A stretch of 64,000 nucleotides of DNA, taken from assembly GCF_030547245.1 (NCBI RefSeq), contig NZ_JAUOQT010000003.1:546623-610622 (forward strand), given 5' to 3'. Below are positions 1-64,000 of the stretch, in pieces. Every line of letters begins with the position of its first letter. Position 1 is the first letter of the stretch. Both the position numbers and the translations under genes were made by a program. This DNA is from Oceanihabitans sp. 2_MG-2023. Its GTDB lineage: Bacteria > Bacteroidota > Bacteroidia > Flavobacteriales > Flavobacteriaceae. Under the pieces are notes generated by a model, which worked only from the letters and a program-made list of their open reading frames with translations, searched no databases and had not been told where the DNA came from.

Positions 1-329
1 AAACGTTGATCTTCGTCTGTAGGTTTGCGTAAATCCTTAATCATTTTAATTAATTCTTTTACCTTCAAATTACTTGGGAAATTGGCTATTTGTGGCAAGT
101 AATCAATTTTATGTCTGTAATCTGAATTTTTCTTAATTTCTTCACCTAATACAGTGATTTCTCCTTTATCAGGAATAACCATTCCTAAAACTGCTTTAAT
201 CAATGTTGTCTTTCCAGATCCATTTGGACCAAGAATGGCAAAAATACCGCCTTCATTAATTGTTAAATTTAAACCACTTAAGACTTGATTCCTTCCGAAT
301 TTTTTATGTAAATTTTGAATCGTTACCAT
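1..329 (-). CDS. nosF: NosF-type ABC transporter ATPase (3' end outside window)
   Basis: ATP-binding subunit of the Nos ABC transporter, which supports maturation of the copper centre of nitrous-oxide reductase. I translated the minus strand from the ATG at 329; it opens MVTIQNLHKKFGRNQ and has a clear Walker A motif, GPNGSGKTT, near residue 37. A Q-loop-like YLPQ follows near residue 79. About 109 codons are visible and the ABC signature and Walker B motifs lie beyond base 1. Its start overlaps the last 7 bases of nosD (ATGGTAA), so translation is probably coupled. The permease nosY would be expected next. The family call is firm; the Nos assignment rests mainly on the neighbours. Confidence 0.85.
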   Translation of the reverse strand, partial: MVTIQNLHKKFGRNQVLSGLNLTINEGGIFAILGPNGSGKTTLIKAVLGMVIPDKGEITVLGEEIKKNSDYRHKIDYLPQIANFPSNLKVKELIKMIKDLRKPTDEDQR

Positions 330-1558
330 GTTATTCTTTTAATTTGTGGGTTCTTGTCTAATAAATTATCTGGTGTAAAAACTGGGGATACTTTTTCAGA
401 AAAATCAATAATATCTATAAACATACTACGTAGTAAAATGATAGTTTCTGGTGTACGGTTTACTATATATGAAAACAATTTCACTGGTCTGTAAGGCACA
501 TCTCCTATACCATTTTTATCGAGATCATATCCTGTATAATTGCTCCAATAATTCTTATCAAAAACATTATCGTTTACATTGCTATTGTACGCGATATCAA
601 AAGAGTTATATAAGAAGTTGTTTTCTGTAAAATTATTTGCGTAACACGCTCCTTTTACCTTAATAGCCCATCCGTTATTAGAAAAACTATTGTGTCTATA
701 ATTAATACGATTAGAGCCTTCTATGTTAATTCCAATGGTATTATCTTCAAAAATATTGCCTATAATTTCAGCATCATTAATCTCTTTTAATAGCATTCCG
801 TAGGAAGCTGTTCCCCAATTTTCTTTAAAAAGATTGTTATACATTTTTATGCGTTTAGAAAACATAACTGCTACTCCAGCACCATTGTTTTCAAACGTAT
901 TATCTTGATATGTATCATCATTAGAAAACATAAAGTGTAAGCCGTAACGCACATTTAGAGTACTAATATTATTTTTAATTAAGCAGTCGTCAGAGAACTC
1001 TAAGTAAATACCATCTCTTACATGTTCTACGTAATTATGTTCAATTTCTACATTTTTACTATACCATAATTGAATGCCATTACCAGAGTTGTATTCTTCC
1101 ACAGCATCTCCAATTATTTTGTTATGATACACTTTTCCATTTCTAGATTTTTCGATATAAATACCAAAGAAAAGTTTTTCTAATACTAAATTCTGAATGA
1201 CAAAATTTTTGCTGTTTTTAACTCTAATCGCAGCATAATCTTCAGTGTAACTTGTGCCAACATTTATAATAAACAAGCCATCAACGGTAACATTATCTGC
1301 TGTTATAGTAATAATTTCACCTTTTTTTTCACCATCAATTACTGGGTAATTTTTACCAATAATTGTTAGTGGTTTGTCTACTACAATTGCATGCTCTTTG
1401 TAAGAACCTTTTTCAACTATTATGGTATCAAAATCTTTTGATTGTGTTATAGCCTCTTTTAAAGTTGAAACAGGACAAGTGCTACAAACCTCAATAGTTT
1501 GAGCAATACTTATGTTAGCTATGAAAATAGCTATAAAGAAAACCGTTATACTTTTCAT
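323..1558 (-). CDS. nosD: NosD, periplasmic copper-site maturation protein
   Basis: Periplasmic protein of 411 residues needed, with NosF and NosY, to assemble the CuZ centre of NosZ. It has a Sec signal peptide (residues 1-19, ending ISIAQ) and then a long parallel beta-helix of repeated right-handed turns, with many NNI, GNIFEDN and HNS type steps from about residue 60 to 340. It lies 4 bp after nosL and overlaps nosF, as in other nos clusters. Length and repeat pattern are typical of NosD (CASH domain). No catalytic motif is expected. Confidence 0.93.
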   Translation of the reverse strand: MKSITVFFIAIFIANISIAQTIEVCSTCPVSTLKEAITQSKDFDTIIVEKGSYKEHAIVVDKPLTIIGKNYPVIDGEKKGEIITITADNVTVDGLFIINVGTSYTEDYAAIRVKNSKNFVIQNLVLEKLFFGIYIEKSRNGKVYHNKIIGDAVEEYNSGNGIQLWYSKNVEIEHNYVEHVRDGIYLEFSDDCLIKNNISTLNVRYGLHFMFSNDDTYQDNTFENNGAGVAVMFSKRIKMYNNLFKENWGTASYGMLLKEINDAEIIGNIFEDNTIGINIEGSNRINYRHNSFSNNGWAIKVKGACYANNFTENNFLYNSFDIAYNSNVNDNVFDKNYWSNYTGYDLDKNGIGDVPYRPVKLFSYIVNRTPETIILLRSMFIDIIDFSEKVSPVFTPDNLLDKNPQIKRITW

Positions 1559-1562
1559 GTTA

Positions 1563-2000
1563 CTAGTCTTTTAGGTGAGCTAGTAATTCTGGCCAAGAGT
1601 ATAGTTTTCCGCCTTTTTCTGTTTGTACTTTTTCTGCTTCAGATTTATTTTCAAATGCTGTTAAAAATGCTCCCATTGGGCTTGGCATGTTTTTACTGAT
1701 TAAAAACGTTGCTTTTGTTGCATCCGTGAAAGCTTCTGGTTTAGAAAAATAATTAGTGAAGTATAATTCTATTTCGGACGTATCAAATTCATCGAAATAA
1801 TGAATCATACATTCTGTTGCATCAAATTTATAAACTTTTCCTTTTTTTGTTACAAACTCTGCTGCATGTACTTTATCTACAATGGTCATTTTACAAAAGT
1901 GACAACCATCACTTCCATATTCTATGGATTTTGGTGATACATTACAACTTGAAAAAATTAGAAGTAATATAAGAGCTGAATAGTGTTTTAGTATTTTCAT
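1563..2000 (-). CDS. nosL: NosL, copper-binding lipoprotein
   Basis: Outer-surface or periplasmic lipoprotein that delivers copper to NosZ. I chose the ATG at 2000 (145 aa) because it starts directly with a lipoprotein signal (MKILKHYSALILLLIFSSC, lipid Cys19). The longer frame to 2069 would add a non-signal extension that overlaps the upstream gene. The copper-binding patch GCHFCKM (Cys33, Cys36, Met38) is the family hallmark. It sits between the nos membrane protein and nosD and is clearly co-transcribed. Confidence 0.92.
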   Translation of the reverse strand: MKILKHYSALILLLIFSSCNVSPKSIEYGSDGCHFCKMTIVDKVHAAEFVTKKGKVYKFDATECMIHYFDEFDTSEIELYFTNYFSKPEAFTDATKATFLISKNMPSPMGAFLTAFENKSEAEKVQTEKGGKLYSWPELLAHLKD

Positions 2001-2026
2001 TTTTTTAGTGTTTTGAAAATGTAAAA

Positions 2027-2647
2027 TTAGGATGTTGTTTTCTTCAAACTTATTTTTCGGCCTAGCCAAAAAGCAACAAGTGTTAAAGACATTCCTATAA
2101 ACATTAAGTAACCTCCTGTATTTGGTAAAGAAGTAACATCAAAATTTAATAGTTTTTTAAACCCAATTAATGGCGGTTTGTATGACATTGGTGTACCATC
2201 TGGATTTGTTACTTTTATAATAGCGTGTGGGTCTAAATTGCCACCATAATCCGCTAACCAATTATTAAAATCGTACATGCCTAAGATGCCTAAAATAGAC
2301 ATTAAAACAAACCAGCCTAAGAAATATTTATAACTCACTTTGTTAAGATATCCCAATGAGCCAATAATTACACCTAATAAAGCCATACCTAATATTACTT
2401 TAGGAAATACTGAGAATTCCCACATTTCTTCTGCTTTTGGTATGGTTTTCATACCTATGTAGTGATTTAAACCGTCAATATTTTGTAAATCAAATTCAGA
2501 TACACCTTTTATACCATCGATATAAATATTCATACCTAAAGGGTCTGGATATTGAGGTGCTCCAAGCATAATGTTCCATAACGGGAATTTAAAAAGTCCT
2601 AATAACAGTAATGAACCAATTATCATTATAATGCTAGCCTTTTTCAT
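2027..2647 (-). CDS. nos-cluster membrane protein (NHYIGM type)
   Basis: A 206-residue membrane protein with an N-terminal segment (about 5-23), two central hydrophobic segments (about 84-104 and 108-127) and a C-terminal one (about 178-196). Between the first and second segments lies NHYIGM, a motif I associate with proteins encoded beside clade II nosZ. The conserved His and Met could hold copper or heme, but that is inference. It may correspond to the nosB-type membrane protein of clade II clusters; I cannot prove the orthology. It follows nosZ after a strong hairpin and precedes nosL. Confidence 0.7.
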   Translation of the reverse strand: MKKASIIMIIGSLLLLGLFKFPLWNIMLGAPQYPDPLGMNIYIDGIKGVSEFDLQNIDGLNHYIGMKTIPKAEEMWEFSVFPKVILGMALLGVIIGSLGYLNKVSYKYFLGWFVLMSILGILGMYDFNNWLADYGGNLDPHAIIKVTNPDGTPMSYKPPLIGFKKLLNFDVTSLPNTGGYLMFIGMSLTLVAFWLGRKISLKKTTS

Positions 2648-2716
2648 GATGTGTAATATTTAGTATTCTTTTCAGTGAGGTTTCTGTGTTAACAGAATAA
2701 AGTGTTTTAAAAAAGA

Positions 2717-2747
2717 AAGGCGAGAGCGAAAACTCAACTCTCGCCTT
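2717..2747 (-). terminator. Hairpin with U-tract between nosZ and downstream nos genes
   Basis: A perfect 10-bp stem (2717-2726 with 2738-2747, AAGGCGAGAG) is followed on the minus strand by a T-rich run. It has the form of an intrinsic terminator but lies inside the nos operon, so it probably works as a partial terminator or protects the 3' end of nosZ mRNA, giving more nosZ than accessory transcript. Confidence 0.7.
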
Positions 2748-2798
2748 AATTAGAGAAATAAACACTAAAACAAAATTTCTCTAATTCTTCAAATTAAT

Positions 2799-4769
2799 TT
2801 ACTCAATATCTTCTCCTAGAGACCATTTAATTGGCACATCTGAATCTGCAGCAGAAACTCTGATATAACCTTGCATTTCTTGGTGCAATGCAGAACAGAA
2901 ATCTGTACAATAGAAAGGCCATACACCAACTTGTTTAGGTTCCCAAACAGATGATTTTGTTTGTCCTGGCATTATCAATAATTCTGAATTGTTTTGACCA
3001 AGTACAGCAAATCCATGAGGTACATCAAAATCTTGCTCTAAATTAGTAACGTGGAAAAAGACTTTGTCTCCTACTTTTACACCTTCAATATTATCTGGTG
3101 AGAAGTGACTCCTAATAGTGGTCATATAAATATGAACTTCGTTTCCGTCTCTTACTACTTTAGTTTCAGCATCAGATTTTGCAGCATATGGGTGTTTGTT
3201 ATCTGCTAACTTATAGATTTTTTGAGATTGCTCTTTAATAAGACTTGCTTCCATTGCTGCTGCGTAATGTGGCTCACCATGTGTTGGAAAATCTAATAAT
3301 AATTCCATTTTTTCTCCCGAAATATCATACAACTGGGCAGAATGCTCCATTTCTGGACCCGTTGGTAAATAACGATCTTTTGTTATTTTGTTCATTGCAA
3401 ACATGTATTTACCTTGAGGTTTCCCTGAGTTTCCTCCAGGAATTGTTAAGTGACCAACAGAGTAATATGTAGGTTTTCTGTCGATAACTTCCCAAGTTCC
3501 TATTTTCCATTTTACAACTTCAGAAGAAATAAAGAATGTAGTATATGCATTTCCTTGGCCATCAAACTCTGTGTGTAATGGTCCTAATCCTGGTTGCTCT
3601 ACAACGCCAGCTAAAACATCTTCGAAATTTAAAATAGGAATGCCGTAAGCTTCACCTGCAAATTTCTCTTTTTCAATAGCATCTAACATTTTTGTAAATG
3701 AATGCACGGTTAAATTAGCAGATAATTTTCCGTTACCAACTATGTATTCACCAGAAGGGTCAACATCACAACCATGTGGTGATTTTGGTGTTGGTATGAA
3801 ATAAACAGCTCCAGGAACATCAATTGGGTTTACAACACGAACCTCTTTATTCATAGTAGATTTTGCTGTATGTGTATGCTCATCATATACATTATGTGTA
3901 TAATTAGCTGGCATCATTTTTCCACCACCATTATTTACATATTCTTCAATTTTTTTCCAGTTTATAGCTGCAATAAAATCTTTATCGTTTTGAGATGCAT
4001 TCACCTCTAAAAGCGTACTAGCTTCTTCTGTATTATATGTTGTAAAGAAGAACCAACCGTGAGATTTCCCACGTCCTGGATGTGATAAATCGTAGTTAAA
4101 ACCTGGCATTAAAACTTGAAATTTAATATCCATGTTTCCTGTTTCTGGTGCTACGCTAATAAAAGATAAGGCTCCTTGAAAGTTTCCTTTGTAATCTTTA
4201 ATTGGCATATCTCGTTGCGGGATTGGCACAGAAAAACGTGTTCCTGCAACTACATATTCTGTGTTTTCGGTTACAAAAGAAGAACTGTGGTTGCCAGCAC
4301 TATTTGGAACCTCAATAATTTCTTCTGTTTCAAATGTGGTAAGGCTAATTCTTGCAATACGCGGTGTATTATTTTCATTTATAAAAACCCAACGACCATC
4401 AATTTCTCCTTTAGATTGCGAAATATCTGGATGGTGAGAATCCCCCCAAGGAATAAATCCGTGAGAAGTATTTAACATAGGTTTAGTCTCTTCAGAATAA
4501 CCATAACCAGATGTTGGAAACTGTGAAAACACAGGAATCTCTTTAAACATTCTCCCAGAAGGTAAACCATAAACGGTTAAATTACCACTATATCCACCAG
4601 ATATAAAAGCGTAATGTGAGTCATACTCTCCAGGAGCTATATAAACTTTCTCTGCAATATTATTTGCAAGGGCTCCAGATTTAGAGTTGGATTTGTTCCC
4701 GTTATTACAACTTGTAAACCCTAAAAGGATAATAAGCGTTGCAATGCTTGATGTTAGTATTCTTTTCAT
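2799..4769 (-). CDS. nosZ: Nitrous-oxide reductase NosZ (clade II, Sec/lipoprotein type)
   Basis: Reduces N2O to N2 in the last step of denitrification. The protein has 656 residues, a Sec-type lipoprotein signal (lipid Cys21, GFTSC) rather than a twin-arginine signal, which marks clade II. The N-terminal beta-propeller holds the His-rich CuZ region (SHYAF near 51, SHHPDIS near 111, a DEHTHT stretch in mid-protein). The C-terminal cupredoxin domain has the complete CuA motif: Cys621, Cys625, His629, Met632 (CTDFCSALHQEM). Both copper sites look intact, so the enzyme is probably active. It is third in the operon after a cytochrome c and a fasciclin protein. Confidence 0.97.
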   Translation of the reverse strand: MKRILTSSIATLIILLGFTSCNNGNKSNSKSGALANNIAEKVYIAPGEYDSHYAFISGGYSGNLTVYGLPSGRMFKEIPVFSQFPTSGYGYSEETKPMLNTSHGFIPWGDSHHPDISQSKGEIDGRWVFINENNTPRIARISLTTFETEEIIEVPNSAGNHSSSFVTENTEYVVAGTRFSVPIPQRDMPIKDYKGNFQGALSFISVAPETGNMDIKFQVLMPGFNYDLSHPGRGKSHGWFFFTTYNTEEASTLLEVNASQNDKDFIAAINWKKIEEYVNNGGGKMMPANYTHNVYDEHTHTAKSTMNKEVRVVNPIDVPGAVYFIPTPKSPHGCDVDPSGEYIVGNGKLSANLTVHSFTKMLDAIEKEKFAGEAYGIPILNFEDVLAGVVEQPGLGPLHTEFDGQGNAYTTFFISSEVVKWKIGTWEVIDRKPTYYSVGHLTIPGGNSGKPQGKYMFAMNKITKDRYLPTGPEMEHSAQLYDISGEKMELLLDFPTHGEPHYAAAMEASLIKEQSQKIYKLADNKHPYAAKSDAETKVVRDGNEVHIYMTTIRSHFSPDNIEGVKVGDKVFFHVTNLEQDFDVPHGFAVLGQNNSELLIMPGQTKSSVWEPKQVGVWPFYCTDFCSALHQEMQGYIRVSAADSDVPIKWSLGEDIE

Positions 4770-4797
4770 TATTTTAATATTTTATTTAGTGTTTCAA

Positions 4798-5367
4798 TTA
4801 TTCAGTTGGTGGCATTAACACTTTGTCTATTATGTGTACAATACCATTACCGGCAGGCATGCTAGCAAGAATTTTTGCTCCTCCAATCATTGGCTCACCA
4901 TCTACTACCTCTACTTTTACATAGCCATTATTTGCTTGACCTAGTTTTTTAAATTTCTTTAAAAAGTCTTTAGAATAGTTGCCTGGTGTTACATGATACT
5001 TTAAAATATTTGCTAAAGCATCTTTGTTTTCTGGTTTTAATAAATTTTCAACTGTACCTTCTGGTAATGCTGCAAAGGCTTCATTAGTTGGTGCAAAAAC
5101 CATTAATGGTCCTGCGTTTACTAAAACATTTTCTAATGCTGCTGCTTGTACTGCGGCTACTAACGTAGTATGATCTTTAGAACCAATTGCAATACTTAAA
5201 ACGGTGGTACTTCCATCATCTTCAATAAATGCTTGTCCAGTTTTTTGTGTTGTAGCTTGTGTTTCTACTTCTGTGCTTGTGTTTGCATTTTCTGTATTAC
5301 TGTCTTTGCAAGCACTTAATAAAGTCATTGCAGCAAAAACAAAAAGCATATTCTTAATTCGTTTCAT
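4798..5367 (-). CDS. Fasciclin-domain lipoprotein in the nos operon
   Basis: A 189-residue protein with a lipoprotein signal (lipid Cys20, LLSAC), a short Thr/Glu-rich linker and one fasciclin (FAS1) domain from about residue 50 to 187, with the typical AFAALPEGTVENLL and YHVTPGNY blocks and the closing GNGIVHIIDKVLMP. FAS1 domains normally mediate adhesion or protein contacts. Here it lies 6 bp after a cytochrome c gene and 28 bp before nosZ, so a role in holding the reductase or its electron donor at the membrane is plausible but unproven. Confidence 0.9.
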   Translation of the reverse strand: MKRIKNMLFVFAAMTLLSACKDSNTENANTSTEVETQATTQKTGQAFIEDDGSTTVLSIAIGSKDHTTLVAAVQAAALENVLVNAGPLMVFAPTNEAFAALPEGTVENLLKPENKDALANILKYHVTPGNYSKDFLKKFKKLGQANNGYVKVEVVDGEPMIGGAKILASMPAGNGIVHIIDKVLMPPTE

Positions 5368-5373
5368 AACGAT

Positions 5374-5877
5374 TTATTTAAGAGTTCTAAAATATTCTAA
5401 AACAGCTCTTGCTTCTTTTTCAGTAAGGTGTTGGTTTGCCATTGGTGCACCATTAAACTCGATTAGTAACTCTTTTGCTAATGGATCTTCTTTTACCATT
5501 TGCTCTGGATTTAAAATCATGTTCATTACCCATTCTGGAGTTCTTCTTTCTAGAATACCTTTTGGAGCTGGGCCAATAAATTTTTTGTCTGCTCTATGGC
5601 AAGCTGTACACATTTTCTTATAAACATCTTCCCCGTGTGTTGCCATTGCTTGATCTATTTCAGCACCAAGTGTAATAGATTTTATTGGGCCAACACCTTT
5701 ATTGTCTAAATTTACTTTTTTAGAAGCAGAAACCTTTTCTGCTTTTGGAGTTGCAGCTTTTTCTGTTGTTGCCTTTTTTTGATAAGAGAATCCTTCTTTT
5801 TTCTTTTCTTCTTTGCCTCCACAACTTACTAGAAGTGTTACAAATAATACCATCAATAATTTTAGTGTTGTTTTCAT
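5374..5877 (-). CDS. Monoheme cytochrome c lipoprotein, likely NosZ electron donor
   Basis: A 167-residue lipoprotein (lipid Cys19, LLVSC) with a charged Lys/Glu/Ala-rich linker and a C-terminal class I cytochrome c domain. Heme is attached at Cys90-Cys93-His94 (CTACH) and Met146 in GAPMANQHLT is the likely axial ligand. It is the first gene of the nos operon, and clade II NosZ enzymes commonly take electrons from such c-type cytochromes, so donor function is a good inference. The promoter lies just upstream. Confidence 0.9.
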   Translation of the reverse strand: MKTTLKLLMVLFVTLLVSCGGKEEKKKEGFSYQKKATTEKAATPKAEKVSASKKVNLDNKGVGPIKSITLGAEIDQAMATHGEDVYKKMCTACHRADKKFIGPAPKGILERRTPEWVMNMILNPEQMVKEDPLAKELLIEFNGAPMANQHLTEKEARAVLEYFRTLK

Positions 5878-5907
5878 CTGTTTTAGTTATTGGTTATTTT
5901 AATACTG

Positions 5908-5953
5908 TAAATTTACTTTGAAAACTTATTTTAAAACATGACATTTATCATAT
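5908..5953 (-). promoter_or_regulatory. nos operon promoter with palindromic operator
   Basis: An 18-bp near-palindrome (5936-5953, minus strand ATATGATAAATGTCATGT) is centred 33 bp upstream of a -7-like box TAAATTTA (5915-5908), and 31 bp separate that box from the cytochrome c ATG. No TTTG -33 box is present, as expected for an activator-dependent promoter. The hemN promoter has the same operator (16 of 18 bases) at the same distance. Confidence 0.65.
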
Positions 5954-5957
5954 TTAG

Positions 5958-5969
5958 GACAAAATTGTC
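5958..5969. promoter_or_regulatory. Perfect 12-bp palindrome upstream of nos operator
   Basis: GACAAAATTGTC is a perfect palindrome 4 bp beyond the operator above. It may be a second regulator site for the nos operon. The regulator is unknown. Confidence 0.35.
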
Positions 5970-5990
5970 TTAATTAAAAATCATGTATAA

Positions 5991-6015
5991 AAAAGCCGAA
6001 CATTGTTCGGCTTTT
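5991..6015. terminator. Bidirectional terminator
   Basis: A 10-bp stem (AAAAGCCGAA with TTCGGCTTTT, 5-nt loop) with T/A tails on both sides. It ends the hemN-usp transcript on the minus strand and insulates the nos promoter from it. Confidence 0.85.
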
Positions 6016-6067
6016 CACTCACTTTAAATTTAATTAATTAACTACTAAGACCTCTTTTAAAGTGAAA

Positions 6068-6901
6068 CTAAATTTTAAATGTCATCACTGGCAAAGTAGA
6101 ATGATTTGCTATATCTTCAGAAATACTACCTTCAAAGAAATGCGCTAAACCTTTTCTACCATGTGTTGCAACTGCAACTAAATCTGCACCAACAATATTA
6201 GAATAATTTAACACTCCTTGTTCAATAGTATAATCATTAACATAAGCAACATTTTTCATCTTGTCTAGATTTCCATCTGCTTTTTTCAAAAAAGTTGCCA
6301 CACGTTTTTCTATTTCGGTAGAGCTTCTAAAGCGATTATCTGGCAGGTTTACATAGACTAAATGCACTTTCGTATTTAAAGCTTCAAACAACTTACTAGC
6401 GTTTAGATATGGAGCTACTGCTTCATCAGAAAAATCGGAAGCAAAAATCACATTTTCAAAATCGGTTAAAATAGGATTTTGCTTTATAACTAATACAGGA
6501 ATATTAGAATGTCTTACTACTTTTTCTGTGTTAGAACCAACAAGTACTTCTTTTAATCCACTTGCACCATGCGAGCCCATTATTATTAAATCTACATCAT
6601 GCTCTTTAGCTACTTCACTAACTTCGCTAAACACTTTAAAGTGTTTTACTAAAGGAGTCACATTTACGTCTTGTAAATAGTCTTTATTTAAAAATTCTTG
6701 AAACTTTTGCTCTGCTAATTTTAAATAAAAAACGGTTTCTTCTTGTTGCAAGTTTTCTGCACTAGAGATTAAAGCATTCGATAATTCTAGCATGTGTAAT
6801 GCTAATATTTCTGCATTATATTTTTTTGCTAAAACAGCAGCTGTTTCTAATGCGTATTCTGAGTGTTCCGAAAAATCTATTGGTACAATAATTTTTTTCA
6901 T
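6068..6901 (-). CDS. Universal stress protein with two UspA domains
   Basis: A cytoplasmic protein of 277 residues made of two tandem UspA domains. Domain 1 (about 1-142) has the ATP-binding signature GSHGASGLKEVLVGS and domain 2 (about 149-277) has THGRKGLAHFFEGS. The first motif fits the nucleotide-binding G-2x-G-9x-G-S/T pattern, the second only loosely. It lies 21 bp after hemN and shares its promoter, so it is probably induced with the low-oxygen genes. The target process is unknown. Confidence 0.92.
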   Translation of the reverse strand: MKKIIVPIDFSEHSEYALETAAVLAKKYNAEILALHMLELSNALISSAENLQQEETVFYLKLAEQKFQEFLNKDYLQDVNVTPLVKHFKVFSEVSEVAKEHDVDLIIMGSHGASGLKEVLVGSNTEKVVRHSNIPVLVIKQNPILTDFENVIFASDFSDEAVAPYLNASKLFEALNTKVHLVYVNLPDNRFRSSTEIEKRVATFLKKADGNLDKMKNVAYVNDYTIEQGVLNYSNIVGADLVAVATHGRKGLAHFFEGSISEDIANHSTLPVMTFKI

Positions 6902-6922
6902 GGTTTTTATCGTTTTATGGTT

Positions 6923-8287
6923 TTAAATGGTCATTGAAAATAGTTGGGCTTCTGGCTTACTACGTTGAAGAAGTAAATCGAAAGCCATACAAATATTTCG
7001 AACAAAGGGTTTTCCTTTATCGGTAATTATTATTTTATTGGAAAAGATTTCAATTAGTTCATCTTGTTCCATTTCTTTAAGTTTTATTAAGGTATCTGGT
7101 AATTCTGCAAAATAATTTTCTGTTGCTGTCCAAGAAGTTTCAAATTGACACATTAGATTTAAAATATGTTTTCTAATAATTAAATCTTCATCTAATAAAA
7201 TATGTCCTCGATACACAGGAATTATTCCTTCATCTACCAAATGGTAATACGCTTCAATTCCTTTAACATTTTGAGCAAAACCATACCAACTATCGCTAAT
7301 TGAAGAAACACCTAGACCAATCATTGCCTTTGTTTTTGAGGCTGTATACCCCATAAAATTTCTATGCAATTCTTTCTTTATAGTTGCTTTATATAAGGTA
7401 TCTGTTGGTAATGCAAAGTGATCCATCCCTATTTCTACATAATCTGCTTGAAAAAGCATTTCTTTACCCAATTCGTATTGCTTACGTTTACTTTCTGCTG
7501 TTGGCAAATCGTTATCTTTATACCCACGTTGCCCGTTACCTTTAATCCATGGTACATGCGCATAGCTATAAAAAGCAATTCTATCTGGTTTTAATAATTT
7601 GGTTTTATTAATGGTTTCTTGAACATGTGCTTCGGTTTGAAATGGCAAGCCAAAAATAATATCATGACTTATAGAGGTATAGCCAATTTCTCGTGCAGTT
7701 TCTGTTACACGTTTTACGTTTTCAAAAGGTTGTATTCTATGTATAGCTTTTTGAACCGTTTCATTATAGTCTTGTACACCAAAACTTACACGTTTAAAAC
7801 CTAAATTATATAAGGCTTGTAAATGTTCTTTTGTGGTGTTATTTGGATGACCTTCAAAACTAAACGCATAATTTTCAGCAAGGGTTGCTTTTCTTAAAAT
7901 TCCAGCAATTAAATATTCTAAGTTTTCTGGTGTAAAAAAAGTAGGTGTTCCACCTCCTAAATGTAATTCTTTAATATTGGGTTTCTTTTCTAATAAGTCA
8001 CAGTAAAGTTTCCATTCTTTTAAAACAGCTGTAATATAAGGAGTCTCTACTTCATGTCTTTTCGTAATACGTTTATTACAGCCACAAAAGGTGCATAAGC
8101 TTTCACAAAAAGGCAAATGGATATAAAGGCTAATACCTTCGGAGTCATTACTTTCTTGAAAAGATTCTATTAAAGAAGCTTTCCATTTTTTTAATGAGAA
8201 TGTATTGTTATTCCAATACGGAACTGTAGGATAACTCGTATAACGAGGACCTGCTATATTATATTTATTAACTAGTAAATTTGCCAT
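6923..8287 (-). CDS. hemN: Oxygen-independent coproporphyrinogen III dehydrogenase
   Basis: Radical SAM enzyme that converts coproporphyrinogen III to protoporphyrinogen IX without oxygen, for heme synthesis in anoxic growth. I chose the ATG at 8287 (454 aa) because MANLLVNKYNIAGPRYTSYPT is the usual N-terminus; the open frame to 8341 runs into the promoter. The 4Fe-4S motif is Cys61-x3-Cys65-x2-Cys68 plus Cys70 (CESLCTFCGC), and HLGGGTPTF and GFPFQT-like blocks follow. Heme supply for the cytochromes of denitrification explains its shared control with nos. Confidence 0.95.
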   Translation of the reverse strand: MANLLVNKYNIAGPRYTSYPTVPYWNNNTFSLKKWKASLIESFQESNDSEGISLYIHLPFCESLCTFCGCNKRITKRHEVETPYITAVLKEWKLYCDLLEKKPNIKELHLGGGTPTFFTPENLEYLIAGILRKATLAENYAFSFEGHPNNTTKEHLQALYNLGFKRVSFGVQDYNETVQKAIHRIQPFENVKRVTETAREIGYTSISHDIIFGLPFQTEAHVQETINKTKLLKPDRIAFYSYAHVPWIKGNGQRGYKDNDLPTAESKRKQYELGKEMLFQADYVEIGMDHFALPTDTLYKATIKKELHRNFMGYTASKTKAMIGLGVSSISDSWYGFAQNVKGIEAYYHLVDEGIIPVYRGHILLDEDLIIRKHILNLMCQFETSWTATENYFAELPDTLIKLKEMEQDELIEIFSNKIIITDKGKPFVRNICMAFDLLLQRSKPEAQLFSMTI

Positions 8288-8304
8288 ACCTAAAAATTCT
8301 ACAC

Positions 8305-8350
8305 CAAAATTACACCGCTTATACCTAAAAAAATATGACATATATCATAT
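8305..8350 (-). promoter_or_regulatory. hemN promoter with palindromic operator
   Basis: The palindrome ATATGACATATATCATAT (8333-8350; 16 of 18 bases match their own reverse complement) is centred 33 bp upstream of a perfect -7 box TAATTTTG (8312-8305, minus strand). A transcription start near 8301 would put the operator at about -41, the usual place for a class II activator. There is no TTTG -33 box. The regulator is probably of the Crp/Fnr type, but this is inference. Confidence 0.7.
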
Positions 8351-8387
8351 TAAAAATAATTGCTGTTACTAAGAATTTAATATGTAC

Positions 8388-8418
8388 TTGCAGAAACCCT
8401 TTTATCTACTTAACTTTA
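8388..8418 (+). promoter_or_regulatory. Possible promoter for the YceI-like gene
   Basis: TTG (8388-8390), a 20-bp spacer and TAACTTTA (8411-8418, one base off TAnnTTTG) lie 22 bp before the ATG at 8441. Spacing is right but both boxes are imperfect. Confidence 0.4.
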
Positions 8419-8440
8419 CTGAAACATTTAAAATTTAATC

Positions 8441-9070
8441 ATGAAAATCACAAAACTCCTTACAATATTAGCTGTAATTTCTTTACTATTTACTTCTTGT
8501 AAAAGTGAAAAAAAAGACAAGGAAATACAAAATATAGAAAACGCTGAAACAACAAATCTATTTGTTATAAAGCCAGAGGCAACTGCCGTAAAATGGACTG
8601 CATTTAAAACAACCGATAAAGTACCTGTTGGAGGAGAATTTGCAACATTAAATTTTGAAAACAAATCTGGAGCTACTCCTGAAGAAGCTTTAAACAATTT
8701 AAATTTTTCAATTCCGGTAAGTAGTTTATTTACCAAAGATGATACTAGAGATGCTAAATTAAAAGCATCTTTCTTTGGAGCGATGTTAGATACTGATTTA
8801 ATAAAAGGAATTATTAAGTATTCTAATGGGAAATATTTAGCCTCTATAACAATGAATGGAGTCACTGAAGATTTACCATTAGAAGTAAGTATTACTGAGG
8901 AAAGACGAGTTGCGATGAAAGCGACAATGGATCTTAAAAAATGGAATGCTTTAAGTGCTTTAGAAACATTAAACAAAGTATGTTTTGACTTACATAAAGG
9001 TGCAGATGGCGTAAGTAAAACTTGGGAAGATGTTAATATAGAAATCAGTACGTTTTTAAGAGATAAATAA
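8441..9070 (+). CDS. YceI-like lipoprotein
   Basis: A 209-residue lipoprotein (signal MKITKLLTILAVISLLFTSC, lipid Cys20) with a YceI-type lipocalin-like beta-barrel from about residue 45 to 205. The repeated beta pattern TAVKWTAFKT, the IPVSSLFTKDDTRDAKLK block and SITMNGVTEDLPLEVSI fit the family, which binds isoprenoid-like lipids. It is divergent from hemN and precedes sodC. Its ligand is not known. Confidence 0.82.
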   Translation: MKITKLLTILAVISLLFTSCKSEKKDKEIQNIENAETTNLFVIKPEATAVKWTAFKTTDKVPVGGEFATLNFENKSGATPEEALNNLNFSIPVSSLFTKDDTRDAKLKASFFGAMLDTDLIKGIIKYSNGKYLASITMNGVTEDLPLEVSITEERRVAMKATMDLKKWNALSALETLNKVCFDLHKGADGVSKTWEDVNIEISTFLRDK

Positions 9071-9097
9071 AAAAGTAAAAAACCATCCTATTACTAA

Positions 9098-9129
9098 TTT
9101 GTTATTAGACATAATATATGCTAACTTTA
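9098..9129 (+). promoter_or_regulatory. Promoter of sodC
   Basis: TTTG (9098-9101), 20-bp spacer, TAACTTTA (9122-9129). It fits the Bacteroidota housekeeping pattern except for the last base of the -7 box and lies 26 bp before the sodC ATG. Confidence 0.55.
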
Positions 9130-9155
9130 GTATTTCATATAAAACCCATTTAACA

Positions 9156-9707
9156 ATGAAAAGAAGTTCAATTTTTATTTTAGCATTAAGTATCATTTTT
9201 GCTGTTAGCTGTAAAAAAGAAGTAAAACAGGAAACAGGAACCACAGAAGCAATGAAAGCTAAAAAAGTAAAAATGAAACTAGAGCCTAAAAGCGACAGTA
9301 AAGTAAAAGGTAATATTGCTTTTACGGAAGAAGATGGAAAAATTAGAATGGTTGCTATGGTTGAAGGATTAGAGGCAGGAACACATGCAATACATATACA
9401 TGAAAAAGCAGATTGTTCGTCTGCAGACGGCACTTCTTCTGGAGGACATTGGAATCCAACGGCACAACCACATGGAAAATGGGGAGATACTGCAGGATAC
9501 CACAAAGGGGATATTGGTAATCTAACCGCAAATGAAGATGGACGCGCTTTTTTAGAATTTTCAACGAATGAGTGGTGTATAGGCTGTGGAGACAAAAACA
9601 AGGATATATTAGGAAAAGCAGTTATTGTTCATGCAGGTGCAGATGATTATGGACAACCTACGGGAAATGCAGGAGGCCGTATTAGCTGTGGCGGTATTAT
9701 TGAATAA
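9156..9707 (+). CDS. sodC: Cu/Zn superoxide dismutase, lipoprotein form
   Basis: Converts superoxide to peroxide and oxygen in the cell envelope. The ATG at 9156 gives 183 residues starting with a lipoprotein signal (lipid Cys19, FAVSC); the frame upstream to 9099 has no signal. All metal ligands are visible: His80, His82, His98 and His149 for copper (with His98 bridging), His106, His116 and Asp119 for zinc. The HIHEKADC, GGHWNP and VHAGADDYG signatures are intact and the cysteine pair Cys87/Cys178 is available for the structural disulfide. It has its own promoter and a strong terminator follows. Confidence 0.96.
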   Translation: MKRSSIFILALSIIFAVSCKKEVKQETGTTEAMKAKKVKMKLEPKSDSKVKGNIAFTEEDGKIRMVAMVEGLEAGTHAIHIHEKADCSSADGTSSGGHWNPTAQPHGKWGDTAGYHKGDIGNLTANEDGRAFLEFSTNEWCIGCGDKNKDILGKAVIVHAGADDYGQPTGNAGGRISCGGIIE

Positions 9708-9726
9708 CAACAACATAATTTATATT

Positions 9727-9757
9727 AAAAAAAGGCACAAAATTGTGCCTTTTTTTA
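9727..9757 (+). terminator. Terminator after sodC
   Basis: Stem AGGCACAA / TTGTGCCT with an AA loop, flanked by runs of A and T (7 T on the plus strand). Confidence 0.88.
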
Positions 9758-9815
9758 TATTTATAATACCTATATTGTTCCATAATTTATTGTTAAAACA
9801 AATTATTAATATTAC

Positions 9816-10346
9816 ATGCAATTAGAACTTCTCGTTTCTAAATTTCAAGAAAAAGACGAAAAAGCTTTCGAAACACTTTACAATATGTATAGTGAAAGTA
9901 TGCATGGGGTAATTTTTAATATTGTAAGGGACCCTGACATTGCTCAAGAAATTATGCAAGATGTTTTTATAAAAGCATGGCATAAAGCAGATTCCTACTC
10001 TGCTAAAAAAGGTCGTTTTTTTACTTGGATCTTAAACATAGCACGCAATGCAGCCATAGATAAAACACGTTCTAAAAATTTTAAGAACACAAAACAAAAC
10101 CTTAACTCCGATTTTTTCGTAGATATCATTGAAAGCAACGAAAGTTTAGACGATCAAACAGATGCCATTGGTATTAAAAAGTTTGTTTCTAAACTGGCAG
10201 ATAAATGTAAACAAGTAATTGAACTGTTATATTTTAAAGGATATACACAAAAAGAAGCTTCGGAAACATTAGAAATGCCAATTGGTACAATAAAAACTAG
10301 AAATAGAAAATGCATAAGCGAATTACGTAATATGCTAGATGTTTAA
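9816..10346 (+). CDS. ECF-type sigma factor
   Basis: An alternative sigma factor of 176 residues. Sigma region 2 spans about 20-88 (ETLYNMYSESMHGVIFNIV, the DIAQEIMQDVFIKAWHKAD block and FFTWILNIARNAAIDKTRS) and region 4 spans about 122-172 with the helix-turn-helix KGYTQKEASETLEMPIGTIKTR. It is coupled to the anti-sigma gene 1 bp downstream. The trigger is unknown; nearby sodC suggests oxidative stress only by position. Confidence 0.94.
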   Translation: MQLELLVSKFQEKDEKAFETLYNMYSESMHGVIFNIVRDPDIAQEIMQDVFIKAWHKADSYSAKKGRFFTWILNIARNAAIDKTRSKNFKNTKQNLNSDFFVDIIESNESLDDQTDAIGIKKFVSKLADKCKQVIELLYFKGYTQKEASETLEMPIGTIKTRNRKCISELRNMLDV

Positions 10347-10347
10347 T

Positions 10348-11154
10348 ATGAATACAAAGGAATACATAGAATCTGGAATCTTGGAACTTTACGTTGCAGG
10401 AACCCTTTCTGAAAAAGAAAGTCAAGAAGTCTATGCGCTTACTTTAAAACACCCTGAACTTCTCGATGAAGTTTTAAAAATTGAAGCTGCCATAATTAAA
10501 CTCACAGCTGCAGTTTCACCAAGGGATAGTAAATTATTTTACACTTCTATTAAAGATAAAATAACGAATAATAACGACACTAAAGTTATTCCTCTAGATA
10601 ACAAACCTAATAAACAATGGTTTACTTATGTTAGTTGGGCAGCTTCTATTGTATTTGCCGCAGGAATGTTATGGTTTGCTAACCAAAACAACCAACTTAA
10701 AGAGCAAATACGAATTGCAGATGTGGATAAAGAATTATTAGAAGTACAAATAGAAAAAGGGAATACCAGCTTAACAGAAGCAAAAAAACTTATTTCTGTA
10801 TTAAGAGACAAAGACATTATTCCTGTACCTCTTGCTGGACAAGCAGTATATCCAGAAGCATATGCTAAAGTATATTGGGATAAAAAGAGTAATAGTATCG
10901 TATTAGATGCACAAGGTTTACCAGAACCTCCTAAAGGAAAAGTATATCAAGTATGGTCTTTAAAACTAAATCCGTTAACTCCAACAAGTTTAGGTGTTAT
11001 TGCTGATTTTAATAGTGACGAAAACAAACTATTTACTATAGAAAATGCCAATGCATCTGAAGCGTTTGGTATTACTTTAGAACCAGAAGGAGGAAGTGAA
11101 TCTCCTACTCTAGAGCAACTATACACACTTGGTGCTGTTGCCTCTGCACCTTAG
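10348..11154 (+). CDS. Anti-sigma factor, RskA-type C-terminal domain
   Basis: Membrane-bound partner of the ECF sigma factor, 268 residues from the ATG at 10348 (an ATG 9 bp earlier overlaps the sigma stop). The cytoplasmic N-terminal part (1-90) has the ESGILELYVAGTLSEKE start typical of anti-sigma domains. One membrane segment lies at about 94-111, then a coiled-coil stretch, then a periplasmic RskA-like domain (about 150-268, with KVYQVWSLKLNP and TLEPEGGSESPT). No zinc HxxxCxxC motif is present. It probably holds the sigma factor at the membrane until a signal triggers release. Confidence 0.9.
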   Translation: MNTKEYIESGILELYVAGTLSEKESQEVYALTLKHPELLDEVLKIEAAIIKLTAAVSPRDSKLFYTSIKDKITNNNDTKVIPLDNKPNKQWFTYVSWAASIVFAAGMLWFANQNNQLKEQIRIADVDKELLEVQIEKGNTSLTEAKKLISVLRDKDIIPVPLAGQAVYPEAYAKVYWDKKSNSIVLDAQGLPEPPKGKVYQVWSLKLNPLTPTSLGVIADFNSDENKLFTIENANASEAFGITLEPEGGSESPTLEQLYTLGAVASAP

Positions 11155-11180
11155 GAAGAATTCAAAATGCGTTCTTTATT

Positions 11181-12551
11181 ATGCATAAATGCGTTACATA
11201 CTTTATAAAACAAATAGCACTATTTCTATTTATTTTAATTCATCTCGCTTTTCAATCAAAAAATAATTTAGATAATCTTTTTGAGAATTGCCTAATCTCG
11301 GATACCGAAAACAATATTTCTAGAAGCAATCCTATTAGAATTATTGCAGTAGACCATGAAAATAATCGTATTAAAACGAATTATATAGCACTGGAAAACT
11401 TATTAAATAAAGCGACCGAAAATCAGTCTTGGTTTATCACACAAGGAGAAGAGGCTTCTAATATGGTTGAAATAATTAAAGTAGATGTACACTCTGGTTG
11501 GATTACCCTTGGTAAAACATATGCTGGTGTTTTTAATATGGAGGAGGAAGAAACTTTAGAATTTTTTAATCCGTTTGTAAATTATAAAATAATTAAAAAC
11601 AAACCATTATTTGAAAACTATCCAACCTATATAAAAGACGAATACATTAACTACATTCAGGCTGGTGGTATTATAAAAAGGGCAGATAATGATTTTGTAT
11701 TACTAACACCTGTTGTTTTTGGTGCACATAATAAACGATCTATATTTTACGCCACAAGTTCGGACATAGAAAATTGGGAGTTTCAAGAAAAAAAAATACT
11801 TAGTACTGATCAAATTTCATTTGCAAAAAAAAACGGAAATGTATTTAGCTCTGGAAATCCTTTAAAATTAGAAAACGACACCTTTCTTGTTTTACTTGGT
11901 GTAGAACAACCAAACGGAAACTATACTTCTGCGTATATGATTCTTAACAAACGATTAGAAATAGTACAATCTCCTAAAGAAATAAAAATTCCAGAATGGC
12001 ATGGAATAGAACAAAATAGTTTTCCTTTAGCAATTACAAAACATAAAGATGTATTTAGAGTATTGTTTCACCGAAGAAGCTCGAAGTTTATAGACACAGA
12101 GGTTCATGAAATTACTACCAAAACTATTTTTAAAGTGTTTGATGAAAACCTAGGTATTCTTTCGTCTAAGGTTATTCAAAAAGCAAAAAACTCCTCTGGT
12201 TATTTACACGGAAAGGCAGATGATGCTTCTTATATTACATATAATTCGGAATTATATATATTACTTGGTAGCGAAGAATTACCTTCAGAATATCTCACTT
12301 CCTTCAATCGAGAATATGGCTTAATGAAGTTACAAAACGAAAAATGGATACACGATACTCGTAGCCCTTTAATTGTTAACCCTATTAACATTAACAACAA
12401 ATACCCAGAATACGACTGGACTTCAGACCATTTGGGTGGTTTTATCTCTCCAATATTTTATAAGGACTACTTATACATATTTTTAAGCTTTGGAACAGAT
12501 AATCCTGATTATATACTTTCGGGGATTAAAATAAAGACAGTCCAAGAATAA
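11181..12551 (+). CDS. Secreted protein of unknown function, probable beta-propeller
   Basis: I do not recognise a named family. The 456-residue protein has an N-terminal hydrophobic segment (about 8-24) that could be a signal or anchor, then repeated blocks of short beta-strands with aromatic and Asp-rich turns, such as IFYATSSDIENWEF and GNPLKLENDTFLVLL. These resemble blades of the five-bladed propellers of GH43/GH32-like proteins, but I see no convincing catalytic acid triad. It follows the anti-sigma gene by 26 bp on the same strand and could be in its regulon. Confidence 0.6.
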   Translation: MHKCVTYFIKQIALFLFILIHLAFQSKNNLDNLFENCLISDTENNISRSNPIRIIAVDHENNRIKTNYIALENLLNKATENQSWFITQGEEASNMVEIIKVDVHSGWITLGKTYAGVFNMEEEETLEFFNPFVNYKIIKNKPLFENYPTYIKDEYINYIQAGGIIKRADNDFVLLTPVVFGAHNKRSIFYATSSDIENWEFQEKKILSTDQISFAKKNGNVFSSGNPLKLENDTFLVLLGVEQPNGNYTSAYMILNKRLEIVQSPKEIKIPEWHGIEQNSFPLAITKHKDVFRVLFHRRSSKFIDTEVHEITTKTIFKVFDENLGILSSKVIQKAKNSSGYLHGKADDASYITYNSELYILLGSEELPSEYLTSFNREYGLMKLQNEKWIHDTRSPLIVNPININNKYPEYDWTSDHLGGFISPIFYKDYLYIFLSFGTDNPDYILSGIKIKTVQE

Positions 12552-12681
12552 ATAACTATGGCTTAATAAATTATAGATAGCTTATTAAAAAACATAGATT
12601 TGAGCTCCTTTTGTTTAAGAAAAGGAAAGCTAGTATATAAAAATGTATGCTTCAAAAGGCACATCAAAATTTATTATATAA

Positions 12682-12718
12682 AGAAAACGCCAGCTTATTT
12701 CTAAACGTGACGTTTTCT
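12682..12718. terminator. Hairpin in the gap between convergent genes
   Basis: An 8-bp perfect stem (AGAAAACG with CGTTTTCT, 21-nt loop). The 257-bp gap 12552-12808 holds nothing else that I can name. The T-tracts are weak, so terminator function is likely but not certain. Confidence 0.45.
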
Positions 12719-12808
12719 AACCAACAAAAAACTTCTTCAAAAAAACTCCCTTAAAATTTTTCTAGATTATATAGCAAATATTATTTCTGTTGGTATTTTT
12801 ATACATTC

Positions 12809-15037
12809 TTAAAATGTATAACTAATACTTCCCTTTATAAAAAATGGTGTTCCTGGAGTAAAGTGAATTTCTTCCACCGATTGCACTTCATTTTGTAATC
12901 TAGATTCTGTTGCAAATTGTGTTTCATTCCAATCTACATCAAATAGATTTTCTATAACCATACCTAATGTAATTTTGTTAAAAGTGTAGTTTACGTTAAA
13001 ATCGGTTACAAAATATCCTTCTGCTACAATAGAATTATCTTCGTTTGCTGGTCTATCATCTATAAAGCGATATCTAATTCCTCCAGAAAAACCTTTTAAA
13101 TCTTTAACAGACAGACCTCCAGCCATAGTAAAATCTGGTGCTAAGGGAATATAATTCTCTCCTTCTGGATCCTCTACACTTCTTGCATGTGTTATTGTTG
13201 CATCTGTATCAAAATACAACCAATCATTTAGTTGGTATCGCAATCCTAAATCCAATCCGTAACGTTCACTTTTTCCGCTTGGTTCTACAATTCCTGCATC
13301 TCCAACATATACAAATTCTTGTTCTGAAAACAAATACCATAAAGCAGAATTAAAAACTACTTTTGAAAATGGTTTCCAAATATTTCCTACATCTACACCA
13401 TATGCACGTGGTAATATTTCTTCTCCTCCTTGTGCTACTACTACTCTAGTATCGTTAGAGTGAAAACCAATCCCAGACTTTACAAAGAGTTGTAAATTAT
13501 CATTCGCATCGTAGAACAAATTAAGCTTCGGACTAACTATTGCTTTTGTTTCCGATTGTGTGTTTAAACTAGGTTGTAATTGATCGTTATATAAAAACTT
13601 AAAATAATCTAGACGTAATGCTGGACTTACTGTAAGTTTACCAAACTCGAAATCTGCAGAAACAAATGCGTCTAAGTTGGTTTGATTTATATCTCCTAAC
13701 TGTACATTTTCAAGAAGTGTTGTTTTATTTAAAGTTTTAGATAACTCCACATCTTTAGATATATCGTGTCTTAAACCAACTCCGTAATTTAATTGTACTG
13801 GCACTGCTCCTAAATACACATCTTTAGTTATTTCTGTATTTACTCCAAAAATGTTTCTATTTTCCTTTTGTTTTATTTGATCTCCATTTACTGGGTCTTC
13901 TAAAAAGAAAGTAAAATTAGAATACAATTCAAAAGCATAATGGGAATAAAAAGCATTCGCTTTAAGCGTTGTATTATCCGAAATGTATTTGTTATATACT
14001 ACATTAAAATTAGTTCGTTCTGTGTTTCCGCCTTCGGTATCATCTATAGCACCAAAACGTGAAATGTTACCGTTATCAACTTCTCTTTGTGGAATTTGCC
14101 CAGAAGCATCCCAACGACTTGTAAAATGAGAGGCCGTTAAAGAAAGTTTATTATTATCTGGAGTATACATTACATATTTTCCAAAAAGGTTCAGTCTATT
14201 AAAATTTTGAGGAGACTCAAATGGTCCATCTGTTGCAATATATTCTGCTGCTATATAAGCATTTTGATTTTTTTTATCTTCCAACAAATTAAACATAGCC
14301 AATGTTTTTAAGGAATTAAATTGTCCTGCGGAGAGTTTAATTGTACTTTCTTTTAAATGGTCTTTTGTTGAAAAATCTACATATCCAGCAGTATTAAAAT
14401 CGCCTTGCTTACCGTAATAAGGTCCTTTTCCAAAATCTATATTGTTAATGGTCTCTGGAATTACAAAATGTAAATCACTATATCCTTGACCATGAGCGTG
14501 AGACACCATATTTACTGGCATACCATCTACACCAATAGAAATATCTGTTCCATGATCTATATCGAAACCTCTTAAAAAAAGTTGTTCTGCTTTACCACCT
14601 CCTGCATGTTGACCAATGATTAATCCTGGCACTTTTTGTAATATTTCTTGTGAAGAATTTACTGGTGTTGTAGCTAAATCTATTTTAGTAATGGTATTAA
14701 CTGCATTTAATTGTTCGGTAAGAACCAATTCTTCTAACATTAATGTTTTACTTTCTAGGGCTACCTCTAAACCTTCATTTATATGTTTGTTATTTATAAT
14801 TATTGTCTTCTTTTTAAAACCAAGTAACCCAATATTTATGGTGTCTCCTATTTTGTTATCTAATAAAATAAATGTACCGTTTGGTAAAGTATGTGCATGT
14901 GTGTTTGCATTGGTATTAAACACATAAACATTTTCTAATGGTTGATTAAAGTTATCTGTTACTTTCCCTTTAATATTTTGTCCATTCATTGTAAAAAAAT
15001 AACAAAATAAGATAGCTATTACTATTATATTTTTCAT
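12809..15037 (-). CDS. TonB-dependent receptor (with DUF4331/TPR genes)
   Basis: Outer-membrane transporter of 742 residues. It has a signal peptide (1-19), a carboxypeptidase-like beta-sandwich (about 20-100), a plug domain (about 115-230, with FLRGFDIDHGTD) and a 22-strand type barrel ending in ISYTF, the usual terminal aromatic residue. The plug carries a His-rich stretch, VSHAHGQGYSD, that could bind metal. It lies 24 bp after the TPR gene in a run with two DUF4331-type genes. Substrate unknown; co-occurrence suggests the upstream secreted proteins are partners. Confidence 0.92.
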   Translation of the reverse strand: MKNIIVIAILFCYFFTMNGQNIKGKVTDNFNQPLENVYVFNTNANTHAHTLPNGTFILLDNKIGDTINIGLLGFKKKTIIINNKHINEGLEVALESKTLMLEELVLTEQLNAVNTITKIDLATTPVNSSQEILQKVPGLIIGQHAGGGKAEQLFLRGFDIDHGTDISIGVDGMPVNMVSHAHGQGYSDLHFVIPETINNIDFGKGPYYGKQGDFNTAGYVDFSTKDHLKESTIKLSAGQFNSLKTLAMFNLLEDKKNQNAYIAAEYIATDGPFESPQNFNRLNLFGKYVMYTPDNNKLSLTASHFTSRWDASGQIPQREVDNGNISRFGAIDDTEGGNTERTNFNVVYNKYISDNTTLKANAFYSHYAFELYSNFTFFLEDPVNGDQIKQKENRNIFGVNTEITKDVYLGAVPVQLNYGVGLRHDISKDVELSKTLNKTTLLENVQLGDINQTNLDAFVSADFEFGKLTVSPALRLDYFKFLYNDQLQPSLNTQSETKAIVSPKLNLFYDANDNLQLFVKSGIGFHSNDTRVVVAQGGEEILPRAYGVDVGNIWKPFSKVVFNSALWYLFSEQEFVYVGDAGIVEPSGKSERYGLDLGLRYQLNDWLYFDTDATITHARSVEDPEGENYIPLAPDFTMAGGLSVKDLKGFSGGIRYRFIDDRPANEDNSIVAEGYFVTDFNVNYTFNKITLGMVIENLFDVDWNETQFATESRLQNEVQSVEEIHFTPGTPFFIKGSISYTF

Positions 15038-15061
15038 ATTTAAATTTTTAAAACGGTAAAA

Positions 15062-16354
15062 CTAAATATTTTTTATTTCTTTTTCTACTAAAGGACCAAG
15101 TTCGAAACTACTTTCTAATAATTCTTTTTTTAGTTCTTTAGCTTCAGAAATTTTCCCATTCGCTTTATATATTTTTGCTAAATGATACATCGCTTCTGGT
15201 TCAAAAGTTTTGTTTAGAACATTGTCTTCTGCTATGTGTAAAGCATTTTCATAATGCCCTTTGTTATAATAGGTCCAAGCCAATAAATCATACGATTGTG
15301 CTGTTGGTCTATTATCTATTTCTTCTCTAGAAAGTTTTAATGCTAGATCGGTAAGGTTTAATTCTTCAGCAAATAGTTTTGCATTGTAAGCATTATACAT
15401 ATCACCATATTTTGTATTATTAACTGCGTTTGCATAAAGTGTTAAGTATTTTGTTTTAGCCGTTTTATCGTTCATATATTCTGCAATTTCAGCTTTTAAC
15501 AAGTAATAATCTGGTGCTTGATGTTGTTTTGCTATGGTGTTTAAAATACGTATAGCTTCTTGTGGGTTACGCTCATAAGAATAAACAATCCATGCTATAC
15601 CTTTTTTAGCATATGCTTCGTTTGGGTTTATAGCTAATGCTTTTAAATAATAATGGTATGATTTTTCTATTTGTCCGTCATGCCCATAATAATCTGCAAT
15701 ATTGGTATAAGCCCATTGCATTAATGCTTTATTTTTTGAAGACTCTGCAATTGCCATTGCTTTCTCCATATATTTTATGGTTGCAGATAAATCGCCTTCA
15801 TGATCGCTCCATTTAGACAGGCGAATTAAAAAACCAAAATCACTAAGGTCTTTTACTTGTGCTAAATAATGAGATGCTTTTTTAGTATTACCTAATTCTA
15901 AATGTACATCGAATAGCATTTTTTGAGTTCCTTTTAAATTTTCGCCAATAGTTTCGGCTTTTTCTAAAAGATTTAATGCTTCTTTAAATCTATGTTGTGA
16001 AATATAATTTCTTGCTAAAGCACGTAAATAACCAGAATTGGTATAATTGATTTTTTCGTTTGCCTTAATTAGGCTTTCTTCTGCAAGAATTAAATAATCT
16101 ATATTACCAGTCGCTGTAAATAATTGAGATTGAGACGCTGCTAATTTTACTAAATAAGGATATTGATTAGGTTCTTTTTCTAGCTTATTTTCCCAAAAGT
16201 CATGATCTCCTTGAATAGTTTGCAGTGTCTCGCTCTCTAATCCTTCTAGATATGTGTTATAGTCGTTTACACTTGTTATTTTGTCTAAAGATTTATTACA
16301 GCTTGTTAATACTAGTAATAAAATAAAAAGTAGTTTATAATTTGCTGTGTTCAT
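15062..16354 (-). CDS. TPR-repeat lipoprotein
   Basis: A 430-residue lipoprotein (lipid Cys19, LLVLTSC) chosen to start at the ATG at 16354, since the longer frame to 16456 adds a non-signal extension that overlaps the DUF4331 gene. From about residue 75 to the end it consists of TPR helices, for example the block SYHYYLKALAINPNEAYAKK near the middle and PEAMYHLAKIYKANGKISEA near the end. It probably scaffolds protein contacts at the envelope. It sits between the DUF4331 pair and the TonB receptor. Confidence 0.85.
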   Translation of the reverse strand: MNTANYKLLFILLLVLTSCNKSLDKITSVNDYNTYLEGLESETLQTIQGDHDFWENKLEKEPNQYPYLVKLAASQSQLFTATGNIDYLILAEESLIKANEKINYTNSGYLRALARNYISQHRFKEALNLLEKAETIGENLKGTQKMLFDVHLELGNTKKASHYLAQVKDLSDFGFLIRLSKWSDHEGDLSATIKYMEKAMAIAESSKNKALMQWAYTNIADYYGHDGQIEKSYHYYLKALAINPNEAYAKKGIAWIVYSYERNPQEAIRILNTIAKQHQAPDYYLLKAEIAEYMNDKTAKTKYLTLYANAVNNTKYGDMYNAYNAKLFAEELNLTDLALKLSREEIDNRPTAQSYDLLAWTYYNKGHYENALHIAEDNVLNKTFEPEAMYHLAKIYKANGKISEAKELKKELLESSFELGPLVEKEIKNI

Positions 16355-16405
16355 TTTTTTTGTTTTTTGTTGTTGGTTGTAGGTTGTTTTTGTTGTTGGA
16401 TTTAT

Positions 16406-16440
16406 AACCATTAGAGTATGGCAGGCACACTCTAATGGTT
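16406..16440. other. Perfect 12-bp intercistronic hairpin
   Basis: AACCATTAGAGT (16406-16417) pairs perfectly with ACTCTAATGGTT (16429-16440), 11-nt loop. On the coding (minus) strand no T-run follows, so it is more likely an mRNA-processing or stabilising element between DUF4331 and TPR than a terminator. Confidence 0.6.
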
Positions 16441-16449
16441 TAAAAAAAT

Positions 16450-17022
16450 TTACCAAGCAGAAGCTAAGTAAGGAAATGAGGCAGAAAAAGGTTTATCGTT
16501 AGCATCTACATTGTCATTGGATAACTGTGAATTTTCGGTAAAGTCTTCACCACCAAAAATTAATAACAATTCTATTGTTATTACATCATCAGTTAAATTT
16601 CTTCCGGTTAACAAAGCTCCTGTTGCAGGATTAAAAAAAGTAGTTTCACCATCTAAAGAAAGGTTAAGTACATCTGTAGCTAATAGCCCTGTAAAATCTG
16701 CAGAAGTTTGCATTAAAGCATTCATATCTCCTGGATTCGCAAAAGCAGGACTTAAACCCTCTAAGTTTGCTTGAAACATAGGTTGAAAAGCAGCTCCTTG
16801 AGCATCTGGAGTTGTTACATTAAATGTGTTTTTACTTGCAGCACTAACAAATACCGTATTTACGGCTGGTCTTCCCATTTGATCTTGTTGTGTATAGGTT
16901 CCTGAAAAATCTGGTTCTATAGACATAGATCCTTCATTATTATTACTATCATCATCACTAGAGCAATTGAATGCAAATGCTGAAATTAATATTGCGCCTA
17001 ATATTGTTTTTATATTGTTCAT
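16450..17022 (-). CDS. DUF4331-like lipoprotein, C-terminal-half type
   Basis: A 190-residue lipoprotein (lipid Cys20, AFNC, followed by an Asp/Asn-rich linker). The blocks DFSGTYTQQDQMGRPAVNTVF and the closing NDNVDANDKPFSASFPYLASAW fit the C-terminal half of DUF4331 proteins, which usually also carry the half encoded by the next gene upstream. Here the two halves are separate secreted proteins, 27 bp apart. Function unknown. Confidence 0.7.
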   Translation of the reverse strand: MNNIKTILGAILISAFAFNCSSDDDSNNNEGSMSIEPDFSGTYTQQDQMGRPAVNTVFVSAASKNTFNVTTPDAQGAAFQPMFQANLEGLSPAFANPGDMNALMQTSADFTGLLATDVLNLSLDGETTFFNPATGALLTGRNLTDDVITIELLLIFGGEDFTENSQLSNDNVDANDKPFSASFPYLASAW

Positions 17023-17049
17023 AATTGTACGTTTTAAATAAGTTAGTTT

Positions 17050-17700
17050 TTATTGTTTTGTTTTTGCTTCTACCCAAGTATTGATAGTTCCAGAACCACC
17101 AACCATAGTTTTTGGCACTTCAACAACTATAGACATTACATTAGTTCCTTTAAAAGTATCTACTCCTGGACTATTAAATCCCGTTGCATTTCCTGCAATG
17201 ATTTCACCATATTGTGCAAAATCCATAAAGAAAGGATCATCTCGAGGTCCTGCAAAAAATTTCATTCCAGCATTTGTTGTAGCTGTTGCAGCTTCACCAT
17301 AAGCAGAAATCGCTACAGATGTTTGTGTTGCATTGGTTTCTATAGCACTATCTACACCTACACTTCCTGGTATAGTTGGTCCAAAGAAATACATTCTACC
17401 ATCTCTTGGTATCGCTTGTAATACTAAATCTTCAACATTATCTCCAGTGGTATCAATGTTAAACTCTATTAAAACATTTTCATCAAATGCTGCTGAAGCT
17501 GTTGCGCTAGGACTTAAAAGTCCTTGTACATTTGCTACAAACACAACATTATTTGGGTCTTCTGCTTGAAAAGCATAGAAATCTGTGATATCTGCTGTAC
17601 CACTTGCAACTGCAGGAGCATCAATGTGATCTGCTGCTACCATAAAGAAACTAGCTATTGCTAAAGCTCCAATTCCTAAAATAATTTTTGTTTTTTTCAT
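17050..17700 (-). CDS. DUF4331-like secreted protein, N-terminal-half type
   Basis: A 216-residue secreted protein with a signal peptide (about 1-23). The mature N-terminus ADHIDAPAV with DITDFYAFQAEDPNNVVFVANV is the hallmark of the DUF4331 N-terminal half; the conserved His and Asp residues suggest a metal or substrate site. It is first in a four-gene run with the second DUF4331 half, a TPR lipoprotein and a TonB receptor. Function unknown; a soluble or surface binding protein that feeds the receptor is a reasonable guess. Confidence 0.78.
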   Translation of the reverse strand: MKKTKIILGIGALAIASFFMVAADHIDAPAVASGTADITDFYAFQAEDPNNVVFVANVQGLLSPSATASAAFDENVLIEFNIDTTGDNVEDLVLQAIPRDGRMYFFGPTIPGSVGVDSAIETNATQTSVAISAYGEAATATTNAGMKFFAGPRDDPFFMDFAQYGEIIAGNATGFNSPGVDTFKGTNVMSIVVEVPKTMVGGSGTINTWVEAKTKQ

Positions 17701-17837
17701 AATAGTGAGGTTTTTAGTTAATTAATTTTTGACTCTCACACATACCTACGCAAAAAAGTAAAAGAGGGTTTTAAAAAAGTTTAAATATTTTTTATTCAGT
17801 AGAAAAAATTATCTTTACACAACTTAATATTACAACC

Positions 17838-19013
17838 ATGAATCCATCGGCAAGTGGCTGGATAAACAAACTGCTAAAAATACTAGAGACCAACAATACT
17901 CTAGAACAAACAACAACACATGCTTTTTATTTAGCATTAAGAGAAAGCGGATTTATTTATGGAAATAATATAGATATAGTTAAAAAAATATTTGTAAAAA
18001 AAGATTTCACAAATGAAGAAATTTGCAAAACCAATCTCTTTCTATCCTTATATTTCTCTCATAAAAAGTTAGATGATTCTGAAAATTTTATAGATAGTAT
18101 CATCGAATTCTATACTAAAATTGAAGAATATAAGTCCTCCTACTTTAAAGAGCTTTTAGGAGAAAAAAAATCTGCAGGATTACTAGAAAAAATAATTCAT
18201 AAACGTGTTTTAATTGATGACAACCTCATCTCTAAAAGCTTTAATTATTTTATTACTAATGCATTATTATATATAGATGTTCTTGCTTACAAGCATTACT
18301 TAAAGACTAAAACGATAACCGTAAATTATATTAAGAATTTAGAATCTTCGCTAGAAACTATTGTTTTATCTGCATTAAATGCTAAACAAACCAAGAGTGA
18401 ATATGATACTAGTTTAATAAAGTTATTTGAGCAATCTTTACGTTTTCAAAAAAAATACAACATTACATATAATGAAGCGATTACATTTATTCAAAGTGAA
18501 TTAGAAACACAATACATACTAGATATGGCGTGTATGGCTACTTGGACAGACGCTTCTATAGACAAAAAGGAATATGAATTTTTAAATCAGTTAGGAATAG
18601 ATTTAAAACTAGAACAACAAAAAGTTAACGAAGCTATTACAGCAATAACGTTATTTTACAATACCTATAAAGAACAAATTATTTTACTTGGATCTAAAAA
18701 TATTGTAAAAACTTTTTACGATAATTCTAGTAAAATGGTTAGCAAGCTGATTTCTAGAAATAGCAAACGTCTATATAAAGAATTAGGTGAAAGTAAAGAA
18801 TTGATGCTCTTAATTTCGCAATCTACCATTAGAGATTTAAATGATGAAGAACAGAAAAAAGTACAGGGACAGTTATTAGATATATTTAAATCGATACCAA
18901 GTTTAGCTATATTTTTACTTCCTGGTGGCGCTTTATTACTTCCTTTAGTAATAAAATTTATACCCAAATTATTACCTAGCGCTTTTGATGATAATAGAAT
19001 TGAAGACGATTAA
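17838..19013 (+). CDS. LETM1-related protein
   Basis: A 391-residue protein rich in helices. The C-terminal part (about 350-391), with DIFKSIPSLAIFLLPGGALL and a hydrophobic stretch ending IPKLLPSAF, resembles the LETM1 membrane segment and the start of its ribosome-binding-like domain. In Flavobacteriia such proteins are annotated as LETM1-related biofilm-associated proteins; I cannot test the biofilm link. The middle (about 225-290) has a TerB-like helical pattern (DMACMATWTDASIDKKEYEF). It is convergent with the LytTR gene, 2 bp apart. Confidence 0.7.
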   Translation: MNPSASGWINKLLKILETNNTLEQTTTHAFYLALRESGFIYGNNIDIVKKIFVKKDFTNEEICKTNLFLSLYFSHKKLDDSENFIDSIIEFYTKIEEYKSSYFKELLGEKKSAGLLEKIIHKRVLIDDNLISKSFNYFITNALLYIDVLAYKHYLKTKTITVNYIKNLESSLETIVLSALNAKQTKSEYDTSLIKLFEQSLRFQKKYNITYNEAITFIQSELETQYILDMACMATWTDASIDKKEYEFLNQLGIDLKLEQQKVNEAITAITLFYNTYKEQIILLGSKNIVKTFYDNSSKMVSKLISRNSKRLYKELGESKELMLLISQSTIRDLNDEEQKKVQGQLLDIFKSIPSLAIFLLPGGALLLPLVIKFIPKLLPSAFDDNRIEDD

Positions 19014-19015
19014 AA

Positions 19016-19771
19016 CTACTCTAACCATGTTTTAAAATCTTTAACTCGCTCTCTAGCAACTATTACTTCTTGCTCGTTATAGGAATTTAATTTTATTTGC
19101 AAACGCGAATTAGTATAACTTACCATATCTTTTATTGCCTGAATGTTTACAAAAAACTTTCTGTTAATTCGGAAAAATTGTTGTGGTTCTAATTCGTCTG
19201 TTAATTGTTCTAGTGTGGTATCAAGTAAATAATTTCTTCCTTCTGAAGTATGCAAATAAGTACCTTTGTTTTCACTATAAAAGCACTCAATATCTTCAAT
19301 ATTTATTAATTTTAAATGCTGGCCTACTTTTACCGAAAAACGTTTTTTGTATTCGCGTTCTATTGGGTTTACAAGTAATTTTTTAATATCATTAAAATCT
19401 AAAGTAACACTTTTTTGTTCTGGGATTCTGGATTTGTACTTAGAAACTGCTTTTTCTAAATCTTCTTCATCTATAGGTTTCAATAAATAATCGATACTAT
19501 TTAACTTAAAAGCTTGTAATGCATATTCATCATAAGCTGTTGTAAATATTACAGCCGATTGAATATCTATGGTTTCAAAAATCTCAAAAGACAATCCATC
19601 ACTTAATTGAATATCTAAAAATATAAGATCGGGATGCGCATTATTTTGAAACCAAGCTATAGACTCTTCCACAGAGTGCAACATAGTATCTGCTGTTAGG
19701 TTAAGACTATCTAACATACGCTGCAATCTTCTAGCAGATGGTTTTTCGTCTTCTATAATAAGTACTTTCAT
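19016..19771 (-). CDS. LytTR-family response regulator
   Basis: DNA-binding response regulator of 251 residues. The receiver domain (1-118) has the acidic pair in IIEDE, phospho-acceptor Asp53 (FLDIQ) and the switch Thr and Lys (FTTAYDEYAL, LLKPID). The LytTR domain (about 145-250) has KRFSVKVGQHLKLI and QFFRINRKFFVNIQAIKDM. It is the natural partner of the LytS-like kinase two genes upstream, with two 2TM-domain genes between them. Confidence 0.95.
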   Translation of the reverse strand: MKVLIIEDEKPSARRLQRMLDSLNLTADTMLHSVEESIAWFQNNAHPDLIFLDIQLSDGLSFEIFETIDIQSAVIFTTAYDEYALQAFKLNSIDYLLKPIDEEDLEKAVSKYKSRIPEQKSVTLDFNDIKKLLVNPIEREYKKRFSVKVGQHLKLINIEDIECFYSENKGTYLHTSEGRNYLLDTTLEQLTDELEPQQFFRINRKFFVNIQAIKDMVSYTNSRLQIKLNSYNEQEVIVARERVKDFKTWLE

Positions 19772-19796
19772 AAAAGTGGTATTATCGATTATTAGT

Positions 19797-20141
19797 TTAT
19801 TGCCAATTTTGTTGTTGTTCTTCTTTTTCTAAAATTTTTTTAATCTTTCGTTCTTCCCATGCCTTCCCTAAAAATACATTTCTTCCAAAAACACCTAAAA
19901 AATGAAAAAATAAACCAATTCCCCAATAAAAAACTGTAGAAAAAACATTAAATGTCCAAAAATTTTCTCTTTCTACATTTAATGAAATCATATAAAGAAT
20001 TACAATATTGATTACTATATATGATAATAAATGCCAGTAAAAACCTTTTATTTGTCCTACACGTTTCTTCGCTTTTAAGTAAGCTTCTTCTTTACTAAAT
20101 TGGTTATTGTTATAGCTTTCTATATGTTGTGTTTGTTTCAT
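19797..20141 (-). CDS. 2TM-domain protein
   Basis: A small membrane protein, 114 residues from the ATG at 20141 (the open frame to 20258 overlaps the previous gene). After a charged N-terminus comes the 2TM domain: AYLKAKKRVGQIKGFYWHLL, two membrane segments (about 44-62 and 74-92), then the basic tail WEERKIKKILEKEEQQQNW. The same domain is in the gene upstream and at the C-terminus of the kinase, so the three are a tandem duplication. Role unknown; a partner of the kinase is likely from context. Confidence 0.88.
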   Translation of the reverse strand: MKQTQHIESYNNNQFSKEEAYLKAKKRVGQIKGFYWHLLSYIVINIVILYMISLNVERENFWTFNVFSTVFYWGIGLFFHFLGVFGRNVFLGKAWEERKIKKILEKEEQQQNWQ

Positions 20142-20151
20142 CTTTATTTTG

Positions 20152-20481
20152 TTAATCCCAGTTTTGAAACTTTTTCTCTTGTTCCATAAACTTTTTAATT
20201 TTTTGTTCTTCCCATTTACTCCCAAAAACAAAATTTGGTAAGAAAACAGAAAGCGCATGAATAATTATTGCAATACCCCATGTACCAAATGTTATAAAAT
20301 TACGAAACTGAAAATAACTTTCCCCTGGATCTAAGTTTTTAATGTTTATAAATACAAGCATGATATTTATAACAATATAAATCATCAAGTGTGTATAAAA
20401 ACCTTTAATTCGTTTTACTTGTTTTCTTGCATGCGCAATGCGTTCGTTATTTAAATGATTTGAATCCATAATTAGCTCCAT
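20152..20481 (-). CDS. 2TM-domain protein
   Basis: A 109-residue membrane protein (an ATG at 20469 would give 105). It has the 2TM pattern RIAHARKQVKRIKGFYTHLM, two membrane segments (about 31-49 and 67-87) and the tail WEEQKIKKFMEQEKKFQNWD. The start overlaps the 3' end of the kinase gene by 10 bp, which implies translational coupling. Confidence 0.88.
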   Translation of the reverse strand: MELIMDSNHLNNERIAHARKQVKRIKGFYTHLMIYIVINIMLVFINIKNLDPGESYFQFRNFITFGTWGIAIIIHALSVFLPNFVFGSKWEEQKIKKFMEQEKKFQNWD

Positions 20482-21809
20482 TTATTTTGTTGTTCTTCTT
20501 TTTCTAAGATTTCATTTATTTTACGTTCTTCCCATGTTTTACCATAACCAAATACTGTAAAAGCATGAATTATTATACCCATTCCCCATCCAAAGAGAGG
20601 AAACCAAAACCATTGGAAATTCCAGGATGTGGAGTAGTTAATAAATATTAAAAATGGAATTACTAGACAATACGAGGTTAAATTTCCGTAAAATCCTTTA
20701 ATTTCTTCTACGCGTTTTTTTGCTCTATAATAAGCGTCTTCTTTTGTGTTTGTGTTTATACGTTCCATACTTGTGATTTGTTTTGTAAGCATTGGTATTG
20801 CTACTGCAAAACGGCTTGCTTCTTGATTGATATTTACTTTTTTTGTGGTTAATAATTGGTAGCGTTGCATGATATTACTTAAACCTACTCCACTACTCTT
20901 TTTAACTATTTGCTTTACCTGCAAATTATTTTCTACTACTAGATTTCCATTGGTTTCATAAATTTTTATGTGTAATGGCTTACTAGATGTTACGATGTTA
21001 TGTTTTACAGCATTTTCTAATAAAAGTTGTAACGATAATGGTACTACTTTGCTTTCTGGGTTTGTAGCTTGTTCTGGAATTTCAAAAACAATACTATCTT
21101 CAAATCGCATTTTTAAAAGCGACATGTATGTTTTTGCAAAAGCTAATTCTTCATCTACAGTAACTAAATCTTTGTTTTTTTGCTCTAAAACATAACGATA
21201 TACCTTAGAAAGTGATGTTGTAAATTTTTGTGCATTACCTGGATTTTCTTCAATTAAACTGGTTAATACATTTAAACTATTAAATAGAAAATGTGGATCT
21301 AATTGATTTTTTAAAGCATCAAACTTTGCACTTGCCGTACCTGCAATTACCTTTTGCTCTTTTACTTTTTGTTGCTGTAACTTGGCGAAGAAATAAAAGG
21401 CATGAAAAGTAATAACAATAGACAATGTAATCCAGATTCCAAAAGAATAATTTCTCCAACTTTCTTTAGCTAAAAAAGCTTCAAAAGTTGTACCATCATA
21501 AACCAATGCCGTAAGTACTCTTAATATAAACAAACCAATAATGGTTATTATAATAGAGCCTACAATTCCTATTATAACACGCTTAATGCTAACACCGTTT
21601 TTAGTATTCCAAGTTCTTTTTTCTAAATAGTTAAAATAATACATATTAGAATAGCCTAATACAAATGCATATAACTGATAAAAGCTAAAGTTGATTAAAA
21701 GTGCATTGGTGCTTTTAAAAGCAAATCCGTTATAAGAGGCATTTCCTATTACAAATACCAGGCAACCAATTGCAAAGGTGATTAGTATATTTTTTATGTA
21801 TTCATTCAT
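20472..21809 (-). CDS. LytS-type sensor histidine kinase fused to a 2TM domain
   Basis: A 445-residue sensor kinase. The N-terminal membrane part has four hydrophobic segments (about 7-24, 38-58, 78-102, 124-142). The His_kinase domain follows with His173 in QLDPHFLFNSLN and an ATPase part with LLLENAVKHN and a SGVGLSNI G-box. Unusually, residues about 355-445 form a 2TM domain (YYRAKKRVEEIKGFYGNLT, two membrane helices, WEERKINEILEKEEQ) like the two small genes that follow. The fusion suggests that the small 2TM proteins can dock to or compete with the kinase. The kinase call is firm; the docking idea is inference. Confidence 0.92.
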   Translation of the reverse strand: MNEYIKNILITFAIGCLVFVIGNASYNGFAFKSTNALLINFSFYQLYAFVLGYSNMYYFNYLEKRTWNTKNGVSIKRVIIGIVGSIIITIIGLFILRVLTALVYDGTTFEAFLAKESWRNYSFGIWITLSIVITFHAFYFFAKLQQQKVKEQKVIAGTASAKFDALKNQLDPHFLFNSLNVLTSLIEENPGNAQKFTTSLSKVYRYVLEQKNKDLVTVDEELAFAKTYMSLLKMRFEDSIVFEIPEQATNPESKVVPLSLQLLLENAVKHNIVTSSKPLHIKIYETNGNLVVENNLQVKQIVKKSSGVGLSNIMQRYQLLTTKKVNINQEASRFAVAIPMLTKQITSMERINTNTKEDAYYRAKKRVEEIKGFYGNLTSYCLVIPFLIFINYSTSWNFQWFWFPLFGWGMGIIIHAFTVFGYGKTWEERKINEILEKEEQQNKWS

Positions 21810-21834
21810 AAGGATTGGTATCTATTTTATACTA

Positions 21835-22455
21835 TTATTTACAGCTTTTTATAATTTCTTGAGCACGTTCTCTTCCCCAGTTTGGATGAAATTCTGTTTC
21901 TGGTTTAAAGGTAGTAAAAAGTTGTAAAGCTCTTTCTGCTTCTTTACAAAATGGCTGTATATCATTGCCAAAATAACGTGCACCTCCAATATTCCAATCG
22001 GCTTTACTCAAAACAACTCTAGGATTGTTTGGTGCTATTTTTTCTGCTTGCGCATACAATGCCATTACTTTACCAGAAAGCAACATACCATAGGTTGCAC
22101 CATCACTTGCTACATAAACGGTATGTAATAATGCCTGCATGACCATAATTTCTGGATTATCTATAGATATTGCTGATGCTTCGTTTAAAAAGTCTTGTGC
22201 TTGATTTAATTGTGCTTCTAAAGCTTTTGCATCTTTTAACTTAGTAAAACCATCTAAAATTAAAGTTTCTGCTGCATAATAAGGAGGTAACCAATTGTCT
22301 GGTTCAGCTTTTGCTATACGCTCAAAAAGTTGAGAAGCCTCAATAGGATTAGTTTTCCAAAGCTCTAATGCTTTATGCATTCCTTGTTCGTATTTGGTTT
22401 GTGCTGTAACTAAACTTGTTATTAATAAAGTTACGATGATAATTAGATGTTTCAT
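21835..22455 (-). CDS. Secreted TPR-like protein of unknown function
   Basis: A 206-residue protein from the ATG at 22455 with a signal peptide (about 1-18, SLVTAQ). Helical pairs such as KALELWKTNPIEASQLFERI and the motif WLPPYYAAETLI suggest degenerate TPR repeats. It lies between the kinase and a TonB receptor on the same strand, 25 bp before the kinase. No enzymatic motif is seen. Confidence 0.65.
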   Translation of the reverse strand: MKHLIIIVTLLITSLVTAQTKYEQGMHKALELWKTNPIEASQLFERIAKAEPDNWLPPYYAAETLILDGFTKLKDAKALEAQLNQAQDFLNEASAISIDNPEIMVMQALLHTVYVASDGATYGMLLSGKVMALYAQAEKIAPNNPRVVLSKADWNIGGARYFGNDIQPFCKEAERALQLFTTFKPETEFHPNWGRERAQEIIKSCK

Positions 22456-22553
22456 TTTTAGTTTGCTTTTTATGTTATACAAATATCTATTGTTTTCGGT
22501 TGTTTAAAAAAAATGCATTACTGAACTGTTATTATTTTAGGACAGACTGTTAT

Positions 22554-24704
22554 CTATAAATTATTTAACTGATTATCATTTCCTTTTTCGCTGATAGTCC
22601 AGAAGAAACCAACAAAAAAGAATTGATCTGTTGCAGGGCGTAAACTTCTACTAGCGAAATTGCCATTTATATCTGGTGTATTTGCATACTGGTATCCGTT
22701 TACATTTTTAAAACCTAAGACATTATTTACCGATAAATACAGTATTTTTTGGGGAGAAAGTAAATAGGCCCAATTTAAACTTAGATTATTATAGGATTTT
22801 GTTGTGGCGTTTAAAAAGCCTGTTTCATTAGGGTTGGTATACGTTCTTCCAGAAGCAAAAGCATAACTTAAACCTACTTGACTTTTCCAATTGTCAATCC
22901 AATATTTACCAACTACAGATAGATTGTGTGTGTTTGCAAAATTAGGTTGTGCTGCATTAGGATAGTTTTTATAATCTCTTTCACTATCTAAAAGCGAATA
23001 ACTCACCCAATAATCTACATTTTTTATGTTATTATTATCTCGCCAAAACAAATCAATTCCTTTTGCAAATCCTTTTCCTTGATTATTATAATTAGCATCA
23101 AAACTTACAAACTCACTATCGTATTTTACTAAATCTGTATAGTCTTTTAAATATGCTTCCGCTCTAAAAATTTGCTTATTGTTATTATACTGATAGTTTA
23201 AAATATAATGAGAAGTATGCTGTGCTTGCAAATTAGTTTCAAACTTTAAAATATCAGAATTCGGATTCTGATAAAAATCACCATAGGCTAAAGAAACTTG
23301 GCTTTTCTCTGAAATTTTATACGCCATAGAAACTCTTGGAGAAAGAGTAATGGCATCAAACAAAGCGCTATATTCTAAACGCAAACCTGCTTTTAAGGCT
23401 AGATTTTTTGAAAAGAAAATATCTGCTTCTGTAAAAGCTGCACTTATATTATTATTAAATCCGTAATCTACAGAAGGTATCGAGTTATCTTCATAATTTT
23501 CATTAAAATCGGTTGCTAAATATTCTGCTCCAAAGTTTAATTTAAAACGATTATTAAATTTATGTTTCAATTTTACTTTACCATGAAAAGAATTTTGAGT
23601 GTCATTAATATCGGAAGCATCCACTTTAATTTTATTATTAGCATTTGTATAACTCATTCCTGTTTGTAACGTCCAAGAATCACCTAACATTCCTTTGTAA
23701 GAACCATTAAAATATAAATTGTTATTATTTAGTTTAATAGAAACACCATCTGGGTTATTAATATCTTCCTGAATTAATTCAAAACGACTAGCATCAAAAG
23801 CCGTGTATAGTTTTAACATTCCGTTATTTGTTTTCTGACGAAATACAGCCTCTCCAGAAGCCGCTTCTACAGGCTTTATCCATTCATTTCTTCCTTTAAA
23901 AATAGCATTATAAGGAGCTAAATTTATATACGAAGCATTTACACTTAACGAATTGTTTTCCCATTTTTGTGTATTACCAAGTCCTAGTCCAACACTCATA
24001 ATACTAATATCGGTTTTTTCTTGATCTGGTTCTCCAGTAGTATTTAAAAGTAGCACGCTAGACAATGCTTGACCATATTCTGCAGAATATCCTCCAGTAG
24101 AAAAAGTAATGCCATCAAACAGAAATGGAGAATAGCGTCCGCGAGTTGGTGTATCATTGGTCGTTGGGCTATAAGGTGTAAATACTTTTATGCCATCAAT
24201 AAAAATTTGAGTTTCTTCAGCTTCACCTCCACGCACAAAAAGCCTTCCATCCTCAGCAACTGTTGTAGTTCCCGGTAAGGTTTGTAAAGCACCTACAAAA
24301 TCACCCAAAGCACTAGCTGTAGTTACCACATCTAAAGGTTTTAGCACATTAACTTTAGAATTATCTCCTGCAGAAAATGTTCCTGCAGAAAGAATTACAG
24401 CATCTAGAGAATTAATATCTTCTCGAAGTTGAATTTTTAAATCTTTCATATAAGAAATAGCGCCAAGCATTGTATAGGTTTCAAAACCTACAAAGGAAAC
24501 GATTAAGTTTTGTGTTCCTTTTTCTGTGGTTTTAAATGAAAACTCTCCTTTATCATTAGTTGTAGCTCCATCATAAGTGCCTTCTAAATAGACATTCGCT
24601 AGTGCAATTGGATTTTTATTTACATCTGTAACTATTCCATTAATGGTTTGTGCAGAAAGTGTAAAACTGAATAAAAAAATGAAAATTAGTGCTGTTTTTT
24701 TCAT
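22554..24704 (-). CDS. TonB-dependent receptor with carboxypeptidase-like domain
   Basis: Outer-membrane receptor of 716 residues: signal peptide (1-19, TLSAQ), carboxypeptidase-like domain (about 20-105), plug (about 110-225, with DGRLFVRGGEAEETQIFIDG) and a beta-barrel rich in Asn/Tyr strands. The last strand region (FFFVGFFWTIS) is followed by an unusual hydrophilic tail EKGNDNQLNNL, so the normal terminal Phe is not at the end. Substrate unknown. Together with the TPR protein and the two-component system downstream it may be a regulated uptake unit. Confidence 0.88.
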   Translation of the reverse strand: MKKTALIFIFLFSFTLSAQTINGIVTDVNKNPIALANVYLEGTYDGATTNDKGEFSFKTTEKGTQNLIVSFVGFETYTMLGAISYMKDLKIQLREDINSLDAVILSAGTFSAGDNSKVNVLKPLDVVTTASALGDFVGALQTLPGTTTVAEDGRLFVRGGEAEETQIFIDGIKVFTPYSPTTNDTPTRGRYSPFLFDGITFSTGGYSAEYGQALSSVLLLNTTGEPDQEKTDISIMSVGLGLGNTQKWENNSLSVNASYINLAPYNAIFKGRNEWIKPVEAASGEAVFRQKTNNGMLKLYTAFDASRFELIQEDINNPDGVSIKLNNNNLYFNGSYKGMLGDSWTLQTGMSYTNANNKIKVDASDINDTQNSFHGKVKLKHKFNNRFKLNFGAEYLATDFNENYEDNSIPSVDYGFNNNISAAFTEADIFFSKNLALKAGLRLEYSALFDAITLSPRVSMAYKISEKSQVSLAYGDFYQNPNSDILKFETNLQAQHTSHYILNYQYNNNKQIFRAEAYLKDYTDLVKYDSEFVSFDANYNNQGKGFAKGIDLFWRDNNNIKNVDYWVSYSLLDSERDYKNYPNAAQPNFANTHNLSVVGKYWIDNWKSQVGLSYAFASGRTYTNPNETGFLNATTKSYNNLSLNWAYLLSPQKILYLSVNNVLGFKNVNGYQYANTPDINGNFASRSLRPATDQFFFVGFFWTISEKGNDNQLNNL

Positions 24705-24843
24705 GTTATTTAGTGGTTTAATTTGATTGATACTACAAAGATGTAACAGAAAGTATATACTAGAAATTAATAATTACCGAATTGTTAAATAACATTACCG
24801 AGATGTAAAACAATGAAAACACATATTTTTTATACTAGATAAA

Positions 24844-25554
24844 ATGTCTAACTTTAAACTAAAATCTAAAAGGATGCAACAAGAACATGAAAATGACAAT
24901 CCGCAATTAATATCTTATAACCTTTTAAGGCAACTCATTGGACTCCTAGGCATTGTACTACCAATATTATTAGTGGTTGGTGCTTTTTATTATGGCAACT
25001 GTGAGATTGTACAGAGTTCTATTAGTGATTACTACCACACTAAAATGCGAAATATACTTGTAGGTGTTTTATGTGCTGTAGCTTTTTTTATGTTTACCTA
25101 TAAAGGTTATGATATTAGAGATAGTATTGCTGGAAATTTAGCATGTATATTTGCTATAGGAGTTGCGTTTTTTCCAACAGGTGTAGATACTGTTTCAGAA
25201 TGTGCAGAACAATGTATTGTTTATGAAGATTGGATAAAAACCGTTCACTTTACCTTTGCAGGATTATTTTTTGCTACACTTATTTACTTTTCTTTAATTT
25301 TATTTCCAAAATCTAAAGCATCAAAAAATCATTTAAGCAATAAAAAGAAAAAACGTAATACTATTTTTCATATTTGCGGATATGTGATGATCTCTTGTAT
25401 TGTTTTAATAGCACTTTACTTTTTTTACTTGCAAGAGCGATTCCCTGAATTGCAACATTTAGATCCTGTATTCTGGCTAGAAAGTATTGCGCTTTGGGCT
25501 TTTGGTATTTCTTGGCTTACAAAAGGACAATTGATTTTTAAGGATAAGGATTAA
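24844..25554 (+). CDS. Six-helix membrane protein, DUF998-like
   Basis: A 236-residue membrane protein with about six hydrophobic segments. It contains SSISDYYHTKMRNILVG and FFPTGVD, which recall DUF998-type proteins; I am not certain of the family. The Cys-containing loop SECAEQCIVYEDW between helices 3 and 4 may face the periplasm. It is divergent from the TonB receptor, and the next gene on its strand starts 84 bp later. Confidence 0.6.
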   Translation: MSNFKLKSKRMQQEHENDNPQLISYNLLRQLIGLLGIVLPILLVVGAFYYGNCEIVQSSISDYYHTKMRNILVGVLCAVAFFMFTYKGYDIRDSIAGNLACIFAIGVAFFPTGVDTVSECAEQCIVYEDWIKTVHFTFAGLFFATLIYFSLILFPKSKASKNHLSNKKKKRNTIFHICGYVMISCIVLIALYFFYLQERFPELQHLDPVFWLESIALWAFGISWLTKGQLIFKDKD

Positions 25555-25638
25555 ATATTTTAAACTTTTTAGAATTTTTAAAATTTTTAAATCATATTAG
25601 AAGATTAATTATCTTTATAAATTAAACCATTATTTTTT

Positions 25639-26583
25639 TTGAAAAAAACAGGATTCTTCATCGTTTTAGTGCTGCTGCTTATTGTTGTTTGTTTTGGTTA
25701 TAAAGACATTCCTTTAGATAAGTTAAAAGAAAAATATGCCAATACAGCCTCTAAGTTTATTTCTGTAAATGGCATGGATATTCATTATAGAGATGAAGGA
25801 ATTGCTAACGATTCTTTACCTATTGTTTTAATTCATGGTACAGGAGCTAGTTTACATACTTTTAATGCTTGGACAGAAGATTTAAATAAAGAACATCGTG
25901 TTATTAGAATGGATTTACCTGCTTTTGGTTTAACCGGTCCTTTTCCAGATAGAGATTACGCCATAAAAAACTATGTGCAGTTTATTGAAAACTTTCTTAG
26001 TACTTTACATGTAAACAAATGTATTTTGGCAGGAAACTCTTTAGGCGGAAAAATAGCCTGGAGCTACACCCTTGAAAACCCTAAAAAAGTAGATAAACTA
26101 ATACTTATAGATGCCCTAAGTTATCCTACCGAAGCTAGAAGTGTTCCTTTGGCATTTACACTTGCAAAGATTCCGATATTAAACAAAGCTTTAACTTTTA
26201 TTACACCAAAATTCATGGCAAAATCTAGCGTAGAAAATGTCTATGCAAATAAAACTAAAGTTACAGATGCGCTAGTAGAACAGTATTTTGAACTTCTGTT
26301 AAGACCAGGAAACAGGCAAGCTTTTGTAGATAGAATCATGCAAGAAAACACTTCTGATTCCTATAAAAAAATTAGTACGATTAAAACACCAACACTTATT
26401 CTTTGGGGAAAGGAAGACTTATTAATTCCTGTAAGTAATGCATATAAACTGAAAAGAGATTTATCTAATAGCTCCTTAGTCATTCTAGACCAAACGGGCC
26501 ATGTACCAATGGAAGAAAGCCCTAAAAAAAGCTTACAAGCAATAAAAGATTTCTTAGGTTTAAGACATACAAAGCATTACTAA
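25639..26583 (+). CDS. Alpha/beta hydrolase, membrane-anchored
   Basis: A 314-residue hydrolase with a TTG start and an N-terminal hydrophobic segment (about 4-20) that is a signal anchor. The fold elements are present: oxyanion-hole motif LIHGTGAS, nucleophile elbow GNSLGG (Ser near 134), acid in LWGKEDLLIP and His in QTGHVPMEES. It could be an esterase or epoxide-hydrolase-like enzyme; substrate unknown. It ends at a bidirectional terminator shared with guaB. Confidence 0.87.
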   Translation: MKKTGFFIVLVLLLIVVCFGYKDIPLDKLKEKYANTASKFISVNGMDIHYRDEGIANDSLPIVLIHGTGASLHTFNAWTEDLNKEHRVIRMDLPAFGLTGPFPDRDYAIKNYVQFIENFLSTLHVNKCILAGNSLGGKIAWSYTLENPKKVDKLILIDALSYPTEARSVPLAFTLAKIPILNKALTFITPKFMAKSSVENVYANKTKVTDALVEQYFELLLRPGNRQAFVDRIMQENTSDSYKKISTIKTPTLILWGKEDLLIPVSNAYKLKRDLSNSSLVILDQTGHVPMEESPKKSLQAIKDFLGLRHTKHY

Positions 26584-26603
26584 CTAAAATATAATATCAA
26601 AAA

Positions 26604-26625
26604 AATTCCCGCTTTCGCAGGAATT
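26604..26625. terminator. Bidirectional hairpin between hydrolase gene and guaB
   Basis: AATTCC (26604-26609) pairs with GGAATT (26620-26625), with an extra GC pair inside. The A-run upstream gives a U-tract for the minus-strand guaB transcript. Confidence 0.6.
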
Positions 26626-26679
26626 AATGGTTTTATATACTATTAAAATAGGTTGCTATTTTAACTAGCATTTCACTTC

Positions 26680-28152
26680 TTACCTAGAATAATTAGGAGA
26701 TTCTTTAGTAATAGTAACATCATGCGGATGGCTTTCGTTAATTCCTGAAGCTGTAATTTTTACAAACTGTCCTTGATCTTGAAGTGTAGCGATATTTTTA
26801 GACCCACAATATCCCATTCCTGCACGTAAGCCTCCTACAAATTGATGAATACTTTCATAAAGTTCTCCTTTGTATGGCACACGTCCAACAATTCCTTCTG
26901 GTACTAATTTTTTAATATCATCTTCAACATCTTGAAAATACCTATCTTTACTTCCTTTCTTCATAGCTTCTACAGAGCCCATTCCTCTATAGGATTTAAA
27001 CTTTCTTCCTTCGTAAATAATAGTTTCTCCTGGAGACTCTTTAGTTCCTGCTAGTAAAGAACCTAACATTACTGTATCGGCTCCTGCAGCTATAGCTTTT
27101 GGTATATCTCCTGTATAACGAATACCTCCATCTGCAATTACTGGTACACCAGAACCTTTTATTGCTGCAGCTACTTCTAATACTGCAGAAAACTGAGGAA
27201 ATCCAACTCCTGCAACTACACGAGTAGTACATATAGAACCTGGTCCAATACCTACTTTTACCGCATCTGCTCCAGCTTCTACCAAATATTTAGCTGCTGC
27301 ACCTGTTGCTATATTACCAACAATCACGTCTAATTGGGGAAATTTCTTTTTTACTTCTTTTAAAACACTAACCACACCTTTGGTATGTCCATGTGCTGTA
27401 TCAATAATAACAGCATCAACTCCAGACTTCACTAGAGCTTCCGTACGTTCTACAGCATCTGCAGTTACTCCTAATGCAGCTGCAACACGAAGTCTACCAT
27501 AAGAATCTTTATTAGAAATTGGTTTTTGTGTAAGTTTAGTAATATCTCTAAAAGTAATTAAACCAGCTAATTTAAAATCTTCTTCTACAATAAGTAATTT
27601 TTCAATTTTATGCTCGTTTAAAATACCTTCTGCATCTTGTAAAGAAGTTCCAACTGGAGCAGTAACAAGGTTTTCGCTTGTCATCACTTCAACAATTGGT
27701 CTTGCATTATCTTTTTCAAAACGTAAATCTCTGTTGGTAACAATTCCTTTTAATGTTCCGTTTTCGTCTATAATAGGTATTCCTCCAATACTATGCTCTG
27801 CCATATTTTGCTTAGCATCTAGAACTTTTGCATCTAGTGTTAAAGTAACAGGATCTGTAATCATACCACTTTCGGCACGCTTTACCTTTCTAACTTCATT
27901 AGCTTGTTGGGCAATCGTCATGTTTTTATGTAAAACACCTATTCCTCCTTCTCTAGCAATAGCGATAGCCATAGCACTTTCGGTAACAGTATCCATAGCA
28001 GCAGATACAATAGGAATATTTATAGTAATATTACGTGAAAATTTTGTTTGAATATTGACTTCGCGTGGTAGTATTTCAGAAAAAGCTGGAACTAAAAGTA
28101 CATCATCGTACGTTAAACCTTCTCCTACAATTTTGTTGTTGTGTGCTGTCAT
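26680..28152 (-). CDS. guaB: IMP dehydrogenase
   Basis: Oxidises IMP to XMP with NAD, the committed step of GMP synthesis. The protein has 490 residues, the usual bacterial length. A TIM barrel is split by two CBS domains (about 95-210). Catalytic Cys308 lies in [11 protein letters not shown], the flap in [10 protein letters not shown] and the phosphate-binding loop in [12 protein letters not shown]. All key residues are intact. It appears monocistronic. Confidence 0.97.
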
Positions 28153-28223
28153 GTTGCAATTAGAATTAATTGCATGCTAATATACGACAATAATTAGGAT
28201 ATGCATTTTAAGATACAGTTAAA

Positions 28224-28928
28224 TTACTGATAATGTTTTTTGCAATAATCCCTCAAGATATCTAATGCATAGTTATAACGTTCACTAGCTAGAGTGATAT
28301 CTCCTTCAAATCGAATTTCTTTAGCTAATAGTAGGCTATAAAACCCTTTCCCTTTTGCCATTCGTTCAATGGTTTTCAAACTATTTGCATCCATAGATTG
28401 GTATATAGGCGCAATCCATTTATGCTGTTCTTTGTATAAAATGGCTTGATCCCAAAGCAGTGCCTTTTTTCCTTTTAAAATTTCATCGGAAATAAAAAGT
28501 GCTTTCATATCTAAAAAAGCACTATTAAAAACGGTTTCACTACCTTGATATGAATAAATTTTTATACTTTTTTTTGTGAATATGGTATACGGAAACATTT
28601 TGGTGAGACGCAATTTATTAGAAATGAAATATGCCATTTTTGGCCAAACCACTTCGTGTCCTAGATTTTCTATCTTTGAATAATACCATCTATAAAAATC
28701 CCTACGTTGTTGGATTGTTTGATATTCTTCTGGAAAATTATTTTGAAGATTAAAACTATTTGCATGTTGCCAAACTATGGTATTTTGTTTCCTATCTGAA
28801 CATAACCAATCTTTTTTAGACAAGTTTTCTTTATTTGTTTCTTTCTGATATTGTTGTATACTTTTCCATTCTTTAGATGAAGAGGAAATACTAGTACAAA
28901 AAAATATTAATAATAAAAACTGCTTCAT
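28224..28928 (-). CDS. Secreted protein of unknown function
   Basis: A 234-residue protein with a short signal peptide (about 1-17). I do not recognise the family. The visible features are a WYYSKIENLGHEVVWPKMAYF block, many aromatic residues and a basic C-terminus. It lies upstream of guaB on the same strand, 71 bp away, and divergent from the imelysin gene. Confidence 0.6.
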   Translation of the reverse strand: MKQFLLLIFFCTSISSSSKEWKSIQQYQKETNKENLSKKDWLCSDRKQNTIVWQHANSFNLQNNFPEEYQTIQQRRDFYRWYYSKIENLGHEVVWPKMAYFISNKLRLTKMFPYTIFTKKSIKIYSYQGSETVFNSAFLDMKALFISDEILKGKKALLWDQAILYKEQHKWIAPIYQSMDANSLKTIERMAKGKGFYSLLLAKEIRFEGDITLASERYNYALDILRDYCKKHYQ

Positions 28929-29046
28929 AAATTCATAAAATATACAATCAAAATATAAAGAAACATCAAAATTTTCAGATAAATAACCCTCGTAATATAA
29001 AAATATTCATTCCTTCAGTAAATTATCAAGAATTATTCTAAATAGT

Positions 29047-29078
29047 TTGGTTTTTATCTTCTTGACAAATATATTTGC
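29047..29078 (+). promoter_or_regulatory. Canonical promoter of the imelysin/di-heme operon
   Basis: TTTG (29047-29050), 20-bp spacer and TATATTTG (29071-29078) match the Bacteroidota consensus exactly, 32 bp before the ATG. Just upstream, AGAATTATTCT (29030-29040) is a perfect odd palindrome that could be a metal-regulator site. Confidence 0.75.
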
Positions 29079-29110
29079 GCTTTATTTTTAAACAGTCTAA
29101 ATAAACACAA

Positions 29111-30331
29111 ATGAAATTAACGATTAAAAATTTTCTTACTATTTTATTAATAGCTCTAGTTGTAACAGCTTGTTCAAGTGATGATGATAATAACGGTAAC
29201 CAAAGTAATGATGAAATTACAAAAACAGAAGTTGTAGAAAATTACGCAGATATAGTTTACCAGTCTTATTTAGACAGTTATAACTCGGCAGTTACTTTGC
29301 AAAATACTATTGAAGCTTTTGTAGCAAATCCAACAGAAGTAGGTTTTGATGCTGCTAAAAATGCTTGGTTAGCAGCAAGAGAACCTTATGGACAAACAGA
29401 AGCATACAGAGAAGCAAATGGTCCTGTAGATACGGAATCTGATTCTTGGTCTTTAGGTACTGAAGGACAAATGAATGCTTGGCCAATTGATGAAAGTTAT
29501 ATTGACTATGTAGCATCTGGTACAGAAGATTATGCTGGTAGTTACGGAAGTATTATTAGCGATACAAGTATTACTATTGATGAAGCAACAATAGCTGGAT
29601 TAAACGAAGGTCAAGATGATAAATCTATTAGTACTGGATGGCACGCTATTGAATTTTTACTTTGGGGGCAAGATAATACAGTGCCTGCAGATAATTTAGC
29701 TGGTCAACGTACTTTTACAGATTATACTACTGCAGATAATGCAGATAGAAGAGCTTTATACTTAACCGTTTCTACAGATTTATTAGTTAGTGACTTATTA
29801 GCGCTAGTTAATACTTGGGCTGAAGGTGGAGCATATAGAACCGTTTTTGAAAATTTAGATACAGACACTGCTTTACAACAAGCTATAAATGGCGCATTCT
29901 TTATTGCTGGTGATGAATTAAGTTCTGAGCGTATGATTGCTCCTGTTGATTCTACAGACGGAGTGAGTGCTAGTGGCCAAGAAGATGAGCATTCTTGTTT
30001 TTCAGATAATACAAATAGAGATGTATTTGCTAATGCACAAGGTGTAATAAATGTTATATATGGTTCTTACGGATCTATTGATGGTCCTTCTTTTTACGAT
30101 TTAGTAAACCAAGAAAATGCAACGCAAGCATTAGCTTTACAAAATGCTGCTACAGATGCAATGACAAAAATTAATATAATTGGAAACAATACACAACCTT
30201 TTGATTATTTAATTACACAAGAAACATCAGATGATCTTTCTGGTCCTGTTATGCAAGCTGTTGAAGCTTTATTTACTTTAGCAGATGAAATTAGTGCATC
30301 CGCATCAGTTATAGGGATCAACTTAAACTAA
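29111..30331 (+). CDS. Imelysin-family lipoprotein (IrpA-like)
   Basis: A 406-residue lipoprotein (lipid Cys21, VVTAC, followed by an Asp-rich linker). Imelysin proteins are made of two four-helix bundles and are linked to iron uptake. The family motif GxHxxE is intact as Gly176-Trp-His178-Ala-Ile-Glu181, and the preceding region has the WAREPYGQTEAYR-like AAREPYGQTEAYR block. It is first in an operon with a di-heme oxidoreductase and a second imelysin. A role in binding ferric iron at the surface or periplasm is the usual inference. Confidence 0.92.
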   Translation: MKLTIKNFLTILLIALVVTACSSDDDNNGNQSNDEITKTEVVENYADIVYQSYLDSYNSAVTLQNTIEAFVANPTEVGFDAAKNAWLAAREPYGQTEAYREANGPVDTESDSWSLGTEGQMNAWPIDESYIDYVASGTEDYAGSYGSIISDTSITIDEATIAGLNEGQDDKSISTGWHAIEFLLWGQDNTVPADNLAGQRTFTDYTTADNADRRALYLTVSTDLLVSDLLALVNTWAEGGAYRTVFENLDTDTALQQAINGAFFIAGDELSSERMIAPVDSTDGVSASGQEDEHSCFSDNTNRDVFANAQGVINVIYGSYGSIDGPSFYDLVNQENATQALALQNAATDAMTKINIIGNNTQPFDYLITQETSDDLSGPVMQAVEALFTLADEISASASVIGINLN

Positions 30332-30365
30332 AAATAAAATATAATATTTTATTTTATTTAACATG

Positions 30366-30400
30366 GATAAATCCTGAACTTTGCTGTTTCGGGATTTATC
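30366..30400 (+). other. Hairpin between imelysin and di-heme oxidoreductase genes
   Basis: GATAAATCC (30366-30374) pairs with GGATTTATC (30392-30400). The T-tail is poor. It may lower expression of the downstream genes or stabilise the first transcript. Confidence 0.4.
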
Positions 30401-30420
30401 TATTTAAAATTCATTATACT

Positions 30421-31833
30421 TTGCTAAATAAAAAAATACACATCCTTTTTTTGCTATGTATTACCATAGGTTTTACATCCTGTAAATCTGATGACGACAA
30501 CGCTTATACTCCTATTGAATACACATACGAAGAAGGGGAAGAGTATTTAACTGGTGATTTGGGAGTTAACAGTACTAGTGCTAATGCTTTTGGTTTTGAA
30601 ATTGATGGATTATCTTTTACTGAAATCGGACAATTCTCAACTGGTAATTCTTTATTTAATCAAAATTGGGTGTCTTCCCCTGCTTCTACTACTGCAAGAG
30701 ATGGCTTGGGGCCTACGTTCAATGCTAGAGCCTGTGCTAGTTGTCATTTTAAAGACGGAAGAGGTGGCCCACTGGTTAACGGACAAAACTCGGATGGTTT
30801 CTTAATGCGTATCAGTTTACCTGGTCAAGATACTTTTGGTAATCCAAATCCTGTAAATAGCTATGGTAACCAAATACAAGATCAAGCAAATAACAATATT
30901 CCTTTTGAAGCAAAGGTTAATGTTTCCTATGAAATTATTGAAGGAGAATATCTTGACGGAACTTCTTACCAATTACAAAAACCAATCTATACCTTTTCCG
31001 AAGAGCAATTTGGTAGTCTTGCCGGTGTGCAAACCTCTCCTCGAGTTGCACAACAAACTATTGGATTAGGCTTAGTTAGCGCATTACCAGATAACGAAAT
31101 TTTACAATTTGCTGATGAATTTGACGCTAATAATGATGGGATTTCAGGAAAACCAAACTATGTATATGATATAGAATCTGGAACTCACATATTAGGAAAG
31201 TATGGATGGAAAGCAAACATGCCTTCTCTTAAACAACAAATAGCTGGTGCTTTTAGTGGAGATATGGGGTTAACTACTTCGTTATTTCCCGAAAATAATT
31301 GTCCATCACCTCAACAAGACTGTATAGATGCTCCAACTGGTGGAGAACCTGAAGTTACAGACACTCAATTAGATCGTGTTCTATTTTATCAATCTACTTT
31401 AGCAGTACCAAATAGAAGAAATTTTACAGACGAATCTGTTTTAAAAGGAAAAGTACTTTTTACAGAATTAAACTGTATTAGTTGTCATGCAATAAACCAA
31501 ACTACTGGATCTTCAGACGTGCATTCCATTTTAGAAAATGTTACAATAAGACCGTATTCTGATTTCCTATTACATGATATGGGAGACGATTTAGCAGATA
31601 ACAGACCCGATTTTGAAGCCAATGGAAACGAATGGAGAACACAACCACTTTGGGGAATCGGACTTATATCTACTGTAAATGATCATACTTTTTTCTTACA
31701 CGATGGACGTGCTAGAAATATAGAAGAAGCAATTCTTTGGCATGGTGGTGAAGCCGAAAACAGTAAAAATAAATTTAAAAACCTAACGGAAGAAGAACGC
31801 ACCAATCTAATAGACTTCGTTAACTCCTTATAA
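30421..31833 (+). CDS. Di-heme oxidoreductase lipoprotein
   Basis: A 470-residue c-type cytochrome of the di-heme thiol oxidoreductase (DHOR) family. It starts at TTG and has a lipid Cys21 (GFTSC). Heme sites are Cys105-Cys108-His109 (CASCH, with FKDGRGGP following) and Cys352-Cys355-His356 (CISCH). The C-terminal motif FLHDGRARNIEEAILWHGGEAE is the family hallmark. In many genomes it is found beside imelysins; here it is 4 bp before the second one. It may change the redox state of bound iron, which is inference. Confidence 0.93.
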   Translation: MLNKKIHILFLLCITIGFTSCKSDDDNAYTPIEYTYEEGEEYLTGDLGVNSTSANAFGFEIDGLSFTEIGQFSTGNSLFNQNWVSSPASTTARDGLGPTFNARACASCHFKDGRGGPLVNGQNSDGFLMRISLPGQDTFGNPNPVNSYGNQIQDQANNNIPFEAKVNVSYEIIEGEYLDGTSYQLQKPIYTFSEEQFGSLAGVQTSPRVAQQTIGLGLVSALPDNEILQFADEFDANNDGISGKPNYVYDIESGTHILGKYGWKANMPSLKQQIAGAFSGDMGLTTSLFPENNCPSPQQDCIDAPTGGEPEVTDTQLDRVLFYQSTLAVPNRRNFTDESVLKGKVLFTELNCISCHAINQTTGSSDVHSILENVTIRPYSDFLLHDMGDDLADNRPDFEANGNEWRTQPLWGIGLISTVNDHTFFLHDGRARNIEEAILWHGGEAENSKNKFKNLTEEERTNLIDFVNSL

Positions 31834-31837
31834 TCTT

Positions 31838-32920
31838 ATGAAAAAATATCTATTTTTAACTTTAACAATCACTTCGCTATTCTTATTTACTTGTAATAGT
31901 GATAATGATAATGCTGAAGACAGTTTTAATGTAAAAAACTTATTGACTGATGTTAGTAATCAGCAAATTCTACCTGCTATCAATCTTTTTGTAAGTGCTT
32001 CCACTACATTGGAGCAAAGCATAGAAAATTATGTAAATGATACTTCTGAAGCCAATCTAGAAATAGCTAGACAACAATGGAAAACGACAGCAATCGCTTA
32101 CGAAAAAACGTACGTACATCACATTGGTATTGCTAGAGATCAATTTATACATACCTCTATTTATAATTGGCCAACTGTTGAAGGTGCTATTGAATTTTTT
32201 ATTTCTGATAACGACACCATTGATGCAGATTTTATAGCAACTATTAGCGCGCAAGCTAAATCTCTTGCAGCTTTAGAATACTTATTATTTGCTGAAGATA
32301 CTACTACCATTAATTCTGGTTTTGTTGCTTCCCAAAAACGTCGGGACTATCTAAGATTATCTTCTGCTTACCTTACCTCAAGAGCTGAACGTCTTCAAGA
32401 AATATGGGCAGCTTCTGGTGATGCTTATGCTTCTCTTTTTGTTAATAATGACGATTCTGGAATTCAAGGTTCTTTTAATCTATATTATAACGGCATGCAT
32501 AATGCTTTAGATGTTACTAAAACGACTAAAGTTGGTAAACCTGCAGGTTTAGAAAATTCGCAAGTAATTCTTCCAGAATTAACGCAAGCTTATTATAGCT
32601 ATACCTCTAAAGCGCTTGTTCAAGCTAGTATAGAAAGTGTAGAAAGTGCATACTTTAACCCTAATGGAATAGGTGTAGATGATTATGTATTCGCTATTAC
32701 AAATACAACCGATTTAAACGATGCTATTGCAACTAAGATTGCAGAAGTTTACACAGCGTTAGATGCTATAACTATTCCTTTAAGTGAAGCTGTAGAACAA
32801 GAGCATAACTTAGTAGAAGATTTACATACTAAATTAGAAGACTTACGTATTTTATTTGCTGTAGATGTTAGAAGTACTTTATCTATTGTTATTACTACAA
32901 CAGATACAGATGGAGATTAA
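31838..32920 (+). CDS. Imelysin-family lipoprotein, motif-degenerate
   Basis: A 360-residue lipoprotein (lipid Cys19, LFTC) of the imelysin family, with the characteristic WKTTAIAYEKTYVHHIG, YNWPTVEG and LYYNGMHNAL blocks. The GxHxxE motif is replaced by SLAALEYLLF, so the metal site probably differs from that of the first imelysin. It ends the three-gene operon. Confidence 0.88.
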   Translation: MKKYLFLTLTITSLFLFTCNSDNDNAEDSFNVKNLLTDVSNQQILPAINLFVSASTTLEQSIENYVNDTSEANLEIARQQWKTTAIAYEKTYVHHIGIARDQFIHTSIYNWPTVEGAIEFFISDNDTIDADFIATISAQAKSLAALEYLLFAEDTTTINSGFVASQKRRDYLRLSSAYLTSRAERLQEIWAASGDAYASLFVNNDDSGIQGSFNLYYNGMHNALDVTKTTKVGKPAGLENSQVILPELTQAYYSYTSKALVQASIESVESAYFNPNGIGVDDYVFAITNTTDLNDAIATKIAEVYTALDAITIPLSEAVEQEHNLVEDLHTKLEDLRILFAVDVRSTLSIVITTTDTDGD

Positions 32921-32976
32921 TCCTTATATTTTTCATTGCTTTTAGAATGCATAGCTAATGGTATTTCTTTAAGTAT

Positions 32977-33024
32977 AAAACGCATTTTCTACAATACGAT
33001 TACGTAAATAGAAAATGCGTTTTT
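32977..33024. terminator. Strong bidirectional terminator
   Basis: A 15-bp perfect stem (AAAACGCATTTTCTA with its complement, 17-nt loop) lies between the convergent imelysin and TonB receptor genes. T-runs are present on both strands. Confidence 0.9.
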
Positions 33025-33078
33025 TTATTACACTATAATTTCTTTTAAAAAATATACAACGTTACAAAAACAAATATC

Positions 33079-35511
33079 TTAGATTTTAATTTCTAAAGTT
33101 GCATAAAAATTTCTTGGAGATGAAGGTAATATTCCTGGTCCTGGATATCCTGTTGCTCTTCTTGTAAAATAAGTGTTATCTAAAACATTATTAACACCTG
33201 TTTCTAATTTAAACTGTTTGTATTTATACGAAAGTGAAAAGTCTAAAATATCATACGAAGGAATAACGCCAACAATTCCAGAACTACTTAATGCATCTGA
33301 TCTTGAGTTTGATGCATCAGAAAACTGATCTGACAAATAAGTGTATTGCATACTTGCTTGTAAATTATTATAAGCAAAACGTAAACCAGTTTTTATATTT
33401 AATTCTGGTACAAACTCAACTTCATTACCTTCTACACCAGATTCTTCAGAGTTTACATATTCTGAATTAATTACAGAAGTATTAATAAAATAGTTAAATC
33501 TATACTTGTTGTTTTTAATAAATAATTCATTTAAGTTAATATCTATTAAAGACTCTAATCCATAAATAAAGGCATCTCCAATATTGTCTCTAACCTTAGT
33601 AACACTATTATCGTTTTGAACCTCTAAAGTAATTCCTATTCTATCATTATAGAAAAGGCTAAAGGCACTAATATCAAACGATACTGCTTTTTTATAGTTT
33701 CCTCTAAATCCTATATCTCCTGTTAATCCTGTTTCATCATCTAATGGTCTTACACTAAAATTAGGGTTCACTAAATTAATATCGGAAAAGGTAACCGATC
33801 TGTAATTTTGAGAAACATTCCCATAAAATTCTATTTTATCATTAGGTTTAAAACTTGTTCCTAATCCAAATAGCACAAAAGAACGTTCATTTAATTCATC
33901 TGAAAATTCTGTTTCATTAAGAATAACATTTCCAGCAGCATCTAAATTTATTCGTTTTGAAAAACCATCACTTTCTGTTTTTATATATTCGAATCTAAAT
34001 CCTGGTGTTACCGACCATTTATCGTTAAGGTATAGTATGTTTTCGCCAAAAACGGAAACATTCAGATTTGGATTAGAAAAATTAGATTGGTTTTCATAAT
34101 TAGGATACGCATCTAATTGCAATTCAAAATTAGGACCTGTGCCATCACTTCCTGGTCCTTGAATAGAAGTATTGTTTGCTTTATAGAACTTTGTACCAAT
34201 TAAACCTGTAGCATCTTTACCAAAAAGCGTGTATTTATTTAATAATCGTGCTTCAAAACCAAAGTTATTATACGCTCCTTTAATTAAATCTCTTTCCCCA
34301 AAATTGTCTGGAATATCTTGACGATTGGTTCTAAATCCTAAAGCATCACGTTGTGCGTCTAAACCAAAAAAGCTAAAGGTAAAATTGGTTTTTTCTGAAA
34401 ACTCATGTGCAATTTTAAAGTTATAAAGCAACCAATCTACTTGAAACCAATTTCTCGTTCTATTACTTTGAAAAGCATCTTCATTAAACATAGCATCACT
34501 TAATCCACCTGCTTGTTGTGCTAAATAGCGTAAATAGGTTAATTCTCCAGTAATTTTAGTTTTATCGGATAGTTGATAGCCTAGATGCAAGAATGCATTT
34601 TTAGATTCAAATTCTGAATTTGCTCTAAAACCATCTCCTTTTTTGTAATTGAAATACGTATAATAACTAAACTTATTTTTGGTACCACTCAAACTTGTAA
34701 AGTTAGTGTAAAGTCCGTTACTTCCAATGGTATTACGCGTTAGTAACTCTATCGGTTTATTAGCATTAGGCGACTTCATTTTAAAATTAACTAGTCCGCC
34801 AAACTGTGTTCCATACTGTAAAGAAGCTGCACCTCTTACCACTTGAATTTGCTCTAAAGCTTCCGCTGGTGGTGTATAATAACTTTCAGGATATCCTAAA
34901 ACATCTGCACTAATATCATATCCATTTTGTCTGGTATTAAAATTAGAGGTTCTATTAGGATCTAAGCCACGACCACCAATGTTTAATTGTAACCCTGCAT
35001 CATCATTCTGGAAAATATTTAATCCTGCAACTTGACTATAAATTTGCCTAGCGTTATTAGATGCTAAATTAGCCATTGATTGATCTACTAAAATTACTTC
35101 TGTTTTTTTACCAGCATATATGGCAGTTTCTTCTACATCTTTTAATCTGCTTAACTCAAAAACCTTCGCTTTTCTTGCTATTATTGCTACTTCTGATAAT
35201 TCTTCTTGTAAAGGAGCTAATTCTTGATTAACTACTATGTCTGCTTCTAGGGTAAGTGTAACTTCAGAAACTTGAAACTCATAATAAAAAAACAGGAGTG
35301 TTAGATTCTTTTTATCTGTTGTAAACGTATAGTAACCTTCTGCATTGGTTTTTGCCAACAAACCAGAAGATTTTTCATATACGGCAACATTAGCTAATGT
35401 ATTCTTTGTTTCTAAATTAGTAATAACTCCAGATACTTTATGCTGAGCAAAAGTACTTGTGACTGTTAATAATATAACTATTAATGTGCTATAAACCTTT
35501 AATTTCATCAT
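33079..35511 (-). CDS. FecA-like TonB-dependent receptor
   Basis: An 810-residue outer-membrane receptor: signal peptide (about 1-22), carboxypeptidase-like domain (23-108), plug with GGRGLDPNRTSNFNTRQNG and EQIQVVRGAASLQYGTQFGG, and a 22-strand barrel ending LEIKI. The plug closely follows the ferric-dicitrate (FecA) group. It overlaps the 3' end of the HTTM gene by 23 bp, so the two are co-expressed. Together with the imelysins and ferritin it points to iron. Confidence 0.92.
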   Translation of the reverse strand: MMKLKVYSTLIVILLTVTSTFAQHKVSGVITNLETKNTLANVAVYEKSSGLLAKTNAEGYYTFTTDKKNLTLLFFYYEFQVSEVTLTLEADIVVNQELAPLQEELSEVAIIARKAKVFELSRLKDVEETAIYAGKKTEVILVDQSMANLASNNARQIYSQVAGLNIFQNDDAGLQLNIGGRGLDPNRTSNFNTRQNGYDISADVLGYPESYYTPPAEALEQIQVVRGAASLQYGTQFGGLVNFKMKSPNANKPIELLTRNTIGSNGLYTNFTSLSGTKNKFSYYTYFNYKKGDGFRANSEFESKNAFLHLGYQLSDKTKITGELTYLRYLAQQAGGLSDAMFNEDAFQSNRTRNWFQVDWLLYNFKIAHEFSEKTNFTFSFFGLDAQRDALGFRTNRQDIPDNFGERDLIKGAYNNFGFEARLLNKYTLFGKDATGLIGTKFYKANNTSIQGPGSDGTGPNFELQLDAYPNYENQSNFSNPNLNVSVFGENILYLNDKWSVTPGFRFEYIKTESDGFSKRINLDAAGNVILNETEFSDELNERSFVLFGLGTSFKPNDKIEFYGNVSQNYRSVTFSDINLVNPNFSVRPLDDETGLTGDIGFRGNYKKAVSFDISAFSLFYNDRIGITLEVQNDNSVTKVRDNIGDAFIYGLESLIDINLNELFIKNNKYRFNYFINTSVINSEYVNSEESGVEGNEVEFVPELNIKTGLRFAYNNLQASMQYTYLSDQFSDASNSRSDALSSSGIVGVIPSYDILDFSLSYKYKQFKLETGVNNVLDNTYFTRRATGYPGPGILPSSPRNFYATLEIKI

Positions 35512-36853
35512 GGAATGGTAGTATCCAGTTTTTATGTTTGAATGATTCTTTTTCTTTATATAAATCGGTTTCTGGATTTATATATGGCTGACTTAATCTT
35601 CCGTTAAGTGCCACGTGACAATTTACAAAAACTTGTATGTTTTGATGTCCTTGACTTTTAAAATGATCTCCAAGATAATGTGCATATTCCAAAATAAAAT
35701 CGGGCTGAAAACTCATTTGTTTTTCTTGAAAAGCCGTTAAGAAATCTGTGTTATCCACATAAAAGAAATCTTTCGTTTCCTTATTTACTATTTTAAAATT
35801 GGCATACCCAGCTTTTTCCATTAGCATCACACGCCAAGAGAAACGATAGCCTTCTTCTGTCCAAAATAATTCGTTAGGATATACTAAATATCGCCATGGA
35901 AATACTAATTGCACAGCTAAAAATAAGATAACAACAGGAACTACAATTTTTCTATTTGCAAAGGTATATACTTCGCTTTTAATTATAACATTTCTGCTTT
36001 TAAAAAACGGTAATCCCTTTCTAAAAACATTTAAAATTTTTTCATGCACATGGGCGTCAAAAAAGATTAAAGTAGATACAATCATGATGTATGGAAACAT
36101 CCCTATTGGAAATAAAACCCTTGTAAATACATGAAAAACGACTACCAATACAAAGGCTAGTGTTCTAGTTTTTTTATATAATAATAGAAATGGTATTGCT
36201 AAATCATATAGCATTCCAGACCAACTCATTGCAAAATGAAACCATTCTTTATGCATTAATGTTTCTCCTATAAAAGGAATATCATATTTAGATGGCAGCC
36301 ATATTTTTAATGGCATTGCTTTAAACAGCCAGTCGCTATTTAATTTTGCCAGACCTGCATAAAAATATACTATTGCTAATAATAGTTTAACACTATCTAT
36401 TGTCCATCGAGGAATTTGTTGATACTGTTTTTTCTTAAGTAAAGCATCTACAGAAAAATATGCATTAGCAGGTAAAAAACACATTAAAAAACTTAAAACA
36501 GATATAAAGTAGTAATGGTTTAAATAGGTCGTTTTATCCATTAATTCAATGTAAGTAAAGCTTATAAAAAAGCTAATAATAGCTACTCGGTATTTAAATC
36601 CGATAAGGATAAAAAAGGCAGCTAATGCACAAATAACAAATAACAGATAGGTGAAATTACCTATAGGTTTTACCCATTCGAAACCATAAAAAGAGAAGTG
36701 AAATTTTGGTTCTAGGTATAATTTTTCAATCCAACCGTAAGACCAAAACCTGATGATGCTAATTAACATCAAGATACCAAAACCTATTCTAAACACAGCC
36801 AAAGGTGCTGTATTAGTAGTCTCATTTAAATATGTTTTGGTTTTTTCTAACAT
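35489..36853 (-). CDS. HTTM (VKGC-like) membrane protein
   Basis: A 454-residue membrane protein of the HTTM / vitamin K-dependent gamma-carboxylase-like family. About eight hydrophobic segments fill residues 15-310, with FSFYGFEWVKP, the GLAKLNSDWL and HKEWFHFAMSWSGMLYDL blocks typical of the family, then a soluble C-terminal domain. The family's bacterial substrate is unknown. In Flavobacteriia such genes often lie beside imelysins and TonB receptors, as here. Confidence 0.85.
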   Translation of the reverse strand: MLEKTKTYLNETTNTAPLAVFRIGFGILMLISIIRFWSYGWIEKLYLEPKFHFSFYGFEWVKPIGNFTYLLFVICALAAFFILIGFKYRVAIISFFISFTYIELMDKTTYLNHYYFISVLSFLMCFLPANAYFSVDALLKKKQYQQIPRWTIDSVKLLLAIVYFYAGLAKLNSDWLFKAMPLKIWLPSKYDIPFIGETLMHKEWFHFAMSWSGMLYDLAIPFLLLYKKTRTLAFVLVVVFHVFTRVLFPIGMFPYIMIVSTLIFFDAHVHEKILNVFRKGLPFFKSRNVIIKSEVYTFANRKIVVPVVILFLAVQLVFPWRYLVYPNELFWTEEGYRFSWRVMLMEKAGYANFKIVNKETKDFFYVDNTDFLTAFQEKQMSFQPDFILEYAHYLGDHFKSQGHQNIQVFVNCHVALNGRLSQPYINPETDLYKEKESFKHKNWILPFHDEIKGL

Positions 36854-36868
36854 GCCATATTATACACA

Positions 36869-36900
36869 AAAAGAGGTTGCCCTAAGACAACCCCTCTTTT
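36869..36900 (-). terminator. Hairpin 15 bp before the HTTM start codon
   Basis: AAAGAGG/CCTCTTT plus an inner TTG/CAA with a two-base bulge, followed by TTTTT on the minus strand. It ends the imelysin transcript and, since the HTTM ATG follows 15 bp later, it would act as an attenuator for HTTM and the receptor unless these have their own promoter. Confidence 0.7.
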
Positions 36901-36921
36901 GTTTTATTTTTACAGGAAAAT

Positions 36922-38052
36922 TTAATCTCCATCACTATCTGTAAAATCAATAGAAACATTTAGCGTTTGCACCATATCTACTTTTAATTTTGGGACTGCT
37001 GCTTGTAGGATATCATACGCTGCATTCATTTGCGTATTGTTATCTATAACTTGTTGTGAAAAGCTAGCGTCTAAACCATTAATAGCATTTCTAATTGCTG
37101 CAAATTGGTTATTAATATCTGTAACTAAATCTGCTCTATCTAAAAATTGTAAATAAGTATCTATAGAAGTTCCATCTATATTATTTGTATAACCTGCACC
37201 ATTAAATACATCTTCAATAGCTGTTAAAGCTTCTAAAGCGAGTATTCTAGAAACATCCCTTTTATAATACGCTTCTACTTTCTCCGGAAGTGTTGCTCCA
37301 CTAGAAAAAACACCTGCAGGAATACCAAATTTCTCTGCTCTAAATCCTTTTTCATAAAAGAAAATAAAATCATTAGCTAGTTTATTAAAAGACCCATTTA
37401 GACCACTATCTGTATTTGCTATAAATGTATTTCTATAGGTAGACTCCCAACTATTAACAATGGTTGTATTTTTTGTAATCATTTGAGATACTACGTCTGT
37501 CAAATATGCTGTATATCCATCAAAACTACTATTGCTAGTAAATTTATCTATTGGCAATGTATCCCCAGTTGCAATACCATGAATTAAGAAATCTAGTGCA
37601 GGAAAACCCTGAACTGCAAAATAGTCTTCGTTATTAAAATCGTAGGTTCCATTAGCTGCTCCATTTTCAAGAGTTGCAACGGTTACAGGATAGATATTAA
37701 AGAAACTTACAAAGCCTCTTTCTTCACTACCTCCTACATTTTCAGCTTCACCAATATTAAACATTTGTACATGTTGCCAAACTTTATATGCTTCTAACCA
37801 TGCAGTACTTAATGCATCTAAATTAGTGCTTGTTTTATCATTAATAAAAGTTTCTTTAGCTAAGTTTAAAGAAGTTAGTTTACTTTCAAGATCTTGAAAT
37901 GCAGGTAAAATTATATTATCTGCTACATTGGCAAGTAATTCTGTACGGTTAAAACCATCATCATTACTATTGTTGTTATTACTATCATCTGAAGAGCTAC
38001 AAGAAATAACTGCTAAAATTATTACGATGATAATTAGTGATTTTTTAAACAT
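36922..38052 (-). CDS. Imelysin-family lipoprotein
   Basis: A 376-residue lipoprotein (lipid Cys18, AVISC, with an Asp/Asn-rich linker) starting at the ATG at 38052; the longer frame to 38103 runs through the promoter. It has the imelysin blocks WLEAYKVWQHVQMFNIG, FNIYPVT and the ending DFTDSDGD, very like the end of the second imelysin (TTDTDGD). The GxHxxE position reads GFPALD, so His and Glu are both missing. Confidence 0.88.
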   Translation of the reverse strand: MFKKSLIIIVIILAVISCSSSDDSNNNNSNDDGFNRTELLANVADNIILPAFQDLESKLTSLNLAKETFINDKTSTNLDALSTAWLEAYKVWQHVQMFNIGEAENVGGSEERGFVSFFNIYPVTVATLENGAANGTYDFNNEDYFAVQGFPALDFLIHGIATGDTLPIDKFTSNSSFDGYTAYLTDVVSQMITKNTTIVNSWESTYRNTFIANTDSGLNGSFNKLANDFIFFYEKGFRAEKFGIPAGVFSSGATLPEKVEAYYKRDVSRILALEALTAIEDVFNGAGYTNNIDGTSIDTYLQFLDRADLVTDINNQFAAIRNAINGLDASFSQQVIDNNTQMNAAYDILQAAVPKLKVDMVQTLNVSIDFTDSDGD

Positions 38053-38072
38053 ATTTTTTTCTTTTTCGGTTG

Positions 38073-38104
38073 CAAAGGTAAATAAGCATAGGGTTTCAAA
38101 CAAA
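38073..38104 (-). promoter_or_regulatory. Promoter of third imelysin gene
   Basis: Minus strand TTTG (38104-38101), 20-bp spacer and TACCTTTG (38080-38073) match the Bacteroidota consensus, 20 bp before the ATG. Confidence 0.7.
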
Positions 38105-38112
38105 TAAAAGTA

Positions 38113-38256
38113 TTATAATCTAGGACAGCGTTTACAATTCATTTTCCCATTTTTCTTATATTTTTCACAACACTTTGTTTTCTTATTTATATCGCAATAT
38201 ATAATACAAGAGGTAATAATTATAGGTGTAACTTCTGCAGTTATTTCGGTGTTCAT
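38113..38256 (-). CDS. 47-residue Cys-rich small protein
   Basis: A short reading frame from the ATG at 38256. The C-terminal half is strongly basic and has a Cys pattern: KCCEKYKK, then NCKRCPRL at the end, with further Cys at 17 and 21. The form (CC...CxxCP) suggests zinc or iron-sulfur binding. I recall similar tails in flavobacterial hypothetical proteins but cannot check. It lies between the third imelysin and ferritin, so a metal role would fit. Confidence 0.6.
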   Translation of the reverse strand: MNTEITAEVTPIIITSCIIYCDINKKTKCCEKYKKNGKMNCKRCPRL

Positions 38257-38294
38257 TATTTTAATTTATTCTAAATAAAGGCAAAACTACAAAA

Positions 38295-38320
38295 AAAAGA
38301 TTCCAATAAAGGAATCTTTT
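38295..38320. terminator. Bidirectional terminator after ferritin
   Basis: AAAAGATTCC and GGAATCTTTT form a 10-bp stem with a 6-nt loop, with A and T tails. Confidence 0.85.
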
Positions 38321-38344
38321 AACATTTAATTATCTAGTTTTTAT

Positions 38345-38848
38345 CTACTCATTAGTATTTGCGGCAGCTATGGCATTTACATCTCGATCAAAAAGATAAT
38401 GTCCAGATTTATCATTACCTATAATGTTTAGCTTATCTAATAATGTTCTTGCCAATGCTTCTTCTTCTAATTGTTCGCTAACATACCATTGCATAAAATT
38501 ATGTATGCTATATTCTTTATTCTGCAAACTTTCAAAAATCACATGATTAATTTTTTCGGTTACAAAAATTTCACTTTCTAGAAATTTTTCAAAAAGTTCT
38601 ATAATTCCGCTATACGATTCTTTCGGTTTTTCTAATGCTGGAATGGCTACATTTCCGCTTCTTTCATTAATAAATTTTACAAGCTTAAGCATGTGTACTC
38701 GTTCTTCTTCTGACTGACTATAAAAAAAATCTGCTATACCATTAAATCCATTCGCATCTGCCCAAGAAGCCATTGCTAAATATTGCATAGAAGCTTGAGC
38801 TTCATATTTTACTTGGTCATTTAGTAGTTTTTCAATAATAGTATTCAT
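38345..38848 (-). CDS. ftnA: Ferritin
   Basis: Iron-storage protein, 167 residues from the ATG at 38848 (MNTIIEKLLNDQVKYEAQAS). The ferroxidase ligands are visible: Glu16, Glu49, His52 in SEEERVH, and a downstream Glu/Gln set in FLESEIF and YVSEQLEEE. It has the bacterial non-heme ferritin (Ftn) length. The neighbouring imelysin/TonB locus makes it part of an iron block. Confidence 0.94.
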   Translation of the reverse strand: MNTIIEKLLNDQVKYEAQASMQYLAMASWADANGFNGIADFFYSQSEEERVHMLKLVKFINERSGNVAIPALEKPKESYSGIIELFEKFLESEIFVTEKINHVIFESLQNKEYSIHNFMQWYVSEQLEEEALARTLLDKLNIIGNDKSGHYLFDRDVNAIAAANTNE

Positions 38849-38943
38849 AGGTCTAATTTTAAAAAGTGTATATTGGTTTATCTGTATAAAAGTATTGCAT
38901 TTAGCACGAAGCACCAAAAGCAAATCCCCATAAAATCGTTAAA

Positions 38944-39807
38944 TTAGTGGTATTTGGTAAAGATTTTTGTCGCTTCATTATATGCACTTTCAAAAGACAT
39001 AGCATTCAAGTCATGTGCTTTTTTAGTGGTTAAATAGGAAAGCACTTTTTCGGTTGGCATATTACCAGTAAGCTCATCTTTTGCCATTGGACATCCTCCA
39101 AAACCTTGTATTGCTCCATCAAATCGCCTGCAACCTGCTTTATAAGCTGCATCTACTTTTTCGTGCCATGAATTTGGTGTTGTGTGCAAATGTGCTCCAA
39201 ATTCTATTTGTGGATATTGCGGAATTAAATTAGAAAACAAATAATTTATATTTTCAGGATTAGAAGTACCTACCGTATCGCTTAACGAAAGTATTTTCAC
39301 TCCCATTTTGCTTAAACGTTCGGTCCACTCGCCTACTATATCAACATTCCAAGGGTCTCCATACGGATTACCAAACCCCATAGAAATATACACTACAACT
39401 TGCTTGTTGTGTTTATGTGCTATAGCCAAAATATCTTGTAAAATTAAAACCGATTGTGCAATGGTTTTATGTGTATTACGCATTTGAAAGTTTTCGGAAA
39501 TAGAAAAAGGATAACCTAAGTAATCTATTTCTGGATGTTTACAAGCTGCTTCCGCGCCACGAAAATTAGCTACAATGGCTAATAATTTACTACTCGTTTT
39601 ACTTAAATCTAATTGTGCTAAAACTTCTGCTGTATCTACCATTTGCGGAATCGCCTTTGGAGAAACAAAGCTTCCGAAGTCAATAGTATCAAAACCAACT
39701 CTTAAAAGCGACTGAATATATTGCACTTTCTGCGCTGTTGGTATAAATTGCTTGATACCTTGCATCGCGTCACGAGGACATTCAATAACTTTTACCTGTT
39801 TAGACAT
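38944..39807 (-). CDS. Hydroxymethylglutaryl-CoA lyase-like enzyme
   Basis: An aldol-lyase of the HMGL family, 287 residues from the ATG at 39807. The N-terminal VIECPRDAMQG holds the catalytic Arg-Asp pair, GAHLHTT the metal His pair and GAIQGFGGCPMA the catalytic Cys239. This fits HMG-CoA lyase (leucine breakdown to acetoacetate). The family overlaps other DRE-TIM enzymes, so substrate is likely but not certain. LysE lies 16 bp upstream on the same strand. Confidence 0.88.
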   Translation of the reverse strand: MSKQVKVIECPRDAMQGIKQFIPTAQKVQYIQSLLRVGFDTIDFGSFVSPKAIPQMVDTAEVLAQLDLSKTSSKLLAIVANFRGAEAACKHPEIDYLGYPFSISENFQMRNTHKTIAQSVLILQDILAIAHKHNKQVVVYISMGFGNPYGDPWNVDIVGEWTERLSKMGVKILSLSDTVGTSNPENINYLFSNLIPQYPQIEFGAHLHTTPNSWHEKVDAAYKAGCRRFDGAIQGFGGCPMAKDELTGNMPTEKVLSYLTTKKAHDLNAMSFESAYNEATKIFTKYH

Positions 39808-39823
39808 GTGTGTAAAATTAAGA

Positions 39824-40450
39824 TTATTTTTCCGATAATAACACAAAAATTGCAATCCCTACAAATACAACTATTTGCAACCATTTTAATACTACTCCAA
39901 CATTTTTACTTTGCTTTATATAATTAGATATACCTCCTGCTAAAATGGCAATAGCAGAAAAAATAACCAGAGAAACTGCCATAAATAGAAAGCCTAAAAC
40001 ATAAAATTGTATTACAGTACTCATGCTATCGCTAAATAAGAATCCAGGAAAAAAAGCCAGAAAGAAAATCGATACTTTGGGATTTAATACATTCATGATA
40101 AAACCCTGTTTATACAATTGTAATAAACCTTTTTTTGGTACATTATCATTATTCATAATAATTTTGGCATCTCCTTTAAATACTTTATATGCCAAGTAAA
40201 ATAAATATAAAGCTCCAAAAAGTTTTATTGCAAAATACAAACTATCATTTTCTTTTAGGATAGCTGATACACCAAAAGCAACTAAAGTGGTGTGCACAAT
40301 ACAACCAGAAATTAAACCCGCAACCGTTGCTAAACCATATTGTTTACCGTTAGTTATGCTTTGCATTAAAACATAAATATTATCTGGTCCTGGAGAAAAA
40401 GCAAGAACAGAAGTTGCTAAAACAAAAGAGGAAAGTAAATCGTAATTCAA
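39824..40450 (-). CDS. LysE/RhtB-family amino acid exporter
   Basis: A 208-residue membrane protein with six hydrophobic segments. The N-terminal block FSPGPDNIYVLMQSI and the following GLISGCIVHTTLVAFGVSAIL are the family signature, and NPKVSIFFLAFFPGF lies in the middle. It exports amino acids or related compounds. It is 16 bp upstream of the HMG-CoA lyase gene, which suggests a link to leucine metabolism. Confidence 0.93.
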   Translation of the reverse strand: MNYDLLSSFVLATSVLAFSPGPDNIYVLMQSITNGKQYGLATVAGLISGCIVHTTLVAFGVSAILKENDSLYFAIKLFGALYLFYLAYKVFKGDAKIIMNNDNVPKKGLLQLYKQGFIMNVLNPKVSIFFLAFFPGFLFSDSMSTVIQFYVLGFLFMAVSLVIFSAIAILAGGISNYIKQSKNVGVVLKWLQIVVFVGIAIFVLLSEK

Positions 40451-40514
40451 GCCTTAAAATTTTAGTTAAAAGTAAGTTTTTTAAATAAATCCCGACCTAA
40501 TAATAAACTTGATT

Positions 40515-41429
40515 ATGAAAAAAATTACGCTTTTACTTCCTTTAATAGTATTTTTTCTTTGTAATCATTTATATGCACAATCTATTGCAACCTATAATAT
40601 TGTTTTTACTAGTACTTGGAATGCAGCTGAACATACTTCAATACCGCCAAATGCGCATTGGTCTAGATTAGTTGGTGTAAATCACAACAACAATGTTTCT
40701 TTTATTGAAGTCGGTACTATGGCTAGTCAAGGAGTCGAACTAATTGCAGAAAACGGAAACAATGATATATTTGAAGATATAGATGTACAAAATGCTATTA
40801 ACGCAGGAAATGCAGAACAGTATATTTATGGAACCTCCTTAAGCACAGCAACAGGAAATATAACAATAAGTGGTTTAGAATTTACGGAAGATTTCCCTAT
40901 ACTGTCCTTATTTACTATGATAGCGCCTAGTCCAGATTGGATGATGGTTATCGATGATTTAGAGTTAATGGATATCTCTGGCAATTGGAAAACCATTATA
41001 ACTATTCCTGAATTATATATATATGATGCTGGAACAGATACTGGAGGCGATTATACTTCTGTTAATGCAGATAGTAATTTACCTGTTTCCATTTTTAATA
41101 GTGCAAATCCAATTGCTCCTTTTAATGGTAATTCTATAGGTTCTTTAACCATTACACTTACTGATTTGTTAAGTGTTGCAGAAGTAAATCCTATGGAAAA
41201 AGTTACAATATTCCCAAATCCAACAAAAGGGGATTTTACTATTAGTAATGCTTCGGCATTAGAAGCTATTGAAATTTATAATGTATTAGGAAAATTAGTT
41301 AAAACGATAATTATTAAAAACAACTCTAAAATAGAATTAAACCTAAGCTATTTAAATAAGGGTATGTATTTGGTAAAGCTTAAAGATGCTATTGGTAATT
41401 CTAAAACTCAGAAACTAATTCTTCAGTAA
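40515..41429 (+). CDS. Spondin-domain protein with T9SS sorting tail
   Basis: A secreted protein of 304 residues from the ATG at 40515 (a TTG two codons earlier is possible). After a signal peptide (about 1-20, LYAQ) comes a spondin-like domain (about 25-200) with [17 protein letters not shown] and [14 protein letters not shown]. The last 75 residues are a type IX sorting domain: [23 protein letters not shown] and GMYLVKLKD. It is exported by the Por system and is probably adhesive. Confidence 0.9.
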
Positions 41430-42446
41430 AGCTTTATGGATACTTTTAATAAGTTTAGGACCTTCATAAATAAATCCAGTATACACTTGTACTAAGTCTG
41501 CTCCTGCTTCTATTTTTTCCAGCGCATCATTTGCTGTATGAATTCCACCTACTCCAATTATAGGAAAAGCTTTATTACTTTTATCTGCTAAGTATTTTAT
41601 GACTTGCGTCGATTTTTCTCTAACAGGTATTCCGCTTAAACCTCCGTTTCCAATTTCTTTTAAACGTGCTTCACTAGCTTTCAAGCCACTTCTATCTGTA
41701 GAAGTATTACTCGCAATAACGCCATCTAAATTAGTTTCAGCAATAAGCTCTATAATCTCGTCTAGTTGTCCTTCGTTTAAATCTGGAGCTATTTTAAGAA
41801 GAATAGGCTTTTGTTTTTCGAACGTAGTATTCGCTTTTTGCACCGTTTCTATTAACTCTAACAAGTACTCTTTATCATTTAATTTTGCATGACTACCAAC
41901 ATTTGGGCAGCTCACATTGAGTACAAAGTAGTCTACATAAGGATGTAAACCGTTAAAACATTCTAAATAATCTTTGGTATAATCTTCTGGTTTGGTTTGT
42001 GTGTTTTTACCAATATTTCCACCAATAATAACTTTTCCTTTATTCTTTTTAAGTTGTGTAATTGCTGTTTCAAGACCTTCGTTATTAAAACCCATTCGGT
42101 TAATAATACCTTGATCGTCTTTTAAACGGAATAATCTTTTTTTCGGATTTCCTGCTTGTCCTTTTGGAGTAACAGTTCCAATCTCTATAAACCCAAATCC
42201 AAAATTAGCAAGTTCGTTATATAGCACAGCATTTTTATCGAAACCAGCTGCTAAACCTACTGGATTTTTAAAGGTTAAACCGAAAATTTTTCGTTCTAAT
42301 TTAGCGTCTTCAATAGTATATAAACTTTTAAATAAGCTAGAGAAACCTGGTATTTTACAGGTAAAACGAATTAAAGAAAATGTAAAATAATGAATCTTCT
42401 CAGGATCGAAAAGAAAGAATATTGGCCTAAGCAGTAATTTGTACAT
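41415..42446 (-). CDS. pyrD: Dihydroorotate dehydrogenase, quinone-dependent
   Basis: Oxidises dihydroorotate to orotate in pyrimidine synthesis, class 2 (membrane-bound, quinone). From the ATG at 42446 it has 343 residues. The N-terminal amphipathic part is followed by [34 protein letters not shown] and catalytic Ser in NVSCPNVG. The FMN-binding IIGVGGI and VQVYTGFIY end the barrel. It overlaps the convergent spondin gene by 15 bp at the 3' ends. Confidence 0.96.
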
Positions 42447-42584
42447 CAATGTGTGTTTGTGCAAAAGTAATTCTAAATAAAAAAATGCGCAATTCAAAAG
42501 CTAAAAAACTTAATAATCGTAACTTTGAAACTCTATTGTATTATTTAATTAATGCATGAAACGTAAAATTTTATTTTGATAAAC

Positions 42585-43823
42585 ATGATTTCTAAAGAAG
42601 ATATAATAAAAAGATTTGTAGGATATGTAACTGTAGACACAGAGTCGGATCCAGAAAGTACAACAACTCCAAGTACAGCTAAACAATGGGATTTAGCAAA
42701 TGCGTTAGTCGATGAGCTGAAAGCTATTGGTATGCAAAACGTAACAATAGATGACAAAGCATATATTATGGCAACTTTACCAAGTAATGTAGATTACGAT
42801 GTACCAACTATTGGATTTATTTCGCATTTTGATACAACTCCAGATTTTACAGGAAAAGATGTTAAACCACAAATTATTGATAGTTATGATGGTAAAGATA
42901 TTGTTTTAAATGAAGCGGAAAACATTGTGCTTTCTCCTGATTATTTTGAAGATTTACTACTATACATAGGACAAACCTTAATTACCACAGACGGAACAAC
43001 ATTACTTGGTGCAGATGATAAAGCTGGAATTACCGAAATTATTTCGGCAATGGAATATCTTATTCAACATCCAGAAATCAAGCATGGCACCATTAAAGTT
43101 GGTTTTACTCCAGACGAAGAAATTGGTCGTGGCGCGCATCATTTTGATGTTGAAAAATTTGGAGCAGATTGGGCTTACACTATGGATGGAAGCCAAATTG
43201 GAGAACTAGAGTACGAAAACTTTAATGCAGCTGGAGCGGTTGTAAAAGTTAAAGGAAAGATAGTGCATCCTGGTTATGCCAAAGGAAAAATGGTAAACTC
43301 TATGTATATAGCAACCGAGTTTTTAAACTCGTTACCAAGAATGGAAACTCCAGAACATACTGAAGGTTACGAAGGATTCTTTCATCTTTATTCCATCTCT
43401 GGAGAAGTAGAAGAAACCGTTTTACAATACATTATTCGCGACCATGATAAAGAACATTTTGAAGCGCGAAAAGAAATGATGCAAAAACTTACCGATGAGT
43501 TAAACTCGCAATACGAACGCGAAGTAGTTACTATCGAAATTAAAGACCAGTACTTTAATATGAAAGAAAAGGTAGAACCAGTAATGCATATTGTAGATAT
43601 TGCCGAAGAAGCAATGAAACAATTAAACATAAAACCACTTATTAAAGCTATTCGTGGTGGTACAGATGGTTCGCAACTAAGCTATATGGGATTACCTTGC
43701 CCAAATATTTTTGCTGGAGGACATAATTTTCATGGACGCTACGAGTATGTTCCTGTAGAAAGTATGATAAAAGCTACCGAAGTGATTTGTAAGATTTGTG
43801 AATTAACTGCCGAAAAAAAATAA
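42585..43823 (+). CDS. pepT: Peptidase T (tripeptidase)
   Basis: Zinc aminopeptidase that releases N-terminal residues from tripeptides. The ATG at 42585 (412 aa) is preferred over a TTG 9 bp earlier. Metal ligands are in SHFDTTPDF (His, Asp), GADDKAG (bridging Asp) and [14 protein letters not shown] (catalytic and metal Glu). The dimerisation domain lies in the middle and [11 protein letters not shown] in the C-terminal part. A perfect -7 box TAACTTTG is at 42520-42527. Confidence 0.96.
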
Positions 43824-43869
43824 GATAAAAGCATATTATCTGCTGCTTTTTTTATTAAAATTTAACCCT

Positions 43870-43897
43870 AAAGCCAAAACAAACAAGTTTTGGCTTT
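43870..43897 (+). terminator. Terminator after pepT
   Basis: An 11-bp perfect stem (AAAGCCAAAAC with GTTTTGGCTTT), 6-nt loop, followed by a T-run. Confidence 0.9.
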
Positions 43898-43944
43898 ATA
43901 CTTTTTTTTGGTAACTTCGTTTTAGTTAAAAACGAAATAACCAT

Positions 43945-44256
43945 TTGATAACTAGCCCTACCCCAAAAATTAATCAAGTAATTAGATTCCTTTTTTATAT
44001 TTTTATATTTCTATCTTCTATTACAGGAAAAAGTCAATCTAAATATTCTGGGCATATTGGTAAAAGGCCAATTACATTTATGATGTATCATGATAATACG
44101 GGTAATTCCCGTTCCTACAATTCCTATAATAAATTTGACACGCCTATAAAGGGCAATGGTAATATTCAAAATGGTACATTATTGTTTTTAGAAAAAAACC
44201 AACGCTATGAAGATAGAAATCAAATAAACACCACTTATAAAGTGGTTAATAATTAA
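43945..44256 (+). CDS. Small secreted protein, probably truncated
   Basis: A 103-residue frame from a TTG start with a signal-like segment (about 13-30) and the mature start SKYSGHIGKRPITFMMYHDN. The ORF stops after TTYKVVNN. The next 80 bp hold only a short frame and no terminator. The sequence reads as the front part of a longer beta-rich secreted protein that was cut. The short frame at 44257-44331 could be a relic of the rest. Function unknown. Confidence 0.45.
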   Translation: MITSPTPKINQVIRFLFYIFIFLSSITGKSQSKYSGHIGKRPITFMMYHDNTGNSRSYNSYNKFDTPIKGNGNIQNGTLLFLEKNQRYEDRNQINTTYKVVNN

Positions 44257-44361
44257 ATGATTAAGATAGATAAGAAATGTTTACAGTTTAATTATAATAA
44301 GAGGGAATTTATTACCGTAAAACACAAATAAAAACTATTAATCCAGCACCTAGTTTAAAAT

Positions 44362-45444
44362 ATGAAAAACCTAATTACCATATTATGTCTATGTTTTACT
44401 CCTGTAATTTTTAGTCAAAATACAAAAATAGATATTCCAGTAATAGATGCACCTGAAGTGCAATTTATTTCCATATTTCAAAAAGAAAAAATAGATAACC
44501 CTATATTTTTAAATGGAAAAGTAAAGGAAGTTCATAAAAAAATAGCAACGCATATACATCCAAATAGAAAGGAAACTAGCGTAGAGAATTACCAATATAC
44601 TTTAAACAAAAACATGGAAGTAATTCGTTATGCCAGTGATGTGGAGTTTGATGAAATGAATATTGATTTTTTAAATTCTCAAAAAGAATTTCCTATTCAA
44701 AAGGATACTATAATAACGCAAAATAATATAAAGTATACCTTTAAAAAAGGAAAATTAATATCTAAAACATCAAGTACTTTAGATGAAGATACTACTATTG
44801 GTGTTACAGACAGTATTCATTTTAGTTATAAAAACAATAAAATAACAGAAATAATAGAATTTCAAAAAGAAGTATTAGTTGAAATAGACGAAGATACTAA
44901 TCAAGAAAATTATCTTATATCTAACGATTATTTCATGACAAGCTATAAACTAGCAGATTATGAAAACAAATTAGTAAACTCAAAATTAGCAATAGAGTAC
45001 ATTCCTGATGTTATGGTATTATTTATTTCCAAAACGGACTATATATATAATAACAACAGCCTATTAACATCTTTCAAAAAAACGAATAAAGAATATGAAA
45101 TTGTAGTTGAAGATATATCGAATTACCTAAAGAAAATTAAAAATAATAAATTACCAGATACCCCTTTTAAAACTCAAGAAAATATTGGAATATTTACCTA
45201 TGATAGTGATAATAGAGTTATAAAACTGGAGGCAATTATCGATAATCAAAAAAATCAAGTATATAAAATGGTTTATACTAATAATAAGACTTTAATAACG
45301 CGTGAATCTAATGGAGTTTCAGATATAGAATATCAATTTAATTACGATAAGAACAATAACCCAATTCAAGAAAAAAAATTCATCTATCTGGAAGGCAAAA
45401 AGTATCTAGATACACAAACTACCATAGATATAACATATTTTTAA
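44362..45444 (+). CDS. Secreted protein of unknown function
   Basis: A 360-residue protein with a signal peptide (about 1-18, IFSQ). The body alternates beta-strand-like stretches with Lys/Asp/Asn-rich turns, such as ITEIIEFQKEVLVEIDED and NKTLITRESNGVSDIEYQFN. It resembles YD-repeat or RHS-like hairpin stretches but lacks the YDxxGR consensus. No family recognised. A small coiled-coil gene follows by 12 bp. Confidence 0.6.
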   Translation: MKNLITILCLCFTPVIFSQNTKIDIPVIDAPEVQFISIFQKEKIDNPIFLNGKVKEVHKKIATHIHPNRKETSVENYQYTLNKNMEVIRYASDVEFDEMNIDFLNSQKEFPIQKDTIITQNNIKYTFKKGKLISKTSSTLDEDTTIGVTDSIHFSYKNNKITEIIEFQKEVLVEIDEDTNQENYLISNDYFMTSYKLADYENKLVNSKLAIEYIPDVMVLFISKTDYIYNNNSLLTSFKKTNKEYEIVVEDISNYLKKIKNNKLPDTPFKTQENIGIFTYDSDNRVIKLEAIIDNQKNQVYKMVYTNNKTLITRESNGVSDIEYQFNYDKNNNPIQEKKFIYLEGKKYLDTQTTIDITYF

Positions 45445-45456
45445 TAAATTAATATT

Positions 45457-45735
45457 ATGAAAAAAAAAGGAGCAATAATTGGAGGCATCCTATTAATACT
45501 AGGATTAACTGGTATTAGGATGTATAAAAAATATCAAAGAGCAGAAATAAAAGCACAGCAGCAAGAAGCGCTTCGTAAACAAGGTGAGAATATATTAAAA
45601 CAACAAAAAGAAGCAGAAATTGCTAAATATAAAGAAGAAGTAAAAAGAAGAAATGACTCTATAGCAAATGAGAAAAATGCTAAATTAAACGAAGGTCTAC
45701 AAATGTTAAAAGAAGCAAGAGAGAGCTTACAATAA
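45457..45735 (+). CDS. Small membrane-anchored coiled-coil protein
   Basis: A 92-residue protein with an N-terminal membrane segment (about 5-22) and then a charged helical coiled coil rich in Lys, Glu and Gln. It is 12 bp after the preceding gene and probably co-transcribed. Function unknown. Confidence 0.55.
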   Translation: MKKKGAIIGGILLILGLTGIRMYKKYQRAEIKAQQQEALRKQGENILKQQKEAEIAKYKEEVKRRNDSIANEKNAKLNEGLQMLKEARESLQ

Positions 45736-45834
45736 AACATAAAATCACTTAACCAAGTATAGATTTTATTTACAAAATTGCCAAGTATGTTTTTATAAAA
45801 AACACTTAAATTATTCTTATAATGAATTAGTATT

Positions 45835-47115
45835 ATGAATACAAAAATTGGATTAAAAGAAGCCATGTCAATTGGTATTGGCGGCATGGTTGGTGGAGGA
45901 ATCTTTGCTGTACTAGGTCTTGCAGTTGCTCTTGCTAAAGGAGGAACACCAATAGCTTTTCTGTTTGCTGGCGTTTTAGCATTAATAACTTCTTACAGTT
46001 ATGTACATCTTTCAAAAACCTATCCAGATAGAGGAGGCACTGTAAAATTTATAAATCAAGGTTTCGGAAAATCTATATTTAGTGGAGCAATTAGCAATCT
46101 TTTATGGGTAAGTTATATTATTATGCTTTCTCTATATGCTTCGGCATTTGGATCTTATGCCCCTAATTTATTTGAAATAACCCAAAACAAAACTATTAAC
46201 TTTCACATTTATGCAAGTCTTATTATTGTACTAGCCACTTTCATAAATTATTACAGTATTGCTGTAGTAAGTAAAATAGAATCGTATGCCGTTATTATCA
46301 AGCTTTGCATATTAATAGCCTTCATATTTATAGGCGCTTATGGATTAGTTGGAAATGAAAATCTAACACAGTTAGCGGTAAGCAATTGGGAAACACCTAT
46401 AAAGTTATTTGCTGGTGGTATGGTTATTTTTGTTGCTTATGAAGGTTTCGAATTAATAGCAAATGCTGCTCCAGATATTATTAATCCAGAGAAAAATATT
46501 CCTAAAGCATATTACTATTCGATAATCTTTGTAATTGTATTATACATTCTTATTGCATTGGTTACTGTTGGGTCCCTCCCATTCTCAAAAATAGCAACAG
46601 CACAAGATTATGTTTTAGCAGAAGCAGCTAAACCAATGCTAGGCAAAATTGGCTTTTCCATTATTACTATTGCTGCATTAATATCTACTTTTTCTGCAAT
46701 TAATGCTTCTCTTTTAGGAGGAAGTAGAGTAAATTATGAAATCGCTGAAGATGACGAACTTCCACATCATTTTCTTTCGAAATTATGGGGACAACCAATC
46801 GGGTTGTTAATAACTGCAATTGCAACTTTAGTTTTAGTAAACATTTTAGATTTAGAAAGTATATCTACAGCTGGAAGTGTTGGCTTTTTAATTATTTTCG
46901 GAATAGTAAACATTGTCGGCTATAAACAATCTAAAGAAACTGGTGGAAATAAAATTATTCCTTTTATTGGTTTTATTTTATGCATGACTGCAACGGTAGT
47001 TTTAATAAATCAGCAAATAACATCTAATACCATTGGAGTTATAATTTCAATTGCCATTATTTTGGGTTGCTTTATTGCAGAATGGATCTACAAAAAAACA
47101 GAAATAAAAAAATAA
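45835..47115 (+). CDS. APC-superfamily amino acid permease
   Basis: A 426-residue transporter with about 12 membrane segments. The start MSIGIGGMVGGGIFAVLG is the substrate-binding GxG motif of helix 1 in APC transporters and FVAYEGFELIANAAPDI lies in helix 6. It probably imports amino acids by proton coupling; the substrate cannot be read from sequence. A gene relic follows immediately. Confidence 0.92.
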   Translation: MNTKIGLKEAMSIGIGGMVGGGIFAVLGLAVALAKGGTPIAFLFAGVLALITSYSYVHLSKTYPDRGGTVKFINQGFGKSIFSGAISNLLWVSYIIMLSLYASAFGSYAPNLFEITQNKTINFHIYASLIIVLATFINYYSIAVVSKIESYAVIIKLCILIAFIFIGAYGLVGNENLTQLAVSNWETPIKLFAGGMVIFVAYEGFELIANAAPDIINPEKNIPKAYYYSIIFVIVLYILIALVTVGSLPFSKIATAQDYVLAEAAKPMLGKIGFSIITIAALISTFSAINASLLGGSRVNYEIAEDDELPHHFLSKLWGQPIGLLITAIATLVLVNILDLESISTAGSVGFLIIFGIVNIVGYKQSKETGGNKIIPFIGFILCMTATVVLINQQITSNTIGVIISIAIILGCFIAEWIYKKTEIKK

Positions 47116-47116
47116 T

Positions 47117-47233
47117 TACGAAGCTAGATTTGATATTGGTTATATGCATTATTTTAATCCAGACAATCTTTATATTATAAATGAAGTAGATCTTGCTATA
47201 AATCTACATGCTAGAATTGGTTACCGATTTTAA
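47117..47233 (+). pseudogene. 3' relic of an outer-membrane beta-barrel gene
   Basis: Frame 47117-47233, one base out of frame with the permease, encodes YEARFDIGYMHYFNPDNL and then two more strands ending ARIGYRF with a stop. The C-terminal Phe and alternating pattern are those of the last strands of an outer-membrane barrel. No start and no upstream part is present, so it is a deletion remnant left between two intact genes. Confidence 0.6.
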
Positions 47234-47255
47234 TAGTATCCAAAAACATTTTAAA

Positions 47256-47855
47256 ATGAAAAAAATATATTCAGTTGAAGAGTACATAGAAAACAATGCT
47301 CATTTTGAGGAAGCATTAACTATACTTCGTGACTTAGTTAACAATACAAACTTAGATGAAAATATTAAATGGTCTGCTCCTACGTATAGTTTAAACGGAA
47401 AAAACATTTTAAGCCTTGGTGCATTTAAAAAGCATTTTTGTATTTGGTTTTTTAATGGCGTATTTTTAAAAGATGACCAAAATCTATTAGAAAAAGCTCA
47501 AGAAAAAACCAAAGGTTTACGCCAAATGCGATTTACATCTATTGATGAAATTGACAAAAATATTGTTTTAGCTTACATAAAAGAAGCTATTGAGAATCAG
47601 AGATTAGGCAAAGAAATTAAACCCGTAAAAACAACTAAAAAAGATATTGTTATTCCTATTGAATTGAAACAAGAATTAAATGCGAATACCGCTTTAAATG
47701 ATGCTTTTAAAACACTTACTCCATCAAAACAACGTGAGTATTGTCAGCATATAGAAACTGCAAAAAGAGAAGCCACAAAACGCTCTAGGTTAGAAAAAAT
47801 AAAACCAATGATTCTTAGAGGTGCTGGTTTACATGACAAGTATAAGAACTGTTAG
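47256..47855 (+). CDS. YdeI/DUF1801-family protein
   Basis: A 199-residue cytoplasmic protein from the ATG at 47256. The N-terminal DUF1801 domain (about 1-115) has the patterns IKWSAPTYSLNGKNILSLG and FFNGVFLKD. The C-terminal YdeI-type tail has LKQELNANTALNDAF and LTPSKQREYCQHIETAKREA. The family is widespread and of unknown biochemical role. The upstream frame to 47208 belongs to the barrel relic and should not be included. Confidence 0.88.
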   Translation: MKKIYSVEEYIENNAHFEEALTILRDLVNNTNLDENIKWSAPTYSLNGKNILSLGAFKKHFCIWFFNGVFLKDDQNLLEKAQEKTKGLRQMRFTSIDEIDKNIVLAYIKEAIENQRLGKEIKPVKTTKKDIVIPIELKQELNANTALNDAFKTLTPSKQREYCQHIETAKREATKRSRLEKIKPMILRGAGLHDKYKNC

Positions 47856-47873
47856 TTGTAAGTATAAAAAATA

Positions 47874-47910
47874 AAAAAGCTTCAAAAAGAAATTTTCTTT
47901 TGAAGCTTTT
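47874..47910. terminator. Bidirectional terminator
   Basis: GCTTCAAAA-type stem of 12 or more pairs with A/T tails on both sides, between the convergent YdeI-like and yajC genes. Confidence 0.88.
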
Positions 47911-47937
47911 TATATCACTTAAAGTTTATTTAAAAAC

Positions 47938-48234
47938 TTACTTTTTTAATTCGGTTGGAGATACATTTAAGTTTTTACTCATTTCCATAGAAATTGCAGA
48001 ACGATCAAACTTTAACTTTCCAGCCATAGTTTCAATAACGCAACTGTTATCTTTTTCGTTAAGCTCTGCAATTTTACCATGCAAACCGCTTTTAGTAATT
48101 ACTTTATCTCCACGTTTTAGTTCGCTAGCAAACTTTTTTTCTTGCTTTGCTCGTTTCATTTGCGGTGCAATCATAAAGAAATACACTACAGCAAACATAG
48201 CAATAAACGGTAAAAATTGTCCTATTTCTCCCAT
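47938..48234 (-). CDS. yajC: Preprotein translocase subunit YajC
   Basis: An accessory subunit of the Sec machinery (SecDF-YajC), 98 residues. One membrane segment (about 5-25, FIAMFAVVYFFMIAPQ) is followed by the typical KRAKQEKKFASELKRGDKV and TKSGLHGKIAELNE cytoplasmic SH3-like domain. It lies 5 bp after the DUF1573 gene and is co-transcribed with it. Confidence 0.95.
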   Translation of the reverse strand: MGEIGQFLPFIAMFAVVYFFMIAPQMKRAKQEKKFASELKRGDKVITKSGLHGKIAELNEKDNSCVIETMAGKLKFDRSAISMEMSKNLNVSPTELKK

Positions 48235-48239
48235 TCTAA

Positions 48240-48812
48240 TTAATCGTGGTTATGACCTTCGTGACCTGGTTGCGTACTAGACTTTACTGGCACTGCTGCT
48301 GCATTAGATCCAGGTGCTGCTATACTTTGCACATTTTTTGCTACAGGTGCTTTAACTGGCGCATTAGGATCTGGCTTCACAAAAGCTTTAATCTTAACCG
48401 TTTCTTTTCCTGTTTTTGTATTTGCAGTTACAGTAATCGTTTTAGTTACGGCATTTTTACCTGAACCATTAAACTTCACTGTAAATTTCCCTGAATCTCC
48501 TGGAGATAAAGGCTCTTTAGACCAATCTTGAGGTACTGTACAACCACATGTACTTTTAATGTTTGTAATAACTAAAGGTGTTTTTCCTGTGTTTTTATAA
48601 GTAAATACAGTTTCTACAGGAGTTTTTGCTTCAATTTCACCAAAATCATGCTCACTCTTATCGAAAGTTAAAACTGGAAAATCACCAGCATTAGCATCTC
48701 TTACTGCTGCTTCTGCAACATTTTTGTCATCAATTTTTTTTGAGGCATCTTCTTTACATGAAGTAAAAGCGATTAAGCAAAATGCGCTTAAACCTAATAA
48801 TACTTTTTTCAT
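48240..48812 (-). CDS. DUF1573 lipoprotein
   Basis: A 190-residue lipoprotein (lipid Cys19, FTSC). The DUF1573 domain (about 45-145) has FDKSEHDFGEIEAKTPVETVF, the disulfide-type motif KSTCGCTVPQDWSKEP and SGKFTVKFN. The C-terminus is a Pro/Ala-rich tail ending HEGHNHD, a possible metal-binding sequence. The family is common in Bacteroidota and of unknown function. It lies between nusB and yajC. Confidence 0.9.
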   Translation of the reverse strand: MKKVLLGLSAFCLIAFTSCKEDASKKIDDKNVAEAAVRDANAGDFPVLTFDKSEHDFGEIEAKTPVETVFTYKNTGKTPLVITNIKSTCGCTVPQDWSKEPLSPGDSGKFTVKFNGSGKNAVTKTITVTANTKTGKETVKIKAFVKPDPNAPVKAPVAKNVQSIAAPGSNAAAVPVKSSTQPGHEGHNHD

Positions 48813-48872
48813 AATTCTATTTTTTATTGTTCAAAGTTATTTTTTGAGATGTAAATGTAATAAATTTTACAA

Positions 48873-49817
48873 TTATAGCAATCCTCTACCTATTTTATTT
48901 AACTTTTTCCCTTCTTGATATTCTTTCACTAATTTATCTAACACACCGTTTATAAATACACTACTTTTAGGTGTTGAGTACTCTTTAGCTATTTCTAAAT
49001 ATTCATTTATGGTAACTTTTACTGGTATAGAAGAAAAGTTTAACATTTCGCAAATACCCATTTTCAATAATATATAATCGATGCTAGCAATACGATCGGC
49101 ATCCCAATTTTTAGTTTTACCTTCAATTTCTGCGTTTAGCGTCGTTTGATTTAAAATGGTTTTTTTTAATAAATCTATTGCAAACTTTTTATCGTCTTCA
49201 TCTTTATATAAATCAGGAACAAAATGTGTTGGGTTGCTGTTTTGTTTCACCTTTTTTAATATCTTTAAAATGGCTGTATTAATTATTGGCAAATCATCTA
49301 ACCAAGTTAAATTTTTATCTTCAATATACTCGTAAAGTTTTTCGTTAGGTGCTACTATTTCTTTAAACACATCGACTACAAAGTCTTTATCTTCTTTAAA
49401 GGTGGAAGTTTTTGTTTGCATATATTCTGCATACAAATCGCTTGCAAGAATTTCTCTAAAAAGAATATCTACATATTCATCATCTAATTGCCAATTAGTG
49501 ATTTTATGTTTCTCTATATCATCAAGAAGAGCTGTGTCTTTTCTTAACATTAAAAAGACTTCATTATGAATTAATTTCTTGTTTGGATCTTTGTCTTCTT
49601 TAGTAGCAAGAAGCTTTTTTTGGGTTTTTTCTATATTGATTTCAGCCTTTTTATGCACCTCAATTAGTAAGGACATTAAAAGTAAATACAAATGGTACAT
49701 ACCATCTATACTTTGTAATAAAAACTTTTGGTCTTTATTAAAATTGTCACTTTCGCCTCCTTTAAAAGCGTAAAGGATTTGCATAACTTTAATACGAATG
49801 TGTCTTCTATTAAGCAT
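48873..49817 (-). CDS. nusB: Transcription antitermination factor NusB
   Basis: RNA-binding factor that with NusE and NusA promotes rRNA antitermination. At 314 residues it is longer than the about 140 residues of E. coli NusB; the extra length is in the N-terminal and middle part, as is usual in Bacteroidota. The core is the C-terminal domain with LKMGICEMLNFSSIPVKVTI, EYLEIAKEYSTPKSSVFING and LDKLVKE. The N-terminus LNRRHIRIKVMQILYAFKGG is the RNA-binding start. Confidence 0.93.
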   Translation of the reverse strand: MLNRRHIRIKVMQILYAFKGGESDNFNKDQKFLLQSIDGMYHLYLLLMSLLIEVHKKAEINIEKTQKKLLATKEDKDPNKKLIHNEVFLMLRKDTALLDDIEKHKITNWQLDDEYVDILFREILASDLYAEYMQTKTSTFKEDKDFVVDVFKEIVAPNEKLYEYIEDKNLTWLDDLPIINTAILKILKKVKQNSNPTHFVPDLYKDEDDKKFAIDLLKKTILNQTTLNAEIEGKTKNWDADRIASIDYILLKMGICEMLNFSSIPVKVTINEYLEIAKEYSTPKSSVFINGVLDKLVKEYQEGKKLNKIGRGLL

Positions 49818-49840
49818 ATAAAAAAGAACTTAGTTTAAAA

Positions 49841-49866
49841 AAGGCGAAAGTAGTTACTTTCGCCTT
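49841..49866 (-). terminator. Terminator of the amino acid dehydrogenase gene
   Basis: A 12-bp perfect stem (AAGGCGAAAGTA / TACTTTCGCCTT) with a T-run on the minus strand, between the dehydrogenase and nusB. Confidence 0.92.
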
Positions 49867-49890
49867 GATATTATAGTATTTTAAAAAAAA

Positions 49891-50994
49891 TTATTTAGAA
49901 TTTTCTAATTTTCTTGTTTCTATTCTACTTTTAGCAATATGAAGTGCTGCTTGATTGGTAGTTATAGCATTTGTATCTGCATTTTCTAAAATTTCAAGTG
50001 TAGTATTATAGATGTTTTCGGTTTTACGCATGATTTCTTTTTTATCATAACCTTCTAACTCTGCATAAACATTAATAATTCCTCCAGCATTTATTAAAAA
50101 ATCGGGTGCATATACAATTCCTTTTTCTTGAAGAATCATACCATGTTTAGCTTCTTCTGCCAATTGATTGTTAGCTGCTCCTGCTATTATTTTTGCTTTT
50201 AGTTTATTAATAGTATCATCATTAATGGTTGCTCCTAAAGCACAAGGTGCATAAATATCTACATCTTCACTATAAATATCATTTCCTGAGTAAATTGTAG
50301 CTCCATATTTTTTACTTACTTCTAATAAACGGTCTTGGTTAATATCAGATATAATAACCTTTGCTCCTTCGTTGGTTAAATGCTCTACAAGAGACTCACC
50401 AACATGACCAATACCTTGTACAATTACTTTTTTGTCTTCAAGAATATCGTTACCAAATTTATATTTAGCTGCAGCTTTCATTCCCATAAACACACCATAT
50501 GCTGTTATTGGTGATGGGTTTCCTGCTCCTCCTTTGCTTTCCGAAATACCTGTTACATAAGGGGTAACTTCACGAACCAAATCCATATCTGCAGTTTCCA
50601 TTCCTACATCTTCTGCAGTAATATATCTTCCGCTTAAAGAATGTACAAATTCACCAAACTTTTTCATTAGTTCTGGTGTTTTTTGCGTTTTAGCATCTCC
50701 AATAATTACCGCTTTTCCACCTCCAAGATTTAAACCTGTAATTGCCGATTTAAAAGTCATTCCGCGAGATAAACGTAATACATCGTTTAAAGCTTCCCAT
50801 TCATTATTATATTGCCACATTCTAGTTCCGCCAAGTGCAGGTCCTAATACTGTATTATGAATTCCAATTATTGCTTTTAAACCTGTATCTTTGTCATTGC
50901 AAAAAACAATTTGCTCATGATTATCGAATGAAAATTGTCCAAAAACAGGATCTATTTTTTTAAGATCGTTTGCATTAATAACGTCTGAAACCAT
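49891..50994 (-). CDS. Leu/Glu/Phe/Val-type amino acid dehydrogenase
   Basis: An NAD-dependent oxidative deaminase of 367 residues. Catalytic Lys94 is in LGGGKAVIIGD and the Rossmann motif is GIGHVGESL. The loop GPALGGTRMW binds the substrate. Length and motifs fit leucine dehydrogenase best, but the family includes Phe and Val enzymes. It probably starts branched-chain amino acid breakdown. Confidence 0.92.
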   Translation of the reverse strand: MVSDVINANDLKKIDPVFGQFSFDNHEQIVFCNDKDTGLKAIIGIHNTVLGPALGGTRMWQYNNEWEALNDVLRLSRGMTFKSAITGLNLGGGKAVIIGDAKTQKTPELMKKFGEFVHSLSGRYITAEDVGMETADMDLVREVTPYVTGISESKGGAGNPSPITAYGVFMGMKAAAKYKFGNDILEDKKVIVQGIGHVGESLVEHLTNEGAKVIISDINQDRLLEVSKKYGATIYSGNDIYSEDVDIYAPCALGATINDDTINKLKAKIIAGAANNQLAEEAKHGMILQEKGIVYAPDFLINAGGIINVYAELEGYDKKEIMRKTENIYNTTLEILENADTNAITTNQAALHIAKSRIETRKLENSK

Positions 50995-51138
50995 TTAATT
51001 TTAATTTAAAGTTAGGGTTGCTGTTTTGATAATTTCAAAAAAACATCGTGCAAAATTAAACCAATATTCATATAAACACAACAAAATCGCTGTTAAATTA
51101 TGAAATTGACAAAAACTAACAAAACACAATTTCTGTAA

Positions 51139-52893
51139 ATGAAAGAATTACAGCATCTAAATAAGTACTTTTTAAAATATAAATTTAGTTTAATTTTTGG
51201 TATTTTAATAACTATAGCCTCAAAGATTTTTTTATTATACACTCCTCGGTTAATTAGAAAGTCTATTAATATAGTCGATGCATATAGAATAGGTACAACG
51301 TCAGATATTCAATTTGTTAAAGCCGAGCTATTAGAAAACATTTTATATATCATTGGTGCAGCATTAATTACAGGGATTCTTACCTTTTTTATGCGACAAA
51401 CGTTAATTAATGTATCGCGTTATATTGAGTTTGATTTAAAAAATGAAGTATACCAACAATATCAAAAACTATCTCTCAATTTTTACAAAAAAAATAGAAC
51501 TGGTGATTTAATGAACCGAATTAGTGAAGATGTTGGAAAAGTACGTATGTATGTAGGCCCTGCTATTATGTATAGTATAAACACGATTACACTTTTTATA
51601 ATTGTTATTGGTTCCATGTATAGTCAATCCCCAAAATTAACTTTATACACATTAATTCCATTACCTATTTTATCTATAATTGTTTTTAAAGTTAGTAAAG
51701 AAATACACAAGAGAAGTACTATAGTACAAGAATATTTATCTAAACTTTCAACTTTTACACAAGAATCTTTTAGCGGAATCTCTATTATTAAAGCCTACGG
51801 TATGGAACCGCAAACCTTTACTAATTTTGATACACTTTCAACTTCTAGCAAAGAAAAACAATTACATTTAGTTAAAGTACAAGCCTTATTTTTTCCAACA
51901 ATGATATTATTAATAGGGCTGAGTAATTTAATTGTTATTTACATTGGTGGAAAACAATATATAAATGGCGAAATTGAAAGCTTAGGAACCATTGCCGAAT
52001 TTATTATTTATGTAAATATGCTAACTTGGCCAGTTGCAACTGTTGGTTGGGTAACCTCTATTATACAACAAGCTGAAGCCTCACAAAAACGCATCAATCA
52101 TTTTTTAAAGATAGAACCTGAAATACAGAATAAGGTAAATGAAACCAGTATCATCGAAGGAAATATTTCATTTAAAAACGTATCCTTTACTTATGATGAC
52201 ACTAATATTGAAGCTTTAAAAGATGTAAGTTTTAACGTAAATGCAGGAGAAACATTAGCCATTATAGGAAAAACAGGTTCTGGGAAATCTACTATTTTAG
52301 ATCTTATTGGAAGGCTTTACGATATAAAAAACGGCCAGTTATTAATTGATAATAAACCAATAGACCAAGTAAACCTTAATGATTTACGAAATAGCATTGG
52401 TTATGTTCCGCAAGACGCTTTTTTATTTAGCGATACCATTAACAACAATATTAAATTTGGTAAAGAAGACGCAACAGATGAAGAAGCAATTCAAGCGGCT
52501 AAAAATGCACAAGTTCACAAAAACATTACTGGGTTTACAAAGGGGTATGAAACCATTTTAGGGGAACGTGGCATTACACTTTCTGGCGGACAAAAACAGC
52601 GTGTATCTATAGCTAGAGCAATTCTTAAAGACCCACAAATATTATTATTTGACGATTGCCTTTCTGCTGTAGATACAGAAACCGAAGAAAAAATACTAAA
52701 AAGCTTAAACAAGCTCTCTAAAGGAAAAACCACGATTATTGTTAGTCATAGAATATCGTCTGCTAAAAATGCAAACAATATTATTGTATTAGACGATGGT
52801 AAAATTATACAAGAAGGATCACATGAACAATTAATAGATCAAGCTGGGTATTACAAAGACTTATACCTAAAGCAACTCTCTGAAAAAGTGTAG
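51139..52893 (+). CDS. ABC exporter, MsbA/McjD-like half transporter
   Basis: A 584-residue half transporter. The membrane domain (about 1-315) holds six segments and the ATPase the rest. Walker A is GKTGSGKST (377-385), the signature LSGGQKQR, Walker B ILLFDDCLSA and the H-loop SHR. It lacks an N-terminal peptidase domain, so the cargo is likely a lipid or drug-like compound. The gene stands alone. Confidence 0.94.
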   Translation: MKELQHLNKYFLKYKFSLIFGILITIASKIFLLYTPRLIRKSINIVDAYRIGTTSDIQFVKAELLENILYIIGAALITGILTFFMRQTLINVSRYIEFDLKNEVYQQYQKLSLNFYKKNRTGDLMNRISEDVGKVRMYVGPAIMYSINTITLFIIVIGSMYSQSPKLTLYTLIPLPILSIIVFKVSKEIHKRSTIVQEYLSKLSTFTQESFSGISIIKAYGMEPQTFTNFDTLSTSSKEKQLHLVKVQALFFPTMILLIGLSNLIVIYIGGKQYINGEIESLGTIAEFIIYVNMLTWPVATVGWVTSIIQQAEASQKRINHFLKIEPEIQNKVNETSIIEGNISFKNVSFTYDDTNIEALKDVSFNVNAGETLAIIGKTGSGKSTILDLIGRLYDIKNGQLLIDNKPIDQVNLNDLRNSIGYVPQDAFLFSDTINNNIKFGKEDATDEEAIQAAKNAQVHKNITGFTKGYETILGERGITLSGGQKQRVSIARAILKDPQILLFDDCLSAVDTETEEKILKSLNKLSKGKTTIIVSHRISSAKNANNIIVLDDGKIIQEGSHEQLIDQAGYYKDLYLKQLSEKV

Positions 52894-53031
52894 TAACCTC
52901 ATTATTAACACCAACAATAACACACTGTACATTAGACGTTTAAAAAGATTTGTAACATTTAGTTGGTGGTTATGTATTTTTTTTTGATTTTTGAAGTTCT
53001 ATTAATTAAACCTTAATATAAAAACAAGACT

Positions 53032-53439
53032 ATGGAAACCAACGGAATGATGGAGAAAGAGGAAATTTATTCTAAAGTATTAAGAGCAGGACGACGCACT
53101 TATTTTTTTGATGTTAGAGCTACTAAAGCAGGAGATTATTACTTAACGGTAACAGAAAGTAAAAAGTTCACTAATGATGATGGTTCTTTTCATTATAAGA
53201 AACATAAAATTTATATTTATAAAGAAGATTTCTCTGAATTCAATAGTATTTTAGCAGAAATGACAGATTATATTATCGCCGAAAAAGGAGATGAAGTAAT
53301 TAGCGAACGTCACCAAAAAGACTTTAAAAAAGAATATAATACAGATACTGTAACAGAAAGCACAGCAACTTCGCAAACAGATGCGCCTTCAGAAACTGTA
53401 GAAAGTAGATTTACAGATGTAGATTTTGATGATATTTAA
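53032..53439 (+). CDS. DUF3276 (PUR-family) protein
   Basis: A 135-residue protein. The first 85 residues are a PUR-alpha-like single-stranded nucleic-acid-binding fold, with KVLRAGRRTYFFDVRATKAG and YYLTVTESKKF. The rest is an acidic Thr/Ser-rich tail ending VDFDDI, which could bind a partner. The family is specific to Bacteroidota. Confidence 0.93.
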   Translation: METNGMMEKEEIYSKVLRAGRRTYFFDVRATKAGDYYLTVTESKKFTNDDGSFHYKKHKIYIYKEDFSEFNSILAEMTDYIIAEKGDEVISERHQKDFKKEYNTDTVTESTATSQTDAPSETVESRFTDVDFDDI

Positions 53440-53462
53440 TATCTAAAAAACTTTTAAATTTT

Positions 53463-53492
53463 AAAACCGTTGCTTCTAGTAGCGGTTTTTTT
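53463..53492 (+). terminator. Terminator after DUF3276 gene
   Basis: Stem AAAACCG/CGGTTTT extended by TGCT/AGTA-type pairs, with a T-run on the plus strand. Confidence 0.85.
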
Positions 53493-53593
53493 GTTCCCTT
53501 ATTTAACTAAATAGCGTTATATTTTAAAAAATAAAATTCGAAGCGCTTGACTTTCCTCTTAATTAAAGAAATTACTTCTTAGCTCGCAACGAA

Positions 53594-54625
53594 TTAATAC
53601 TTCACATAAAACAAAGCTAAAACAATAACTACCAATACATATAAAGCTGCTATTTGCCAGCTAAAGAAACTAGCTAAAAGGAATACTAGTACTAAAAGCC
53701 AGACCGGAAATAAGGTAATATAAAGAGCAAACCTAAAAGTAGCTACAAACTCTATTTCCTTAATTTTTGGCCTTGCATAATTTTTCCAAACAAAGAAAGG
53801 AATACTAAAATTTACTAAAAGCAGGTACTTTATAAACGTTTTTAAAAAGTTTGTTTTAGATGTTTCCTGTTTTGGGCAAGCATCAAAGTTAGAAGCAATA
53901 CAATTATTTACTATTTCCGGTTTTAAAAAATCAACTTCTTTAGCTTCTAGTCTCTTTATAATTTCCTCGTAATTAGTTGCAGGAATATGTGTCGTTAATT
54001 TACAAATAGCTTGATGCACATCGTTTTTAAGCGCATTTATGGCTTGGTTTTTATCTGTAGTCACATAGTTTTTTGCAGCAATAGGCTTTCCAAAGAAAAC
54101 AGAAGTACTATCTGGAAAAGCATCTGCTTGCAAATAATTAATTCCTACAGGAACAATTTGCAAATCGACTTCAGGGTACTTCTCTAAAGTTTCAAAAATA
54201 ATTCGGGTAAACCCTTTGCTTAAAGGTCTAACGGTTCGGTTAATATGATGATTTCCTTCTGGAAAAATAACGACAGCTTTATTCTGTTTTAAAATATTTG
54301 TACATGTAGAAAATATTGAATTATTATTACTAATACTACTCCAACCGTCTCGAATTCTATAAACAGGAAGCATTTGCAGACTCCTCAAAACCTTATCAAT
54401 AATAGGTTTATTAAATACGGAAGCTCTGGTTAGAAAGTAACAAAATCTTCCAGACTTTGCTGCAATTAATAAAGGATCAATAAGCGCATTTTGATGGTTG
54501 CTTAAAAATAGAACAGGCTTATTTTTTGGTACATTATGTACATTATACACTTTAAAACTCTTGTAGTAAAAAAAGAGTCCGATTCTAATGTAAGTTCGTA
54601 TAAAATGTAACCAAAGTAGTTTCAA
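53594..54625 (-). CDS. PlsC-like acyltransferase
   Basis: A 343-residue membrane acyltransferase. The catalytic motif reads NHQNALID (His44, Asp50), with five residues between His and Asp, a variant seen in GPAT-like proteins, and FPEG at 121-124 is the substrate-binding motif. Two C-terminal hydrophobic segments (about 285-340) anchor the protein. It probably acylates glycerol-3-phosphate or lysophosphatidate. Bile acid symporter gene is 5 bp upstream. Confidence 0.88.
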   Translation of the reverse strand: MKLLWLHFIRTYIRIGLFFYYKSFKVYNVHNVPKNKPVLFLSNHQNALIDPLLIAAKSGRFCYFLTRASVFNKPIIDKVLRSLQMLPVYRIRDGWSSISNNNSIFSTCTNILKQNKAVVIFPEGNHHINRTVRPLSKGFTRIIFETLEKYPEVDLQIVPVGINYLQADAFPDSTSVFFGKPIAAKNYVTTDKNQAINALKNDVHQAICKLTTHIPATNYEEIIKRLEAKEVDFLKPEIVNNCIASNFDACPKQETSKTNFLKTFIKYLLLVNFSIPFFVWKNYARPKIKEIEFVATFRFALYITLFPVWLLVLVFLLASFFSWQIAALYVLVVIVLALFYVKY

Positions 54626-54630
54626 ATCTG

Positions 54631-55530
54631 TTATTTTTTAGAATTTGCAGACCAATAAAAAGATAAGCATAAACCAGAAACAATATGCCAAATCCCCCAA
54701 AAGGCTGCAATTAAAGCCATTCCACCCAATCCGTTAAAAAACGTAAAAATAAGTAATAAGCCCAAACCTGAGTTTTGAATTCCTGTTTCTATTGCTAATG
54801 TTTTTTGATTCTTGAAGGATAAACCAAATGCTTTTGCAAGAAAAAAACCTAAAGCTAGTGCAATTATATTGTGACTAATTCCTAACAATAATACTTTATC
54901 GATGTAGGCATTAAAAATATCTAAATTATTTGAAAACGCAATAACCACAATAGCGACGAAAACAATAATAGAAAATGGTTTTAATATTTTAGAAAGTTTT
55001 TTCGCTAGTTCTGGCATTTTACTTCGCAAGTACATTCCTAATAATAACGGAATTCCTAAAATGAGTAATACTAGTTTCACTAGATCTAAAAAATTTAATT
55101 CTACATTTTGTAAAAGTTGTGCTGTAGGTTGGTATAAGTTTCCATAAAACTGAAAATTTAAAGGTGTTAAAAACATAGCCAAAAAAGTTGCAAATGCTGT
55201 TAAACTTACCGAAAGCGCTGTATTTCCTTTTGCAAGATGCGTCATGAAGTTCGATATATTTCCGCCAGGACAAGCAGCAACCATCATCATACCAAGTGCG
55301 ATACTTGCTTGAGGTTTAATAAGCAAAATAAAAAGATAGGTAATAAAAGGTAGCAATACAAATTGTGATACAATACCGAGTAAGACTACTTTTGGTTGCT
55401 TAAATAATTGTTTAAAATCGTTTACCGTTACACCAAGGGCAACGCCAAACATAACGACTGCTAATGCTAGATTTAAAACCCAAAGACCGTTAGCATCAAA
55501 ATTAATTTTTACATTGTCTAATTCTAGCAT
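54631..55530 (-). CDS. BASS-family sodium symporter
   Basis: A 299-residue membrane protein with about nine to ten membrane segments. MVAACPGGNISNFMTHLAKGN is the sodium-site crossover motif and ETGIQNSGLGLLL the second one. It imports an organic anion with sodium. It overlaps no neighbour but lies 2 bp from csaA and 5 bp from the acyltransferase. Confidence 0.9.
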   Translation of the reverse strand: MLELDNVKINFDANGLWVLNLALAVVMFGVALGVTVNDFKQLFKQPKVVLLGIVSQFVLLPFITYLFILLIKPQASIALGMMMVAACPGGNISNFMTHLAKGNTALSVSLTAFATFLAMFLTPLNFQFYGNLYQPTAQLLQNVELNFLDLVKLVLLILGIPLLLGMYLRSKMPELAKKLSKILKPFSIIVFVAIVVIAFSNNLDIFNAYIDKVLLLGISHNIIALALGFFLAKAFGLSFKNQKTLAIETGIQNSGLGLLLIFTFFNGLGGMALIAAFWGIWHIVSGLCLSFYWSANSKK

Positions 55531-55532
55531 AT

Positions 55533-55868
55533 TTATGAGACAGTCGTTCCGTTTTTAACTTTGTTTTCCGGGTTTAATAAAATTACATCTTTATTTTTTA
55601 CAGCACCAAGTACCAAACATTCGCTCATTAGTTTACCTATCTGTTTTTTTTCAAAATTAACAACAGCAACAATTTGCTTGTTAAGTAAATCTTCTTTTTT
55701 GTATAAGGTAGTAATTTGGGCTGAAGACTTTTTAATTCCTAAATCTCCAAAATCAATGCTAAGAATATATGCTGGATTTCTGGCTTCCGGAAAATCTTGA
55801 ACTTCTATAATGGTTCCTACACGTAGATCTACTTTGCTAAAATCTTCAAAAGTTATGGGTTGTGTCAT
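55533..55868 (-). CDS. csaA: CsaA-type tRNA-binding protein
   Basis: A 111-residue protein that is one tRNA-binding OB-fold (EMAP/CsaA). The hallmarks are FSKVDLRVGTIIEVQDFPEAR, LGIKKSSAQIT and QIVAVVNFEKKQIGKLMSECL. CsaA acts as an RNA-binding or secretion-related chaperone. It starts a three-gene minus-strand run. Confidence 0.92.
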   Translation of the reverse strand: MTQPITFEDFSKVDLRVGTIIEVQDFPEARNPAYILSIDFGDLGIKKSSAQITTLYKKEDLLNKQIVAVVNFEKKQIGKLMSECLVLGAVKNKDVILLNPENKVKNGTTVS

Positions 55869-56017
55869 TTTATTTCGTTAGAGAGGCTTAATATATTGAT
55901 TTTTTACTACTAATAGTTGTGAATAAAAAAAATAATTTCAGATAAATTGAAACATCCTTTCTTATTGTTTTCCGCTTTTATTGTTATCTTATTCCTTTAT
56001 TTTAAAAACCAATAAAA

Positions 56018-56572
56018 ATGGCAAGAACTCCATCTAACATGCTTCCTTTAGGAACAAAAGCACCAGATTTTAAATTACTAGATACTGTTTCTAAAGCATA
56101 CTTAACCCTTCAGCAATTAAAAGGAAAACAAGCAACAGTAATTATGTTTATATGCAACCATTGCCCTTTTGTTATTCATGTAAACCCTGCTTTGGTAGAA
56201 ATAGCTAAAAAATACGAAGCACAAGGTATTCATTTTATTGCAATTTCTAGTAATGATGCAGAAAACTATCCGCAGGATGCTCCAGAAAAAATGACAACAC
56301 ACGCTAAAAAAAACGGCTATCCGTTTTCGTATTTATATGATAAAACACAAGACGTTGCTAAAGCCTACGACGCTGCATGCACACCAGATTTTTATGTTTT
56401 CAACTCCGAATTAAACTTAGTTTATCGAGGACAGTTAGACGATTCAAGACCTGGAAATGGCGTAGCTGTTTCAGGATTAGATTTACGACATGCTTTAGAT
56501 TGTATTTTAAGTAAAACAGAAAACGAGAAACTACAAAAACCAAGTATTGGTTGTAATATAAAATGGAAGTAA
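56018..56572 (+). CDS. Thioredoxin-like (AhpC/TSA) protein
   Basis: A 184-residue cytoplasmic protein. The thioredoxin-fold motif is CNHCP (Cys46, Cys49) in a VIMFICNHCPFV context, and AKAYDAACTPDFYVF contains the cis-Pro. It belongs to a common group of peroxiredoxin-like reductases. It is the last ordinary gene before the integrase, 59 bp away. Confidence 0.9.
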   Translation: MARTPSNMLPLGTKAPDFKLLDTVSKAYLTLQQLKGKQATVIMFICNHCPFVIHVNPALVEIAKKYEAQGIHFIAISSNDAENYPQDAPEKMTTHAKKNGYPFSYLYDKTQDVAKAYDAACTPDFYVFNSELNLVYRGQLDDSRPGNGVAVSGLDLRHALDCILSKTENEKLQKPSIGCNIKWK

Positions 56573-56631
56573 ATCCATTTGCTTTTGTGTGGTATATTTT
56601 CTATATTTATAGGTCGATTTTTAAATAAACT

Positions 56632-57798
56632 ATGCAAAATACAATCATTACACTAAAGCCTAAATACCATCATAAAGAGGAGCAAATTTTAATTTGTTTT
56701 CCATATGATGAAGCTGCTATCCAATTAGTAAGAACAATTGCTGGTAGAAAATGGAGTAAAAGTTTACAAAGCTGGTATGTAAAACGTTCATCAGAATCGT
56801 TAGAAACTATAAAAAAAGTACTACATAAGTATATAATTGATGATTCTATTCTTAAAAATAGTACACCTATAAAAACATATCACTATTCAACTTTACTTAC
56901 CAAAGATCAAAAAAAAATATTAAATGGGTTTTATAAATATTTAAAAGGAAAAAGATATAGTCAAAGTACTTTAAACACCTATACTTTTTTAACAGCAGAT
57001 TTTTTAGCGTACTACCACAAAGAAGAAATAAATGGTTTAAGCAATAGACATGTAGAGCTTTATATTGAAGATATCTATATAAAAAGGCAATATTCTATTA
57101 GTAAACAGCGTCAATTTATTAGTGCTTTAAAGCTTTTTAAACGTTATTACCCAAATATTTCAATAGAAGAACTACTACTTGTTAGACCTAAAAGAGATAA
57201 AAAATTACCAACCGTTTTATCTTTAGAGGAAGTAATTAAAATAATAAGTGTTACAAAAAACCTAAAGCATCGTGCTATAATTGCATTAATATATTCTTGT
57301 GGGTTGCGCATTAGCGAATTAATAAATTTAGAACTAAGTCATATTGATATAGAGCGAAGACAACTAACAATAAAAAATGCAAAAGGAAGAAAAGATCGTT
57401 ATGTAATAATAGCAGATAGTTTTTTACCATTACTACACAATTATCTAAATACTTATAAGCCAAAAATATATTTTGCTGAAGGCCAAAAAAATGAGAATAA
57501 ATACAGTCCTGAAAGCATACGAGCATTTTTAAACAAAAACTGTAAGTTAGCACAAATAAAAAAAAGAGTAACACCACACACACTTAGACATAGTTATGCT
57601 ACACATTTATTAGAACAAGGAACAGACATACGATACATTCAAGCATTATTAGGGCATTCGAAACCGGAAACCACTATGATATATACTCATGTAGCAAAGA
57701 AAGATTTACTTGCAATAGCAAGTCCATTAGACCATGCTGTAAAGCAAATTATGGAAACCCGTAAACAGCAGGGAAAAGTTGGGATATCCAGAACGTAA
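56632..57798 (+). CDS. Integron-like tyrosine recombinase (non-IntI type)
   Basis: A site-specific recombinase of 388 residues, longer than XerC/D (about 298) because of an extra N-terminal part (1-85; GRKWSKSLQSWYV recalls a HARP-like fold, uncertain). A SAM-like core-binding domain follows (about 90-175), then the catalytic domain with the full set: Arg226, Lys251, His316, Arg319, His342 and nucleophile Tyr351 (IYTHV). There is no IntI-specific insert between Arg226 and His316. After the nucleophile, SPLD (364-367) matches the tail of integron integrases. It reads toward the cassette array and is the only recombinase here, so it is the likely cassette integrase. Confidence 0.88.
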   Translation: MQNTIITLKPKYHHKEEQILICFPYDEAAIQLVRTIAGRKWSKSLQSWYVKRSSESLETIKKVLHKYIIDDSILKNSTPIKTYHYSTLLTKDQKKILNGFYKYLKGKRYSQSTLNTYTFLTADFLAYYHKEEINGLSNRHVELYIEDIYIKRQYSISKQRQFISALKLFKRYYPNISIEELLLVRPKRDKKLPTVLSLEEVIKIISVTKNLKHRAIIALIYSCGLRISELINLELSHIDIERRQLTIKNAKGRKDRYVIIADSFLPLLHNYLNTYKPKIYFAEGQKNENKYSPESIRAFLNKNCKLAQIKKRVTPHTLRHSYATHLLEQGTDIRYIQALLGHSKPETTMIYTHVAKKDLLAIASPLDHAVKQIMETRKQQGKVGISRT

Positions 57799-57810
57799 GA
57801 ACCAAAAAAT

Positions 57811-57841
57811 GTTATATTTGTTAGGATATAACCAGTTGTAA
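57811..57841 (+). other. Candidate attI site
   Basis: GTTATA and TATAAC (57811-57816, 57827-57832) form an inverted repeat next to the core CCAGTTGTAA, where GTTGTAA (57835-57841) is the presumed crossover core, cut between G57835 and T57836. The position 37 bp after the integrase stop fits an attI. Cassette 1 begins here. Confidence 0.55.
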
Positions 57842-58336
57842 ATTATTTAAAAAAACAAAGAAATAGGGATTCTAAGCGAAAAAAATATTGAGATTTAAGA
57901 GCGTATAAAGTAGAAGTGAAAATGGCAAATATGATGCAAACTGACTTTACAATCTGACCGAAAATGTTACGGAAATTGACCTAAAAAATGTTAGCTTGTA
58001 TTGCCAAAATGACTCAAAACAGTATGAGTTGGAATTGCCAAACGGAACAGAAATATTAGCGGAATTTGACTTTACAAACTGACCACAAATATTGCGCAAA
58101 CTGACTTCATAAAATGAACATAGGAACCTGAGAAAAAACAATTCACAACAGTAGCTATAGTTAATGCTTAGGCTTGCGATTTGGGCGAAGGTTGGTGTGT
58201 ATTTGGAATGTCACCAAAATCATTCTGATTTTGTATTAATTCAAAAAAAAAGGTAAAACAAAACATAATGTTTTTGGCTTGTGTTAACCGTTTAACTTTT
58301 GTAATTTTAAAAACAGCACTAACCATAGCCGCAACG
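57836..58336 (+). mobile_element. Gene cassette 1 (501 bp)
   Basis: Starts at the TT of GTTGTAAATTATTT and ends at the G of CAACGTT (58336). Its first 14 bases pair in 12 of 14 positions with 58136-58149. The only reading frame is a frameshifted small one. The remainder is attC1. Confidence 0.7.
57922..58082 (+). pseudogene. Decayed small coding frame in cassette 1
   Basis: An ATG at 57922 opens a short frame that ends at 57957. A second frame, open from 57945 to the TGA at 58080-58082, encodes 45 codons with protein-like sequence, YELELPNGTEILAEFDFTN at its end. A one-base shift around 57945 would join them into about 53 residues. It is either a broken gene or chance; no family is recognised. 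Confidence 0.35.
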
Positions 58337-58349
58337 TTGTGCATAATGC
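58136..58349 (+). repeat. attC1-like site
   Basis: Outer arms 58136-58149 and 58336-58342 enclose an inverted repeat: GCTATAGTTAATGCT (58154-58168) pairs with AGCACTAACCATAGC (58315-58329), 13 of 15, with A-C mismatches on the top strand only. Length about 200 bp, long for attC. The right side ends in the core CAACGTTGTGC. Confidence 0.65.
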
Positions 58350-58597
58350 GAAAATCGTGCTAAAATTTAACATTTGAACAAAAAAAGCCAACCCACAAAC
58401 AGCACATTTGTTTTTTTTTCAACACATAAGCCAACTCTGAAAAAACAAAAGAGCAGTTTATTTGCCAACGCTCAAATTGATGCTAATATTAAACTGAAAA
58501 AAAAATGAGTTGTTCATAACAAAAAAACAATATATTCGTTAAATAGGTATTGTCTAGTTGTTGACAATCTCATTTATCAATAATAAATAATAATAAA

Positions 58598-59038
58598 ATG
58601 AAAAAAGTTATTGCGGCATTAATTGTAATGATTGTAAGTATAAATACAATAATTGCTCAAGAATGGCAAACAGATATTAACGTTGCAAAAGAAATTGCAT
58701 CAAAAGAAAGTAAACCCATAATATTAGTATTTCAAGGTTCAGATTGGTGTGCACCTTGTATTAAACTTGACAGAGAAATTTGGAGCACAGAAACTTTTAA
58801 AAAGTATGCAAAAGATAATTATGTTATGCTAAAGGCAGATTTTCCTAGAAGAAAGAAAAACATATTGTCAGAAAAACAAACAAAAGCGAATGCATTACTT
58901 GCAGAAAAATACAATAAACAAGGTTTTTTTCCTTTTGTTGTAGTACTTGACTCTAATGGCCAAGTGTTAGGAGAAAGTAGTTATAAAAAGACTACACCAG
59001 AAAATTATATTAAAGAATTAAACGCTTTTACAAAGTAA
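58598..59038 (+). CDS. Periplasmic thioredoxin-family protein
   Basis: A 146-residue secreted protein: signal peptide (1-20, TIIAQ) then a thioredoxin fold with the active site WCAPC (Cys51, Cys54) in FQGSDWCAPCIKLDREIW, and FFPFVVVLD containing the cis-Pro. It probably keeps thiols of the neighbouring Cys-rich lipoprotein reduced. First gene of the cassette 2 operon, 1 bp before the ApbE start. Confidence 0.9.
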   Translation: MKKVIAALIVMIVSINTIIAQEWQTDINVAKEIASKESKPIILVFQGSDWCAPCIKLDREIWSTETFKKYAKDNYVMLKADFPRRKKNILSEKQTKANALLAEKYNKQGFFPFVVVLDSNGQVLGESSYKKTTPENYIKELNAFTK

Positions 59039-59039
59039 T

Positions 59040-60020
59040 TTGAAACATATAATCACTTTATTATTTTTATTCTCAATAATGGGTTGTACAGCACAACAAC
59101 CATATAAGAGAACACTCAAATTAATGGGTAGTCGATTTGACATTACTGTTGTTGCAAACGATTCTATAAAAGCAAACATATATATCGATACTGCTGTTGC
59201 AGAAATATCAAGAATTGAAAATTTAATTTCATCTTGGGATAATACTTCTCAAACATCCGAAATTAATCGCAATGCAGGAATTAAACCTGTGAAAGTTGAC
59301 AAAGAATTGTTTGATTTAATTGAAAGAGCAATAGGCATTTCAAAATTGACTGATGGTGCTTTTGACATTAGCTATGCTTCAATGGACAGAATTTGGAAGT
59401 TTGATGGCAGTATGGCCAAAATGCCTTCAAAAGAGGAAATAACAGCTTCAGTAGAAAAAGTTGGCTATCAAAACATAGTTTTAGATAAAATGAATAGTAC
59501 AATCTTTCTTAAATTAGAAGGAATGAAAATAGGTTTTGGTGCTATTGGAAAAGGATATGCAGCTGATATGGCAAAAAATCTACTTATTTCAAAAGGTGTA
59601 CCTTCTGGAATTATTAATGCTTCTGGAGATATGAATACTTGGGGAAAACAACCTAATGGTAATGAATGGAAAGTAGCCATCACAAATCCAATGGATAAAA
59701 ATAAAGTCTTTGCATTATTACCAATTACAAATGGAGCTGTAGTTACTTCTGGAAATTATGAAAAATATGTAAATTTTAATGGCAAACGATACACACATAT
59801 TATTGACCCAAGAACTGGATATCCTTCTACCGGAATTATAAGTGTAACCGTATTTGCACCAAAAGCAGAATTGGCAGATGCACTTGCAACTTCAGTATTT
59901 GTTATGGGAAAAGAAGCTGGTTTAGACCGCATTAATCAATTACCAAAAATAGAATGTATTATCATTGATGATAAAGGAAATATCACGAAATCAAAGAATA
60001 TAGAAATAGATAAGTTATGA
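59040..60020 (+). CDS. apbE: FAD:protein FMN transferase (ApbE), lipoprotein
   Basis: Transfers FMN from FAD to a Thr or Ser of target proteins outside the cytoplasm. The TTG start is chosen because it gives a lipoprotein signal (lipid Cys16, SIMGC). 326 residues. The family blocks are present: FDISYASMDRIWKFDG, GFGAIGKGYAADMA, INASGDMNTWG, THIIDPRTGYP and ADALATSVFVMG, which hold the FAD and Mg sites. Its target here is not obvious; the DUF3570 protein is a candidate. Confidence 0.94.
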   Translation: MKHIITLLFLFSIMGCTAQQPYKRTLKLMGSRFDITVVANDSIKANIYIDTAVAEISRIENLISSWDNTSQTSEINRNAGIKPVKVDKELFDLIERAIGISKLTDGAFDISYASMDRIWKFDGSMAKMPSKEEITASVEKVGYQNIVLDKMNSTIFLKLEGMKIGFGAIGKGYAADMAKNLLISKGVPSGIINASGDMNTWGKQPNGNEWKVAITNPMDKNKVFALLPITNGAVVTSGNYEKYVNFNGKRYTHIIDPRTGYPSTGIISVTVFAPKAELADALATSVFVMGKEAGLDRINQLPKIECIIIDDKGNITKSKNIEIDKL

Positions 60021-60229
60021 TTAAAAAATTTATATGTGCTACATTAATTACTACTTGTCTTAGTAGTTGCGTTGTAGTTAAAGAATACGAAAAAGTAAAT
60101 ATAAATGACCCAGATATGGCATTGGCAGACAAGAAAGCTGACCGAAATGTTTCCACGATGCATTCATATCGTGAAGCTGCTGTAGGAGCAAATGGAGGGA
60201 AAACTGGAGGAGGCTGTGGCTGTAACTAA
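60017..60229 (+). CDS. DUF4266 small lipoprotein with CGC tail
   Basis: A 70-residue lipoprotein precursor (lipid Cys18, LSSC). Its conserved part has NDPDMALADKKADRN and HSYREAAVGANGG, and it ends in GGGCGCN, a Gly-rich tail with two Cys that could bind a metal, carry a modification or make a disulfide. It overlaps the ApbE stop by 4 bp (ATGA). The family regularly accompanies ApbE and DUF3570. Function unknown. Confidence 0.85.
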   Translation: MIKKFICATLITTCLSSCVVVKEYEKVNINDPDMALADKKADRNVSTMHSYREAAVGANGGKTGGGCGCN

Positions 60230-60242
60230 TAAAACAAGAAAG

Positions 60243-61556
60243 TTGAAAAAATTTATTTTGATATTATGCGTATTTGCTTTTGTTAAATCTTATTCGCAAA
60301 CAGAACAAGACTCGACAAAAGTTTATAAAAAACGTGTATTAGAAACTACAGAAGTAGATTTTCTAACAAGTTACTACTCGCAAGATGGAGATAATGCTGC
60401 GGTAAGTGGCGGAATAGGCACTGAAGAATTAACAGATGTTACAGGAACCTTTGTAGTTTCAATACCTTTAAATGATGATGATGTTCTAACCATTGACGCT
60501 GGAGTTTCTGCTTACACATCAGCATCTTCAAGTAACGTTGGACCTTTTGATGATGGGCCAGCAGACCCATTTCAAGCATCTTCTGGCGCATCAAGTAGCG
60601 ACCTTTGGGCAAATTTAACAGGAAGTTATAGTCATAGTTCTGACGATAGAAATGATATTTGGTCTGCAAAAATATCTATTTCATCAGAATACGATTATTT
60701 TTCAGCTGGTGTTGGTGGTAGTTACACAAAATTATTTAATGAAAAGAATACAGAATTAAGTGTAAATGCAAATGTTTATATTGATACTTGGAACGCCATT
60801 TACCCAACCGAATTAAGACCATTCGGAGAAAATGGCAATGGTTTAAATGATAATTTGTTTACTCAAAATACAATTACAGGAAACACAAATTACAATCCTA
60901 GATTTAGTGAATTTAAAGATGAAGGTCGTAATTCTTATTCTTTAGGATTTGGCTTCTCTCAAATTCTTCATAAAAATGTGCAAGGTTCTTTAGCACTAGA
61001 TTTTGTAAAACAAGATGGATTATTATCTACACCATTTCAAAGAGTTTATTTTAGCGATGTTGCAGATTCATTCATAGATAATTTTCAACTTGCAGATGCA
61101 GTTGAGCGTTTACCAGATTCAAGATTTAAAGTAGCTGTTGGTGGTCGTTTAAATTGGTATTTAAATGAAACATTTACAGTAAGAACATTCTATCGCTATT
61201 ATTTTGATGATTGGGGAATATCTTCACATACTGCAAGTATTGAAGTGCCAATTAAAATTACTGATAAGTTTACTTTGTATCCATCTTACAGATTTTATAA
61301 TCAAACAGCAGCCGATTATTTTAGACCTTATGAAAGTACTTTATCTACCGATGACTTTTATACTTCTGATTATGACCTTTCCGAATATTCTGCTAACCAA
61401 ATTGGTTTTGGAGTGTCGTACACAGATATTTTCGCAAAGGCACATATTTGGAAACTAGGTCTAAAAAGTATTGACTTAAAATTTTATCAGTACGATAGAG
61501 ATACATCTTTTAGTTCTAATATTGTTACAGCAGGATTTAAGTTTGTAATGGATTAA
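60243..61556 (+). CDS. DUF3570 outer-membrane beta-barrel protein
   Basis: From the TTG at 60243 (437 aa) it has a signal peptide (about 1-18, SYSQ); the ATG at 60192 would add a non-signal extension inside DUF4266. The rest is a barrel-like alternation with a final FKFVMD. It has the block SSGASSS near residue 114-119. SGAS resembles the ApbE flavinylation motif (SGA followed by T or S). Last gene of the cassette 2 operon. Confidence 0.85.
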   Translation: MKKFILILCVFAFVKSYSQTEQDSTKVYKKRVLETTEVDFLTSYYSQDGDNAAVSGGIGTEELTDVTGTFVVSIPLNDDDVLTIDAGVSAYTSASSSNVGPFDDGPADPFQASSGASSSDLWANLTGSYSHSSDDRNDIWSAKISISSEYDYFSAGVGGSYTKLFNEKNTELSVNANVYIDTWNAIYPTELRPFGENGNGLNDNLFTQNTITGNTNYNPRFSEFKDEGRNSYSLGFGFSQILHKNVQGSLALDFVKQDGLLSTPFQRVYFSDVADSFIDNFQLADAVERLPDSRFKVAVGGRLNWYLNETFTVRTFYRYYFDDWGISSHTASIEVPIKITDKFTLYPSYRFYNQTAADYFRPYESTLSTDDFYTSDYDLSEYSANQIGFGVSYTDIFAKAHIWKLGLKSIDLKFYQYDRDTSFSSNIVTAGFKFVMD

Positions 61557-61713
61557 TGGAAATTTGTTTGTTTCAAGCCAACACTAAAAAGCCATACACA
61601 TTTGCAATTCGCATCATCCAACACTACACCAAAAATTGCAAAAGAGTATGTCTCGCCAACGCACACATTAGAACTAAATAACAAACATCGGAAAACCAAG
61701 CTGAATTTGAAAA

Positions 61714-61920
61714 GCACTATGCACAACAACGTATATGGCTCATAGCTAATTAGTTGCTTAATTCAAAGTTAAGGCATATTTGAAAAGTCGCCAAATTTTT
61801 AAATTTGACGATTTCCAATAAATAAGATAAATAGTAAAATTTAAAAATCTGGCTTGTGCTCAATCCGAAAATAATTTCATAATTTGCACGCTACGAGCCA
61901 TATACAAAACCGTTGTAACC
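61714..61920 (+). repeat. attC2-like site
   Basis: GTATATGGCTCATAGC (61731-61746) pairs with GCTACGAGCCATATAC (61890-61905), 15 of 16; the one mismatch is A-C on the top strand. Outer arms are GCACTATGCACAAC on the left and GTTGTAACC on the right. About 200 bp. Confidence 0.68.
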
Positions 61921-63014
61921 AATTTGAGAAAAACTTAAGATGAATAGATTAGCATTTATATTCTCAATTTTATTATTGATTTCTTGTCACAAGGAAAATC
62001 AACCTGAGCTAACTATAAATTCTACACACATAAAATACTTTGGATTTACATTGATTGATACCTATTGGGATGACCCAACCGATAATCAAACAAAAACAAA
62101 TTATATTGACGAAGTATATGAGTTCTCTAATATTGCTGACATTTTAGTCGTAAACCCAACAGATAACATTGTTGCAAGAATGGACGAAATGAATAATTTA
62201 CAAGTAAAAAGTATATTACATATTTCGGAGATATTTTTTGAATTAATAGGTAACTCAAGCCCTTCTGGAGTAGAATATGGTTTGAGAGCTGACTTTCAAG
62301 TAAGATGGAACGAATTTATTAGTATTAATAATTTACAAGTCAATCAAAGTTTAATTCAGACTTTCTACATTGGGGAAGAACCAACTTGGAATGGAATATC
62401 GTTTTCTGAACTAAAATCAGCAACCGACTATATTAAGTCAACTTTACCTGATGTCCCGATAATGATAATTGAAGCTTATCCTGCAGTTGACCAACTTCAA
62501 ATCCCAAATTCTGTAGATTGGATTGGATTTGACCATTATTTTATTAAAGACCCAAAAACAAATACCGATTATTTAAACGAATTAAATACTTTAAAATCAA
62601 AGTTTTCTAATAATGACCAAAAACTAGTAATTGTTATGGACACTCATTTTATGAGTTCATTTCACGAAGATATTGGTGGAATAGAATTAAACGAAATGCT
62701 CGAAGTAACTAACAGTTATTATGAATTGGCAAAATCGGAACCTAAAACAATTGCTATCATTGGTTATTTTTGGCCAAGTGGTTTTGATTTACCGAATTCT
62801 ATAGGAGCACGAAATATGCCACAAACTATTAAACAAAATTATATCCGAATAGGAAAACAAATAACAAACAAGGAATAAAAACTGGTTACAACACCGTGTA
62901 TAATTAATTGCTTTGGCAAGTGCTTATTTGGAAAATTCCTTCGGAATTTTCTCGCGTTCGTTTTTGTTTACTAAATTAGTTGCTGAAACACGCAACTAAC
63001 CATACACAACAACG
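61913..63014 (+). mobile_element. Gene cassette 3 (1102 bp)
   Basis: Starts GTTGTAACC (61912-61920) and its attC begins with GGTTACAAC (62884-62892), a 9 of 9 match. It holds one gene that starts 27 bp after the cassette edge, so it is likely transcribed from an outside promoter or one in attC2. Confidence 0.75.
61940..62878 (+). CDS. Cassette-borne lipoprotein, possible TIM-barrel hydrolase
   Basis: A 312-residue lipoprotein (lipid Cys16, LLISC). I do not recognise a family. The repeated beta-alpha pattern and patches YIGEEPTWNG (acidic residue after a strand), WIGFDHYF and IVMDTHFM suggest a glycoside-hydrolase-like TIM barrel. The gene fills almost the whole cassette, as is usual for cassette genes. 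Confidence 0.65.
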   Translation: MNRLAFIFSILLLISCHKENQPELTINSTHIKYFGFTLIDTYWDDPTDNQTKTNYIDEVYEFSNIADILVVNPTDNIVARMDEMNNLQVKSILHISEIFFELIGNSSPSGVEYGLRADFQVRWNEFISINNLQVNQSLIQTFYIGEEPTWNGISFSELKSATDYIKSTLPDVPIMIIEAYPAVDQLQIPNSVDWIGFDHYFIKDPKTNTDYLNELNTLKSKFSNNDQKLVIVMDTHFMSSFHEDIGGIELNEMLEVTNSYYELAKSEPKTIAIIGYFWPSGFDLPNSIGARNMPQTIKQNYIRIGKQITNKE

Positions 63015-63022
63015 TTACAAAC
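62884..63022 (+). repeat. attC3-like site
   Basis: GTGTATAATTAATTGC (62896-62911) pairs with GCAACTAACCATACAC (62992-63007), 13 of 16, all three mismatches A-C on top. The tip is a perfect 9-bp stem, GAAAATTCC / GGAATTTTC (62931-62951). The right edge AACAACGTT has the crossover core. Confidence 0.75.
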
Positions 63023-63468
63023 AAGTACTCCGAAATTGTAACTCCAAACGAAATTGAGTTACTAAAGTTTAAACTTCGGAACTTGTTCTCACTCAAACTC
63101 TGAATATCGCGATTTTTTTTGAATTTTAAAGAAGTATTTTCCAAAACAACCAAATAAGTTTTTCAAAATTTACAGAATCGGAATCTCACTCGCTCGGAAT
63201 TTCTTACTCTAACGGATTTTGAGCTTGTTTGCGGAATATTTAACTCTTATAGCTTATTCTGATTACTCAAACTCGCTTAATGTGATTACTCGAACTTCAA
63301 CGCTCTTTATCTAATCGTGATTACTCAAATGTGTCGTACCAGTTTATAACAACGTGTATATTTTATTGCTAGTTCTAGCCTACTTACGAAAATCCTCGCG
63401 GATTTTCTATTCGGTTTTTATTTGCTAACTTAGTTGCTTAAACACGCAACAAAGCATACACAAAACCG
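63015..63468 (+). mobile_element. Gene cassette 4 (454 bp, no clear gene)
   Basis: Starts GTTACAAAC (63014-63022) and its attC begins GTTTATAAC (63342-63350), 8 of 9. Reading frames are at most about 30 codons on the plus strand. Three copies of GATTACTC(A/G)AA occur at 63261, 63284 and 63319. It may be an RNA or promoter cassette, or a decayed gene. Confidence 0.65.
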
Positions 63469-63476
63469 TTAGCATT
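63342..63476 (+). repeat. attC4-like site
   Basis: GTGTATATTTTATTGC (63354-63369) pairs with GCAACAAAGCATACAC (63446-63461), 13 of 16. The tip stem is GAAAATCC / GGATTTTC with a TCGC loop. It is close in sequence to attC3 and nearly identical to the start of attC5. Confidence 0.75.
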
Positions 63477-63580
63477 CATATTTTCTTTAGATTTTCAAAA
63501 ACGAAAATTCAGGTAATATGAAATTAAAATTTTTAATAAACTTTTTTTAGTTCATTACCATTTATACATTTTTTTCCCAC

Positions 63581-63930
63581 AAGCTTTTAAGATTAATTAG
63601 GAAAAGATAGCCTGAAATGCTGAACGTAAATAAATCCATAGCTCCGATTTATGGATTTTACTCAAGAAACTTTTAAGATTAATAGAATGAAATAACCTGA
63701 AATATTAAACGGATAATTAATTCTTAGCTTCGATTCATGGATTTGTAACAAGAAACTTTTGAGATCAAAAGAATAAAAAACTCTGAAATACGGAACGGAA
63801 ATATTAAACTTGAAATACGGAACGCAAAAATAATTCCTAGCTTCGGTTCATGGATTTTACCCAAGAAACTTTTAAAATTAAAAGAATGAAATAACTTGAA
63901 ATGCTGAATGTAAAATGCTTAATAAAACTA
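63581..63930 (+). repeat. Imperfect tandem repeats in cassette 5
   Basis: Four copies of a unit starting near 63581, 63664, 63750 and 63863 (83, 86 and 113 bp apart). Shared words are AAGAAACTTTTAAGATTAA, a CTGAAAT-x-GAAC block and, in units 1-3, TAGCTTCGATTCATGGATTT or variants. Unit 3 is longer because a block near TGAAATACGGAACG is doubled. Confidence 0.8.
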
Positions 63931-63940
63931 AACCATACGT

Positions 63941-64000
63941 AATGCTAACAACGTGTATATTTTATTGCTAGTTCTCGCCTACTTACGAAAATCCTCGCGG
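63941..64000 (+). repeat. attC5-like site (partial)
   Basis: The left arm and tip region only. From 63953 to 64000 it matches attC4 (63354-63401) in 47 of 48 bases. The right arm lies outside the window. Confidence 0.7.

Follow-up and report, generated by a model that had tools for sequence, protein, structure and literature searches.

The window, a stretch of 64,000 nucleotides from Oceanihabitans sp. 2_MG-2023, carries toward its right end a tyrosine recombinase gene and an array of repeated units (Table 1). The recombinase, referred to here as the integrase, contains Phage_integrase and SAM-like domains; as the preliminary description had stated, it is transcribed toward the array. The five head-to-tail units which it had placed after the gene, each starting with GTT, were also recovered. 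The 312-aa ORF of cassette 3 has no Pfam or NCBIfam match at E 0.001, and positions 56500-64000 have no Rfam match at E 0.1. A near-copy of cassette 5 (94.6% identical) lies at G000:C7, behind another site. The source contig finishes at the right end of the window, inside a site; the array, at which the window halts with the contig, is far longer than five units.

Table 1. Features of the integrase gene and the cassette array, in positions of the window.
Feature	Position	Strand	Remarks
Integrase, tyrosine recombinase, 388 aa	56632..57798	+	Pfam Phage_integrase and SAM_4
Integrase N-terminal domain, residues 1-75	56632..56856	+	predicted HARP/XPB-like fold
attI-like site	57812..57837	+	cassettes join at GTT 57835-57837; conserved past integrase stop; relatives diverge at GTT
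Possible cassette promoter box TAnnTTTG	57813..57820	+	within attI-like stretch
Cassette 1	57835..58335	+	no ORF >=60 aa on + strand; start/edge complementarity 12/14
Cassette 1 terminal site, attC-like, degenerate	58147..58338	+	by eye: AAC 58147, GTT 58336
Cassette 2	58336..61911	+	thioredoxin-like 58598-59038, ApbE 59040-60020; complementarity 13/14
Cassette 2, further ORFs	within 58336..61911	+	DUF4266 60017-60229, DUF3570 60192-61556
Cassette 2 terminal site, long form	61725..61914	+	
Cassette 3	61912..63013	+	312-aa ORF 61940-62878; complementarity 13/14
Cassette 3 terminal site	62890..63016	+	
Cassette 4	63014..63467	+	no ORF >=60 aa on + strand; complementarity 11/14
Cassette 4 terminal site	63348..63470	+	part of own-genome search query, 38 matches
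Cassette 5	63468..64000	+	cut by contig end; left arm of site 63947-64000; complementarity 9/14

The first bases of each unit had been described as the reverse complement of the left edge of the unit's own terminal hairpin, and this agrees with the values over 14 bases in Table 1; when only the first 9 are counted, the values are 8/9 for unit 4 and 9/9 for unit 5, as described earlier. The 41 cassettes of the same genome and 221 from other genomes rule out chance. In the 41 own cassettes, 85% of positions in the 7 bases past GTT match the left edge of the cassette's own site, whereas other pairs give 36%, an excess that none of 20,000 permutations reached; 4 of the 41 fit poorly, at 1-3 of 7 positions. 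In the cassettes from other genomes, 1350 of 1547 positions matched, whereas 5000 permutations yielded 648 at most, and the 4 cassettes of one genome (G393) average 50%. The first bases of a cassette complete the outer arm of that cassette's site, which is the logic of an integron cassette. The window's genome holds 42 full sites over seven contigs, with an AAC-to-GTT span of 118-125 nt in 38 of them. The earlier claim of long hairpins stands for the 187-nt site of unit 2 and fails as a general rule, as this site is a minority form. The degenerate site of cassette 1 was not reached by the own-genome site search.

Structurally, the site is an imperfect inverted repeat which, by prediction and covariation, folds as a hairpin of the bottom strand. 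In the site alignment, 97.8% of cells are paired and 8 pairs have changed on both sides, a value as high as this being found in 0 of 500 shuffles. The structure consists of 19 pairs with covariation and unequal spacers of 6 and 3 nt, and in some sites columns 21-22 contain an inserted base; these features may correspond to the extrahelical bases that act as strand markers in attC. Wobbles are almost confined to the bottom strand, with G-T in 118 cases versus A-C in 2, and this strand is more stable than the top strand in 40 of the 42 sites. Taken together, the covariation in 19 pairs and the wobble skew suggest that the bottom strand is under selection in its folded form. The outer arm is skewed in the same direction (214 vs 19, or 58 vs 19 when position 11 is left out); the wobble at position 11 reflects two fixed columns and is no covariation, since shuffled pairs give an equal count.

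The 5' flank, the integrase and an attI-like stretch are common to related species, which differ from GTT onward, so the cassette content varies; this comparison places an attI-like site next to the integrase gene as the point at which cassettes are joined. Across 41 relative loci, the site search gave 51 hits at E < 1e-3, from 16 of the loci, and every one lies 3' of the integrase on the same strand, tying the integrase to the sites; the 5' flank of the 41 loci, searched over 331 kb on both strands, has no site at this threshold. The nucleotide profile built from the genome's own sites misses divergent sites (L036, L038), and a geometry detector relying only on AAC, GTT and stem geometry was therefore used on 37 of the 41 loci. 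Downstream, over 164 kb, it found 65 cassettes on the integrase strand versus 1 on the other; upstream (324 kb per strand) it gave 4 and 1 matches, which are noise like the 1 opposite-strand match downstream. With a looser setting, no cassette was found in L145, the matches in L031 and L144 look like chance, and three to four of eight rows in L143 look real. Both methods together leave L022, L031 and L145 with no sites or weak ones only. In three single-contig genomes, a relative of the integrase is followed downstream by 52, 93 and 64 sites, all in the same orientation. Few sites lie near the integrase in some genomes, with two in 40 kb (G029), three in 40 kb (G103) and two in 20 kb (G411), and G415 has none within 20 kb.

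The longest ORF of at least 50 aa in each cassette runs along the array in 197 cases versus 5 against it (262 cassettes). Cassettes were found moved and duplicated, with ends sharp at GTT. One cassette is common to two genera at 98% identity and bears a site only 86% identical, a difference that a simple transfer of the complete unit would leave unexplained. A related array lies on a Chryseobacterium plasmid. Oriented array, attI-like site, linked integrase and moved cassettes, by which a functional integron is recognized, are all present.

The search of integrase and sites across Flavobacteriaceae that had been proposed earlier was carried out on 149 genomes, one per genus. Sites were found in 128/149 and the integrase profile in 101/149; at least 93 of these 101 also hold sites, and among the 48 genomes with no profile match the number with sites is at least 34. 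A strict protein threshold gives the integrase in 48/149, which is an undercount: among 15 hand-picked site-rich genomes with no strict match, a relative of the integrase is present in 13, with E values of about 1e-87 or lower.

The array might be a canonical integron, run by an unusual IntI of the known class. The cassette logic is identical, the integrase core aligns with the integron integrase 2a3v (108 bits), and the protein scores 198 bits with the NCBIfam profile TIGR02249, which is however below the cut-off of 265. The preliminary description had noted the missing IntI insert, and measurement bears it out: from the KGRKDR motif to the HxxR histidine, the integrase has 59 residues versus 100 in all 13 IntI compared. 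This insert (I2) is missing in 44/44 rows of this and neighbouring kinds, among them the window's integrase, which have 53-64 residues. In a tree made by a quick method only, with 13 of 30 fetched IntI, the IntI form one supported clade and the window integrase falls outside it. The quick tree separates these proteins, together with IntI, from XerC, XerD and XerA (98), in a sample that leaves out the integron-like subgroup's own sequences; no branch of it sets the outgroup apart from all other rows, and the long rows (XerA, XerC/D, L040, L041) are unsure. The attC R-box consensus is RYYYAAC / GTTRRRY, which is matched here at only 30/262 cassette starts (GTTRRRY) and 30/262 edges, unlike the R box of the IntI class. 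An IntI of the known class is thus highly improbable, being refuted as far as sequence can refute it.

Alternatively, the recombinase could act on double-stranded sites with a GTT core, like Xer on dif-type modules, the hairpins being by-products. XerA resolves chromosome dimers at double-stranded dif, and XerA-type recombinases are alike in core length without the insert and, among solved structures, match the integrase best in both sequence and fold; they are not known to have a cassette array. The 19-pair covariation and the wobble skew, which indicate selection of the folded bottom strand, and the single site per cassette, with an outer arm matching its own start, make this explanation very unlikely. 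The repeats could also be spread by another enzyme, such as a HUH transposase, or by homologous recombination between repeats, with the integrase a mere neighbour. At the threshold used, sites without an integrase are present in many genomes, and the site exchange in the transferred cassette resembles homologous recombination. However, every one of the 51 hits, from 16 of the 41 loci, lies 3' of the integrase on its strand, the insertions begin at one conserved GTT adjoining the integrase gene, and the unit borders are at GTT; we regard this explanation as the most remote one.

We conclude that this is very probably a cassette array with its own non-IntI tyrosine recombinase. In the manner of an integron, this enzyme likely gathers and rearranges cassettes, by a predicted recombination of the folded bottom strand of each cassette's site. 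The integron-like reading of the preliminary description is upheld by the varying content, the integrase-site linkage and the moving units bounded by GTT. Judged from sequence, it is likely a second integron type in Bacteroidota, non-IntI and recombining folded bottom strands. A literature search gave no description of such a non-IntI integron type, in line with the preliminary description, to which no such integron class was known.

The mechanism would start with a cassette in the form of a free circle, in which the site is complete and its bottom strand folds. Integrase monomers would bind the site arms, one strand would be exchanged with the attI-like site at GTT, and the junction would be resolved by replication, the cassette taking the first place of the array. 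A box before the junction would transcribe the cassette placed first. The candidate, TAnnTTTG, has the motif of the Bacteroidetes -7 box, and TAnnTT[TA]G occurs in 11 of 23 sequences (the window and 22 relatives), 12-34 nt ahead of the junction, versus 0.6 in shuffles. More speculatively, the wobble pairs and the unequal 6/3-nt spacers might allow recognition of the folded strand, replacing the role of I2, and might be read by the N-terminal domain.

The N-terminal extension reported earlier is present, as about 96 residues precede the core-binding domain and residues 1-75 form a compact domain in the predicted model (pLDDT 83 for the integrase). Its possible likeness to the HARP domain of SMARCAL1 and the XPB N-terminal domain is one of predicted fold, with weak Pfam HARP matches. 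A fold search with the whole model covered residues 90-353 only, and a separate model of the N-terminal domain gave XPB and SMARCAL1 matches. Rows of the HIV integrase core in the latter search (probability 0.13-0.30) were taken as chance. In a profile search of solved structures, SMARCAL1 HARP came only third (E 0.16). The window's N-terminal piece has no HARP (PF07443) match in Pfam; among 9 pieces, L046 only reached the cut-off (25.2 vs 25), and with E up to 1, 7 of 32 pieces match HARP and 8 match DUF5710. Tentatively, and with somewhat less than even confidence, we suggest a second integron lineage of Bacteroidota independent of I2, in which the strand would be chosen via G-T wobbles (A-C on the wrong strand) and the added HARP/XPB-like domain, as a junction binder, would grip the folded strand, either as a parallel invention or as the ancestral state of IntI.

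The closest known systems are the chromosomal integrons with IntI, attI and attC, such as the Vibrio superintegrons. They are alike in head-to-tail cassettes, terminal hairpin site, GTT junction, circle-completed outer arm, bottom-strand folding, attI-like site by the integrase, and arrays of tens of cassettes with a single ORF orientation. The present system differs by a recombinase lacking the I2-bearing insert, outside the IntI clade and with a long N-terminal domain; by an extended R box that is mostly not GTTRRRY and in which position 11 is a fixed wobble; and by spacers of 6 and 3 nt. In Treponema integrons, as PMC3607928 describes them, the integrase is likewise transcribed toward attI, in the cassette direction, but intI is used, and the R site is GTTAGGT in T. 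brennaborense. Smyshlyaev et al. 2021 (PMC8138268) define an integron-like subgroup of simple tyrosine recombinases; the text available to us calls the insertion essential for integron function and names no cassette arrays for members that lack it.

According to PMC7790495, the I2 insert of IntI was the innovation by which single-strand recombination became possible, while its causality is without direct proof because I2 deletion kills IntI1. A cassette system without I2, whose sites are selected as folded bottom strands, would make this question testable. It would also represent a large uncounted pool of mobile cassettes, missed by searches that require IntI. The class-wide integrase profile count of 151/295 Bacteroidia is a count of proteins, some of them without the N-terminal part, and is not used as a count of systems. 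Canonical IntI is found in 1/295 Bacteroidia genomes, and set against the share of Flavobacteriaceae genomes with sites, this would shift the census.

By the tests that sequence allows, the cassette system of Oceanihabitans sp. 2_MG-2023 is one that works like an integron. As the preliminary description held, a tyrosine recombinase is followed in the window by five head-to-tail units beginning with GTT, all of which are located on one strand (see the table). Each unit is a cassette that ends in a site, an attC-like hairpin running from AAC to GTT. The right edge of the window is the end of its contig (C23) and falls inside the fifth unit's site. The host genome comprises 3.69 Mb in 30 contigs, and a search with the site at 63348 returned 38 matches, mostly on C5-C9, all small contigs, and close to the end of C29; within each of these contigs they occupy one strand. 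With contigs read in the array direction, full sites number 42 on seven contigs, with an AAC-to-GTT span of 118-125 nt in 38 of them. The small contigs would close the gap that separates the end of C23 from that of C29, and the array stretches sum to roughly 70 kb.

Coordinates of the array features and of a cassette held in common with genome G406 (window positions unless stated)
Feature	Position	Strand	Remark
Integrase ORF	56632-57798	+	First element; array units lie 3' on the same strand
Five array units	GTT starts 57835, 58336, 61912, 63014, 63468	+	Each closes with a hairpin-forming site
Cation-efflux cassette	L105 (stretch of the host genome), reversed contig 72-920; G406 array 18496-19344		Near-identical bodies, different site variants

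In the host array, four genes at 58598-61556 of cassette 2 (thioredoxin-like, ApbE, DUF4266, DUF3570) resemble an operon for extracytoplasmic flavinylation, a long content for a cassette. A copy of the fifth cassette, 94.6% identical and preceded by another site, lies on C7. On C5, a site-free stretch of about 12 kb within the array (L101, between the sites at 2053 and 14730 in reversed-contig coordinates) holds a second tyrosine recombinase (C5:9726-10262; open frame 406 aa) with no phmmer match to the window's integrase; this stretch is perhaps an inserted mobile element. A separate small group of about three sites lies on C28 (L108, around 108849), a contig in which a search found no integrase, and is like a CALIN.

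In an integron, the cassette's own first bases complete the outer arm of its site. The same complementarity, proposed earlier for the units of the window, is upheld across 41 cassettes of the host genome: among the 7 bases that follow GTT, 85% of positions agree with the reverse complement of the own site's left edge, against 36% for other pairs and 39% for the next cassette's start (33 pairs). The observed sum was reached in 0 of 20,000 permutations. Some units are not intact, since in 4 of the 41 cassettes the agreement is limited to 1-3 of 7 positions. Outside the host, 221 cassettes were compared from five single-contig genomes of other genera, and 196 of these match at 6 or 7 positions (other pairs, 3%). 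Pooled, 1350 of 1547 positions match, with a maximum of 648 in 5000 permutations; by genome the values are 89% (G308), 87% (G406), 91% (G361), 77% (G413) and just 50% in G393, which has four cassettes. The starts comprise 95 different 7-mers, and the matching is therefore pairwise, with no shared consensus.

The folded structure points to the bottom strand. The bottom-strand alignment of 46 sites (37 from relatives and 9 from the host genome, of which two are window sites) gives a 19-pair structure of AAC/GTT plus a 16-pair inner stem, in which 97.8% of cells are paired, 8 pairs show changes on both sides, and the unpaired spacers are unequal (6 nt on one side, 3 on the other). The covariation score is 0.263, a value that none of 500 shuffles attains (0.092); it falls to 0.05-0.09 when the structure is slid, a comparison that favours the unslid form because it was drawn from the same 46 sequences. 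Bottom-strand pairs comprise 736 Watson-Crick, 118 G-T wobbles, 2 A-C mismatches and 17 others, two of the wobbles being fixed or nearly so (46/46 and 43/46 sites). Because wobbles and A-C mismatches swap between strands, the top strand is unpaired where the bottom strand pairs. With DNA parameters, the bottom strand is the more stable fold in 40 of 42 sites (one tie, one reversed), by a mean of 2.3 kcal/mol. Outer-arm mismatches in the 221 cassettes include 214 bottom-wobbles, 19 top-wobbles and 341 of other kinds. Position 11, an A in 258 of 262 cassette starts, accounts for 156 of the 214; since shuffled partners give the same count, this wobble is a fixed letter pair and no covariation. 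Elsewhere in the outer arm, 58 bottom-wobbles stand against 19 top-wobbles.

The sites are linked to the integrase. Among 41 relative loci, 16 hold site matches (E < 1e-3). All 51 matches are on the integrase's strand and 3' of its gene, and a search of 331 kb of 5' flank in these loci gave none. The stretch ends within 1.2 kb of the integrase on the 3' side in 18 of the 41 and on the 5' side in 2, as expected from contig breaks in repeats. Longer 3' sequence is available in 23 loci, with sites in 15; the other eight (L022, L031, L036, L037, L038, L040, L042, L043) are mostly distant or short. A geometry detector recovers cassettes in L022 (2), L036 (2), L038 (4) and on a plasmid of Chryseobacterium sp. 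SNU WT5, with quite different site sequences. In several site-rich genomes (e.g. G342, G413, G423, G400) a stop interrupts the integrase frame.

A stretch like CATATAACnAGTT, an attI-like site ending in GTT, directly follows the integrase stop codon in most relatives, and the pattern fits 23 of 26 sequences (the window and L006-L030; misfits L017, L020, L029). The sequence beyond this GTT differs among relatives. L006 and L007, which share 93% identity across 4.2 kb, and likewise L012 and L014 from two Confluentibacter species, are similar until the GTT and dissimilar beyond it. In pairwise comparisons, the homologous flank and integrase break off somewhere from about 40 nt before the integrase stop (L026/L030) to 60 nt past it, and matches farther on are located at or around sites. 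TAnnTT[TA]G, which we take to be a promoter motif, occurs 12-34 nt upstream of the junction in 11 of the 23 fitting sequences (shuffles, 0.6) and is a putative cassette promoter. Palindromes, e.g. around AGTACTTTAGTACT, overlap this putative box in L016, L018 and L019; a regulator or the integrase may bind there. Two Chryseobacterium plasmids (L143, L144) carry an extra hairpin-like repeat between integrase stop and attI-like GTT.

Arrays of other genomes can be large, with 54 (G308), 93 (G406) and 64 (G361) sites in 60-80 kb fetched, all behind the integrase and all but 2 in one direction. Fetches of 20-40 kb gave 18 (G413), 5 (G393), 3 (G103), 2 (G029) and 2 (G411) sites, and none in G415. 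The longest ORF of at least 50 aa runs along the array in 197 of 262 cassettes and against it in 5, with none in 60. Identical cassettes recur twice or more within G308 and within G406, where 78 of 92 are distinct and a 333-nt body (L181-L184) has five identical copies along the array, plus near-copies. In two G308 duplicate pairs, identity is 100% for body and site, and 42-52% for the 60 nt before and 30-43% after; one of three G406 pairs has left neighbours 98% similar. Across the genomes compared, only five cassette pairs are shared, four of them at 75-89%. The fifth, encoding a cation-efflux family protein, links the host with G406 at 98.2% identity over 848 nt, although G406 is of another genus and its integrase is 54% identical; the flanks of this cassette are 43% (before) and 55% (after) identical. 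The sites of the pair are just 86% identical, as if sites had been exchanged between cassettes, the sole explanation offered.

In contrast to IntI integrons, the integrase is without the defining insert and outside the IntI clade, and the sites are off the R-box consensus; tested on these three features, the system lies outside the IntI class, and on sequence grounds it is filed as a second integron type. Its novelty is provisional: among the integron papers listed by searches of open-licence literature, bioRxiv excluded, none was found to describe such a system, subscription papers and preprints being outside this scope. IntegronFinder 2.0 reports one complete integron in Bacteroidetes proper, that of Salinibacter ruber (PMC9024848), and the additional domain is retained by archaeal IntI (PMC9668308); PMC8138268, PMC7790495 and PMC3607928 were consulted as well.

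Among 149 Flavobacteriaceae genomes, one per genus, 128 hold sites (E <= 1e-6) and 101 match the integrase profile (1e-60). Seven of the genomes listed have the profile without sites (G302, G312, G355, G371, G382, G021, G418), and at least 34 have sites without a profile match and may be CALIN-like. Canonical IntI is above cut-off in 1 of 295 Bacteroidia genomes (class sample), and in the phylum sample it is so in 83 of 296; being common in the latter and nearly absent from the former, it makes the two integron types look complementary.
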